42,075 nucleotides of DNA from positions 1-42,075 of the IMG/VR virus record IMGVR_UViG_3300033145_003407. One strand, given 5' to 3'. Below the pieces are notes generated by a model. The model was not told where the DNA came from and ran no database searches. It saw nothing but the letters and a program-made list of their open reading frames with translations. The translations under genes were made by a program, and so were the position numbers. Numbering within the stretch: position 1 is the stretch's first letter; the number at the start of each line of letters is the position of its first letter. The DNA comes from a virus. Shown here in pieces: positions 1 through 42,075 of this stretch.

Positions 1-393
1 GTCCTCGATACGCTTAGTGATTTTATACTGATAGGCCCGAAGGTCTTCAACAGTAATCTGGAAACGCCGGGTCACAAAATTGATGACCGGTATGATATAC
101 CGTTCGCCCTTGACGTATTTTCCGTCGGGCTCACCCAGATTGTCAACCGCAACAGCGGCTGCATCGGGCTCTATGTCACGAATCAGATATAGAGAATTGT
201 CATTGATATTCCTCTGGCAGTCCGCAACAGTGATCGGCTCCTGAGGTATAATCGCACGAGTGAACGCTGCTTCCTGGAGTTCGGTCTTTACATACTGACG
301 ACCGGCTTCAGAGAGCTGCGACTGACCTTCAAGAGTACTGACCTTTTCAAGAAAGGCCTCGTTACTTTGCATGGCCGTTACATGGTCCAACAT
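1..393 (-). CDS. Probable major capsid protein, N-terminal part (cut by window edge)
   Basis: An open frame of 131 codons starts at an ATG at 391-393 and runs leftward off the window without a stop. A strong ribosome binding site (AGGAG) lies 7 bases upstream. The visible part begins MLDHVTAMQSNEAFLEKVS and continues with an acidic stretch, RDIEPDAAAVAVDNLGEPDG, then GERYIIPVINF and FQITVEDLRAY. This layout (helical N-arm, then a beta-rich segment with a 'GERY-IP' hairpin) reminds me of large-phage major head proteins. Its place at the downstream end of a protease, scaffold-like and decoration-like gene run also fits a capsid protein. The capsid assignment is inference; the gene itself is well supported. 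It could instead be another abundant head protein. Confidence 0.5.
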   Translation of the reverse strand, partial: MLDHVTAMQSNEAFLEKVSTLEGQSQLSEAGRQYVKTELQEAAFTRAIIPQEPITVADCQRNINDNSLYLIRDIEPDAAAVAVDNLGEPDGKYVKGERYIIPVINFVTRRFQITVEDLRAYQYKITKRIED

Positions 394-477
394 AATTTAA
401 CTCCTACTTTTGAGTAGTTTTTAATAGTTTTAATGGGGTGGTTTTACCCACCCCGGGAATTCAAATTGCAACAACGA

Positions 478-945
478 TTATGTTGTGATACTTAACAGGG
501 TTGGAGAAACAGTTCTGTAAATTATCCAACCTTCAGTTTCATTTGACTCCTCTACACGAGCAACCTGTTCGTAGTCGCCATCTGCTTCAGTCTCATTTGT
601 AACACCAACCAACTTACCTTCGATGCCACTAGTATTTGAGACAATGAGCAGTTCTCCGACGACGATCGTGCCGTCAAAACCTTCTGAATCAACTTTGACG
701 CGAACGCCGAACGACTCTACAGTCGTAATACGGCCAACACTTACATCGTGTGATTCATAAATATTATCTGATGCATTTCCGATAACCAACTTGTTAATAA
801 GTTGAGCTTCGGTGGTGGTTACATTGGCAAGACTGCCATCTGTCTGGACTTCAGCCCAGATTCCGGGTACAGCTACAAAATTGTCAGGATCGATTCTGCG
901 GGAAACGCGCTCGATCTTGTTCATGAGAGTTAGAATTTCCAACAT
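478..945 (-). CDS. Small beta-rich virion protein, possible head decoration protein
   Basis: A 155-residue protein with ribosome binding site AAGGAG 6 bases before its ATG. After a short helical N-terminus it is dominated by alternating hydrophobic strands separated by Gly, Asn and Asp turns (GRITTVESFGVRVKVDSEGF, then FDGTIVVGELLIVSN and GIEGKLVGVT). There are no cysteines and no membrane segment. Lying directly upstream of the probable capsid gene on the same strand, it could be a head decoration or stabilising protein. I recognise no specific family, so function is inferred from size, fold type and position. Confidence 0.55.
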   Translation of the reverse strand: MLEILTLMNKIERVSRRIDPDNFVAVPGIWAEVQTDGSLANVTTTEAQLINKLVIGNASDNIYESHDVSVGRITTVESFGVRVKVDSEGFDGTIVVGELLIVSNTSGIEGKLVGVTNETEADGDYEQVARVEESNETEGWIIYRTVSPTLLSITT

Positions 946-969
946 TTCATGCTCCTTGTTAATTGGTGA

Positions 970-1473
970 TTAGAGAACGCCGTCAAACATCCCTTTCTTC
1001 TCGGAAGAAGGGTGTTGTTCGTTTGCGACTTTATCGAAAATCATACTTTCTCCTTCACCGTTCTGAGCAATCTTAATTGCTTCCTTAACGATTTCAAGAC
1101 CATTTTCGTCCTTCTTCATTAATTCTGCAATTTTTTCTTCGACATCGCTGTCATCTGAGACGAGACCTGAATGAATCAGGTTATCCAGAATCAGTCGAAC
1201 CTGAGCTGCTTTTTCCAACCCAGCATTTCGCTCTTGTGCGGAATTAAGAGTTTCCGTCGTATATGCTAAACATTCAGAGGCTATTTTCATCATTTCTTGA
1301 ACCGAAGTGTACACTTCCTCGTTACAAGGAAATGATGCCACTTTAGCAAGACCGTCAGAAATTTTTTTAGCCTCTTCAGTAGTATAGCTTTCAGAAGCTG
1401 TTTTTTCAGAGGCGGGTTGACTTTGAGCCAGCTGGCTTAGAATCAACTCACCAAGATTTTTAGTAAAGACCAT
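970..1473 (-). CDS. Hypothetical helical virion protein with KTA-type motif
   Basis: A 167-residue, mostly helical and acidic protein of the head gene run, starting at ATG 1471-1473 behind a strong AGGAGGGG site. Visible features are SEKTASESYTTEEAKKISD near residue 25, KVASFPCNEEV near 45, and a Lys/Glu-rich C-terminal half ending in SSEKKGMFDGVL. The Lys-Thr-Ala and Lys-Val-Ala triplets match a signature repeated across the other virion genes here. No domain is recognisable. Position between a scaffold-like gene and decoration/capsid-like genes suggests a head assembly protein, possibly a scaffold component; this is inference only. Confidence 0.5.
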   Translation of the reverse strand: MVFTKNLGELILSQLAQSQPASEKTASESYTTEEAKKISDGLAKVASFPCNEEVYTSVQEMMKIASECLAYTTETLNSAQERNAGLEKAAQVRLILDNLIHSGLVSDDSDVEEKIAELMKKDENGLEIVKEAIKIAQNGEGESMIFDKVANEQHPSSEKKGMFDGVL

Positions 1474-1491
1474 TAAGGATCCCCTCCTATT

Positions 1492-2502
1492 TTAGAGAAG
1501 ATTTTTTTCTTTCAGAGTCCTCACTGCATCAACAACCTTTTCATCTTTCAGCAACGCTGCCAACTTGGTCTGATCATCAGTAGCAGGTGTCGCTTCTGCC
1601 TTCGGGGCAGTTTCAGCAGGTTTCGTTTCACTGCCGGCTTTCTTTTCGATAAGTTCAGTAACCGCAGCAACCAGATTTTGAGCATCCTCACGACCTTGAA
1701 CCTCTGCTGCTTCAGCAGTTTTCTGCATCTCAACAGCCTGGTATGCTGCACCGATAATGTCTTCCCTGGAAAGAGTTTCTTTATCGGCAATCTTTTTGAG
1801 ATAATCGACAGGCTCACCGGCTTCTTTGGTCAGACCTTCATCCTTGATAGTATAACCTTCAAGGAGTCCAGCTTCCTTCAAAAGAACAAGGGCTTCACTG
1901 TATTCCTGATCCTGAGATGTCTTCTCAAGATGCGCCTGAAAAGTTTCAGCTATTTTAATACCAATAGCTGAGGCTTCTTCTGCGGTTTTTGCGCCCATCA
2001 CTTCGCCAGTTACAGGATTCTTTGCAGCCTCTGCTACAGCGGCAGGTGTTTTGTGAAGCTGATTTGCATCAGTAACAACCCCATCACCAGCAGAGATTGC
2101 AGTGCCTTCATTCGGTTTTGTTGCAGCTGGCTGTTCACCAGCGGCAGCTTCCGCGGCATTTCCACCAGCTATTTCGGTTTGAGGAGTTGCGACGCCTTCA
2201 GTTGCAGCAACAACTGCCGGTGCTGCACCAGCAACGCTTGAATCGGCAGGTTGAACTTCACCTTCTGCCTTTGGGGCAGGAGGGGCGGTTTTTGAGCTAC
2301 CTGTGCCTGCGCCGTCGGGAGTCTTTTTCTCGCCACCAGTTTCCGGGGGAGTTTTAACTTCTGCAGTCTTCTCCTCACCAATACCAAGCTCATTGGCCAG
2401 CTTGTCAAGCAGACTACCATCAGCTGGTTTTCCTGAGGCGGTTTTTGACTGACCAGATTCGACAATGTTGAGGCATTCCTCAAAACTTGTCTTCTGTCCC
2501 AT
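1492..2502 (-). CDS. Ala/Pro/Glu-rich low-complexity protein, scaffold-like
   Basis: A 336-residue protein. I place the start at the ATG at 2500-2502 (MGQKTSFEECLNIV) because GGAGG sits 6 bases before it; a longer frame begins 24 bases upstream. Residues about 50-160 are Ala, Pro, Gly, Thr and Glu-rich and look disordered; the C-terminal half is helical. Lys-Thr-Ala or Lys-Thr-Ser occurs at least six times (QSKTASG, EEKTAEV, SSKTAPP, GAKTAEE, LEKTSQD, MQKTAEA), with further KEA and KIA sites, far more than chance suggests. Lying between the prohead protease and the capsid-like genes, it is a plausible scaffold or internal core protein cut at many sites during maturation. Sequence identity to a known scaffold was not seen. 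Confidence 0.55.
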   Translation of the reverse strand: MGQKTSFEECLNIVESGQSKTASGKPADGSLLDKLANELGIGEEKTAEVKTPPETGGEKKTPDGAGTGSSKTAPPAPKAEGEVQPADSSVAGAAPAVVAATEGVATPQTEIAGGNAAEAAAGEQPAATKPNEGTAISAGDGVVTDANQLHKTPAAVAEAAKNPVTGEVMGAKTAEEASAIGIKIAETFQAHLEKTSQDQEYSEALVLLKEAGLLEGYTIKDEGLTKEAGEPVDYLKKIADKETLSREDIIGAAYQAVEMQKTAEAAEVQGREDAQNLVAAVTELIEKKAGSETKPAETAPKAEATPATDDQTKLAALLKDEKVVDAVRTLKEKNLL

Positions 2503-2614
2503 GTATAACCTCCGTTGGTTAAACAAATAGAATTATTGTCAATTGCATGTTTAATAACAATATAAGTTCATGATTCATCTAATGCAATTTTTTCCCTATA
2601 TTAATTATATAGTT

Positions 2615-5536
2615 TTACTCGATTTCTAACAACTTTTTTTTCAATAATTCAGAATGCATATTATTCAAACTAAGATTATTATCAACAATTTGGTTTGATA
2701 AAAAACCACTCGACGTTTTGCAAAACGCATTCTGTTCGTATGCATTCATTATGTAAGCACTTGGAAGCGTTATTGCATCGGTCAATATATTAAGAGATGA
2801 TTGCTTCACTATTTTACCAGAAAAATTAGTATCTCGAAGAACATTTTCATAATTTACGGCAGGTCCAAGCATAGGGTTATCTTTGCCAGCCTTATTAATC
2901 TGCTCGAATATTTTATACATCACTCCGCCACCTATGATAGAACGAAGCCATGGTTTCTTAGTAAATATTTCAGCAAGTTGTTTTGGCCCATATCCATATG
3001 CTTTTAATTTCAAAGCGGCATAAAGAGCAGCCAGCCCGGCAAGAACTGCCGTTTTCGGACCTATTTTAAATTCTTTCTTCTCTTTTTCTATTGGTGGAGG
3101 AAGTTGAGCTGTTTTTTCCATAATCTCTGCCAGCCTTGGTTGCAAAAAGATCGGAAAGCAACTTCTCTTCTCAAGATGTGATATAAAAGCCCGAGCAAGC
3201 GTATCGTCGTAATAGGCATTTGATATATCGATATTTTTCGGCTCAACATCGCTTTTATAATCAAATATCATACTCTCTTTTTCCAATTCATCAGCAAGGG
3301 GCTTATGCCCAACCCGCACCAGAACAATTCTTTGAAACTCATCAGGTTTCGGATGTATACCAAGGCCTAATATAGTAGATAATATCTTATTTAATGGATG
3401 GACTGTCGCCATTGAGTCGAGAAAGCTGTTTGGGAGTTTTGGTTCAGCAGCGATCGTTTTATTCATTTTTTCGTCAAGAGCTTTTCTGAAAACAGAAACG
3501 TTGTCGGCAGGTTTCATTGTACCGTCGATATCATCCTTACCCAAAGCACCGATCTCTTTATCAATATCCCCTTTTTTCTTTACCACAGCAACCTTGTCAA
3601 ACATTTCGTCAGTTACCCCATATGCCTCGGCAAGATCAACAGATGTTATAACCAAACCTGCTGATGCCGCTTTCCCAAGAATAAATGATATCCTATCGGC
3701 ACCTATATATACTCTTGACAAATCAAAAAAACGTGGAAAGTCATTGAATGCGAAAACCATAGTTCCGGGAAGTATAGTCTTTCCAAGCTCTTTGGACCAT
3801 AAGGCGGCAAGTTCAGGGGTGACTATCTGGCCCATGTAATTTTTAAGATGTTTACAATAGGTTTTCCGAGTTTTTGCTTTATTGTCGCAGATACTGCATC
3901 GATCAAACTTTACACGGCAATTGTGGCTAACAAGCCCAGCCGCTATGTATGATTCGTCATCTTCAACTTCAAAGTTATATGTTTGTATATCTACACCATC
4001 TCTAGCATCAATTGATTTTATTGAATAAGAACTTGTGCCATCATCGTTAAGTCGTATTGCTGAATTTCCATTTTTTAATCTGCTTTTTATCACAATGCCA
4101 AGATTTTTTAATTTTCTATTTGAATATGGAATTAACACCTCTGCGTCTATAGAAGATATGTTTAAGGTGTACTCAATAGTATCATGGTTATTAAAACCTG
4201 AACCAGCTTTATGGATAATTTTATAAATTGATGATGGTACTTCGCAGGAATAAAGCAAATCTCTTGCTTGCAAAGCGAGATTAATGTTACATGTCGACCA
4301 ATGTACCCCTTTACTATCACAAAACCCATCTCCACTTAACCATGCGCCAAGAAAGGATAGTTTTATATTTTTATCAGAAACAAACATCTCGGGTGGTATT
4401 TTCTTTTTATGAGATGTCTTATCAAAATATTTCAACATAAAACAGGCTACATCTGTAGAATTTATTATTACATCAAGCGATACTGACGAATTTTTACGAG
4501 GTCTTGTTGAGCAGCTTATATTATCAAATAGCTCACTTACAATGGCTGGAACTTCTCTTGGAAGATCATCATCCATATTACATGTTAATTGAATATTACA
4601 TGGTTTATCACCATTGTATCCAAAACTACCTTCGGCAATATAATAACCCATTAATTTTGCAAATGAAAAATTTTCTATTTTACAAAATTCGTCTTGATTA
4701 TAATGGACTGGAAGGTATTCAACATGGTCGCCTGTTTCTATTTCTTCAGCATCGGCCCAATCGAATTTAACTTTTTCAAACTGCTTTGGGTCTGCATATG
4801 CCCTGTTTTTGGATTCTGAGTCTTTTTTAAACAATTTAACCATCATTGGATGATCTGCGGTTAATTCAAGCGGTAATGATAACCCTCTCATATGTAATTT
4901 ATATAGTTTTCCAGTATATTCCCTTCTGAATGTTTTGGTTACCTTTTTCCAATTTTTTTTATGTGTAAATACGATATCGCCTTTTTTTATATCTTTAATT
5001 GGTTTATACCCATCTATTGTCAGTATTGGATAATCAGGGTCAGTAAGACACCCCATTGATACTGCAACGGGCTCTCCTTTTTCAAGGGCCATTACAATAT
5101 CAGCACCCTTATCCACATCGATTGCGGCTATTATTTCGACACGATGAAGAACCGGGTTCCAATGAGAAAATACTATTTCACCGAATGATTTTTGGGGATC
5201 TTTGTTAACATGATGTTTATAGAATTTTGCATAGTATTCGAAAGTCTTGTAGCCATAATCATCCGCAGTGTTCATGTCAGTGCGCAACGACTTGTGGGAA
5301 AGGCCTATTTCTGGAAATGCATCACCTTTACGATTTGAGCCCCAAACCTCATATGAACCAAGAGCATTAATAACAACATAATACCGTTCCGGCTTCCGAT
5401 TAAGATTAAGAATAACCTTCATCAGTTCCGGAGCATAGTTGCTACTGGCAGTTTTGTTGAGATGTTCAATTGAATTAACCGGTATAATATGTTGACCGGT
5501 GTCATCAATCGAATCGTATGTGATATATTTAATCAT
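2615..5536 (-). CDS. Prohead-protease-like structural fusion protein, interrupted by an intein
   Basis: A 973-residue precursor; removing the intein (residues 163-539) leaves 596 residues. The N-extein holds a S78-like prohead protease pattern: FYKHHVNKDP (His108/109) followed about 50 residues later by VSMG (Ser160), which would be the His and Ser of the catalytic pair. The C-extein opens with a cysteine cluster (C540, C546, C549, C561) that looks zinc-binding, then a long region with KTA motifs (MEKTAQLPP, FCKTSSGFL) and a hydrophobic Ala/Leu stretch (TAVLAGLAALYAAL). HK97-type proteases are about 200-250 residues, so this protein is much longer and probably also structural. The start codon has only a weak upstream site, but the next gene ends two bases before it, suggesting coupling. 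The protease assignment rests on motif spacing and gene order. Confidence 0.6.
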   Translation of the reverse strand: MIKYITYDSIDDTGQHIIPVNSIEHLNKTASSNYAPELMKVILNLNRKPERYYVVINALGSYEVWGSNRKGDAFPEIGLSHKSLRTDMNTADDYGYKTFEYYAKFYKHHVNKDPQKSFGEIVFSHWNPVLHRVEIIAAIDVDKGADIVMALEKGEPVAVSMGCLTDPDYPILTIDGYKPIKDIKKGDIVFTHKKNWKKVTKTFRREYTGKLYKLHMRGLSLPLELTADHPMMVKLFKKDSESKNRAYADPKQFEKVKFDWADAEEIETGDHVEYLPVHYNQDEFCKIENFSFAKLMGYYIAEGSFGYNGDKPCNIQLTCNMDDDLPREVPAIVSELFDNISCSTRPRKNSSVSLDVIINSTDVACFMLKYFDKTSHKKKIPPEMFVSDKNIKLSFLGAWLSGDGFCDSKGVHWSTCNINLALQARDLLYSCEVPSSIYKIIHKAGSGFNNHDTIEYTLNISSIDAEVLIPYSNRKLKNLGIVIKSRLKNGNSAIRLNDDGTSSYSIKSIDARDGVDIQTYNFEVEDDESYIAAGLVSHNCRVKFDRCSICDNKAKTRKTYCKHLKNYMGQIVTPELAALWSKELGKTILPGTMVFAFNDFPRFFDLSRVYIGADRISFILGKAASAGLVITSVDLAEAYGVTDEMFDKVAVVKKKGDIDKEIGALGKDDIDGTMKPADNVSVFRKALDEKMNKTIAAEPKLPNSFLDSMATVHPLNKILSTILGLGIHPKPDEFQRIVLVRVGHKPLADELEKESMIFDYKSDVEPKNIDISNAYYDDTLARAFISHLEKRSCFPIFLQPRLAEIMEKTAQLPPPIEKEKKEFKIGPKTAVLAGLAALYAALKLKAYGYGPKQLAEIFTKKPWLRSIIGGGVMYKIFEQINKAGKDNPMLGPAVNYENVLRDTNFSGKIVKQSSLNILTDAITLPSAYIMNAYEQNAFCKTSSGFLSNQIVDNNLSLNNMHSELLKKKLLEIE
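3920..5050 (-). mobile_element. Intein with LAGLIDADG homing endonuclease domain
   Basis: A 377-residue intein, residues 163-539 of the host precursor. It begins with Cys163 after VSMG and shows an A-block (CLTDPDYPILTIDGYKPI). The B-block is LTADHP, with Thr226 and His229. Two LAGLIDADG helices follow, LMGYYIAEG at 295-303 and FLGAWLSGDG at 395-404. It ends in GLVSHN at Asn539, followed by Cys540 as the +1 residue. All residues expected for splicing are present. The endonuclease repeats keep an acidic residue each (Glu302 and Asp403). The penultimate residue is the usual His. Insertion two residues after the presumed catalytic Ser is typical of inteins, which favour conserved active sites. 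Confidence 0.92.
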
Positions 5537-5538
5537 AT

Positions 5539-5982
5539 TTATTTTTCTTCTTTTATAGGAACCTTTCCAGTTGCAATTTGATGCGTCCCTTTAGCGGCAC
5601 CCATTGCAGATGTAATTGTACCAAGACCAAGGCCCCCTATCACGGCTCCTGGTAATACGTACTTTCCACCCATCCTACGTATAGCAGAGATAAGCGCACC
5701 AATCCCTGCACCGCCAGCAGCCCCAGCACCCATTCCAGCAAAACCTTTAATAAGGCCTGGTCTATATATCTCAGTTGTAAATAGTTTTTTACCTTCTTTT
5801 TTTGATATATCTTTGCCAGTTTCCTTTTTAACAAAATGTTTCATTCCGCTGCCAATCGTTAATCGTGGCATGACCGACTTGGCATAGCTTCCATATGCCT
5901 GTGGTACTGTTTTTTCTTCTTTTGCAATCTTTTGAAGCTCATTTTTAAAAGCAGCCTGATAAATCTCTTGATATGTATCCAT
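5539..5982 (-). CDS. Small Gly/Ala-rich membrane-like virion protein with ELQKIA motif
   Basis: A 147-residue protein starting MDTYQEIYQAAFKNELQKIA, preceded by AAGGAAT. The N-terminal 18 residues carry the shared F-x-x-EL-x-KIA motif. Residues about 80-130 are Gly/Ala/Ile-rich (GMGAGAAGGAGIGALISAI, then GAVIGGLGLGTITSAMGAA) and look like two glycine-zipper membrane segments. Its stop lies two bases before the start of the protease fusion gene. Similar composition in the neighbouring small genes suggests a group of internal or ejected virion proteins that may act in a membrane; that role is inference. Confidence 0.55.
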   Translation of the reverse strand: MDTYQEIYQAAFKNELQKIAKEEKTVPQAYGSYAKSVMPRLTIGSGMKHFVKKETGKDISKKEGKKLFTTEIYRPGLIKGFAGMGAGAAGGAGIGALISAIRRMGGKYVLPGAVIGGLGLGTITSAMGAAKGTHQIATGKVPIKEEK

Positions 5983-5992
5983 TTTATATTCC

Positions 5993-6286
5993 TTATGTTA
6001 AAGGATGTATAACTTTCTTTTGTTTCATAGCCGTGGCAGCAGCCTTTTCTATTTTCCCCTGATCAGCAATCTGTTGAAGAAGACCTACCTGCTTTTTCAT
6101 AACTTTCCGCTTCCGCATTTCACTGGTTATATTATACAAATCATGTACTCGATTTGCAATACCAGTTGCAGCGGCGCCGGCACCGAGAATCCCCAACGTA
6201 TAAAGTGGATATCTAATAATCTTTGGCGATTTTGTAATCAGCTTTATAACACCAGCATCTTTTTCAAATCCATTTAACGGTATCAT
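5993..6286 (-). CDS. Small membrane-like protein of the head gene run
   Basis: A 97-residue protein whose ATG overlaps the stop of the upstream gene (ATGA, 6283-6286), so the two are translationally coupled. It shows FEKDAGVIKLI near the N-terminus and a single hydrophobic stretch, YPLYTLGILGAGAAATGIA (about 27-45), likely a membrane span, followed by a basic helical tail with KIEKAAATAMK. No family is recognised. Context and composition group it with the other small Gly/Ala-rich virion-associated proteins here. Confidence 0.5.
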   Translation of the reverse strand: MIPLNGFEKDAGVIKLITKSPKIIRYPLYTLGILGAGAAATGIANRVHDLYNITSEMRKRKVMKKQVGLLQQIADQGKIEKAAATAMKQKKVIHPLT

Positions 6287-6849
6287 ACCTTTTCCTCAGG
6301 AATAGCCGCTATTGTTTTTTCTTTTGGAACAATGGATGTTCCAACTGCTTTTGCAACACTCTCTACAACTGTTGGTGCAGTTCTTGGTGCCGGGAGCCCA
6401 GCTTGGATAGCTGATAAATCCTGAACAAGCTTATGATCAACTCCGCCGAACTGCATCATTTTATTAACTAGCGCACCGGCAACCAATGGATTTGATGCTG
6501 ATTTCGGTGAAAAAGTTTTTATAACATTAAAATAATCTTTAATTTGGTTTTGGTCTTGTTCGGCAAGCTGTGGAACCTTTTCAGTCATAGCTGCAAAAGA
6601 TCTATTAATTTTATTAGATTCAATAAGAGGGTCAATAATAATTTCTTTAGTTGCAGCAACACCGGTTCCAATTAAAGCCAGTGGGACTAAAAATTTATTT
6701 ACTATTGCTTTTGTTGGTGGAATTTTTTTTCCTAAAGAAAAAACACTTTTAAGATTGAAGGCGGTTTTATACAAGATGTCATGTTCATCTTGTGTTATAT
6801 CACCCTTGCTAAGCATATTGTCAGCAGCTGTTTTTATTTTATCTTCCAT
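6283..6849 (-). CDS. Hypothetical virion-associated protein with one membrane-like segment
   Basis: A 188-residue protein with AAGGAG 7 bases before the ATG. The N-terminus carries IKTAADNML and LYKTAFNLK, both matching the K-T-A signature. A hydrophobic segment, FLVPLALIGTGVAATKEIII (about 53-72), may cross or insert into a membrane. The C-terminal part is Pro/Ala-rich (AGLPAPRTAPTVVESVAKAV). It overlaps the downstream gene by four bases. No recognisable domain; an internal or ejected virion protein is a reasonable guess. Confidence 0.5.
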   Translation of the reverse strand: MEDKIKTAADNMLSKGDITQDEHDILYKTAFNLKSVFSLGKKIPPTKAIVNKFLVPLALIGTGVAATKEIIIDPLIESNKINRSFAAMTEKVPQLAEQDQNQIKDYFNVIKTFSPKSASNPLVAGALVNKMMQFGGVDHKLVQDLSAIQAGLPAPRTAPTVVESVAKAVGTSIVPKEKTIAAIPEEKV

Positions 6850-6860
6850 CGAAAGCTCCT

Positions 6861-7109
6861 TTAGAATGAATGAGGAGTCGTAGTTCCTGTTAATCCAGTT
6901 TTTTTACCACCTTCAAATCGATACTGATAAGGCGATTTTAATTTTAAACCATTCGCAGCATTTCTTGTTAATGGATTCAGTGTTGTAAGTTTTTTTGACT
7001 GTTTAATTCTATCTTTAAGGTTTAACAAATTCATCCCATGCATAACCAACCCAAGCGAAACTGCAACTTTTTCCATTTCTTTAAAAAATGAATTCCATAT
7101 GACATTCAT
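6861..7109 (-). CDS. Short hypothetical protein with F-KEMEKVA motif
   Basis: An 82-residue protein beginning MNVIWNSFFKEMEKVAVSLG, a good match to the shared F-x-x-E-(L/M)-x-K-(I/V)-A motif, here right at the N-terminus. The rest is basic with a short motif-like end, GLTGTTTPHSF. Its ATG overlaps the stop region of the upstream gene at 7109. There is no membrane span as clear as in its neighbours. Function unknown; probably part of the same virion protein group. Confidence 0.45.
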   Translation of the reverse strand: MNVIWNSFFKEMEKVAVSLGLVMHGMNLLNLKDRIKQSKKLTTLNPLTRNAANGLKLKSPYQYRFEGGKKTGLTGTTTPHSF

Positions 7110-7885
7110 TACCTTATCCCCATTCGTCTTATTGCAATTAATTCTGATTGAGACAGTTGTTCCGGTTTTATATTTCCAGCAAGAACATTATTTCTTAGAA
7201 AAGTTGTATAATTCTGACCAGAAAGCCTTCGTTTTGATTGAAACGTACTCGTCCCCTTTGCTATACCGGTGGCGGCTAATGCTCCCACACCACCTCTCAC
7301 ACCCCAGGTATGAAGCCCGCCAAGAACAGTTCTCCTTGGTCTGGTAAGTCCGAATCCACCAGCTGTGACTGTTTTTGGCGTTCCCTTCAATCCAGTTAAA
7401 ATGAATCTTCTCGTCCCACCCAAAGTTGCGCCAGTACCGCCTAATAAAGATTTTCCAGCTTTGCTACCGAATCTGGCTGCCGTGCTAAGGAGAGATGATT
7501 CTTTAAAAAATGTTGGGGCAACTTTTTTAGTCCTTTTTTCCTCCTTGACAAGTTTAGCATATGCTTCCTGCGCCTCTTCTTTTGTACTTTTCCCCTGAAG
7601 ATAATCCAGGTAAGCATTGTGAACTCGAGGGACATTCCAACCAACTGGGACCATAGCCATACCGGCAATAGCAGCTGGTATTTTTTTGAGCTTATAAGCC
7701 TCTTTTAGTGTAATTCTTTTTCTTAAAACAGCAGGAAGAATTGGAGCTGCCGCGAGCGCCATCGCACTAATTGACCCAAGCGCAGTCCATTTAACTCTCT
7801 CGGCAAATTCATCACTTAACGGTTTGTTTTCTGGTTTGATTGCTTTGCCAAGGATTTTAAGTTCAATATTTTCTTTAATTCCCAT
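7109..7885 (-). CDS. Hypothetical Gly/Ala-rich virion-associated protein
   Basis: A 258-residue basic protein. Residues about 28-80 contain two hydrophobic stretches (WTALGSISAMALAAAPILPA and AAIAGMAMVPVGW). A Lys/Glu-rich coiled segment follows (STKEEAQEAYAKLVKEEKR), then FFKESSLLSTAARFG, a degenerate form of the shared motif, then Gly/Arg/Thr-rich sequence (LLGGTGATLGGTRRFIL, GGVGALAATGIAKG). No known domain. Gene order and composition place it with the membrane-active or internal virion proteins. The start ATG follows the upstream stop closely, without a strong ribosome site. Confidence 0.5.
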   Translation of the reverse strand: MGIKENIELKILGKAIKPENKPLSDEFAERVKWTALGSISAMALAAAPILPAVLRKRITLKEAYKLKKIPAAIAGMAMVPVGWNVPRVHNAYLDYLQGKSTKEEAQEAYAKLVKEEKRTKKVAPTFFKESSLLSTAARFGSKAGKSLLGGTGATLGGTRRFILTGLKGTPKTVTAGGFGLTRPRRTVLGGLHTWGVRGGVGALAATGIAKGTSTFQSKRRLSGQNYTTFLRNNVLAGNIKPEQLSQSELIAIRRMGIR

Positions 7886-7888
7886 TAG

Positions 7889-8725
7889 TTATTTTTTCTG
7901 ACTAAGCTCTTCGCTCAGAATTTTATTAAATGCTGCCAGCGTGTTAGTCAAATTTGTTATCATTTCAGTGGTAGCTGCTATTTTTTCCAATGATAGCATA
8001 AGTTCATTAACCGGCTCAAGCATTTCGGCATTTTTATTAATACGAAGGGATGCCATTTTTGTAAATTCAGTATTTACAGTAAACCCATCTTTTGTTAAAT
8101 CCTTATGGATCATATTATAAGCAGTAGCAATCCTCATAGGGTTAAGGCCCGATTCTTTAACGAATCTGGAAGCAATCTTCGCTATATCACCCAATGATTC
8201 GCCACTAGAAACCATCAATTTTGCATCGTAGGCCATTTTCAAAAACGCCTTTTCAGCATTTTGCATCTCACTATATCGCAAAGATTCAATATCACTTATA
8301 AACGCTTTGAAAGCATTTTTGTAGTTTCCTACCTTCTGGAATTCAGCAAGCTTTTCCCCGTCATTAGGAGCCTGTTGTATATCGCCAACATCTTTTCCAA
8401 TAACAAGCGTTAGCAATGAACGAAAGTCATTGGGTGGAGTCGCGTAACTTTCCATAGCTTTCTCACTTTCTAAAATCGCAGTTTTCGATTTATCGTAATC
8501 GGCAAGGACAAATGAAATGTTTGACTTGTCAGTATCATCGCTTTGATATAATGACAGATAAACATTTTGATTAGCCAATTCACAAATGCGTTTCAGTATT
8601 TCTAAATTATCAATTTCGCCGGCATGGTATGAATCCAATATGGTATCATTCATATCGGCACCTGATATTAAATAGTCTTCAGAGGCCTTGTGAGCAATAT
8701 TTTTTATTTTATCAATCATTTCCAT
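7889..8725 (-). CDS. Hypothetical helical virion protein, KIA/KMA-rich
   Basis: About 278 residues from the ATG at 8723-8725 (MEMIDKIKNIAHKAS); a further in-frame ATG lies 30 bases upstream, with no clear ribosome site for either. It is almost wholly helical and acidic, with repeated K-x-A sites: KNIAHKA, FLKMAYDA, IAKIASRF, FTKMASLR and LSLEKIAATTEM near the C-terminus. No domain is recognised. It is the first gene of a leftward run that opens in the gap 8726-8860, which must hold divergent promoters for this gene and the plus-strand gene at 8861. Confidence 0.5.
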   Translation of the reverse strand: MEMIDKIKNIAHKASEDYLISGADMNDTILDSYHAGEIDNLEILKRICELANQNVYLSLYQSDDTDKSNISFVLADYDKSKTAILESEKAMESYATPPNDFRSLLTLVIGKDVGDIQQAPNDGEKLAEFQKVGNYKNAFKAFISDIESLRYSEMQNAEKAFLKMAYDAKLMVSSGESLGDIAKIASRFVKESGLNPMRIATAYNMIHKDLTKDGFTVNTEFTKMASLRINKNAEMLEPVNELMLSLEKIAATTEMITNLTNTLAAFNKILSEELSQKK

Positions 8726-8860
8726 TATAATTACCAAAGTATAGGTTATATTCAAAATATAACATATAAGCTATTAGCTTGCAACTATTATTGATTTATA
8801 GCCATTCTAATATTATTTTATATATGATACTATTTTACATATAAAAGGGTGGCTATTTTT

Positions 8861-9259
8861 ATGGGAAAAGAAACTTTTGATTTCCAAAAGGAGCTTAAGG
8901 CTTCTATCTTCAACGCTGATCCAAAACAGGATCGTGAAGAACTTCTTACAATGATATTCAAGTCATATGTTGCAAAATGTCTTGAATATACCCTAAAAAA
9001 GAAAACAAACCGCATTGAATACAGTGCGATGCTCGAGATTAGACGCAATCTCATTAACGAGTTTAGAATAACTGAGCTTGGAGAATATCAAAAGTCAGTT
9101 GAATGGTATGAAAACATGTTTGATACAGCTGTCCAAGAGATATTCAATGATGCAGCTCTTGCACATGACGGTGTAAACATAGCTACAGTTAATCAAACTT
9201 TTGAAATTAATTCAAGGGCTCATGCTGAAAACAGTGGTCTAATTCTTCCAAACCATTAA
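8861..9259 (+). CDS. Hypothetical small helical protein on a plus-strand island
   Basis: A 132-residue protein from ATG 8861 (MGKETFDFQKELKASIF); an in-frame GTG at 8849 is also possible. The region just upstream, AAAGGGTGGCT, is nearly identical to that before the plus-strand gene at 34009, so a shared leader or ribosome site is possible. The protein is helical, mixed charge, with one Cys and no membrane segment. It is transcribed against the surrounding packaging genes and ends six bases before the convergent gene at 9266. Function unknown. Confidence 0.5.
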   Translation: MGKETFDFQKELKASIFNADPKQDREELLTMIFKSYVAKCLEYTLKKKTNRIEYSAMLEIRRNLINEFRITELGEYQKSVEWYENMFDTAVQEIFNDAALAHDGVNIATVNQTFEINSRAHAENSGLILPNH

Positions 9260-9265
9260 AAAAAA

Positions 9266-9631
9266 CTAAAATTGAGATTGGGCTGCTTGTCGATTACGCC
9301 TGGCTACCCCAGTATGTCTTGCGGTAATTTCGTTACGATATTCAACCGGAGTCATGTTTTTCATTTTTTCTTTTTTAGCCGTTTCAATCATGTCCTGTTG
9401 AACAACCCTCGCTGATAATGGCGGAGACTCAACAGGACTGAATAATTTTTTGGCAATTTTAATAAAATTTTCTTCAAGCGATGATTGCTTAATATGCTCT
9501 GGCAAGGATTTTATATTAGGCGTTTTGTGTGCCCATGCTTTAGCTGTACCTTTTGGAAGCTCACCACGTTTTTCTTTTGCAAAGAACAATTTCATCTGGG
9601 CCATTGATTTAAATGGCGCTATTTTTATCAT
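9266..9631 (-). CDS. Small virion-type protein with KSMAQMKLFFAKE motif
   Basis: About 121 residues; I choose the ATG at 9629-9631 because AAGGAGG stands 5 bases before it. The protein opens MIKIAPFKSMAQMKLFFAKE and continues RGELPKGTAKAWAHKTPNIK. A 'KS-AQ-r-FFa---RGE-p--tv--W---T-n-k-LPE' pattern is common in small proteins of many tailed phages, whose role is unknown to me. A second conserved piece, SSLEENFIKIAKKLFSP, matches the shared KIA motif of this phage. It sits directly downstream of the terminase on the same strand. Confidence 0.55.
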   Translation of the reverse strand: MIKIAPFKSMAQMKLFFAKEKRGELPKGTAKAWAHKTPNIKSLPEHIKQSSLEENFIKIAKKLFSPVESPPLSARVVQQDMIETAKKEKMKNMTPVEYRNEITARHTGVARRNRQAAQSQF

Positions 9632-9641
9632 AATTACCTCC

Positions 9642-11312
9642 TTATAAGGATATTGCTGCCGGTTCTTCTGCAGCAAACGGGTCCGCGCCGCCAGTAAGAT
9701 ATTTAGAAAATTCTCCTCTAATTATTTTACAGGCTATTCTGCTGAACATATAAGAATGAAAAGCATCATCAGGAACGTTATGGTCGTACTTAGTCATCCT
9801 TAATCTTTCACTGTATTCTGAATATATACCTGTAAAATCAGACTGGAATTCTTTAAACTGCTCATGTCTAAAAAAATCGATCTCAGCTCTTTTTATTTCC
9901 ATTATAAAATCAGTCATCATTTGAGTTCGATTTATAATATAATAACCTTTGTCTTTATCCCACCGTATTTTCTTTTTCAATGAACCATGTTCATATAATT
10001 CTGCAAATCTTGATGGCCCTAAAGCGTCAACCATTATAGCATTTGAGGTTCTACCATCGCCAGTATCAGCTATTGTAAGAGCGCATCTAAATTTATTGAT
10101 TATTCTCAACATATCTTTTACTTGTGGTATTGGGGCCGACATTCTCCCAGTATATCTTTTCTTAAACAAAACTTTAAATCTTCCCTGGTACCATGTACTT
10201 ATTGTCAGCATGGAATAAGACGAGCCTGATGCCGTATCCCCCTTCCCCCAGTCTACACCAGCAAAACTTAAACTATTTTTGGCAAGAGGGTCTGATAAAG
10301 CCCATTCCTCCTCAACCATTTCATAATCTTGGCAGCATTTCTTTATTTCAGCAACGCTCATAGGATGCTTTGCTGCCGCATATGGTAATGCAAGGACCTC
10401 ATTGAAATACTTTTCGGTTGAGTATATTCTTCTGGTTTGTATTACATTTATTTGCCAAGCTTTAGGATTGTTTTCATTATTTACCCAGTTTAATACTATC
10501 TGAGGAAGCCGGAACCCATCAATGTAATGATCTTCATTATTCATTGCAACCCATAAGCCATCTCTGTAATATATTGGTTTTCCACATTTATTACAGATTA
10601 GGCCGGTGTCACCAATATTAAATTCATTTATATAATTCCATTTCTTACATCCGGTGTTTTGACATTTTATAATCCACTCATTCTGAGAAGACTCATCCCA
10701 ATATTTTTCCATGGTATTCTCAACTGTTTTCGGAGTTCCGGCGTACAGTTTACAGTTGAATAGGTGCATTGGAAGTGTTGGGTATTCTTTTACAAGATGC
10801 TCCCACTTAGCAAGGCTATGGCTCATTGATTGTTCAATAACAGGAACATGATCACTCACAATATCCTGAATCTCGTCTATTGCAGTCATGTCGGTAGATA
10901 TACCACGTATAGAATCAGCGGTATGGAAAGCAGACCGAAGATATATTTTACTTCCATTTTTCATTTCCTTATATGAAACCTGATCTTTTGTTTTAGTATC
11001 AAAATAATGGTCTTTAACTATATAAGATTCATGCAACGCACTATTCAATTTATCAGTAGAAAATACTGATACTTGGTTTCCTGTTGGGGCAACATATAGG
11101 GCATGATAAGAATGGTATTTAATTGCTGGAAGGCTCAATTTAAATGCTGTTGTAGTAGACTTGTGCGTCTGACGTCCAAATTTAAACATCATCGCATTTG
11201 ATTGTTTATTATAAATTGGGAATAGATGCCGCATGGAGTGTTCAGGCAACTGTAGCGGCATTCTATTTAAATAGAACAGCTCTGTTGCAAATTGTGCAGG
11301 GGTTACACTCAT
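9642..11312 (-). CDS. terL: Terminase large subunit (GpA-like packaging ATPase/nuclease)
   Basis: A 556-residue DNA-packaging motor. The ATPase domain shows Walker A FGRQTHKST (G46 to K51-S52) and Walker B MTAIDEIQDI (Asp146, Glu147). A zinc ribbon follows (C217, C222, C240, C243), a feature of lambda GpA-type terminases. The nuclease domain has GVDWGKGD (Asp354), IADTGDG (Asp416) and PDDAFHS (Asp515/516), which fit the metal-binding acids of the RNase H-like fold. Its start overlaps the stop of the upstream gene (ATGA, 11309-11312), so the pair is coupled. It would cut concatemeric DNA and pump it into the prohead through the portal. All motifs look intact. Confidence 0.9.
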   Translation of the reverse strand: MSVTPAQFATELFYLNRMPLQLPEHSMRHLFPIYNKQSNAMMFKFGRQTHKSTTTAFKLSLPAIKYHSYHALYVAPTGNQVSVFSTDKLNSALHESYIVKDHYFDTKTKDQVSYKEMKNGSKIYLRSAFHTADSIRGISTDMTAIDEIQDIVSDHVPVIEQSMSHSLAKWEHLVKEYPTLPMHLFNCKLYAGTPKTVENTMEKYWDESSQNEWIIKCQNTGCKKWNYINEFNIGDTGLICNKCGKPIYYRDGLWVAMNNEDHYIDGFRLPQIVLNWVNNENNPKAWQINVIQTRRIYSTEKYFNEVLALPYAAAKHPMSVAEIKKCCQDYEMVEEEWALSDPLAKNSLSFAGVDWGKGDTASGSSYSMLTISTWYQGRFKVLFKKRYTGRMSAPIPQVKDMLRIINKFRCALTIADTGDGRTSNAIMVDALGPSRFAELYEHGSLKKKIRWDKDKGYYIINRTQMMTDFIMEIKRAEIDFFRHEQFKEFQSDFTGIYSEYSERLRMTKYDHNVPDDAFHSYMFSRIACKIIRGEFSKYLTGGADPFAAEEPAAISL

Positions 11313-12349
11313 ACTTGCTGTATATCACTTTTAATATCATCCATTACATCAGGCAAATCTTCAATATTTGCTATTTGTTCATTTCCACTGTCAAAGGCAA
11401 GTTCGAGTTGCTCCATTCTCTTGAAGAAATCTTCTGAGTCGCTTCTGTCATCAGGCATATGTTCTTTTGCCTTGATAAACATATCAAACCATTTTTTGGC
11501 GTTGTTCGCCTTCATTTCTTCAACATTGCGCCTCTTTGTCCTAGTGGTATCGAACCCGCCAATCTCATTGTTTCCGGCTTCCTCTTCTATTTCAATACTT
11601 TGAGTCATGTTTATTGCCTCATAGTATTTATACATACTATCAGTTTGAACTTTTTCAAGAAAATCTTTTGGCTTTGGGGCTTCAACTTTATACCCTATTT
11701 TCCATTTGATATAATCCATCTCATGGAAATGAAAAGGAACCCCACACCCATCATGTTCCGCCTCATTGCTCATTTCAATTTCTGACCCGCTTCGTATTTG
11801 CCTGATGATCAAAGTGTTGTTTCTAAACGGGCGACAATGTTTTAACGCCTCCTTTGCAGAAATATCAGTTGTATCCCAAAATATTTCTTGATACAACTTA
11901 AGCGCGTCAACTCCAATTTTTCTTGAATATTTAATTATCAATACATCTGAAATAGTATCGAGAGGTTCTTCATTAAACATAAAAATATTAACAATTGACA
12001 TGATATCTTTATAAGTATGGATCCATACACAGTCATCACACCATTTAAAATATTCAGGAGGATTGTCTATATTTTTTGCGGATCTTAAAATGTGATCGTA
12101 TATCTCAAATACTCCAAAATGCTTAAGCCATTCAACATGCTGTTCTTCGGTTAATCTTAATATCCCACCATCATTTAAGAGCTGTGCGATGGGTCCCGGC
12201 AATATTGCCCTGATATCATCAAAAACACCAGACACCTCATCTGGAGTGATATCATAATTAAATGTTTTCAGTTTATCTACAACACCATTGACATCTTTTC
12301 CGCAGAGCAGAAGTGCGATGATAAACTTTCTGAATGGAATTTTTCCCAT
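11309..12349 (-). CDS. Hypothetical protein in the small-terminase position
   Basis: A 346-residue protein starting MGKIPFRKFIIALLLCGKDV, encoded directly upstream of and overlapping the terminase by four bases. The N-terminal 60 residues look like a helix-turn-helix (LLLCGKDVNGVVDKLKTFNY, then TPDEVSGVFDDIRAIL), as in small terminase subunits. The middle is helical with several Cys and Trp residues (FKWCDDCVWIH), and the C-terminal 100 residues are acidic. Small terminases are usually 150-250 residues, so this is long. Role as DNA-recognition partner of the terminase is inference from position. Confidence 0.5.
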   Translation of the reverse strand: MGKIPFRKFIIALLLCGKDVNGVVDKLKTFNYDITPDEVSGVFDDIRAILPGPIAQLLNDGGILRLTEEQHVEWLKHFGVFEIYDHILRSAKNIDNPPEYFKWCDDCVWIHTYKDIMSIVNIFMFNEEPLDTISDVLIIKYSRKIGVDALKLYQEIFWDTTDISAKEALKHCRPFRNNTLIIRQIRSGSEIEMSNEAEHDGCGVPFHFHEMDYIKWKIGYKVEAPKPKDFLEKVQTDSMYKYYEAINMTQSIEIEEEAGNNEIGGFDTTRTKRRNVEEMKANNAKKWFDMFIKAKEHMPDDRSDSEDFFKRMEQLELAFDSGNEQIANIEDLPDVMDDIKSDIQQV

Positions 12350-12499
12350 TTAATCTCCATAAGTCCTTATATTATGGAAAATATAATATTTTTTGTGGTA
12401 TTGCTAATTTATTAATTTAATTTTGCCCTTGTTAAACATGTGATTTATATTCTATAATGTAATTATATAATGAAAACTTTTTCAAAGGAAGTTTTTTGA

Positions 12500-12640
12500 C
12501 ATTCTTTTACAGATAGCTCTGTAAAATTTCTGTGATAATTATGCAAAACATAATAAACAACAGAGCGATTCACGTTTCAACAAAGAGCGCGACGTGGAGC
12601 CGAAGCTCTACGCGGTCTTATCTCTTCTCCACGCACAGAA
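12500..12640 (-). ncRNA. Candidate omega (right-end) RNA of the TnpB element
   Basis: TnpB nucleases use a guide RNA transcribed from the 3' end of tnpB through the right end of the insertion sequence. On the minus strand this stretch overlaps the last codons of tnpB. It contains a stem with a C(UUCG)G tetraloop (12593-12600 with 12605-12612) and then the right-end hairpin at 12505-12526. The guide segment would be the sequence just left of the element. Boundaries are inferred from family knowledge; the stems are seen directly. Confidence 0.4.
12505..12526. repeat. Right-end hairpin of the tnpB insertion sequence
   Basis: A perfect inverted repeat of 9 bases, TTTTACAGA with TCTGTAAAA, around a 4-base loop TAGC. 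It lies 50 bases beyond the tnpB stop codon. IS200/IS605 elements end in subterminal palindromes of this form rather than terminal inverted repeats. The true element end should be within a few tens of bases to the left. Confidence 0.55.
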
Positions 12641-13728
12641 ACCGAGTGTCCCTCGGCCGTATTAATATTCTTTGCTGCATTTTCGTCTCGATCGTGGTGT
12701 GTTCTACATTTGGGACAATCCCATTCACGAATATTGAGTGGCAACTTTTCGACAATATACCCACAAGTAGAACACATTTTGCTGGATGGAAAGAAACGGT
12801 CAATAGTTTTAAGTTCTTTCCCATACCTATCACATTTATAAGTCAACATTGTCCTGAATATATTAAATCCAATATCAGATATTGCACGAGACAGGTAGTG
12901 ATTACCCATCATTCCTCTCACATCCAGATCTTCGATTCCGATAATATCAAATCGACGAACCAGATCTGTAGTGAATTTGTGCAGTATATCAGATCGACTA
13001 TTTCCAACTTTTTCATGCAGCCGTGCAATTTTAATACGTTGCCTTTGCCATCTTCCACTACCTTTTTGCCTTCTTGCAAGAGTTCGTTGCAATCGAGCCA
13101 ATTTGGAAAGATTTTTCCAAAGACATTTTGGATTCGCAATGCGTTCTCCATTGGACAATGTCGCCAATCTACTTATACCAAGATCAACACCAACACCTTT
13201 TCCCGTTTTGGGCAATTTTTTAATGGGCTCATTGAGACAGAGGGTAACATAATATTTCCCAGACGGTTCTTTGGTTATCGTTACCGTAGTGGGAATACTT
13301 TTAAAATTTCTACTCCAACGAATTTTCAAATGACCAATTTTAGAAATAATGATATTCTTATTAATAGCATCCCATTTAAAAGCGCTGGTTGTATATTCTG
13401 CAGATTGTTTATTTTTTTTCTTTTTGAAAACAGGATAACTCCCGCGTTTAGCCCAGAAATTCAAAAAGGCAGTTTGCAGATGACGAAGAGACTGTTGAGT
13501 TGGAACACACGATATTTCAGACAACCATTTTGTCCCCTCTTGTTTTTTCAAAACTGCGAGCATTTTAGATGTGTTGTTATAACTGATTTGTTTTTGTTCA
13601 ACCCTCCAAGCGTCAGATCGTATTTTAAGCGCCCAATTATAGACATAACGGCAACAGCCGAAAACTTTAGCAAGTTTGCAAACTTGAAGATCAGTAGGGT
13701 AAAAACGAAATCGATATCTTATTTTCAC
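12577..13728 (-). CDS. tnpB: TnpB, RNA-guided nuclease of an IS605-type element
   Basis: A 383-residue TnpB starting at GTG 13726-13728 (MKIRYRFRFYPT, the usual family opening). An ATG frame 57 bases further upstream adds residues unlike the family. The RuvC acids are all present: Asp in GVGVDLGIS (residue 182), Glu in IIGIEDLDVRG (266) and Asp in HHDRDENAA (348). A four-Cys zinc knuckle lies between the second and third (CSTCGY and CPKC). Family members are 350-450 residues and act with an omega RNA to cut DNA beside a short target-adjacent motif, helping the element persist. The C-terminus is short and basic. The nuclease looks functional. Confidence 0.88.
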   Translation of the reverse strand: MKIRYRFRFYPTDLQVCKLAKVFGCCRYVYNWALKIRSDAWRVEQKQISYNNTSKMLAVLKKQEGTKWLSEISCVPTQQSLRHLQTAFLNFWAKRGSYPVFKKKKNKQSAEYTTSAFKWDAINKNIIISKIGHLKIRWSRNFKSIPTTVTITKEPSGKYYVTLCLNEPIKKLPKTGKGVGVDLGISRLATLSNGERIANPKCLWKNLSKLARLQRTLARRQKGSGRWQRQRIKIARLHEKVGNSRSDILHKFTTDLVRRFDIIGIEDLDVRGMMGNHYLSRAISDIGFNIFRTMLTYKCDRYGKELKTIDRFFPSSKMCSTCGYIVEKLPLNIREWDCPKCRTHHDRDENAAKNINTAEGHSVSVRGEEIRPRRASAPRRALC

Positions 13729-13844
13729 ACTATTAATATATATAATGTGAAATTTAAGTAAATAATTATCTTTTATAAATAACAAAAATATTTTATATTA
13801 AGTAATAGATTTCATCCTTTTTTTTTCTAATATAAGGAGCTGTT

Positions 13845-14498
13845 ATGAATAAAGAAGCTATAGCTGCCAAAGCCATACTAAAAACACTCGGGAAATACGT
13901 TGCTCCCGCTACCGTTGTTGGTACAGGCGCTGGCATAGTCGGTTATAGGGTTGGTGCCAATAGGATGGGCAATGAGATGGCAACAGCATTCTCAGAAGCA
14001 AATACAAAAGAAAATAAAGCGATTGTCGATTCATTTAAAGCATTCAATAAAAAAGAAAATGCTGTGATTGCAAATCGATTTTTGAGAAAAGGTATCAATG
14101 TTGGATACAATATGGCGACGACAAAGCCGGCAGCACCAACTATGCAAAAAACATCTTCTGAAATAGCCAATGAGGCATTTATCGATGAACTTGAAAAGCT
14201 TGGTTTCGCCATAAAACCATTGGTGAGCCTTGGTATGAAAGGCGTCAAAGCGCTTCGTACTCAATTTTCCAGTCTCGGCAAAGGGTTAAAAGCAGCTGGC
14301 AGCTCGGCAATTGCTGGTATTAAAAGTCCTGCTGGTATGAGGTCAACACATTTTGGACTGGCCCGCGACCGTGCTTTAAGTGCAGCTAAGACAAGCCCGT
14401 ATGCCGCCAGTCTGGCTGGTGGTGCTGGTGCTCTTGGTACTGGATATGCTTTTGGTAAATCGAAGCCAAAAAGAACCATTGTAGATTATCGTTATTAA
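13845..14498 (+). CDS. Hypothetical membrane-like virion protein with FIDELEKLG motif
   Basis: A 217-residue protein with the site AAGGAGC before ATG 13845. The N-terminal 45 residues hold a hydrophobic glycine-rich segment (TVVGTGAGIVGYRVGA). The middle carries MQKTSSEIANEAFIDELEKL (about residues 101-120), closely matching the shared F-x-x-ELEKI motif, and the C-terminal half is Gly/Ala/Ser-rich with another possible span (ASLAGGAGALGTGYAFG). Though on the plus strand, its composition is that of the minus-strand virion proteins. It is probably co-transcribed with the next gene, one base away. Confidence 0.55.
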   Translation: MNKEAIAAKAILKTLGKYVAPATVVGTGAGIVGYRVGANRMGNEMATAFSEANTKENKAIVDSFKAFNKKENAVIANRFLRKGINVGYNMATTKPAAPTMQKTSSEIANEAFIDELEKLGFAIKPLVSLGMKGVKALRTQFSSLGKGLKAAGSSAIAGIKSPAGMRSTHFGLARDRALSAAKTSPYAASLAGGAGALGTGYAFGKSKPKRTIVDYRY

Positions 14499-14499
14499 A

Positions 14500-14757
14500 A
14501 TGATACCATTATCAGCAAAAAGTTTTGAGAGCTGTTTCGAAAAGATAGCCTTGTCTGTATTGCACTCAATGCATAGTGAGCGTGAGAATGCGGATCTTCA
14601 ACCTCTTACAAAAAATAAACCGTCAATCAGCACTCCTCAAGACAAAGCTTTTCAAAAAAGAATGATCAAATCAACTATAAGGTTGAGCCATCTCGAAGAC
14701 AAAAGGATGACTCATCAACATTTAAGAAAAAAAAGAGGTCGTTATTTTCGATACTAA
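14500..14757 (+). CDS. Short basic protein with FEKIA motif
   Basis: An 85-residue, highly basic protein whose ATG begins one base after the previous stop, so expression is probably coupled. The N-terminus reads MIPLSAKSFESCFEKIALSV, again a form of the shared motif. The remainder is Lys/Arg/His-rich (RKKRGRYFRY at the end). No domain recognised. It may be a small internal virion protein that binds DNA, but that is a guess from charge alone. Confidence 0.45.
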   Translation: MIPLSAKSFESCFEKIALSVLHSMHSERENADLQPLTKNKPSISTPQDKAFQKRMIKSTIRLSHLEDKRMTHQHLRKKRGRYFRY

Positions 14758-14833
14758 CATGGAATAACTACAATGTTAACAGGTTCTTTAGTTCTCTGTA
14801 AATTACTTTGGGCCTGGAAGGATAATGCGCACA

Positions 14834-14862
14834 GGGCCGGTTTATGATCGGCCCATCTTTTT
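14834..14862 (+). terminator. Rho-independent terminator between two plus-strand operons
   Basis: GGGCCG (14834-14839) pairs with CGGCCC (14849-14854) around a 9-base loop and is followed by ATC and a run of seven T. It separates the small virion-type genes from the DHH/reverse-transcriptase operon, whose first ATG lies about 25 bases further on. That operon therefore needs either read-through or a promoter overlapping this short gap. Confidence 0.7.
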
Positions 14863-14885
14863 TATTTATAACTCAAGGAGTATCA

Positions 14886-16004
14886 ATGCACGAAAAACGG
14901 TTTCATATTTTCTTTCATGATGATATTGATGGAATTGTTTCAGCAGCAATGGTTCTGACTTCATTTGTCAGAAAGCATTCGTACAGACTTTACCCGGTAA
15001 AGTCAGCAATAAGAGGTGATAAATTTAACAAACTCATTGAGAAAGTAGAAGGCGGGGACAATAATACAATAATTATTGTCGATTACCAATTTAACGAGCG
15101 CGCCCATATATGGGTAGATCACCATTTTGATAAAGATTTGGGAAACCATGTCGTAAAGAACGGAAAGCTTTTTTACGATCCAAATGCCAAATCTGCAGCC
15201 AGAGTTATTTACAATTGGTTTCAGGACGATCCAATATTGAAAGGCACAATAAACCCAGCTATTATTACCATGGTCGATTTAATTGATAGTGCTGGTTATG
15301 CGTCTGTTGATTACGTGTTTTCAAGCCTTGAGCCATTGATGATATTGAAAGCATATATTGAACGTCTTTCAGTATTTGTGGACTCAACGTTTTCAAGGCT
15401 GGTTGAGCTAATCAGCTTATACAATTTCGATATTAACAAAGTCCTGTTTACCCTTGGTGTTGATTATCATATCATACACGACCTGAAACAATCAGCAGAA
15501 TCAATTGAGAAGGTTATGGTGATTAATGGTTGTATGGGTGTCACTGAAATGAATAGACTTTATGCCTATCCTCGGTATGCTGAATTTTTTGTAAGACCTG
15601 ATGTAAAATACTGTGTAAGAATTATTAATCTTGGTGGCGAAAGAATTCATATTGATATTGGATATAATTCATGGCATGTGAAGCCTAATCATCTTCATAT
15701 CGGCAAAATGCTTGGTGCACTTGATTATCCAATCAGTGGTGGAGGCCACCCGGGAGTTGGGGGCGCTATTATACATGAATCAGACCTTGAAAGATTTATT
15801 GATGATGCTTGTGTACAAATAAATGGTCCGGAGGACAGTGTAGATATGGAAAAATATGCAGTTGATAAAACCGATCCAATCGAAGAAAAAGCCGATGAAA
15901 TGGTTAAAACTGGTCAAGCTGAAAGCAAAGATAAGGCCAGGGAAGAAGCTGTAAAAAAAGAGGAAGGAGGTAAGCCGGAAGATGTTCAAGGCACCGATAT
16001 TTAA
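14886..16004 (+). CDS. DHH-family phosphoesterase
   Basis: A 372-residue protein from ATG 14886, chosen because AAGGAG lies 6 bases upstream; the frame extends further up without a site. DHH motifs are complete: HDDIDGIVSA (motif I, residues 11-20), IIVDYQF (II), VDHHFD (III) and MVDLIDSAG (IV). A C-terminal DHHA1-like glycine loop, SGGGHPGVGGAI, follows. The last 45 residues are a charged, probably disordered tail. Relatives include RecJ, nanoRNases (NrnA) and cyclic-dinucleotide phosphodiesterases, which hydrolyse phosphodiester bonds with two metal ions. Its 3' end overlaps the reverse-transcriptase gene by 23 bases, so the two are coupled. Substrate cannot be told from sequence; short nucleic acids or a cyclic dinucleotide are options. 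Confidence 0.8.
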   Translation: MHEKRFHIFFHDDIDGIVSAAMVLTSFVRKHSYRLYPVKSAIRGDKFNKLIEKVEGGDNNTIIIVDYQFNERAHIWVDHHFDKDLGNHVVKNGKLFYDPNAKSAARVIYNWFQDDPILKGTINPAIITMVDLIDSAGYASVDYVFSSLEPLMILKAYIERLSVFVDSTFSRLVELISLYNFDINKVLFTLGVDYHIIHDLKQSAESIEKVMVINGCMGVTEMNRLYAYPRYAEFFVRPDVKYCVRIINLGGERIHIDIGYNSWHVKPNHLHIGKMLGALDYPISGGGHPGVGGAIIHESDLERFIDDACVQINGPEDSVDMEKYAVDKTDPIEEKADEMVKTGQAESKDKAREEAVKKEEGGKPEDVQGTDI

Positions 16005-17034
16005 CTTTGAGATGAAAAAAGTTTTAGGTGCTGACCTAGAAGAGGTGGACGAAATACTCGCCGATAAACAAAATCACATTGAGCGAATAACCGTTCCGAA
16101 GAAAAATGGTGGCAAAAGGAATATCATAGCTCCAGACCCACGACTGAAATACATTCAGAAAAGTATTTACTGGCGTGTCTTCAGAAGATATAGGCCCGAC
16201 CCATCAGCACATGGATTTATTGCTAAAAAGGGTATCGTAACAAATGCAGAGCCGCATGTTGGAGCTGCATCTATGGGAAAGATTGATATTAAAGATTTCT
16301 TTGATTCAATATCAATTGACCATTTAAAAAATTGCATTTTTGGAAATAAGCATGTATGTCGATACTGCAAAAATTATGAACGGATGCTTGACGGGAGGTG
16401 TAATCCCTCACTATATCACAATAAAGTTGAAGATTATGATTTTAAATGTGAAGAGATAAAAGCAGTACATATACCTGAGTACTGTGAAGAGACTGGATAC
16501 ATGTCTCTGTTTAATAGAATAATAGACTTGTGCACTTTTGAGGGATATACTGCACAGGGCTTCCCTACTTCGCCAATGCTGGCGAATATAGTAATGCGAG
16601 GATTCGATCGGTCAATGTCTGAATATAGTCTCAGCAATGATATAGTGTACACCCGATACGCAGACGATCTTGCATTCAGCAGTAATAAATTGACAAAATT
16701 TGAATTAAAACAAAAAATAAAGCGCAAAGCTTACCAATTATTATGGGCATATGGATTTGCACCAAATAAAAAAAAGACCATATGGAAATCAAACGCCGGT
16801 CGTCTCAAGATTTGCGGTGTAGTGGTTAATGTTAAAAAGTCAGTGCAGCGTAGTGATGTCCACCGGTTTAGAGCTCAGGTGCACCATGCTACGGTTAAGC
16901 ATGCAGACAAAACAACCAAGGGTGATTTGAGAAAATTAAAAGGGTGGGCATCATTTTTGATGTCTATAGATCGTGATAAAGGGAAAAAGTATATGAATCA
17001 GCTTCTTGTGTTTGAACAACAAAAATTCAATTAA
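15982..17034 (+). CDS. Retron-type reverse transcriptase with cysteine-rich insertion
   Basis: A 350-residue reverse transcriptase starting at ATG 15982 behind AAGGAGG. Retron-like features: VPKKNGGKRNIIAPDPRLK (38-56), AHGFIAKKGIVTNAEPHVG (76-94, with the N-A-x-x-H pattern), KIDIKDFFDSIS (Asp102), QGFPTSPMLANIV (motif B) and YTRYADDLAFSS (catalytic Y226-ADD). KICGVVVN follows where retrons usually have V-T-G. Between motifs A and B lies an unusual insertion, about residues 118-172, with Cys126, 129, 140, 156 and 168, which may bind zinc. No msr-msd is apparent upstream, because the DHH gene abuts. An RNase HI gene follows immediately. It could be a divergent retron, a defence RT or a new class. 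Confidence 0.88.
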   Translation: MFKAPIFNFEMKKVLGADLEEVDEILADKQNHIERITVPKKNGGKRNIIAPDPRLKYIQKSIYWRVFRRYRPDPSAHGFIAKKGIVTNAEPHVGAASMGKIDIKDFFDSISIDHLKNCIFGNKHVCRYCKNYERMLDGRCNPSLYHNKVEDYDFKCEEIKAVHIPEYCEETGYMSLFNRIIDLCTFEGYTAQGFPTSPMLANIVMRGFDRSMSEYSLSNDIVYTRYADDLAFSSNKLTKFELKQKIKRKAYQLLWAYGFAPNKKKTIWKSNAGRLKICGVVVNVKKSVQRSDVHRFRAQVHHATVKHADKTTKGDLRKLKGWASFLMSIDRDKGKKYMNQLLVFEQQKFN

Positions 17035-17055
17035 CAGAAAAGGAAATAAAGTTCA

Positions 17056-17544
17056 GTGGAATTCACAATATACACAGATGGGGGTTGTTCAGGAAATCAA
17101 AGGGGTGCTAATTGTCCAGGTGGTTATGGTTATGTAATAATCGACGCTGGCAACAATATATTGCAACGAGGAGGAGGCCACAGAACTAATGTAACTAACA
17201 ATCAAATGGAATTATTGGCAGTTATTCAAGGAATGAGGACATTAAAAAAGCTTTTAGACTCTGAGTACGATGGTGCCAAAAACCATTCCTGTGTTATAAG
17301 GCCTGATTCAAAGTATGTGTCAGACAATTATGATGAATACCTTCCTGTATGGAGAAGTAATGGATGGAGAAAGTCTAATGGAAAATTTGTTATCAATGTT
17401 CCGTTGTGGAAAATGTTGGATGCTTTAACCCCCGATTTTAAAGCATTCTGTTTTAAGTGGGTCAAGGGGCACGCCAGAAGCAAATTTAACAATATGGCAG
17501 ATGGCATAGCTCAAGATCAAATTAAAGCAGCCAAGGCTCGTTAA
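17056..17544 (+). CDS. rnhA: Ribonuclease HI
   Basis: A 162-residue RNase HI starting at GTG 17056, with AAGGA upstream. All active-site residues can be placed: Asp8 in YTDGG, Glu52 in NNQMELLAV, Asp84 in RPDSKYV, His139 in VKGHARS and Asp149 in NMADGIA. Bacterial RNase HI is about 155 residues, so it is full length. It degrades the RNA strand of RNA-DNA hybrids. Position 21 bases after the reverse transcriptase suggests it trims the RNA template of the cDNA made by that enzyme, a step retrons usually take from the host. Removal of replication primers is the ordinary alternative. Confidence 0.9.
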   Translation: MEFTIYTDGGCSGNQRGANCPGGYGYVIIDAGNNILQRGGGHRTNVTNNQMELLAVIQGMRTLKKLLDSEYDGAKNHSCVIRPDSKYVSDNYDEYLPVWRSNGWRKSNGKFVINVPLWKMLDALTPDFKAFCFKWVKGHARSKFNNMADGIAQDQIKAAKAR

Positions 17545-17565
17545 ACTATCCCACAGGAGGCCATT

Positions 17566-17742
17566 GTGACAGCTAAAAAGAAAAATGACGAGAAACAGAA
17601 CGTCATAATCGAGAAGTTCAATGTCATTATTGATTTGACTTCATCATTTGTGAAAATCATTTTTCCACCAACTATTAAATTTATTATGAGTATAAAAAGA
17701 ATCTTTTCTAAAAAAGAAAAGACTAAAAAAGAAAAAAATTAA
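17566..17742 (+). CDS. 58-residue basic amphipathic peptide
   Basis: A small open frame of 58 codons beginning at GTG 17566 with an excellent AGGAGG site 5 bases upstream, 21 bases after the RNase HI stop. The peptide has basic ends (MTAKKKNDEKQN and FSKKEKTKKEKN) and a hydrophobic centre (LTSSFVKIIFPPTIKFIMSI) with a Pro-Pro kink. It could sit in or disrupt a membrane, as small toxins and holin-like peptides do. Strong translation signal and operon position support it as a gene; function is unknown. Confidence 0.55.
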   Translation: MTAKKKNDEKQNVIIEKFNVIIDLTSSFVKIIFPPTIKFIMSIKRIFSKKEKTKKEKN

Positions 17743-17754
17743 CCGCCATGAAAG

Positions 17755-18014
17755 GAGAGATTAATCTCTCATCTGAAATGGTTCGTTTTGGAGGGCTTAA
17801 TAATTAGGGTAGCGAATTTTATCTGTTCATTCCAGAGCTGGAACGACAGATAAAAATCTATCAATTTACCCGCCTGGTCATAGATCACCAATGCGCGCCA
17901 TTGGCGATCTGTGCGGGCCAGGCTTGGTGAGAACCCGCCTGGCCCCCGACCCCAGTCCGGTTCTGTTTCATGGCTAGGTTAATTGGAAGCTCTCACCGAC
18001 CTGGGAGTTTTTTT
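17755..18014 (+). ncRNA. Structured noncoding region with alternative folds after the reverse-transcriptase operon
   Basis: About 260 bases without a credible gene. Stems seen: GAGAGA-TTAA-TCTCTC (17755-17770); a 10-base stem TTTTATCTGT (17817-17826) with ACAGATAAAA (17846-17855) capped by TTCCAG/CTGGAA; and GCCTGG (17872) with CCAGGC (17918) enclosing AGATC/GATCT and CCAATG/CATTGG. Competing with the last is GGGCCAGGC (17915-17923) with GCCTGGCCC (17937-17945). GGTGAGA (17926-17932) pairs with TCTCACC (17991-17997), which competes with the terminator stem. This may be the RNA partner of the reverse transcriptase or an attenuator. Which, if either, is unknown. Confidence 0.5.
17990..18014 (+). 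terminator. Rho-independent terminator of the reverse-transcriptase operon
   Basis: CTCTCA (17990-17995) pairs with TGGGAG (18002-18007, one T-G wobble) around a 6-base loop and is followed by seven T. The left arm can instead pair with GGTGAGA at 17926-17932, which would act as an antiterminator. Confidence 0.6.
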
Positions 18015-18025
18015 AGCTATTACAT

Positions 18026-18056
18026 AAAAAATGCCCGGGGTCATCACTCCCGGGCA
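18026..18056 (-). terminator. Rho-independent terminator of the leftward virion operon
   Basis: TGCCCGGG (18032-18039) and CCCGGGCA (18049-18056) form a perfect 8-base stem. On the minus strand it is followed by six T (18026-18031). It lies about 60 bases beyond the stop of the gene ending at 18115 and faces the rightward terminator at 17990, so the two operons are insulated at this convergent junction. Confidence 0.8.
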
Positions 18057-18114
18057 CGCCACAAACATCACTAAACACCTCTCTTTTAACCAAAATGGCA
18101 ACTGAAAGACACAG

Positions 18115-20310
18115 TTATTCAGTGGCCATTTTTATTTCTTCAAGATTTTCAACTACAGTATTGAGACCGTCCATTGCTTTCTTAACCGCGCCTTCATTAA
18201 TAGTAGACAGCCCCATTCTCGATGCGACAAGGAGCTCAGCGAGGTCACCAGCAACCTTTTTCATCTCACGCACATTTTCAACATATCCGCGAAGGTTGTC
18301 TTCATTTATAAAGTTTAATGACAAGACGACATCGACAGCGTCTGGATCATCTAACACACTGGCTTCTTTGACAAGATCAACCCTCATATTAATACATACT
18401 TCTTTGATCACATCTTTGATATGGGCAATTTTTTCAATTTCCTCGAGAACACCAAGGTTGATATAATTATTGTTGACACCATAAATAGTAACAGCCTTAT
18501 TTTTTATTTCATCATTGGCGTATTTAGCCAACACAACCTTCATTGCTTTTGTGGCAGCGTCTTTACTCATCCCCATAAGTTGTAAAGACTTTATCGTCTG
18601 GCCAGTTGTCATCGAATAGCCATTAAGACCAGCAATTTTTTTCAGTGGTTCAAATGGTTCACCTATTATTTTATAACCTTCGCCATCAACAGACATTGCA
18701 ATCTTATTAATATTAGCATCTTCGTAGGTCTGTTGAATTGATTTTGCTGGTCTCAAAAAATCATCATTATTAAGACCTTCCATCATTGTTGCATTAATTA
18801 TTAAAGCCCCTTCAGGAACAAGGAATATGTCTTTCACATTTCCCAAAATCATTTTATAAACAGGGTCAAGCACTTTCTTTACACGCTGTACACTAGCGAT
18901 ATTTGCAGGAATAATAGCCTCTTTACCTGAAACATACACATGCGAATTGTTCACTTTAAATTTTCTGAACCTATCACTAAAAGTAATACATTCAAAAGCA
19001 TTGTTAGCGCCATATATTATAAAAAGTTTGTTTCCATAAGAACCGCCGCAACACATCCCATCGTCATCATATCCTTCTTTTCCTTGTTCCATAGGTTTCA
19101 TATTAAGATTAAATGATTTATCAGCACCATCACTACGATTTTTTGGATCAAGATTGATAAAATCATCAGTAACCCTTTTGGCAAAATATTGAACGGCTTT
19201 TTGCAAAGCTCCATCCTGAGTTAATGTTTTTGTCCCATAAAACCCAATCCCATGACGATTATAATCATTGAACTTACAATAGTATTTTCCATCAAGAGAA
19301 AGGAAAATTTGATTACGACGATTCCTCTGTTTTTTCTTTTTTTCTATCTCATCAGAGTCGGATGTACAACATGGTTCTGGTGTGCATTCCCTGTTTTTTA
19401 AATCATAACTGTCAACCATATCAAGAATCATACCAGCAATTGGCTTACCAGTAGTGGTGGCAAGAAAACGACCAGCCATATTTTTACCACTCTCAATAAA
19501 ATCTTCCATGGTAGGATATTCATACATTCTTAATTCACATACTACCGGGGCGGTTAATGGCTGCAGTTTATTAACATCAATGAATTGTGAATCGAGAACT
19601 GTGATAGCACGTTTTGCTTTCACAATCTTATAAGTATCAAGAATACCATCTTTATGATCGTCACCAACAATTCGCTGATGCCTATTAAGTTCAACAATAT
19701 TGCCGACTAAATCGCCAGTGTTATCAACAAAATTTCCACTTACATCTTTTTTGGCTTCAAGTTGTACAGCAAATTTTTCAATATCTTCTTCATGTGCCAG
19801 AACAGGCCAAGCAGACATTTTTGCAAAATTAGGATAAGCCGACAATTCTGGAACATCATTGATATTCACTGATGTCTTTGGATAAATTCCACCGACAGGT
19901 TTAATTGCCTCAAAAGCACCACGGGGGTATTTTCTTTTAGGGACACCTAGCTTCTCAGAGGAAAGAATTTTTTTAATATTTGCCAGGTTTGCTGATATGT
20001 ATTTAACTGTTTCCCCATCTTGATGCACAAATACATCAAATGGACTCAATTTGAAATCCTTCACGATTACTGGAAAATTTATCTGCTTCCCCTCATACCA
20101 TACAGCAACGCTGCCTTTTGCGTATCCTTCATTTTCATCAACACTCTTAACAATAACATCGACGCCGAACTCTTTCGGGAGATAATTTATTTGTTCAAAA
20201 AATTGATCCAGTATCTCCTCATTCCACTCGGAAACATTTTTAGGCAACTCATATTCAGCCACCTTCTCAAATGACAACTTTTCTATAACGGATTCCTTTA
20301 CTGTAATCAT
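18115..20310 (-). CDS. Large hypothetical virion structural protein
   Basis: A 731-residue protein starting at ATG 20308-20310 (MITVKESVIEKLSFEKVAEY). Several parts look beta-rich (YGNKLFIIYGANNAFECITF, then VNNSHVYVSGKEAIIPA); the last 200 residues are helical and hold LKKIAGL, LEEIEKIAHIK, LVKEASV and MKKVAGD, all versions of the K-x-A signature. Two Cys-rich spots occur (CTPEPCCTSD and GMCCGGS). No domain or family is recognised. Size, signature and neighbours suggest a tail, baseplate or internal structural protein. It is the last gene before the leftward terminator. Confidence 0.55.
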   Translation of the reverse strand: MITVKESVIEKLSFEKVAEYELPKNVSEWNEEILDQFFEQINYLPKEFGVDVIVKSVDENEGYAKGSVAVWYEGKQINFPVIVKDFKLSPFDVFVHQDGETVKYISANLANIKKILSSEKLGVPKRKYPRGAFEAIKPVGGIYPKTSVNINDVPELSAYPNFAKMSAWPVLAHEEDIEKFAVQLEAKKDVSGNFVDNTGDLVGNIVELNRHQRIVGDDHKDGILDTYKIVKAKRAITVLDSQFIDVNKLQPLTAPVVCELRMYEYPTMEDFIESGKNMAGRFLATTTGKPIAGMILDMVDSYDLKNRECTPEPCCTSDSDEIEKKKKQRNRRNQIFLSLDGKYYCKFNDYNRHGIGFYGTKTLTQDGALQKAVQYFAKRVTDDFINLDPKNRSDGADKSFNLNMKPMEQGKEGYDDDGMCCGGSYGNKLFIIYGANNAFECITFSDRFRKFKVNNSHVYVSGKEAIIPANIASVQRVKKVLDPVYKMILGNVKDIFLVPEGALIINATMMEGLNNDDFLRPAKSIQQTYEDANINKIAMSVDGEGYKIIGEPFEPLKKIAGLNGYSMTTGQTIKSLQLMGMSKDAATKAMKVVLAKYANDEIKNKAVTIYGVNNNYINLGVLEEIEKIAHIKDVIKEVCINMRVDLVKEASVLDDPDAVDVVLSLNFINEDNLRGYVENVREMKKVAGDLAELLVASRMGLSTINEGAVKKAMDGLNTVVENLEEIKMATE

Positions 20311-20325
20311 TTTTATTTCCTTTTT

Positions 20326-20631
20326 TTATGTTTCTACTAAATTTGGTTTCAGAGTCGAATATATCCACTGGCCAACCGGACCTCCGGCAGTTACAACAGA
20401 TGGTGATACTGGTGGAGGGGCTATCCCAGCAGCAAACGCCGATTTCATTATTGAACTTGACAATGCGAGTGCCATTCCATAAGCAATGGCATTGGCAATC
20501 ATTTCAGAACCCGCCTCATATGTAGATTTTTTTTGTAATTTCATATAATCAATATTTTCTTTTAGGAACGCTTCTATTTTTGGTTCGAGGTATTTTCCTA
20601 ATGCGGATATTGAGAATCTTTTTTGTGGCAT
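20326..20631 (-). CDS. Small protein of a tandem paralog pair (copy 2)
   Basis: About 101 residues, taken from ATG 20629-20631 (MPQKRFSISALGKYLEPKIE); that start overlaps the stop of the upstream paralog. A longer frame upstream only re-reads the neighbour. It shares with the next gene an N-terminal helix, an Ala-rich helix (MIANAIAYGMALALSS) and an end reading AFAAGIAPPP then GGPVGQWIYSTLKP. The pattern 'A-AIAYGiA-AL...aAFAAGI-PP..GGPVG--IY' is familiar from short genes near tail and baseplate genes of large phages, but I cannot name a family. Confidence 0.55.
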   Translation of the reverse strand: MPQKRFSISALGKYLEPKIEAFLKENIDYMKLQKKSTYEAGSEMIANAIAYGMALALSSSIMKSAFAAGIAPPPVSPSVVTAGGPVGQWIYSTLKPNLVET

Positions 20632-20912
20632 TATGGTTCCCTGGAAATTTTGCTCAAAGGAATATATATAAGATTTCCAACCGGCCCACCAGCAGGAGGG
20701 CATATACCTGCAGCGAAAGCTAACTGGACACCAGAATCTGACAAAGCTTTTGCTATACCATATGCGATAGCATGTGCCATTGCCTTTGCCCCATCTTCCG
20801 GGGTAACGTCGGTATCGTTTTCCATAGCCTTTGCGTTGTCAACAAGGAATTTTTCAACATCACCAACTATTGATTTACCAAGAACTGATTTAGTCATTCT
20901 AATTATTGACAT
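20631..20912 (-). CDS. Small protein of a tandem paralog pair (copy 1)
   Basis: About 93 residues from ATG 20910-20912 (MSIIRMTKSVLGKSIVGDVE). It aligns with the downstream copy over its full length: Ala-rich helix MAHAIAYGIAKALSD, then LAFAAGICPPAGGPVGNLIY. The two genes overlap at one base, which indicates tandem duplication and coupled translation. It is the first gene of the leftward run; the gap 20913-21081 holds the divergent start region with the plus-strand gene at 21082. Virion role is inferred from context. Confidence 0.55.
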   Translation of the reverse strand: MSIIRMTKSVLGKSIVGDVEKFLVDNAKAMENDTDVTPEDGAKAMAHAIAYGIAKALSDSGVQLAFAAGICPPAGGPVGNLIYIPLSKISREP

Positions 20913-21081
20913 AATAACCCTGTATATAGTATACAATATAATTCAGAGAATTTCAAATTGCCAATCGTATAATAATTAAAAAAAATAATTAGGACAGTGA
21001 TTAATGTAAGTTTATATTTAAAATAAGCATTGGTGTTGTATTTTCCATTATTTTTTTTAATTACTGACAAAAGGGGTTTAT

Positions 21082-21543
21082 ATGGGTTTAAGTCCTGAAG
21101 AACGTACCAGAAAGGAAACGCAGGAACATATTAATAACGTTCGTATGTTTCTTGAAAAAATAATACAGGAAATAACACTTCGAGCAAAGAATCATGATAA
21201 CTCGAAATTAGAAGAGCCTGAATTTTCAACATTTGTTGAATATACCCCAAAATTAAAAAATAGTACATATGGTAGCAACGAATATAAAAGGTTTTTGAAA
21301 GGGATGAAACCTGCTCTTAAGCATCATTATTCTCACAATCGCCACCACCCCGAATTTTTTATAAATGGGATTGATGGTATGAATTTCGTCGATTTAATAG
21401 AACTCTTTGCCGATTGGAAAAGCGCTTCCCTTAGACACAATAATGGAGATATTAATAAAAGTATAGAAATAAATAAAGACAGGTTTAATATAGCGCCACA
21501 GCTTGCTAACATATTCAAAAATTCAATTAAATTGTTAAAATGA
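21082..21543 (+). CDS. DUF5662 family protein
   Basis: A 153-residue protein with AAAAGGGG upstream of ATG 21082. It carries the pattern I associate with the phage family DUF5662: HINNVRMFLE, RAKNHDNSKLEEPE, FVEYTPKLKNSTYGSNEYK, ALKHHYSHNRHHPEFF, MNFVDLIELFADWKSA and RHNNGDINKSIEIN. The conserved His and Asp residues (HD-SKL, HHY--N-HHPE) resemble a helical metal-binding hydrolase of the HD type, but activity is not established. It stands as a plus-strand island among virion genes and ends two bases before the convergent spike gene. Confidence 0.7.
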   Translation: MGLSPEERTRKETQEHINNVRMFLEKIIQEITLRAKNHDNSKLEEPEFSTFVEYTPKLKNSTYGSNEYKRFLKGMKPALKHHYSHNRHHPEFFINGIDGMNFVDLIELFADWKSASLRHNNGDINKSIEINKDRFNIAPQLANIFKNSIKLLK

Positions 21544-21545
21544 AA

Positions 21546-22922
21546 TTAAACTGACTCGAAATTATCAGAGTCTTTTATTATTCCTTTTGCTGGTGCACCC
21601 TTGCCGACAGAAGTAAACCCGCCTTTATTTCCGAATTTGGTGGTATTGGCATTAAATTCTGCCGCTATTGCCGGGTGTATTGGGGCTGGTGCTCCAATTG
21701 CAGTTACCTGGACCCACTGCGCCTGATATTGTTTGAGGAACTCAACAAATGATACCAATACTGTTTCCTGCCCATTAATTCTTAAACCATTGAGGGCGGT
21801 AATATCTATTCCTTTTTCAGGATCCATTATTATTGAGTTGTTTTCTTCGTCTGACTCGCTGTGAGAAAATGTTATTTTCCCTTTTGAATGGATTGTTAGA
21901 TTGCCTTCACTATCAATGCTCATATGAAATGCGTTCAGATTTGATGTAGGAATTCCTTTACCGGCTGCCCTGAGATCCATTTCTCCTTTATCACTTATCA
22001 TCATTTTAAATTTATTACCCATAACCGCAGGAGTTGCTCCCGGGGATATTGGCACATTTTTTTCATTCACCTGAACATCATCAATCCTAATATTGACGAA
22101 TGATTCACCAGGCTCTCCAACTTCTATGGTTGCCCTTGAGTCTCCGAAATTAATAACTTTAGAAAACAGAACATCTTTCCCCTTCTCGACCTCTTCGTTA
22201 TCGATATTCGCACCAACCCAGGGGGCAAACGTACCTTCGCATGTTGAAACCCAATTGTCAGGAGACCTGGTCTGAGTAATAAATTTTCTGTAAATTATAG
22301 GGAAATCAGTTTCACTGATCCGGGCTGCCTTGTCATTGATATCGCTTCCGGCGTACATCCCAAAATGCTCTCTGGCAAAATAAAACGGAGGATTGTGAGA
22401 TATTATTCTATGATAATTCTGAGCAAGACTGTGATTAAGATTTTCGTGCACACCATGACCAAGCGGTTTAAGGACTGTATTCATCGCACAACTCGTAGCA
22501 AGGATAAGCTGCCCATTGTCAGTCGCAACAATTCCAGCACCACTTTTTTGATTTATAAATCGTATAGCATCAGTAACTTCTGCTGATATAGGATTTTCAA
22601 TTTTTACATTAGCAAGTGATCGTTCATTGAATGTTCCAATAATGTAATTATTTATCCCAGTAGAGACATCAATAAATTTATTTTCAGCACCACCAAATGT
22701 GAAATATATTATTACTTTTACACGCTCACCTTGTTTGTAATCACCATCTTGTCCTGGCTGATAAATAAGAGTACAATAGATAGGGCCGTTTAATTCACCC
22801 AAAGGAGATTCATAGATAGTAACCTCATACGTTTCAGTATCAGTCAGCTTGCTAGTGATAATGCCACTACATATACACGGTACCGGTGTATATGATACAA
22901 CATCTTGAGGACTCCCCATCAT
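21546..22922 (-). CDS. Baseplate spike-like protein (gpV/gp5-type)
   Basis: A 458-residue protein. The N-terminal 120 residues look like an OB-fold (ITSKLTDTETYEVTIYESPL, YQPGQDGDYKQGERVKVIIY). The C-terminal part, about residues 290-400, is a run of short beta repeats (FKMMISDKGEMDLRAA, FHMSIDSEGNLTIHSKGKIT, SIIMDPEKGIDITALNGLRI) typical of the triple-stranded beta-helix of phage and type VI spikes. No lysozyme domain is visible between them. It would sit at the centre of the tail tip and pierce the outer envelope. Its ATG overlaps the stop of the upstream HNH gene (TAATG). Confidence 0.65.
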   Translation of the reverse strand: MMGSPQDVVSYTPVPCICSGIITSKLTDTETYEVTIYESPLGELNGPIYCTLIYQPGQDGDYKQGERVKVIIYFTFGGAENKFIDVSTGINNYIIGTFNERSLANVKIENPISAEVTDAIRFINQKSGAGIVATDNGQLILATSCAMNTVLKPLGHGVHENLNHSLAQNYHRIISHNPPFYFAREHFGMYAGSDINDKAARISETDFPIIYRKFITQTRSPDNWVSTCEGTFAPWVGANIDNEEVEKGKDVLFSKVINFGDSRATIEVGEPGESFVNIRIDDVQVNEKNVPISPGATPAVMGNKFKMMISDKGEMDLRAAGKGIPTSNLNAFHMSIDSEGNLTIHSKGKITFSHSESDEENNSIIMDPEKGIDITALNGLRINGQETVLVSFVEFLKQYQAQWVQVTAIGAPAPIHPAIAAEFNANTTKFGNKGGFTSVGKGAPAKGIIKDSDNFESV

Positions 22923-23731
22923 TATGCAGCTCTCAGACTAAAATGTTCATTGTTAATAAATTTATACCAATCTTCTTCTGGTGCTTTTCTGCCATATATT
23001 TTATGAAATTTTTTATGTATAGATCTTTTTACAAGAATAATATTATCATAACAAAAACACAATTCAGAATCGTGTGATACTGGCGTTATATGATGGCACT
23101 CAACTTCCGAAAACTTTTCTGCTTTATACCCCGTTAGCTCACATGCTAATTTTTTTTCTAATTTGTATTGTTTTGAGAACCATTGCCACGAACCAGATTT
23201 GTTTCTACACCAATTCCATTTTCCATTTTTTCTTATATATAAAGACAGTTTAGTTCTATCTTTAATCCACACAGGATTGTTTTCACCTTTCTGCCTTTTA
23301 CCAAGCTCTCTTGCGTGTTCTATATGGCTACAGCCACAACTTTTCACTCTGCCAAGTCTTATTTTAGACCCTATTGCAACAAATTCTTTTCCACAATGGC
23401 ATATACATCTCCATTTAGCGAGTCCTGCTTTATTCTTACCTGCCAATTTTATAATAGTAATTCCATTAATTATTTTTTCTGTAATATCTGTTATTCTCGA
23501 ATGTGATCGACACAATCCAGTTTTACCATCATTTCCTATTTTTTTGTTACATATTTTACAAAATCGGATTTTTTTAGGTTGTTTTTTAGCTAAAGATATT
23601 TTTCTTTTAGTTTTTTCAGAATGGCGAAAATTTTTTGTACGCCATATTCCAAAACACTGTCTACACCTGTTAGAATATGTTCTTATTTTTTTATTTTTAC
23701 AATCAGGGCATAATTTCATTCTATGCTTCAT
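22922..23731 (-). CDS. Free-standing HNH homing endonuclease
   Basis: A 269-residue protein with zinc-type Cys pairs at the N-terminus (C8, C11, C23, C26; then C58, C61). A NUMOD3-like helix (HSEKTKRKISLAKK, 37-50) and a middle CICHCGKEF-x-SCGC module precede the HNH centre (VECHHITPVSH near 210-220, Asn230, His239/243). Such enzymes cut target DNA and spread their own gene. The gene overlaps its upstream neighbour by four bases (ATGA) and its downstream neighbour by one (TAATG), so it sits between two virion genes without breaking transcription or translation of either. Confidence 0.85.
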   Translation of the reverse strand: MKHRMKLCPDCKNKKIRTYSNRCRQCFGIWRTKNFRHSEKTKRKISLAKKQPKKIRFCKICNKKIGNDGKTGLCRSHSRITDITEKIINGITIIKLAGKNKAGLAKWRCICHCGKEFVAIGSKIRLGRVKSCGCSHIEHARELGKRQKGENNPVWIKDRTKLSLYIRKNGKWNWCRNKSGSWQWFSKQYKLEKKLACELTGYKAEKFSEVECHHITPVSHDSELCFCYDNIILVKRSIHKKFHKIYGRKAPEEDWYKFINNEHFSLRAA

Positions 23732-24252
23732 GCAGTGCCTTTGATAAATCTGTGATATCTATTTATCGCAGCTTTTACAGTATTACCAGTGTTAAATGCA
23801 CGATGAGTATTTGTTATATAAACTGTCTTTTTCGTTTTCTTATTAACCGATTTCCATACAGCAGGCGTCTTTTCACCATGTGGCCCATGGTGCCACACTG
23901 CCTTTCTAGCCATAACAGTAGTACGCTCTTCCGGCGTTAGAGGAACGCGATGCTTATCAAGGTCTTTATACGTTCCACCATATCTCGCTATCTTTTCAAT
24001 TTCACAAATAAAGGCAGCATGGTATATTTCCTGCAGACTGGATTCCTTATCAATCTCAGCTTTTTCCCTTTTGGTTTTTCCACTCTGCATATCTGCCGGC
24101 ATTTTCTTTTCTATACGAAAACTGAGTAGCTTTTTTTTATTAACTGTAGGCTGCCCGAGATCGTCAGTTCCAATACTTTTTACTGTCATCCGTTGATTTT
24201 TGAAACGACCACCAAGAAGGTAATCGCCCATTTTGATATCGAGATTTATCAT
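23728..24252 (-). CDS. Hypothetical virion protein with FICEIEKIA motif
   Basis: A 174-residue basic protein with AAGGGA before its ATG. The first 50 residues read like a small beta domain (MGDYLLGGRFKNQRMTVKSI). Residues 72-90 carry SLQEIYHAAFICEIEKIARY, almost the same as the motif at the start of the gene ending at 5539. The C-terminal part is His/Lys-rich (KAVWHHGPHGEKTPAVW, then NRYHRFIKGTA). No family recognised. The motif in mid-protein may separate an N-terminal piece from a mature C-terminal domain. Confidence 0.5.
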   Translation of the reverse strand: MINLDIKMGDYLLGGRFKNQRMTVKSIGTDDLGQPTVNKKKLLSFRIEKKMPADMQSGKTKREKAEIDKESSLQEIYHAAFICEIEKIARYGGTYKDLDKHRVPLTPEERTTVMARKAVWHHGPHGEKTPAVWKSVNKKTKKTVYITNTHRAFNTGNTVKAAINRYHRFIKGTA

Positions 24253-24260
24253 ATGGTCCC

Positions 24261-25145
24261 TTAATAAGATATTTTTTTGGCTTTTTTCGGTTTTATCTTT
24301 TGTTTTGACAAGTATTGTGGTGGAATCTTACAACCTGATATCTTCTCAAGCTCGTCAATAAAAGATTCCTGATAAATACATTCCGCTGTTTTTGTATTTT
24401 CTTTATTTGATAACATTTTTTTTCTAAACAAATACGTTAACATTGGTACTGCTGCTACCGCACCATATGAACCAAGAGTCAAACCAAGAGCTCTTGTGCC
24501 ACCTGCCTGGCCCCTAAATAATGCTTTTCCTAACCCTTTTATTCCACCACCATGATATTTTGCTAACCCTTTAAAACCGCGAGCACTTGCCAAAGCCTCT
24601 TCAGCCAGCATTACTCCTGGAAGTACACTTCCTGCAATTGCACCTTTTCTCGCAGTTTCTTCTTTTTTGGCAAATGCCGCAACTAGAGCACCAACACCTG
24701 CCGATGGCATAGCTCCAACTCTTATCCAAGTAAGCGGCCTTCTTCTCCAACCAGCCCAATTTTTTGCATGGCCAAGTTCGTGTGATGCCACTGCCATTTC
24801 AAATGGAGAAATTTTTCTTTTATACTTTGTCCATATATGAATTCCTTTTCCATATTTACCACCAGGATCATACAGACCTCCACCACCAGCAATTGCACCA
24901 TGTGTACGTGTATAAGCCGGTTCTTGTGTTCCCATTAATCTTTGTAACTTTTTTATTTTTAATGATTTTGTTTGTACAGGTTCAGCTGTCCAATCTGTTT
25001 GGCTTAATCTTTTCCCCTGCATAAGCCTAATTGGAACTCCTGTCACATATTCAGGAACTGCTGCTAATGTTGATGCAGCCACCCCAACACTAATACGTTT
25101 AGCTGTTCCTATTTGCTTTTCTTTATTTGCGCCTTTGATATTCAT
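24261..25145 (-). CDS. Membrane-associated metallopeptidase-like virion protein (HELGH)
   Basis: About 294 residues from ATG 25143-25145 (a TTG in frame lies 12 bases upstream). A zinc-protease signature, VASHELGHAKNWAG, stands near residue 130, and EEALASARGFKGLAKY about 60 residues later could give the third ligand, as in YugP-like or M48-type peptidases. Hydrophobic glycine-rich stretches surround it (GAMPSAGVGALVAAFA, LGSYGAVAAVPMLTYLF). The C-terminus carries IYQESFIDELEKISG, the shared motif. A phage virion protease that opens the cell wall or processes virion proteins is possible; the fold is not proven by a single motif. Confidence 0.55.
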   Translation of the reverse strand: MNIKGANKEKQIGTAKRISVGVAASTLAAVPEYVTGVPIRLMQGKRLSQTDWTAEPVQTKSLKIKKLQRLMGTQEPAYTRTHGAIAGGGGLYDPGGKYGKGIHIWTKYKRKISPFEMAVASHELGHAKNWAGWRRRPLTWIRVGAMPSAGVGALVAAFAKKEETARKGAIAGSVLPGVMLAEEALASARGFKGLAKYHGGGIKGLGKALFRGQAGGTRALGLTLGSYGAVAAVPMLTYLFRKKMLSNKENTKTAECIYQESFIDELEKISGCKIPPQYLSKQKIKPKKAKKISY

Positions 25146-25195
25146 AACATTACCCAAAATGTTATTTTAACTAATTCATCAACATTAATACGAGA

Positions 25196-28100
25196 TTACC
25201 AAGTATAATTCCCCGTTACATACATTGGCAGCGGATGGCCCCTCTTTGGATCAATAGTAGTTTTCCATCCCTGAGTGGTACCTTCTTCAAGAACCTTCTT
25301 TATCCGGTTATGGGCAAGTCGAGCTACCCAATCTTCTGAAGACTGAGCTTTTGCACTGATACCTGCTGGAGTAAGAAACGGCTCATGTTTAATTCTATCT
25401 TTGAAAACCTTAATGCGCTTAACGCCTTGTCTGCCAAGATCATCAACCACTCTACGGTTTATTTTTTGATGCTTTTTATATCTACCATAATTTTGGGCAA
25501 AGTGGTCTCCCTCAGAATTCTCAATATCCTCTTCTTTCTCATTATTATTATTAAAATACTCTACAGACGATAGTTGGGCAACATCATGTGGTGTATAATT
25601 ACTTGACCCCGGATCAATGATACGCGTTGTGTTAGTAATACCTCTTACAATAGTTTCAATATCCCTATTGTCTAATTTCCCATCATTTATTTCACTTATT
25701 TGATTAACAAGAAATTTTTGAGTTTCTTTCATGCCTTTATATTTAAGCATATCGTGAGCACTAGATGTTCCGGAAGAGATTTTATCCCCACTTTTTATTT
25801 TATCACCTCTCTTAACGAGAAGGTCGTTATTGGTATCAACATATCTTGTTTCTTCTTTTTCATTATTAGCAAGAACAACATCCCATCCACCAATAGAAGA
25901 TTTTGATACAGATTTTACAATACCATCCATACTGGCAAGCGTCGCCTTATCAGGAATGTTTTTGGTGAATCTCAATGTTCTGTCGAGAACATCAAATTTC
26001 GTTCCGGTAGCTTTCTTGCCGGCTTCAAGAGCACCGCCAGTGTGAAAAGCTTTCATAGCAAGGTTAAGCGATGGTTCAGTGAGTGTGTGTGCCGATATAA
26101 CACCTATATTATCGCCGATGTTATGCCTATTGCCCTCATAGTCAGTACCATACGACCAGCTGGAAAAACCATCCCCGGGGCTCGGATCTGTAAGCGGGGA
26201 TTGAATACGGATGTTTTTAACTTTATACTGATTTAATTTATTGATAACATCACTGGTTATTAATTCATTGCGTTTTGCCACAATCTTCCCGCCAGTATTC
26301 TTGGCATCCTGAGCAAGGTATCTATTCATAACAGCCTTTTTATCATCAATGTTGTATTCAAGACCTTCTGTATCAACCGGATCATCACTATAAATTCTTG
26401 TGTCGTAAATAGAATTCATTAAATCTTTTGTTAACCAGCCAGGTTTGAAAGAAGAAACGGATTTTTTAATGTTTCCGCCACGCGCACCATGGGCCGCCGC
26501 CCAATAATCGAACGTACTAAGCCCTTCTGAATACGATCTCTCTATAGGTATTGGTATTGGTTTGTCATTTGCATCAGTTACTATTCCAGGCATAAGTGTA
26601 ATCGCGGCAGTATTGCCGATACCTTTACCGGCTCCAGATTGAATTCCTATTCCGAGCATTGTTTTCTCACCATGTTTTTTCTCAAGAGCCTTCTGGCCTT
26701 TTTCTTTTGCTTGTGAATATGCTTTAATAACACTATCATTTCGACCTGGAATTACTTTAGCTTTTGCTTCCTGAAGAATTGGTTTTCTTATTGACTCATC
26801 AACAATAGTATCTGACACACCGAGAGTAAAGCCATACTGGGTAACATAATTATTTCCAACATCTTTTATTTTATCAGCAAGACCTATAGCAATTCTTCCA
26901 TTATGTTTTTTCGTTACTTTGTTTATCCACCCCTCAACATTGTTAGAATTTAATTCAACATCCCAATCCTGCATATCATCCGGAACCACTGAGTTTATCT
27001 CATGCATACCAAACGGCGCTTTCTTACCAGCGACGCCTACTGTGTCTGCATGGGTAAATTTATTATTATTAAATGCATACCGCGCCTCATCAATATTGTC
27101 AAATTTTAAGCCGATATCCTTTCCACCCTTACCTTTTGAGACGAGCCAGCTTCCAACAATCATATCCATCTGCGGAACGTTCAATACTGAATCGTAACCA
27201 GTTTTAAGCATGCTGGCAGATGGTTTCATTTTTTCAGCCTCTCTAAGGGCTTTTGGGCCGATAGGGGTATGTATCTGAAAAGTATCACCATCAAAATCGC
27301 CACCAAAGTTTTTACTTACCACAACGGCTGGAACTTCAATAGACCTACCTTCAGTCAATTTAGGTTTAAAAGCTGTCATATTCCATCGATGGAGTGTTGG
27401 GGCGCGATTCGCTATTACCAATCTCTCATCAGCTACTACTTGCCTGGCCCTCTCAAATATTGGACTTTTATCTTTTATATGCCTTTGAGCCTCAAGCGGT
27501 TTATACCCCCAACTCACCATTTTTTGCATTATAAACGGTTGAAATATTTGAGTGGCCATATCTTTTGGAATCCCAATTTCATCACCGCCAAGGTCTGGAT
27601 TAAGAATGATGGTTGACCTTCCAACCAAATCCTGTCTTCGTTCAAGAACTTTATCTTGAAAAAATCCCTCCTTGGTTTGTTTGGTTTTCCCGCCATCAAT
27701 TTGACTAATAAACCCTTTTTTATTTTTTACCCGATGTAGATATGATGTCGGCTCTGAAAGACCTGCAACAGCCCTCATATCATCATAAAGAGCACCTCTA
27801 ATTTCAGCAAGTTGTAAATTCTCAATATCTTTACTGCCAATTTCCTTTGTTTGTTTCTTAAGGTCTTTTAAAGCACTACTTGTCCTAGAAACTTGTTGAT
27901 AAAGATCATTTATATCAGAAAGGATAACCGTATTGTCGGTACCCATAGTAATAACAGGTCTGTATTTTGATGGTGTAACAAGGACGTTCGATATCATATA
28001 ATCAGTAGGTTTCATCTTATTTTCTTTTAATGATTTAAGATACCGAATCTTACGATGAATTTTGTTTAATTCTGACGGGTTGGTTATTCTCTCTGCCAAA

Positions 28101-31100
28101 ATTTCAGCATTAGAAAGTTCCTTATTAACATTTATTCTATCGAGAAGCATTTCTATGGCTGGGCTTCCTGATATTGAATTTTCAGTTCCAGGTTTGACAG
28201 TCTCGCCAGTAGTTTTGTTTACAAATTTTTTACCCGCTATCACTTCATTCATTTTGCTGACAGGCAGGTCTATCAATGCAGCAGCAGCAGGTGCTGTTAT
28301 TGGATTAAGAACTTTCTCAGAAAGTCCAAAATGAGTATAATGGTCACCAAACAATCCACCCGCTTTCACCGGGTCAAACAAACCCTCCTTCATCGGAGCA
28401 AGATCTTTTTTCCTATATGTTAAATCTGGTCGATTTAATTCCCCTCTTGATTTTTCAATTATTTCAGCATCGGTCATCGGTCTTAAGGCAAACGTTTTTC
28501 CTTTTTGCTCAACATCGATACCAGCCCCAGCCATCATAGCAAGCATTTTGTCCCAGACAAATGCTTTCTTTGGCGGAGGAAGGCTTTGGCCGGTCTCCAT
28601 AGCTTTCCAGTATTCGTCATTCTTCTGACCTTTAATCTCAAACATTTCACGGAGATTTTCATTGGCTCCACGGGCAAGCAAAGCCGACATTTCCATGCGG
28701 CCAAGATTTTTGCCACCAGACTTACCACCAGCAACCGGCTGTTCGTTAGCATCATACCCATCTTTGTATCGTGCAGAAAATTTGTGATCTACAACATGTT
28801 CAAGCTTTAATATATTTGAAATACCATTTGCAACTGGATTAAAGATCGGCTTGCCTGTTTCCGGATCAATCAAAATATCTTTATCAGAGAGGCCAACCTT
28901 TTTTAAATCAGCCATTATCTTTTTGGAATTATCTTCTCTGGAAAAATTATTAATCTTATATTGTTCACCTGTTTTTGTAGCTATTTTACCAGCAGCATTT
29001 TCCAAAAGTTGAGAAGTATTTATTCTATTAGAGACCCCAATTGGATTCATGGTAAGTTCTATATACTTATCAGTCTCTGGGTTATAGGGCATTTCATGAT
29101 CAGGAACTATTTTTGATATAATATGTTTGTTTCCATGCAGACCTGAAATTTTATCAGCAACTTTGAGCGGCTCTTCTGTTTTAACACTGACCACAACGCT
29201 ATTGCCAGACTTTTCAACATTGGTAATAGTACCAACGACATCTTTACCCCATTTGATAGCATTGTTTGACATGTCTCTTTTAAGCTGTTTATCAAGCCTG
29301 CCTAATGCAATATCATCGGCTGTTGGCGGTTTATGTTCCATGTGGGCAATTAACACATCATCCCGGCCAACCTTCTCATCGACTTTGATTACACCGTCTT
29401 TGTCGAGCTTCCTACTTTGTTTTGCATTAATTTCTTCCGGATAATATGCTTTAAATTTTTCTCTCGAGAAAACACCTTTAGAAGAACGCTTGGTTTTAAA
29501 ATCGTACATATGTTCAGATGTTAATTTTTTAGCGCCACTTTCCGACATAATTGCCGAATCTTCGTAGTTATACCCTTTATATGGAAGATAGGCAGTTCTC
29601 AGATTGGCTCCTATTGCAACCTGGCCATCTTTAGTAAAATTATTGTCGGCAAGCAAATCGCCCTTCTTTACCGAATCACCCTCTTTAACTACGGGAATAT
29701 TGTGTAAAAAACTTTCTGCATTTAAGGAGAAATTATTATAAAGCTGAATCCTGTGTTTATCACCTTTATTATCAGTAACTGTTATATTTTCAGAAGTAAT
29801 TTTTGTCACTTTCCCATTTGCTGGAGACTCAGGCAAAGCCATTGATTTTGCAAGCAACCCACCAATACTTTTTCCCTTTTCATCAATAATATTAAATAAT
29901 GGCTTTTCTCTGTTTTTTAGAGGAAGGGCTTGCTCTTGCATTTTTGAAGCTGTAAGGCCACGGTTCCCCTGAATAGAATTCAGAAAAGGAATTGAATTTG
30001 CAGAAGTGTCGAACAGGCCAACGGGACTTGAGATAATGGCATCAACTTTTGAAGCTGCTATTTCAGCAAGCCTACCTTTGTTAATAACCTTCACTTTTTT
30101 ACTTTTCGCTTTTGGTTTTTTGCCAGCCAAATTATATTCATCAGGAAACGCTATATTTTTATCCCATGTCTCAGTGGGTTTTAATAATAACTTCTCGCCG
30201 GTTGGCGTAATGTGTTTTGAATAAACATCAGGACCGACCTTTATTGTATCCATAGTGCTGTGTACTGTAACACCTACCCCAGAACCTTCAGGGGTATGTA
30301 ATGGATCAAAATATCCAGCTTCACTATTTGAAATCTGCCTAGTTTCATTAGTAATAGCATTTGATGTTCCTATACCACCTTCTCCCATGATGGTATATTT
30401 ATTACTATCTCCTATGATTGACATGACATTGGTTTGATTAGGAGGATTTGACAACTGGCTGTTGGTCACAACCCCAACAACGAATGGGTCGAAAACCTGG
30501 GAACTTATTGATTTATTAATGGTCTTATTTTTTTTGAGCTTATGTTTTATATTGCCAATAATTTTTTTACTATTTTTTATCAACTTTTCCCTGATATGGT
30601 CTTCAATATCATAAAACGATTTGAATACCAACGCTTCACGATCATCACCTTCAACTTTACCAGCATGAACATCTATTATTTTTTTTGAGGCATCAAGCAG
30701 AACATTCTTATTTACATTTTTGTAAGATTTGCCTAAAGTTATTTTGGTCGTTTCGGGATCAAGTCCAGTTTCAAAAAGTCTTTTTTTAATTTCTTCTCTA
30801 ATAGTTTCCGGCCCAGTTCCGGCGATTGGTTGCCGTCCGAATATTGCTTCATATAACTTGTTTTGGTCACGAGTCTCATGTTTATCATACGCTTTTGCAT
30901 TTGCTTCATATACCTGTTCACCCCAGCGCTCTATAAGCTCACTTCTCGTAACACCAACTGCCTTGAGAGCATTAATAAGAGGGATGTTCTTGCTTCCATA
31001 CCCCATAGTAAAAGTTTTGCGCTCAGGAACAAAATTAATTTTGAAATTATTATTAAACCCTCTGTCAAAATCAATTGTCTTATCCACATTAAAGAATGAG

Positions 31101-31534
31101 CTAATTTCACCATTCGCCTGTTGCTTCGTATATACACCTGGTTTTAAACGTGATTGTTTTGTAAATTGATATTCATTACCTTTTACCAGATAAGTTCCAC
31201 GATCAGTAATTTTTGGGATGGTTGCAACTTTTATATTAGGAACGCTGTCGATTGTTTTGCCAGTATTTTTATCAATTATAGAAAGATCAGCCCTCAAATC
31301 ATTTGCCCATACCCTACCTTTGTTTCTGACCGTTTTTTGTGCTGACACATCGCTGTTATCATATTTTTTATCAACCCAGACTTTATTTACTTTCAGCTTC
31401 ACATCATCATCTTCTACCGATTGAAGGATTTTTTTTATCGTATCAGATATAGTAACATTCATGAGAGTATTATTTCTCGCATCTGCCTCCATTTCTGACA
31501 ATTTATGAAGAACATTCTGTTCTTTTGTCGGCAT
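25196..31534 (-). CDS. Single-chain multisubunit-type RNA polymerase (beta-beta' fusion)
   Basis: A 2112-residue polymerase from ATG 31532-31534, with AAGG 9 bases upstream (a TTG lies 9 bases earlier). Beta-like motifs come first: FDPLHTPEGSGVGV (near 415), YKGYNYEDSAIMSE, GLHGNKHIISKIVP, MNPIGVSNRINTSQLLE and GKNLGRMEMSALLARGA. Beta'-like motifs follow: LVGRSTIILNPDLGGDEIG, VIANRAPTLHRWNMTAFKP, the catalytic GGDFDGDTFQIH (Asp near 1413, 1415, 1417), HGARGGNIKKS (trigger-loop region) and EPSLNLAMKAFHTGG. E. coli beta plus beta' total about 2750 residues, so this is a reduced version in one chain. It probably transcribes phage genes with a phage promoter factor not visible here; no alpha, omega or sigma gene was seen. 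Confidence 0.92.
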   Translation of the reverse strand: MPTKEQNVLHKLSEMEADARNNTLMNVTISDTIKKILQSVEDDDVKLKVNKVWVDKKYDNSDVSAQKTVRNKGRVWANDLRADLSIIDKNTGKTIDSVPNIKVATIPKITDRGTYLVKGNEYQFTKQSRLKPGVYTKQQANGEISSFFNVDKTIDFDRGFNNNFKINFVPERKTFTMGYGSKNIPLINALKAVGVTRSELIERWGEQVYEANAKAYDKHETRDQNKLYEAIFGRQPIAGTGPETIREEIKKRLFETGLDPETTKITLGKSYKNVNKNVLLDASKKIIDVHAGKVEGDDREALVFKSFYDIEDHIREKLIKNSKKIIGNIKHKLKKNKTINKSISSQVFDPFVVGVVTNSQLSNPPNQTNVMSIIGDSNKYTIMGEGGIGTSNAITNETRQISNSEAGYFDPLHTPEGSGVGVTVHSTMDTIKVGPDVYSKHITPTGEKLLLKPTETWDKNIAFPDEYNLAGKKPKAKSKKVKVINKGRLAEIAASKVDAIISSPVGLFDTSANSIPFLNSIQGNRGLTASKMQEQALPLKNREKPLFNIIDEKGKSIGGLLAKSMALPESPANGKVTKITSENITVTDNKGDKHRIQLYNNFSLNAESFLHNIPVVKEGDSVKKGDLLADNNFTKDGQVAIGANLRTAYLPYKGYNYEDSAIMSESGAKKLTSEHMYDFKTKRSSKGVFSREKFKAYYPEEINAKQSRKLDKDGVIKVDEKVGRDDVLIAHMEHKPPTADDIALGRLDKQLKRDMSNNAIKWGKDVVGTITNVEKSGNSVVVSVKTEEPLKVADKISGLHGNKHIISKIVPDHEMPYNPETDKYIELTMNPIGVSNRINTSQLLENAAGKIATKTGEQYKINNFSREDNSKKIMADLKKVGLSDKDILIDPETGKPIFNPVANGISNILKLEHVVDHKFSARYKDGYDANEQPVAGGKSGGKNLGRMEMSALLARGANENLREMFEIKGQKNDEYWKAMETGQSLPPPKKAFVWDKMLAMMAGAGIDVEQKGKTFALRPMTDAEIIEKSRGELNRPDLTYRKKDLAPMKEGLFDPVKAGGLFGDHYTHFGLSEKVLNPITAPAAAALIDLPVSKMNEVIAGKKFVNKTTGETVKPGTENSISGSPAIEMLLDRINVNKELSNAEILAERITNPSELNKIHRKIRYLKSLKENKMKPTDYMISNVLVTPSKYRPVITMGTDNTVILSDINDLYQQVSRTSSALKDLKKQTKEIGSKDIENLQLAEIRGALYDDMRAVAGLSEPTSYLHRVKNKKGFISQIDGGKTKQTKEGFFQDKVLERRQDLVGRSTIILNPDLGGDEIGIPKDMATQIFQPFIMQKMVSWGYKPLEAQRHIKDKSPIFERARQVVADERLVIANRAPTLHRWNMTAFKPKLTEGRSIEVPAVVVSKNFGGDFDGDTFQIHTPIGPKALREAEKMKPSASMLKTGYDSVLNVPQMDMIVGSWLVSKGKGGKDIGLKFDNIDEARYAFNNNKFTHADTVGVAGKKAPFGMHEINSVVPDDMQDWDVELNSNNVEGWINKVTKKHNGRIAIGLADKIKDVGNNYVTQYGFTLGVSDTIVDESIRKPILQEAKAKVIPGRNDSVIKAYSQAKEKGQKALEKKHGEKTMLGIGIQSGAGKGIGNTAAITLMPGIVTDANDKPIPIPIERSYSEGLSTFDYWAAAHGARGGNIKKSVSSFKPGWLTKDLMNSIYDTRIYSDDPVDTEGLEYNIDDKKAVMNRYLAQDAKNTGGKIVAKRNELITSDVINKLNQYKVKNIRIQSPLTDPSPGDGFSSWSYGTDYEGNRHNIGDNIGVISAHTLTEPSLNLAMKAFHTGGALEAGKKATGTKFDVLDRTLRFTKNIPDKATLASMDGIVKSVSKSSIGGWDVVLANNEKEETRYVDTNNDLLVKRGDKIKSGDKISSGTSSAHDMLKYKGMKETQKFLVNQISEINDGKLDNRDIETIVRGITNTTRIIDPGSSNYTPHDVAQLSSVEYFNNNNEKEEDIENSEGDHFAQNYGRYKKHQKINRRVVDDLGRQGVKRIKVFKDRIKHEPFLTPAGISAKAQSSEDWVARLAHNRIKKVLEEGTTQGWKTTIDPKRGHPLPMYVTGNYTW

Positions 31535-31624
31535 TGACAGCAACCTTGGTTAGAAAAACTAAAATGAGGGTATATAAATAATATAGCATTAATGTATAGT
31601 TATAGCAAACATGCAATGTGATTA

Positions 31625-31653
31625 TTGAGAAAAATCTGATATAACAATTATAG
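31625..31653 (+). promoter_or_regulatory. Possible sigma70-like promoter before the early plus-strand genes
   Basis: TTGAGA (31625-31630) and TTATAG (31648-31653) are spaced by 17 bases in the 176-base gap between the divergent polymerase gene and the gene at 31711. The region is very AT-rich, so a chance match is likely enough to keep confidence low. Confidence 0.3.
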
Positions 31654-31710
31654 AAAGGTTTATTTCCCAATTAACGATTTCCATTAACCCTTTTCATAGA
31701 AGGAGATTAT

Positions 31711-32301
31711 ATGAAATGTTTTTCGTTCGTCCATGGCCAACTTCACGAGGGTATGCAAGTTTCTACCCAAGGTGGCCTGCATGTTTTCTTAGGGCAAGTA
31801 GGAAGCAACCATGGGGACAAATGCAAAGCCTGTAGATTGGAGCTTAGCAAGGACGAACCACCTCCTGTTGAAGATAATATCTTAAAAGAAGCGTTTGCGA
31901 ACATTTCATCACGCAGCGAAAGGTATGTACTTATGCATACAGAGCATCAAACCAATTCGGTGCTGTTAAGGATTAATACATCCTGTGCTGATCCAAACCG
32001 GCCCGTTAAAGGTAAATGGTTTCAGATATTTGGGAAATTAAATATAATTGAATTTGGCAAAGGTCCAGGGTATATAGATTCAGTAATCGTACTCAAAAGC
32101 GGATGTTCAGTCATCGTTACTGAAGAGGGCGGAAACAAATTTATAGTAGCCAATTATAAAGGCTCAATGGTCCGTGCAGTTGTTGAACAGCAAGTGTGGT
32201 TTGAAGACCGGAGAAAAAGCAGAAGGCCTCGTAATGAGCGCAGACCCGAAGCGACAAGCGAGGAAGATATTATAAAAGATGAGGCAGTTTTAGCTGACTA
32301 G
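31711..32301 (+). CDS. Hypothetical protein with Cys/His-containing N-terminus
   Basis: A 196-residue protein with an excellent AGGAG site before ATG 31711. The N-terminal 50 residues have Cys3, several His residues and HGDKCKACRLEL, which together could bind zinc. The middle is beta-rich (YVLMHTEHQTNSVLLRI, then IIEFGKGPGYIDSVIVLKSG and CSVIVTEEGGNKFIVANYKG), and the C-terminus is strongly basic then acidic (RRKSRRPRNERRPEA). It opens the rightward gene set divergently from the RNA polymerase and is followed by a terminator. Function unknown. Confidence 0.5.
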   Translation: MKCFSFVHGQLHEGMQVSTQGGLHVFLGQVGSNHGDKCKACRLELSKDEPPPVEDNILKEAFANISSRSERYVLMHTEHQTNSVLLRINTSCADPNRPVKGKWFQIFGKLNIIEFGKGPGYIDSVIVLKSGCSVIVTEEGGNKFIVANYKGSMVRAVVEQQVWFEDRRKSRRPRNERRPEATSEEDIIKDEAVLAD

Positions 32302-32331
32302 CAACTGAATCTATGATGGAAAGGGGGTATC

Positions 32332-32367
32332 ATGCTATCACTGTTTTTTTTGAGGGTAAGATGGTAA
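32332..32367 (+). other. Possible 11-residue leader peptide frame
   Basis: A tiny open frame, MLSLFFLRVRW and stop, preceded by AAAGGGGG at leader-like spacing, lies between the gene ending at 32301 and the terminator at 32379. The spacing resembles a leader peptide before an attenuator. It may equally be chance; there is no amino-acid bias that names a regulator. Confidence 0.2.
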
Positions 32368-32378
32368 TGTCTACATCA

Positions 32379-32406
32379 GGGGGTTTGTTAAAAACCCCCT
32401 TTTTTT
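32379..32406 (+). terminator. Strong rho-independent terminator
   Basis: GGGGGTTT (32379-32386) pairs with AAACCCCC (32392-32399) around a 5-base loop and is followed directly by seven T. It ends the transcript of the gene at 31711 and isolates the next operon beginning at 32422, which would need its own promoter or regulated read-through. Confidence 0.85.
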
Positions 32407-32421
32407 ATCTACGGAGGTGGT

Positions 32422-32784
32422 ATGGAATTATTTAAATATGCTGAAAAAATGTATAATCCAGCAGTCATATTACAATCAATACTTAGCCTTAAACAAGGAG
32501 AATGGAAAGCAGTATATGCCATAGCTCAGGTTCTTGCGAAAAAATTGTCACAGAAGCTTGAAATACCGCTCAATGTTACATTTCTTGATCTTCTTGATAA
32601 AGAAACCAAATGCCCGGGAAACAGAAATGGAGAACATGAGCTTGCTCCCTCTGAGCTTCTTGATGAAGAGATAAAACCTAAATGTTATATGTGCATTCAC
32701 TGTTTACAAAAATTCAATAGAGCAAATTTTGACGTAACAACGTCTAAAATAAAAACAACCTTTTTTTCAAAGGATAAAAAATAA
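32422..32784 (+). CDS. Small hypothetical protein with C-terminal zinc-type motif
   Basis: A 120-residue protein with GGAGGTGGT directly before ATG 32422. The N-terminal 60 residues are helical (MELFKYAEKMYNPAVILQSI). The second half contains TKCPGNRNGEHELAP and KCYMCIHCLQKF, giving Cys/His spacing suited to a treble-clef or zinc-ribbon site. It is the first gene of a tight set of four (to 33798). Function unknown; nucleic-acid binding is possible. Confidence 0.5.
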   Translation: MELFKYAEKMYNPAVILQSILSLKQGEWKAVYAIAQVLAKKLSQKLEIPLNVTFLDLLDKETKCPGNRNGEHELAPSELLDEEIKPKCYMCIHCLQKFNRANFDVTTSKIKTTFFSKDKK

Positions 32785-33072
32785 ATGTCGACAATCGCAA
32801 TAGTATTATATGACAATAAGGCTAATGATGAACAAATGGATATGGTAGAGATCTTGATAAACAAAATAGTTCCTAAAATAAATAAAGCTCTTGGAATTAT
32901 TTTAACCATTGAATTCATTACTGACTTGTCATTAACATCTGCTGATAAATGTGACCATGTATTTGTTCTTAAAGGAAATAAAGTATCATGCACCTTATGC
33001 CCGAAAGAATTCGAAGTGCGTGCACAATTGTCAGAAGAAAAAAAGACGGTAGATGATGTCAGTGTTAACTAA
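32785..33072 (+). CDS. Small hypothetical protein with Cys-x2-Cys knuckle
   Basis: A 95-residue protein whose ATG follows the previous stop with no gap (TAAATG), so reinitiation is likely. It contains DKCDHVFVLKGNKVSCTLCP, a C-x2-H ... C-x2-C arrangement like that in its upstream neighbour and typical of a small zinc knuckle. The rest is a short alpha/beta segment. No family recognised. It overlaps the next gene by 20 bases. Confidence 0.5.
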   Translation: MSTIAIVLYDNKANDEQMDMVEILINKIVPKINKALGIILTIEFITDLSLTSADKCDHVFVLKGNKVSCTLCPKEFEVRAQLSEEKKTVDDVSVN

Positions 33073-33265
33073 TTCTGAAGCATTAAGATGGTGTAAGCGC
33101 CACCAGGCTGTAATTCAATTTTACAATTGGCGGCAATATCATCCAACCTGCAAAGATATTCCTGATGGTACAATTTGTCGAATCAAAATTAAAAATAAAA
33201 CAGCATATGGAAGAACTCTTCTTAAATGTATTAAATCATACCTCGAACAAGGAGGAGATGGATGA
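33053..33265 (+). CDS. Small hypothetical protein
   Basis: A 70-residue basic protein, MMSVLTNSEALRWCKRHQAV onward, overlapping both neighbours (20 bases upstream, ATGA downstream). The ribosome site is weak, which fits coupled translation. It has three Cys and several aromatic residues (FYNWRQYHPTC), but no clear motif. Tight packing between two better supported genes is the main evidence that it is real. Confidence 0.45.
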   Translation: MMSVLTNSEALRWCKRHQAVIQFYNWRQYHPTCKDIPDGTICRIKIKNKTAYGRTLLKCIKSYLEQGGDG

Positions 33266-33798
33266 GCTGTTATATAATTGATATTGAAGCAGATGGCCCC
33301 ATACCTGGGGATTATAGTATGATAGAGATCGGTGCTATTAAGCTGACAGAGAATCTCGATAATACTTTCTACCTTGATATAAAACCAATGACAAATAAAT
33401 TCAGTATACCAGCTCTAGCTTCCATTGGGAAAACAAGGGAAGAGACTTGCAATTTCCATCACGAACCTGATGCAGCAATATTTTTATTCAAAGAATGGGT
33501 TCAAGGAAATAACAAAGAAGGAACCAGGCCGATGTTCTTTTCCGATAACAACGGTTTTGATTTCATGTTTACCCACTGGTATTTTATGCATTTCCTTGGC
33601 GTAGACCCATTCGGATGGACTTCAAGAAATCTGCAGGATATTTTCAGGGGTATGAAAATGGATATGAATAACAGAGGTTTCAAAAAGATGCGCGAGACGA
33701 AGCATACACACAACCCCGTTGACGATTCTCTCGGTAATGCTGAGGCATTGTTAAAAATGATAAAAGATATGGGGCTTAAAGGAATTGAGATAGAATAA
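33262..33798 (+). CDS. DEDDh-type 3'-5' exonuclease
   Basis: A 178-residue exonuclease with GGAGG before ATG 33262. The DEDDh residues are in place: IDIEADGP (Asp and Glu, residues 7-11), FFSDNNGFDFMFTHW (motif II Asp) and THNPVDDSLGNAEAL (His and final Asp of motif III). Relatives are DnaQ-like proofreading nucleases, oligoribonuclease and RNase T. The enzyme would remove nucleotides from 3' ends in DNA or RNA using two metal ions. Context with small zinc proteins and the replication genes suggests a role in nucleic-acid processing during infection. Confidence 0.8.
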   Translation: MSCYIIDIEADGPIPGDYSMIEIGAIKLTENLDNTFYLDIKPMTNKFSIPALASIGKTREETCNFHHEPDAAIFLFKEWVQGNNKEGTRPMFFSDNNGFDFMFTHWYFMHFLGVDPFGWTSRNLQDIFRGMKMDMNNRGFKKMRETKHTHNPVDDSLGNAEALLKMIKDMGLKGIEIE

Positions 33799-33820
33799 TA
33801 CCACCATATATGGTATACCA
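33798..33820. promoter_or_regulatory. Overlapping palindromes, possible operator
   Basis: ACCATATATGGT (33803-33814) and TGGTATACCA (33811-33820) are two perfect palindromes sharing the half-site TGGT, and ATACCA at 33798 adds another half-site. They lie just after the exonuclease stop in a 210-base gap. Such interlocked half-sites fit a dimeric repressor site. Confidence 0.35.
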
Positions 33821-33937
33821 ATATGTTGTGGAAAAAATGACCCTGAGACACAACCAGTGGTAATCAAAGCGTTTAAGTTGATACAAATAGTGTTAAAAAT
33901 AATCTTCTTTTGTAAACATGGATACTACATTTATTTA

Positions 33938-33964
33938 TTGACTTTTGTCTTGCCACACTTTAAT
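33938..33964 (+). promoter_or_regulatory. Possible promoter before the gene at 34009
   Basis: TTGACT (33938-33943) and TTTAAT (33959-33964) resemble -35 and -10 boxes, but with a short 15-base spacer. The following gene stands alone between this gap and a terminator, so it must have a promoter nearby. Confidence 0.25.
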
Positions 33965-34008
33965 TTGTTTAATACATTCAATTTCAAAATTTATAAGAAG
34001 GGTGGCTC

Positions 34009-34296
34009 ATGAGCGATCAAGTAGGGCAGGCAGTATATTCTCATGTGATGTCAAACGGAGTTCAGTTAGACATCAGAGAGGTACCCGGTTTTGGCAATCG
34101 TTCCGAAGTCGGGTTTTTTATTAAGGAGCAATGTGTCGGCACATTTGTGATCGATAAAAAGCGTGGTGGCGGTATTGATGTCAAACCAACCATGATGAGG
34201 CAGCAAAGAGTTGGAGCGAATGAAGGCGATGATACACAGGAGCCGGAAGAACCAACAAACAGCCCAAGTCTTAATGACGTAGTTACTGATAAGTAG
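34009..34296 (+). CDS. Small hypothetical protein
   Basis: A 95-residue protein behind AGGGTGGCT, the same leader sequence as at 8847. The first 65 residues look like a compact beta domain (VQLDIREVPGFGNRSEVGFF, then CVGTFVIDKKRGGGIDV). The last 30 are acidic and probably disordered (EGDDTQEPEEPTNSP). It has its own gap upstream and a strong terminator downstream, so it is a single-gene unit, perhaps expressed at high level. Function unknown. Confidence 0.5.
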   Translation: MSDQVGQAVYSHVMSNGVQLDIREVPGFGNRSEVGFFIKEQCVGTFVIDKKRGGGIDVKPTMMRQQRVGANEGDDTQEPEEPTNSPSLNDVVTDK

Positions 34297-34300
34297 ATAA

Positions 34301-34342
34301 AAAAAAGAAGCTCTTGTCTTCCCGGACAAGGGCTTCTTTTTT
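34301..34342. terminator. Bidirectional rho-independent terminator
   Basis: A long stem: AAAAAAGAAGC (34301-34311) and CTTGTC (34313-34318) pair with GACAAG (34325-34330) and GCTTCTTTTTT (34332-34342), with only a T-G wobble between the two blocks. T-runs flank it on both strands. Confidence 0.85.
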
Positions 34343-34386
34343 GTTTAGAAACCTTTTTCCCACTAAAAAGGAGGACCCCTTCTCTT

Positions 34387-37300
34387 ATGTCTAAATATAA
34401 ATTAGGCAAGGGTGAACTAAAAACATTATTTGCCACAGCGGACATGCTGATGGACGGCCAGTACCACGATATCTATAAGAGACTCGATTGGAGACAAGGC
34501 CAAAATAAGAATTTCCACTGTTGGAACACCTCCGGACATTCAGACGGCGTAGATTCCCATGCGTCCATATCAGTAAATGAGAAGACCGGACAATGGTTTT
34601 GTCACACCTGCGGTATCAAAGGAAACTTCCAATCGTACTGGAAAGAATACATAAAAGGTAACCCACAGTACGGTGATCACTACCATGATTTCCTAATCGA
34701 CTTCCTCAATCTCACATCTTCCAACCAGGGCCTCGCGGTTGGTTTCGCTACCAGCTTTAACGATCCGAATATGCCTAAATATCAGGAAGAATTGAAAACC
34801 CTGTATTCGACCCTTGAAGACAAAAGGAAAGAAAAAGGTGCAGGTAAATATATGCTTCGTGATGAATTGGTAGCAATAGCAAAAGAAACGGCCGCATTAC
34901 CCATGAAGGAACTGGATGAATGTGTTGACCGGTTCCTGGCAGACTCAGATCGAATGGAATATCTGAAAAAAACCAGAAATGTTAATGAGGGTATGATTAA
35001 ATCTCTTCGTCTTGGCCTCGATGAGCGGCGCAAGTATGTTTTCCCATGTATTAATGGTGAAGGTGACCTGCTCAACATGAAAATATATGATCCGTTCTGT
35101 GAAAATAAAGCATATAAGTGGCAGTACCGGCATAAAGGGCGGGAGACGTGCCCGGTTCCGATGGTAAATTTCACGAAGAACACTCTTATCTTCTTCGGCG
35201 GTGAGCCAGATACGTATTGTGCAATCGGATTTGGTTTCGAGAACGCTGTGACCATGGGTGCCGAGCGTAATACCGATGTGGTTAAGGTGTTCGGATATGA
35301 GCGGGCAAAGCAGCTGTTCACCGGGAAAGAGATCGTTATTTGTTTGGATGCAGACGGCACTGGTAAAGATGCGGCGAAAAAGCTGGCTAAATCTCTATAT
35401 CCGTTTGCGAAGCAGATAAAGATTATTGATCTTGATACAGGCCCCAATAATCCACACGGCCTTGATAAAACAAAAATGAAAAAGGTTACTGTTAATGGTA
35501 AGACAAAAGACAAACGGGAGGAAACTGATTTCACTGACTATATGCAAAAGAATGGGTTTAGTGATGATGCGATGAAAAAATTTAAAGCTTTAATTATGAA
35601 TACTGATGTGTATACTGAAAATGTCAATAGGGTTAAAAAAACATTATATAAAGTAACACTTCAAGAAAGTCGTATAACAAAATATCAATCAGCAGATGAA
35701 TCAAAAGAACTTGAGATCGTTGCTGCTGTAGGGAATTTTAATGATAACGCATATAGTTATTCAGATAAGTTTTGTTTATCATGTCCTCAAACCGGTGATC
35801 CAAGTGCCAAATTATATGGATCATGTAAAAAATGTAAAGTTCCGCAAATTCCTGATTTTAGAGATAGTGAATCTGTCGAATTTGTGTTAATAAGAGGGGA
35901 TGTTCCAAAAGAATATATAGGATATCCTGGATGTGTAAAAGTAAGTGCTAATGATATATTAAAACTTATTGAATGCACAGAGAATCAAAAATTTAAAGCT
36001 ATCAAGCAAATGTGTGGAATAAATCCATCATGCCAATTTGCAAGGACAAATGATATAAGTACTCAAAAATTAATTCGTGTTAGGCTGGTTAGGGATGTTT
36101 CTGAATATGGTGATGGCATAATAGAAGGATCGGCAGAAAGTACTGCTATTGAAGTGGACGCATATATATTAGGCGATACTGATATATATCCAAATAAATC
36201 TTACAAATTTACAGGAATACAAACCAAATCTCCTCAAACCCAGCATGCCGTATTATACATTTATAAAACAGAATCAATCACAACATCGATTGAAAATTTC
36301 GTTATGGATCAAGATGTCCATGATATGCTTAAGATTTTTAGACCAAATCCTGGCGAGTCTATAGAAGACCATCTTGAAAGAAGATATGATGTATTTGCCC
36401 ACGCTGCAGGTGTTACCGGTAGGAAAGACATGTTCTTGTTAAATGATTTGGCTTTTTTCTCGTCATCAGAAATTGACAATAAGAAGCTATTTCCAAATCT
36501 TAGAAGGGGGTGGGTTGAAGTTCTTATTGGTGGTGATACCAGATGTTGTAAAACTCTTATTAGTAATTTCTTAATGAACTATTATAAATATGGTGAGATG
36601 ATATCTGGATCAAGCGCCGTAACAAGAGCCGGGCTTATGGGTGGTACTATATATGCAGGGGGGAAACCTGCTATATCATGGGGTAAAATCCCAATGAATG
36701 ATGGTGGGTGTGTTATATTTGACGAATTAAGTATGATTGACCAAAAGGTAATGAGTGATTTGACCGGTTGTCGATCATCAGGTATTATTGATATATCAAT
36801 GATCAATGGTACTAAAAAAGCTCCAGCAAGAACGGCAAAAATAATGCTGTCAAATGCTCGAGCGTGGACAGGTGATAGGGCCACTTCATTTGGCAGTGGT
36901 ATGAATTTTCTTAAAAATTTATGTTTTAAGGATGAAATACTTGCTCGTTTTGATATTGCATGGGTTGTAAAGGCCGGTGATGTTGACACTGATAAATTAG
37001 AAGACAGTTACAGACAGCCAACAACAGAATTCAATTCATTTCAATGTAGATATTTATTGATGTGGGGAAAGTCAAGAACGCCAAGTCAATATGAATATGA
37101 AAAAGGAGTTGAAACTCATATAAATGAAAGTCAAAAAAAATTATTAACTATATTCCACCCAAACAGCCAACTCATTAATCAAGAAATTAGGCTTAAAGTT
37201 GCACGGATGGCACAATCTATCGCTGTCATGTGTTATTCAACGGTTGAAGGGGATTGGGAAAAAATCTATGTTACAAAAGATCATGTCGATTTTGTGGTCA

Positions 37301-37809
37301 GACTTTTAATAAGATTATATTGTCATAAAAACATGGGGGTTGATATATACTCGAAACAGCAGAGAGATCAAGAGCGCCTTGGCGATATGAGGTTTATGGA
37401 AAATATTGTCAAATACATAATTCCGTCATCATTGTTATTAGAAGACGAATTTACTGACAAATCGCTTCAACAAATATTCTTTGACTATCTATATCGTGTA
37501 TGGGAAGCTGAATTGGTAATGGTTGATGCCAGAGATGATAATATGAAAAGCTCCAGAATACCTGTGTCTCAAGGTATTTATAAGCTTATAAATACTTTGG
37601 TAGCAAGGAAATGCCTCATCAGAATTAAAGGAGGTATATATAGAAAAACAGATGCATTTAATGAATGGTTAAAGGATATAATAGGAGCTGGTAATGACAG
37701 AGAACTTTCAAATATACTCGAAGATACTAGCGATGAACCATATTCTAAAATGCTTAAGGACATCCAAGGAGTTGTACAGAATAGTAAACCTAATCAGAAG
37801 GCAGGTTAA
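34387..37809 (+). CDS. Primase-helicase fusion: CHC2 zinc finger, Toprim, MCM-like AAA+
   Basis: An 1140-residue replication protein. Residues 40-80 hold a CHC2-type primase zinc site (C45, H51, C72, C75). A Toprim domain follows (LIFFGGEPDTYCAIGFG, then IVICLDADGTGKDAAKK near 318-335). Residues about 460-485 carry a second Cys set (FCLSCPQ and CKKCKVPQ) like the zinc ribbon in the MCM N-terminal domain. The helicase core has Walker A IGGDTRCCKT (715-723), SAVTRAGL, Walker B CVIFDELSMID (near 775) and EILARFDIAW (near 853), matching MCM better than DnaB or SF3. The C-terminus looks like a winged helix. AGGAGG lies about 12 bases before the ATG, an unusually long spacing. Composition becomes visibly more AT-rich from about 35540, at the Toprim/MCM join. 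Confidence 0.8.
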   Translation: MSKYKLGKGELKTLFATADMLMDGQYHDIYKRLDWRQGQNKNFHCWNTSGHSDGVDSHASISVNEKTGQWFCHTCGIKGNFQSYWKEYIKGNPQYGDHYHDFLIDFLNLTSSNQGLAVGFATSFNDPNMPKYQEELKTLYSTLEDKRKEKGAGKYMLRDELVAIAKETAALPMKELDECVDRFLADSDRMEYLKKTRNVNEGMIKSLRLGLDERRKYVFPCINGEGDLLNMKIYDPFCENKAYKWQYRHKGRETCPVPMVNFTKNTLIFFGGEPDTYCAIGFGFENAVTMGAERNTDVVKVFGYERAKQLFTGKEIVICLDADGTGKDAAKKLAKSLYPFAKQIKIIDLDTGPNNPHGLDKTKMKKVTVNGKTKDKREETDFTDYMQKNGFSDDAMKKFKALIMNTDVYTENVNRVKKTLYKVTLQESRITKYQSADESKELEIVAAVGNFNDNAYSYSDKFCLSCPQTGDPSAKLYGSCKKCKVPQIPDFRDSESVEFVLIRGDVPKEYIGYPGCVKVSANDILKLIECTENQKFKAIKQMCGINPSCQFARTNDISTQKLIRVRLVRDVSEYGDGIIEGSAESTAIEVDAYILGDTDIYPNKSYKFTGIQTKSPQTQHAVLYIYKTESITTSIENFVMDQDVHDMLKIFRPNPGESIEDHLERRYDVFAHAAGVTGRKDMFLLNDLAFFSSSEIDNKKLFPNLRRGWVEVLIGGDTRCCKTLISNFLMNYYKYGEMISGSSAVTRAGLMGGTIYAGGKPAISWGKIPMNDGGCVIFDELSMIDQKVMSDLTGCRSSGIIDISMINGTKKAPARTAKIMLSNARAWTGDRATSFGSGMNFLKNLCFKDEILARFDIAWVVKAGDVDTDKLEDSYRQPTTEFNSFQCRYLLMWGKSRTPSQYEYEKGVETHINESQKKLLTIFHPNSQLINQEIRLKVARMAQSIAVMCYSTVEGDWEKIYVTKDHVDFVVRLLIRLYCHKNMGVDIYSKQQRDQERLGDMRFMENIVKYIIPSSLLLEDEFTDKSLQQIFFDYLYRVWEAELVMVDARDDNMKSSRIPVSQGIYKLINTLVARKCLIRIKGGIYRKTDAFNEWLKDIIGAGNDRELSNILEDTSDEPYSKMLKDIQGVVQNSKPNQKAG

Positions 37810-38404
37810 GATTGACTGGGCTGGTTGGAATGTTAAGCGAGTAGAAGAGGTTCTCGAATTTTTTATAAGAAAAAAACTATGCAAAAGAATTGATGGTATC
37901 GAAAAACAATACATTCATTTATCAAAAAAGTTCTATACAATAGAGATCAACAAAAAAAAGATACTGAGTGCAATGATGAATCAAACGCCTGGATTAAAAG
38001 TTTTTATGGCATTACATTCGGCATTTAAAGTTGATGCTTATAAAGAGGGTGATTGGCTAGAGAGATTTATGATAGAGAAGTTAATACTTACTGATGAAGA
38101 GGTCTATAATCTTCTCCACCCTGAACCTGTGCCACAGGACATACTTGATAAGTTTAAAATGTTCGAACCTGAACAAATATTATTTACAATGGATTTAATC
38201 AGAATAGAATATGGTATGTGGCAAAAAGGCCATAACGGCAGATTGGTAGATCCAATCAATATCATACATACAGACTTCGATAATATTGAAATTGTAAAGC
38301 GAGAAGATATAATAAAAAAAATTGCCAAATATAATTGTATTGAGGCAGAACTAATACCAGTGAGCGATGAAGAATGGTCAATTGAAGATGACTTGCCATT
38401 CTAA
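37694..38404 (+). CDS. Hypothetical winged-helix-like protein overlapping the primase-helicase
   Basis: A 236-residue protein. ATG 37694 is favoured because AGGAG lies 6 bases before it, although this makes it overlap the primase-helicase reading frame by 116 bases; ATG 37733 is the next choice. The N-terminal part (LYRIVNLIRRQVKIDWAGWN, then VEEVLEFFIRKKLCKRIDG) looks like a winged helix. The C-terminus is acidic and ends EEWSIEDDLPF, very like the SSB-type tail that recruits replication proteins. Function unknown; a replication accessory role is inferred from position. Confidence 0.55.
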   Translation: MTENFQIYSKILAMNHILKCLRTSKELYRIVNLIRRQVKIDWAGWNVKRVEEVLEFFIRKKLCKRIDGIEKQYIHLSKKFYTIEINKKKILSAMMNQTPGLKVFMALHSAFKVDAYKEGDWLERFMIEKLILTDEEVYNLLHPEPVPQDILDKFKMFEPEQILFTMDLIRIEYGMWQKGHNGRLVDPINIIHTDFDNIEIVKREDIIKKIAKYNCIEAELIPVSDEEWSIEDDLPF

Positions 38405-38472
38405 TGTGATTAAGAAGCTATTTTTGTAATAACTATAATGTAGTGGTTAAATTTCTTTTTTTGGAGGAATTG

Positions 38473-39276
38473 ATGGAAAATATTGGCCAAGCCAACGTGC
38501 ATGATTTTTTTGATAAGCACGGTCAAGAAGGCGCAGATGTCGTTGAAAAGACATTCGACGACGCTGATTCTCAACAGAGAGTAAATCTAACTATTTCCGG
38601 TCGTTATCGCATGAAGGCTACAACCTTTTGTTACACAAAAGATAACGTATTTAAGATGTTTCCGAACATCGAAGAAAGTAGCCGCAAGAAGGCTTTGATG
38701 CTAACTGTCCCATTAAGAGTCGTTGATGGCACACAGTTGGTTCCAAAAGGGGCCACCATATTTCATAACATAACTCTCGCTCCAGCCCCAGGCGCTAAAC
38801 AGGACACTGTAGAGAGTATTGCAAATATCTCAAAACCACAATTGGTTGCTCTTTATGGAAAAGATGATGTCCATGCCAGAGCAGATTGGTTTATCGAGAA
38901 TTGCCTGCCGGTATTTGAACAAGACGGTGAAAAACACAAACTTATTAAAGATCATAATTTGCAAAATGAAGTTATGGTTGATGTTGTTGATGATTATTAT
39001 AATAATCGTGAGACACTTAAAGTTAAATCCATAGTTCCGGCTGGCCCAAAAGATATATCTATATCTAATGTGCCAAAATCATTAAAAGAAGCTGCATCTG
39101 ATGAAGGTGAGCAACCTGATGTAACTGAAATAACTGACGAAACAGCTGAAAATATTGCAAGCTCAGTGATGGATGAAACTCCCGGTGATGATGCTATATC
39201 GACAGATGAAGATGTAATTGATGCTGGCGCTGATAAAGAAACTCCTGAAACCCCAGCTGGTACAGAAGATTTTTAA
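38473..39276 (+). CDS. Probable single-stranded-DNA-binding-like protein with acidic tail
   Basis: A 267-residue protein from ATG 38473, chosen for the GGAGG 5 bases upstream; an in-frame start 30 bases earlier lacks a site. The first 180 residues include beta-type segments (QRVNLTISGRYRMKATTFCY, then LTVPLRVVDGTQLVPKGATI) that could be an OB-fold. The last 65 residues are very acidic and end GTEDF, an SSB-like tail with terminal Phe. Location between replication genes fits a DNA-binding role. The fold is inferred; no signature motif proves it. Confidence 0.5.
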   Translation: MENIGQANVHDFFDKHGQEGADVVEKTFDDADSQQRVNLTISGRYRMKATTFCYTKDNVFKMFPNIEESSRKKALMLTVPLRVVDGTQLVPKGATIFHNITLAPAPGAKQDTVESIANISKPQLVALYGKDDVHARADWFIENCLPVFEQDGEKHKLIKDHNLQNEVMVDVVDDYYNNRETLKVKSIVPAGPKDISISNVPKSLKEAASDEGEQPDVTEITDETAENIASSVMDETPGDDAISTDEDVIDAGADKETPETPAGTEDF

Positions 39277-39303
39277 TCAGCATTTTTTAGTTAAAAGGAG
39301 GGC

Positions 39304-40377
39304 GTGTTGATTAAGGGATTAACCCATGATGAAAAAGGGGTTCTCAACGCTGTTGAAAAATATAGAGGTAAGATTTCTACAGGCTATGCTCCTAATGAAG
39401 GCCCGAATAAGAGAGATTATCCTATAGCTGCTGGCTTTTTCAGAATGTTGAAAGAAGTCACCACAACCGAACGGGTAGGAAATTCTGAAACACCCGTTAC
39501 AATAAAAAGTTGGATTTTGAATGAAGAAATTCAGACTGCATTAGAAAAGACTCTTGATAATAAAATACCTCGCAGGATAGAGCTGGTAAGCTTTTATAAA
39601 ACACCTCAAGAAATGTGGGAAAGTTGCTTGGCAATGTTTTCATCGACTGACGGCCTATTATGTAAAAGCCATGGTCTAAATCAGAACGCAAGACAATTAA
39701 CATTTTCACCGGATGGTGATCGCATATGGATTGATAGATTGTTTGACGGAAAAAAAGGGTGTCTATATCATGATTGTCCTGATTTCAAGACAAAGAAGTG
39801 CAAACCTATGGGTAGTATGAAATGCTTTCCTGTAATAGATTTAACACCTAATCCATATAGACTTGAGACCCGTTCAATAAATACTATTATGGGGATCGAA
39901 TCATCATTTGCAAAATTATGGAATTTACTTAATGTAGCACATGCTATTAAAGAACAAGAGGTCAAAAAAACTCTTAAGTTCGATGGTTTTTTTGGAGCAA
40001 AACTATATCTTGTTCATAAGAAAATAAAATCAGGCGGTAGAGACGTGTTCATTACAGATTTGTTACCAACACCATCGTTTATAGATGAGGTTATGGAACC
40101 GGTCAAAAGGGGATTGAACATGAAGCAAAAGCAGGCGAAGGTAGAAGCTACGCCTGAAAACTTATCGCTATTGGAATTGGCAGAGAGCTCTCTGCTCGGC
40201 ACAACTGTTAATAATGACACGGCTGAAGAGCCTGTCCCATTGGAATTGGAAGATCAACAGCATGTTGCAAAAGAATTCGGTGCCGATGCGGCAAAAGAAG
40301 AATCTCAGGAAATGTCAAAAGAGACTCAAAATGAAGTAGCAGAAACGCTACTGAATAATAATGATAAAGAAAACTAA
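39304..40377 (+). CDS. Gp3-like / recombination-directionality-factor-like protein
   Basis: About 357 residues. The frame opens with GTG 39304, but AAGGAGG ends only two bases before it; TTG 39307 is better spaced, so the start is uncertain. Recognisable pieces are ISTGYAPNEGPNKRDYPIAA, a Cys cluster (KKGCLYHDCPDFKTKKCKP) and YRLETRSINTIMGIESSFAK. I associate the order 'P-r--pi-agfFR ... C--dCPd---kkCkp-G ... T-Sintim' with the Gp3-like phage family. The last 75 residues are acidic. In a lytic-looking replication cluster its role may be DNA binding or recombination rather than excision. It is the last gene before the noncoding region. Confidence 0.5.
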   Translation: MLIKGLTHDEKGVLNAVEKYRGKISTGYAPNEGPNKRDYPIAAGFFRMLKEVTTTERVGNSETPVTIKSWILNEEIQTALEKTLDNKIPRRIELVSFYKTPQEMWESCLAMFSSTDGLLCKSHGLNQNARQLTFSPDGDRIWIDRLFDGKKGCLYHDCPDFKTKKCKPMGSMKCFPVIDLTPNPYRLETRSINTIMGIESSFAKLWNLLNVAHAIKEQEVKKTLKFDGFFGAKLYLVHKKIKSGGRDVFITDLLPTPSFIDEVMEPVKRGLNMKQKQAKVEATPENLSLLELAESSLLGTTVNNDTAEEPVPLELEDQQHVAKEFGADAAKEESQEMSKETQNEVAETLLNNNDKEN

Positions 40378-40395
40378 TTAAAGTACAAGTGTATT

Positions 40396-40412
40396 ACCGG
40401 CGTTTCGCCGGT
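40396..40412. repeat. GC-rich hairpin after the Gp3-like gene
   Basis: ACCGGCG and CGCCGGT form a perfect 7-base stem with a 3-base loop, 19 bases beyond the stop at 40377. Only a broken T-run follows, so it is a weak terminator candidate. Its loop region reads GTTTCG, repeated in two later hairpins of the noncoding region. Confidence 0.6.
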
Positions 40413-40432
40413 GTGACAGAATTTTATAGGAC

Positions 40433-41351
40433 GACCAGATGGACGGTACGCCGGGGGATGAGGTCAACGAGATCCGATGGCCGAACTTGCCGGACTCCGT
40501 CCGAAACCGTACGTCCGGCAAGATCTCCCATCGGATCTCGATGATCTCATCGGGGACGCGTACCTATCTGGTCTACGTTAATTCTTTCATGTTCAAAATC
40601 ACCCGGGACACCTTCCAAGGGACTTGGAATCTCACCCGGGAGATTGGTAACATTCAGAATTTTCAATCTTTAGTTGTACTTTAATACGTAAATAAAAAGC
40701 ATGAGAGCTTTACACCTGATGTTTCGTCAGGGTATGCTTCACCTAAAAGCTGCGCACCCTATGGAGTTGGCCGATCCGAAAGAAGCTGGATCTGAAACTC
40801 CTAGTGTAACCTCAGCTGCGCTCCGGTGACCCGAGGATTTTCAGATCCAGCTTTTTTCGGATCTCACCAACTCCTTGTGTGATCTATTTTAGTCATGCTT
40901 AAGCGGAGGGGCAGCCTTGCTGCTTCTTTCGCTTTTAATAAAGTTATAATAACGCAAGTTGCTTAATCGCAGTGTTTCGCTGCGGCCTTATTTTAAGGTG
41001 CCGGGCGCATACGGAAGACGTTACAGGACCGTTCCACGACTCGTGGATTGACCTATGCCGGTCACTCAACGATTCGTTTCAGGTCCGCGTTCCACTTTTT
41101 CCTCCTGCGCCCGGTGGTGCTTTGCTGGGGAAAGTTTAATGCAAAGCACTCAATTTAGTTACGTTATGATGTCCCATTTTTTTTAAATACAATTTAATAT
41201 ATAAGAGTTATGAGTGACGATTCGTCATTCGGTTAATTTAAAAAGTCCTAAAACTTGATGGCGATAGCCGGCTATCTGCCTCGGGGTGGACCATCTTGCA
41301 TGGGCAAGACGGGCCAACCCCAGGCGCCTAGCTCGGCTTACGCCACAAGTT
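40433..41351. ncRNA. Very large ornate structured RNA candidate
   Basis: About 920 bases packed with long stems and no credible gene. Seen: a rod at 40433-40573 (8, 6, 10, 13 and 10 base-pair blocks); 40602-40640; 40697-40739; a second rod at 40763-40874 with an 8-base block and a 25-base stem holding one wobble; 40901-40934; 40968-40984; 40986-40998; and a multibranch domain closed by CCGGGCGCA (41001) with TGCGCCCGG (41106). Then come GTGCTTTGC/GCAAAGCAC (41117-41149), 41212-41230, and a junction at 41252-41351 closed by AACTTG/CAAGTT and TGGCG/CGCCA. The scale recalls GOLLD and ROOL RNAs of phages, but I cannot identify the class or the strand with certainty. Confidence 0.7.
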
Positions 41352-41431
41352 CTTACCAAATTCAATTTTAGTTATATATCAAATTGCATTAACTTATGGA
41401 GCTTAAAGCAGATAACTGAAAAGTTATAAAT

Positions 41432-41452
41432 TCTTATAAAAAATTTATAAGA
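41432..41452. repeat. Left-end hairpin of the IscB element
   Basis: TCTTATAAA and TTTATAAGA form a perfect 9-base stem with loop AAA. Position just before the omega RNA of iscB fits the subterminal palindrome of an IS200/IS605-type left end. It marks the likely border between the ornate RNA region and the inserted element. Confidence 0.5.
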
Positions 41453-41622
41453 GAAAGCTTCGAGGATAAGACGGTAACTAAGCCCACTGCTTGGGTGAAC
41501 TATCCGTCTACGTCAGCCAATAATAGGACGTTGGAATGTGTCCAGTTCCAAATAATCCGTTGGCGACATTTCCGAGGACAACAATGACAGGGAAACCTGC
41601 TAACCCTTAAATGGGAATTTAT
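41453..41622 (+). ncRNA. HEARO / omega RNA of iscB
   Basis: About 170 bases immediately upstream of iscB with the stems expected for a HEARO RNA: AGACGG (41469-41474) with CCGTCT (41504-41509), inner CCCA with TGGG, then GCCAA (41516-41520) with TTGGC (41560-41564) enclosing TTGGAA (41531) and TTCCAA (41546). The 3' part reads GACATTTCCGAGGACAACAA then TGACAGGGAAACCTG, which I recall as typical of this RNA class near the ORF start. HEARO RNAs guide IscB to its target through a segment at their 5' end. The 5' boundary is inferred from the left-end hairpin. Confidence 0.75.
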
Positions 41623-42075
41623 ATGAAAATATTTGTAATTGACAGTGAAGGAAAACCTTGTTTGCCTACAAGCCCAAGGAGGGCAAGAAAACTACTTGAT
41701 AGTGGAAAGGCGACTGTAAAACAGGTAGTCCCATTTACTATCAAACTCAAAAGAAAAGTAGATAATCCTGTCGGCTCTTTTGAAGTTGGGGTGGATGACG
41801 GAGCAAAGTATGTTGGAATTGCTATTAAAAATTCTGTTACTAGCGAAATTGTCTTCTATGGGTGCTTAAACCACAGGCAGGATGTAGGCAGGAAGGTTGA
41901 AGAGAGAAGGAATTATCGGAGAGCCAGAAGGTTTAGGTTGAGAAACCGTAAGCCTCGCTTCTGCAATAGAATTAAAAATAAGATTTCACCAAGTATTAGA
42001 CAGAGAAAAGAGGCTATTATTAGGGTGATTAAAGATATGGCTAAAAAATTAAATATTATAAAAATTACTGTAGAA
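41623..42075 (+). CDS. iscB: IscB RNA-guided nuclease, N-terminal part (cut by window edge)
   Basis: A frame of 151 codons from ATG 41623 to the window end; an in-frame ATG at 41611 is possible. The PLMP domain is clear (FVIDSEGKPCLPTSPRRARK, then VPFTIKLKRKV). RuvC-I follows as EVGVDDGAKYVGIAI with Asp58, and an Arg-rich bridge helix spans about residues 88-112 (RKVEERRNYRRARRFRLRNR). In the family an HNH domain and RuvC-II/III come next, outside this window. IscB is the ancestor of Cas9 and cuts DNA guided by the upstream omega RNA. The visible part shows no defect. Confidence 0.88.
   Translation, partial: MKIFVIDSEGKPCLPTSPRRARKLLDSGKATVKQVVPFTIKLKRKVDNPVGSFEVGVDDGAKYVGIAIKNSVTSEIVFYGCLNHRQDVGRKVEERRNYRRARRFRLRNRKPRFCNRIKNKISPSIRQRKEAIIRVIKDMAKKLNIIKITVE

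Follow-up and report, generated by a model that had tools for sequence, protein, structure and literature searches.

What kind of element is a stretch of about 1 kb that lies between two phage genes, is rich in stems and carries no gene of its own? The question is raised by a fragment, 42,075 bases in length, from an uncultivated virus; it encodes a phage terminase, and this whole stretch of analysed DNA is called the window below. The region lies between the gene of a Gp3-like protein (39304-40377), which resembles recombination directionality factors according to Pfam, and a truncated IscB gene (41611 to the end of the window). It holds no plausible gene, the single ORF of 81 aa being located within the palindrome of the unit called A below, in agreement with a first-pass annotation in which the region was described as gene-free. 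The same annotation proposed a noncoding RNA of unknown class, similar to giant phage RNAs such as GOLLD and ROOL. The class can now be named, as the plan of the region is that of a retron msr-msd and a retron-type reverse transcriptase (RT) is predicted in the same genome. Quite probably, the region consists of four template units of the retron msr-msd type, which lie in tandem and are copied by the phage RT into branched msDNAs.

Folding and anatomy of the array

The fold of positions 40390-41370 has a minimum free energy (MFE) of -436 kcal/mol, as compared with -285.9 ± 7.5 kcal/mol for 20 dinucleotide shuffles (z = -20), and the stems are found where the first-pass annotation had placed them. 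The extent of 40433-41351 given at that time covers a feature that is present but larger (40377-41386, + strand), because closing stems and small hairpins fall outside this start and end. The whole array of the window folds with -441 kcal/mol, and the array is modular since its four units, when folded singly, together already give -413 kcal/mol (94 % local). A single transcript folded from all stems, as first suggested, thus gives way to four tandem, self-contained units, and such a unit also occurs on its own at other places in related genomes. Of the 32 array units whose G-U count differs between the strands, 26 have more G-U pairs when folded on the predicted (+) strand and 6 on the other (sign test p = 5e-4), as expected for RNA on the + strand. 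Together with an architecture that relatives retain with rods of different sequence, this bears out the earlier idea of selection on an RNA fold and supports the conclusion that the array is noncoding, phage-borne and selected as RNA on the + strand. A promoter scan of the array gave no signal above chance.

All units, each on the + strand, follow one plan: the ends a1 and a2 pair as a closing stem, a1 is immediately followed by a G, and then come a hairpin of 7 bp with a loop of 3 bases (UUU in most cases), a long rod whose sequence varies, and UUUAG before a2. Unit A (40377-40685) has a perfect and flush closing stem of 12 bp, made by a1 at 40377-40388 (ATTAAAGTACAA) and a2 at 40674-40685 (TTGTACTTTAAT), the latter preceded by UUUAG. 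The candidate priming G is located at 40389 and the msr-type hairpin at 40396-40412 (ACCGGCG-UUU-CGCCGGU). Two rods follow, of which the first (about 40433-40573) is the 141-base rod noted earlier and the second spans about 40587-40653. Pair probabilities of 0.8-1.0 were obtained for unit A within the full transcript, and orthologues are present in G001, G005 and other related contigs.

Unit B (40697-40900) consists of a1 (40697-40704), G 40705, a hairpin at 40715-40731 (CCUGAUG-UUU-CGUCAGG), the 112-nt rod of the first-pass annotation (40763-40874), UUUUAG and a2 (40893-40900). The arms of its rod, 44 nt each, are 84 % complementary. As compared with G001 and G005, the two nearest relatives, the first 38-40 nt of the unit are identical and the rods have diverged. 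The covariation that might have been expected among related phages was only partly seen: the unit B rods of three phages have 25 pairs in common, 23 of them invariant and 2 with compensatory changes, which is weak, and the other rods are too diverged to be aligned. Covariation in the rods is weak because they have mostly been replaced outright between phages.

The two multibranch domains described earlier turned out to be the branched msd parts of units C and D. In unit C (40951-41165), a1 (40951-40957, AACGCAA) is followed by G 40958, a hairpin at 40968-40984, the branched msd (41000-41115), a further hairpin at about 41116-41150, UUUAG and a2 (41159-41165, TTACGTT). Its closing stem contains one A-C mismatch in the window, is weak and is not predicted to form; the corresponding stem of 8 bp is perfect in G001 and G003. 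Unit D (41197-41379) carries a1 at 41197-41204 (ATATATAA), G 41205, a hairpin at 41213-41229 with the loop AUU, a branched msd at about 41258-41351, and UUUUAG before a2 (41372-41379). The orthologue of unit D in G005 has a closing stem of 14 bp. For units A, B and D, high probabilities were calculated for the closing stems and hairpins within the full transcript.

A fifth unit, C2, is present in G001 (63589-63825) and G005 (114470-114657) and is absent from the window at about 40901-40950, between units B and C. It appears to be missing cleanly at its a1/a2 ends, which hints that whole units may be gained or lost.

Directly after unit D, an IscB gene with an upstream HEARO-like RNA (41398-42075 together) is cut by the contig end. 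Part of it, 41398-41587, matches the HEARO model RF02033 with 19.6 bits, which is under the gathering score of 83, and the IscB ORF is adjacent; the weak match belongs to the IscB gene and not to the array. The IscB/HEARO-like element is not found at the corresponding place in G001 or G005. A second family of RNA-guided nucleases is represented in the same phage by a TnpB-like protein (12577-13785, - strand) with OrfB_IS605 and Cas12f1-like TNB domains. Elsewhere in the window, a protein of 973 aa (2615-5536, - strand) contains intein-like splicing and LAGLIDADG domains according to weak Pfam hits.

Units in related phages and tests against chance

Relatives of the window were first found via the Gp3-like protein, independently of the idea of an RNA, which yielded seven contigs of up to 208 kb. 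The Gp3-like gene is followed by a stem-rich, gene-free stretch in all seven, and the RT is present in six, the seventh being an 81-kb fragment. The closing stem, the G after its 5' strand, the 7-bp triloop hairpin and a U-rich stretch that usually ends in AG before the 3' strand are constant across the relatives. The long rods differ from phage to phage and the ends are conserved between units.

Curation gave 8 units in G006, 7 each in G001 and G005, 6 in G012 and 5 in G018; shorter or more distant contigs carry fewer, and most contigs have an RT-linked RNA (see below) in addition. The units occur in arrays, in some genomes with a second cluster elsewhere, and also singly. Over 45 units, hand-picked on the boundary consensus from the results of the descriptor scan and the flank test described below, this consensus reads AA|G and UUUAG|UU, the junction letters being largely imposed by the search and the remaining letters free. 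An A followed by G is present in 45 of 45 units, largely as imposed by the search, and the next base is rarely C. On the - strand of G019 (48382-49677), an array of at least four units has hairpins such as GAGUUUCUC and AAUC before a2. As the RT of this contig is only 39 % identical and G019 has an array of its own, the arrays are perhaps older than the clade.

The descriptor scan used to collect units is partly circular, and hairpins were therefore also picked solely on the hairpin sequence (7 bp, G-NUU-C), before the flanks were tested. A flush a1|G...G|a2 stem of at least 7 Watson-Crick pairs flanks 41 of 110 such hairpins, about sixfold more than the 6.4 expected from shuffled flanks; for at least 8 pairs, the numbers are 30 of 110 and 2.2. 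The first descriptor, in which UAG was required, matched Markov sequence 12-14 times per 906 kb (matches were counted, not inspected), and controls with reversed sequence and unrelated phages were added for this reason. The raw matches numbered 133 on the real strands and 42 on the reversed ones; not all of the 133 are real, as many overlap or fall in coding sequence. Reversal preserves palindromes and loses the order of the parts. No consensus unit was seen on inspection by eye of the reversed sequence and of two unrelated large phage contigs.

The reverse transcriptase cassette and its linked RNA

About 24 kb from the array, three genes and an RNA are arranged in a row on the + strand. The RT (15982-17034) carries the motifs QGFPTSP, YTRYADDLAFS and KICGVVVN. 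Its gene is overlapped on the upstream side by that of a DHH-family protein (14844-16004; Pfam DHH 3.7e-5, just under the curated cut-off) and is directly followed by that of an RNase HI-like protein (17056-17544; Pfam RNase_H 1.4e-24). The DHH and RNase H genes are syntenic in all relatives. In all 19 RT-bearing contigs examined, the DHH-RT-RNase H cassette is located close to TerL, and the RT identity falls as low as 39 %; these contigs include the near-duplicates G002/G003, G011/G012 and G013/G014/G017.

The RT matches the PADLOC models RT_XIII (2e-63) and RT_III-A (8e-60) and, below its cut-off, the NCBIfam model retron_St85_RT (1.6e-59). Its best PDB relatives by sequence are retron RTs, Ec86 being the nearest solved one, and the top 18 matches in a fold search were all retron RTs (model pLDDT 81, TM about 0.5-0.6). 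Judged by retron HMMs, PDB sequence search and predicted fold, the phage enzyme is classified as a retron-type RT. At the start of region Y, ICG replaces VTG, with C and G conserved in the clade; this position varies within retrons, since two validated retrons also depart from VTG (PMC6868368). A Cys-rich insert spans residues 126-168, in which C126, C129, C140 and C156 are invariant in 15 relatives; it was not seen in the alignment with Ec86 and is possibly a zinc site, judging from these residues. A diversity-generating retroelement was considered and rejected on the RT motif QGFPTSP, the retron models coming first, and the absence of copies of the rods elsewhere in the window.

Retron RTs normally depend on the host RNase H1 (PMC8989520), and an RNase H of the phage beside its RT makes sense for this reason. 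Unlike in defence retrons, no toxic effector was recognised near the RT, which is flanked by the DHH protein and the RNase H. No homologous DNA was found in cultured phages, where relatives of the RT occur only at about 30 % identity or less, and no close relatives of the RT were confirmed in the bacterial genomes searched.

The RNase H gene is directly followed, in the window (17748-17984, + strand) as well as in relatives, by a retron-like RNA consisting of a1, G, a hairpin GGAGAG..CUCUC, a 7-bp triloop hairpin, rods, the conserved block GCCUGGCCCCCGACCCCAGUCNGGUUCUG, and a2. RNAalifold, applied to an alignment of this RNA from 10 phages, recovered the a1/a2 stem, the GGAGAG/CUCUC hairpin and the triloop hairpin of 7-8 bp, with compensatory changes in 21 of 33 consensus pairs. 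It is likely the ordinary retron ncRNA of the system. A second, partial copy is found about 1.3 kb 3' of the first in G017 (20686-20726) and G014 (13845-13898).

The 7-bp triloop hairpin is common to the RT-linked RNA and the array units. The former has two msr hairpins and the latter one, as the units are without the first msr hairpin and also without the conserved 3' block. The middle base of the loop is A in both kinds of hairpin in G012 and G007 and U elsewhere, with G015 as the exception; this match across 11 genomes is suggestive (Fisher p about 0.05, calculated by hand).

Proposed copying of the units and comparison with known systems

We infer that the units are transcribed, reverse transcribed and branched. 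Transcription would proceed along the + strand, probably as read-through of the Gp3-like gene upstream, and each unit would close via its own a1/a2 stem. The small triloop hairpin would serve as the recognition site of the phage RT, which would be primed at the G after a1 and would copy the rod from the UUUAG beside a2 onwards; the phage RNase H would remove the template. In this way, templates located about 24 kb from the RT gene would likely yield a set of distinct branched DNA-RNA hairpins (msDNAs), all made by one RT, in addition to the one copied from the RT-linked RNA. The single msr hairpin of each array unit, the broken stem of unit C and the two rods of unit A speak against such copying, as do the AAGN motif at the priming site, the ICG triplet of the RT, the weak covariation of the rods and the lack of a recognised toxic effector near the RT.

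In another reading, only the RT-linked RNA is copied and the array units, although derived from retrons, no longer serve the RT or do so only as RNA, being decoys that bind the RT or another protein. In favour of such decoys are the degenerate unit C of the window and the absence from the units of both the first msr hairpin and the 3' block that is conserved in the RT-linked RNA. We regard this reading as improbable: the flush a1/G/a2 geometry and the UUUAG boundary have been kept across deep divergence, and they count against decoys because they matter for priming and not for binding alone. Very improbable is a single giant structured RNA of a new, GOLLD/ROOL-like class that forms one folded particle. 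The very strong folding over about 1 kb, the intergenic position and the phage origin all suit it, but the energy is 94 % local to the four units, no Rfam giant-RNA model matches, and units occur singly or in other numbers elsewhere, as exemplified by the C2 of G001 and G005 that the window is missing. Palindromic elements selected as DNA, such as mobile hairpin cassettes or recombination sites, would explain the long near-perfect inverted repeats that vary in position and number and fold on either strand, but are hardly credible given the G-U excess on one strand (26 versus 6 units), the asymmetric order of the parts, not seen in controls with reversed sequence, and the fact that no matching integrase or target site was seen.

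If the units are copied as proposed, the purpose of the msDNAs can be addressed only tentatively. One retron RT might be supplied with a natural set of distinct templates, up to about nine in number, the resulting msDNA panel, with hairpins quickly exchanged between lineages, being a phage-made counter-defence or DNA-sensing library; we hold this to be possible, though on the doubtful side. As to a specific role, we favour, with low confidence, that the msDNAs occupy or divert host nucleases, single-stranded DNA-binding protein (SSB) or DNA-sensing defences during infection. Contact between msDNA and SSB is at least plausible, since the msDNA of Eco8 is reported to sense phage SSB (PMC13158370). 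A role of the rods as editing donors in the phage was also considered: no rod of the window matches elsewhere in these genomes, which argues against editing templates, and the sole copy found was the partial RT-linked RNA in G017/G014.

Among known systems, GOLLD, ROOL and OLE are likewise large, structured, intergenic RNAs and partly phage-borne, but the phage array is modular and made of repeated units. Their Rfam covariance models gave no match at the gathering threshold or at E <= 10, and no family fitted in an Rfam scan of the array region even at a loose threshold, the HEARO match further downstream being the only weak one of relevance. The HEARO-like RNA before the IscB gene is a separate element next to the array and is absent there in array-bearing relatives.

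Retrons are best known from bacteria, as anti-phage defences with a single template. In the lineage of large phages described here, the retron machinery forms a conserved cassette that includes an RNase H, and many templates appear to be fed to it. In the published msr-msd plan, complementary ends of 8-30 nt, stopping directly before the priming G, flank a short msr hairpin and a long msd one, and region Y of the Eco1 RT binds an msr stem of 8 bp that is capped by a UUU loop (PMC6868368). The array units and the RT-linked RNA have, as in retrons, complementary ends directly before the putative priming G, the stem being weak in unit C of the window. With retrons such as Eco1/Ec86 and those with St85-like RTs, the phage system shares a retron-type RT, a1/a2, the G after a1, the UUU-loop msr hairpin and the long msd hairpin. 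It differs from them as a phage-lineage cassette that also encodes an RNase H and a DHH protein, and in having one RT for many templates. Most of these are distant from the RT, and it is the RT-linked RNA that lies in the cassette, as is usual for a retron ncRNA. Further differences are AAGN instead of the usual priming motif AGC/(T)AGC, ICG instead of VTG, the Cys-rich insert of the RT and the lack of a known effector. Priming sites vary in published retrons as well, CAGA and ACGC being examples (PMC6868368).

A literature search, with subscription journals mostly outside its coverage, revealed no natural phage retron arrays. The literature searched describes no multi-template retron that is conserved, phage-borne and equipped with its own RNase H, and it holds one precedent for duplicated msr-msd sequences: Retron-Nex1 (Ne160) of Nannocystis exedens has several duplicated msr-msd repeats and no RT within a kilobase (PMC6868368). 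Retron-Nex1 is bacterial and its repeats were described as apparent duplicates, whereas the phage units have differing rods, occupy one locus across phages and have a candidate RT in the same genome.

One virus thus probably makes several different DNA-RNA hybrid molecules, which for phages is not described in the literature searched. If confirmed, this would be a natural multi-template retron, and what phages gain from msDNA would become a question. It would also provide RTs that work on arrays of the kind that genome-editing groups build by hand. In engineered retron arrays for genome editing, several msr-msd templates are likewise served by one RT; those arrays are man-made, whereas the phage array is natural.
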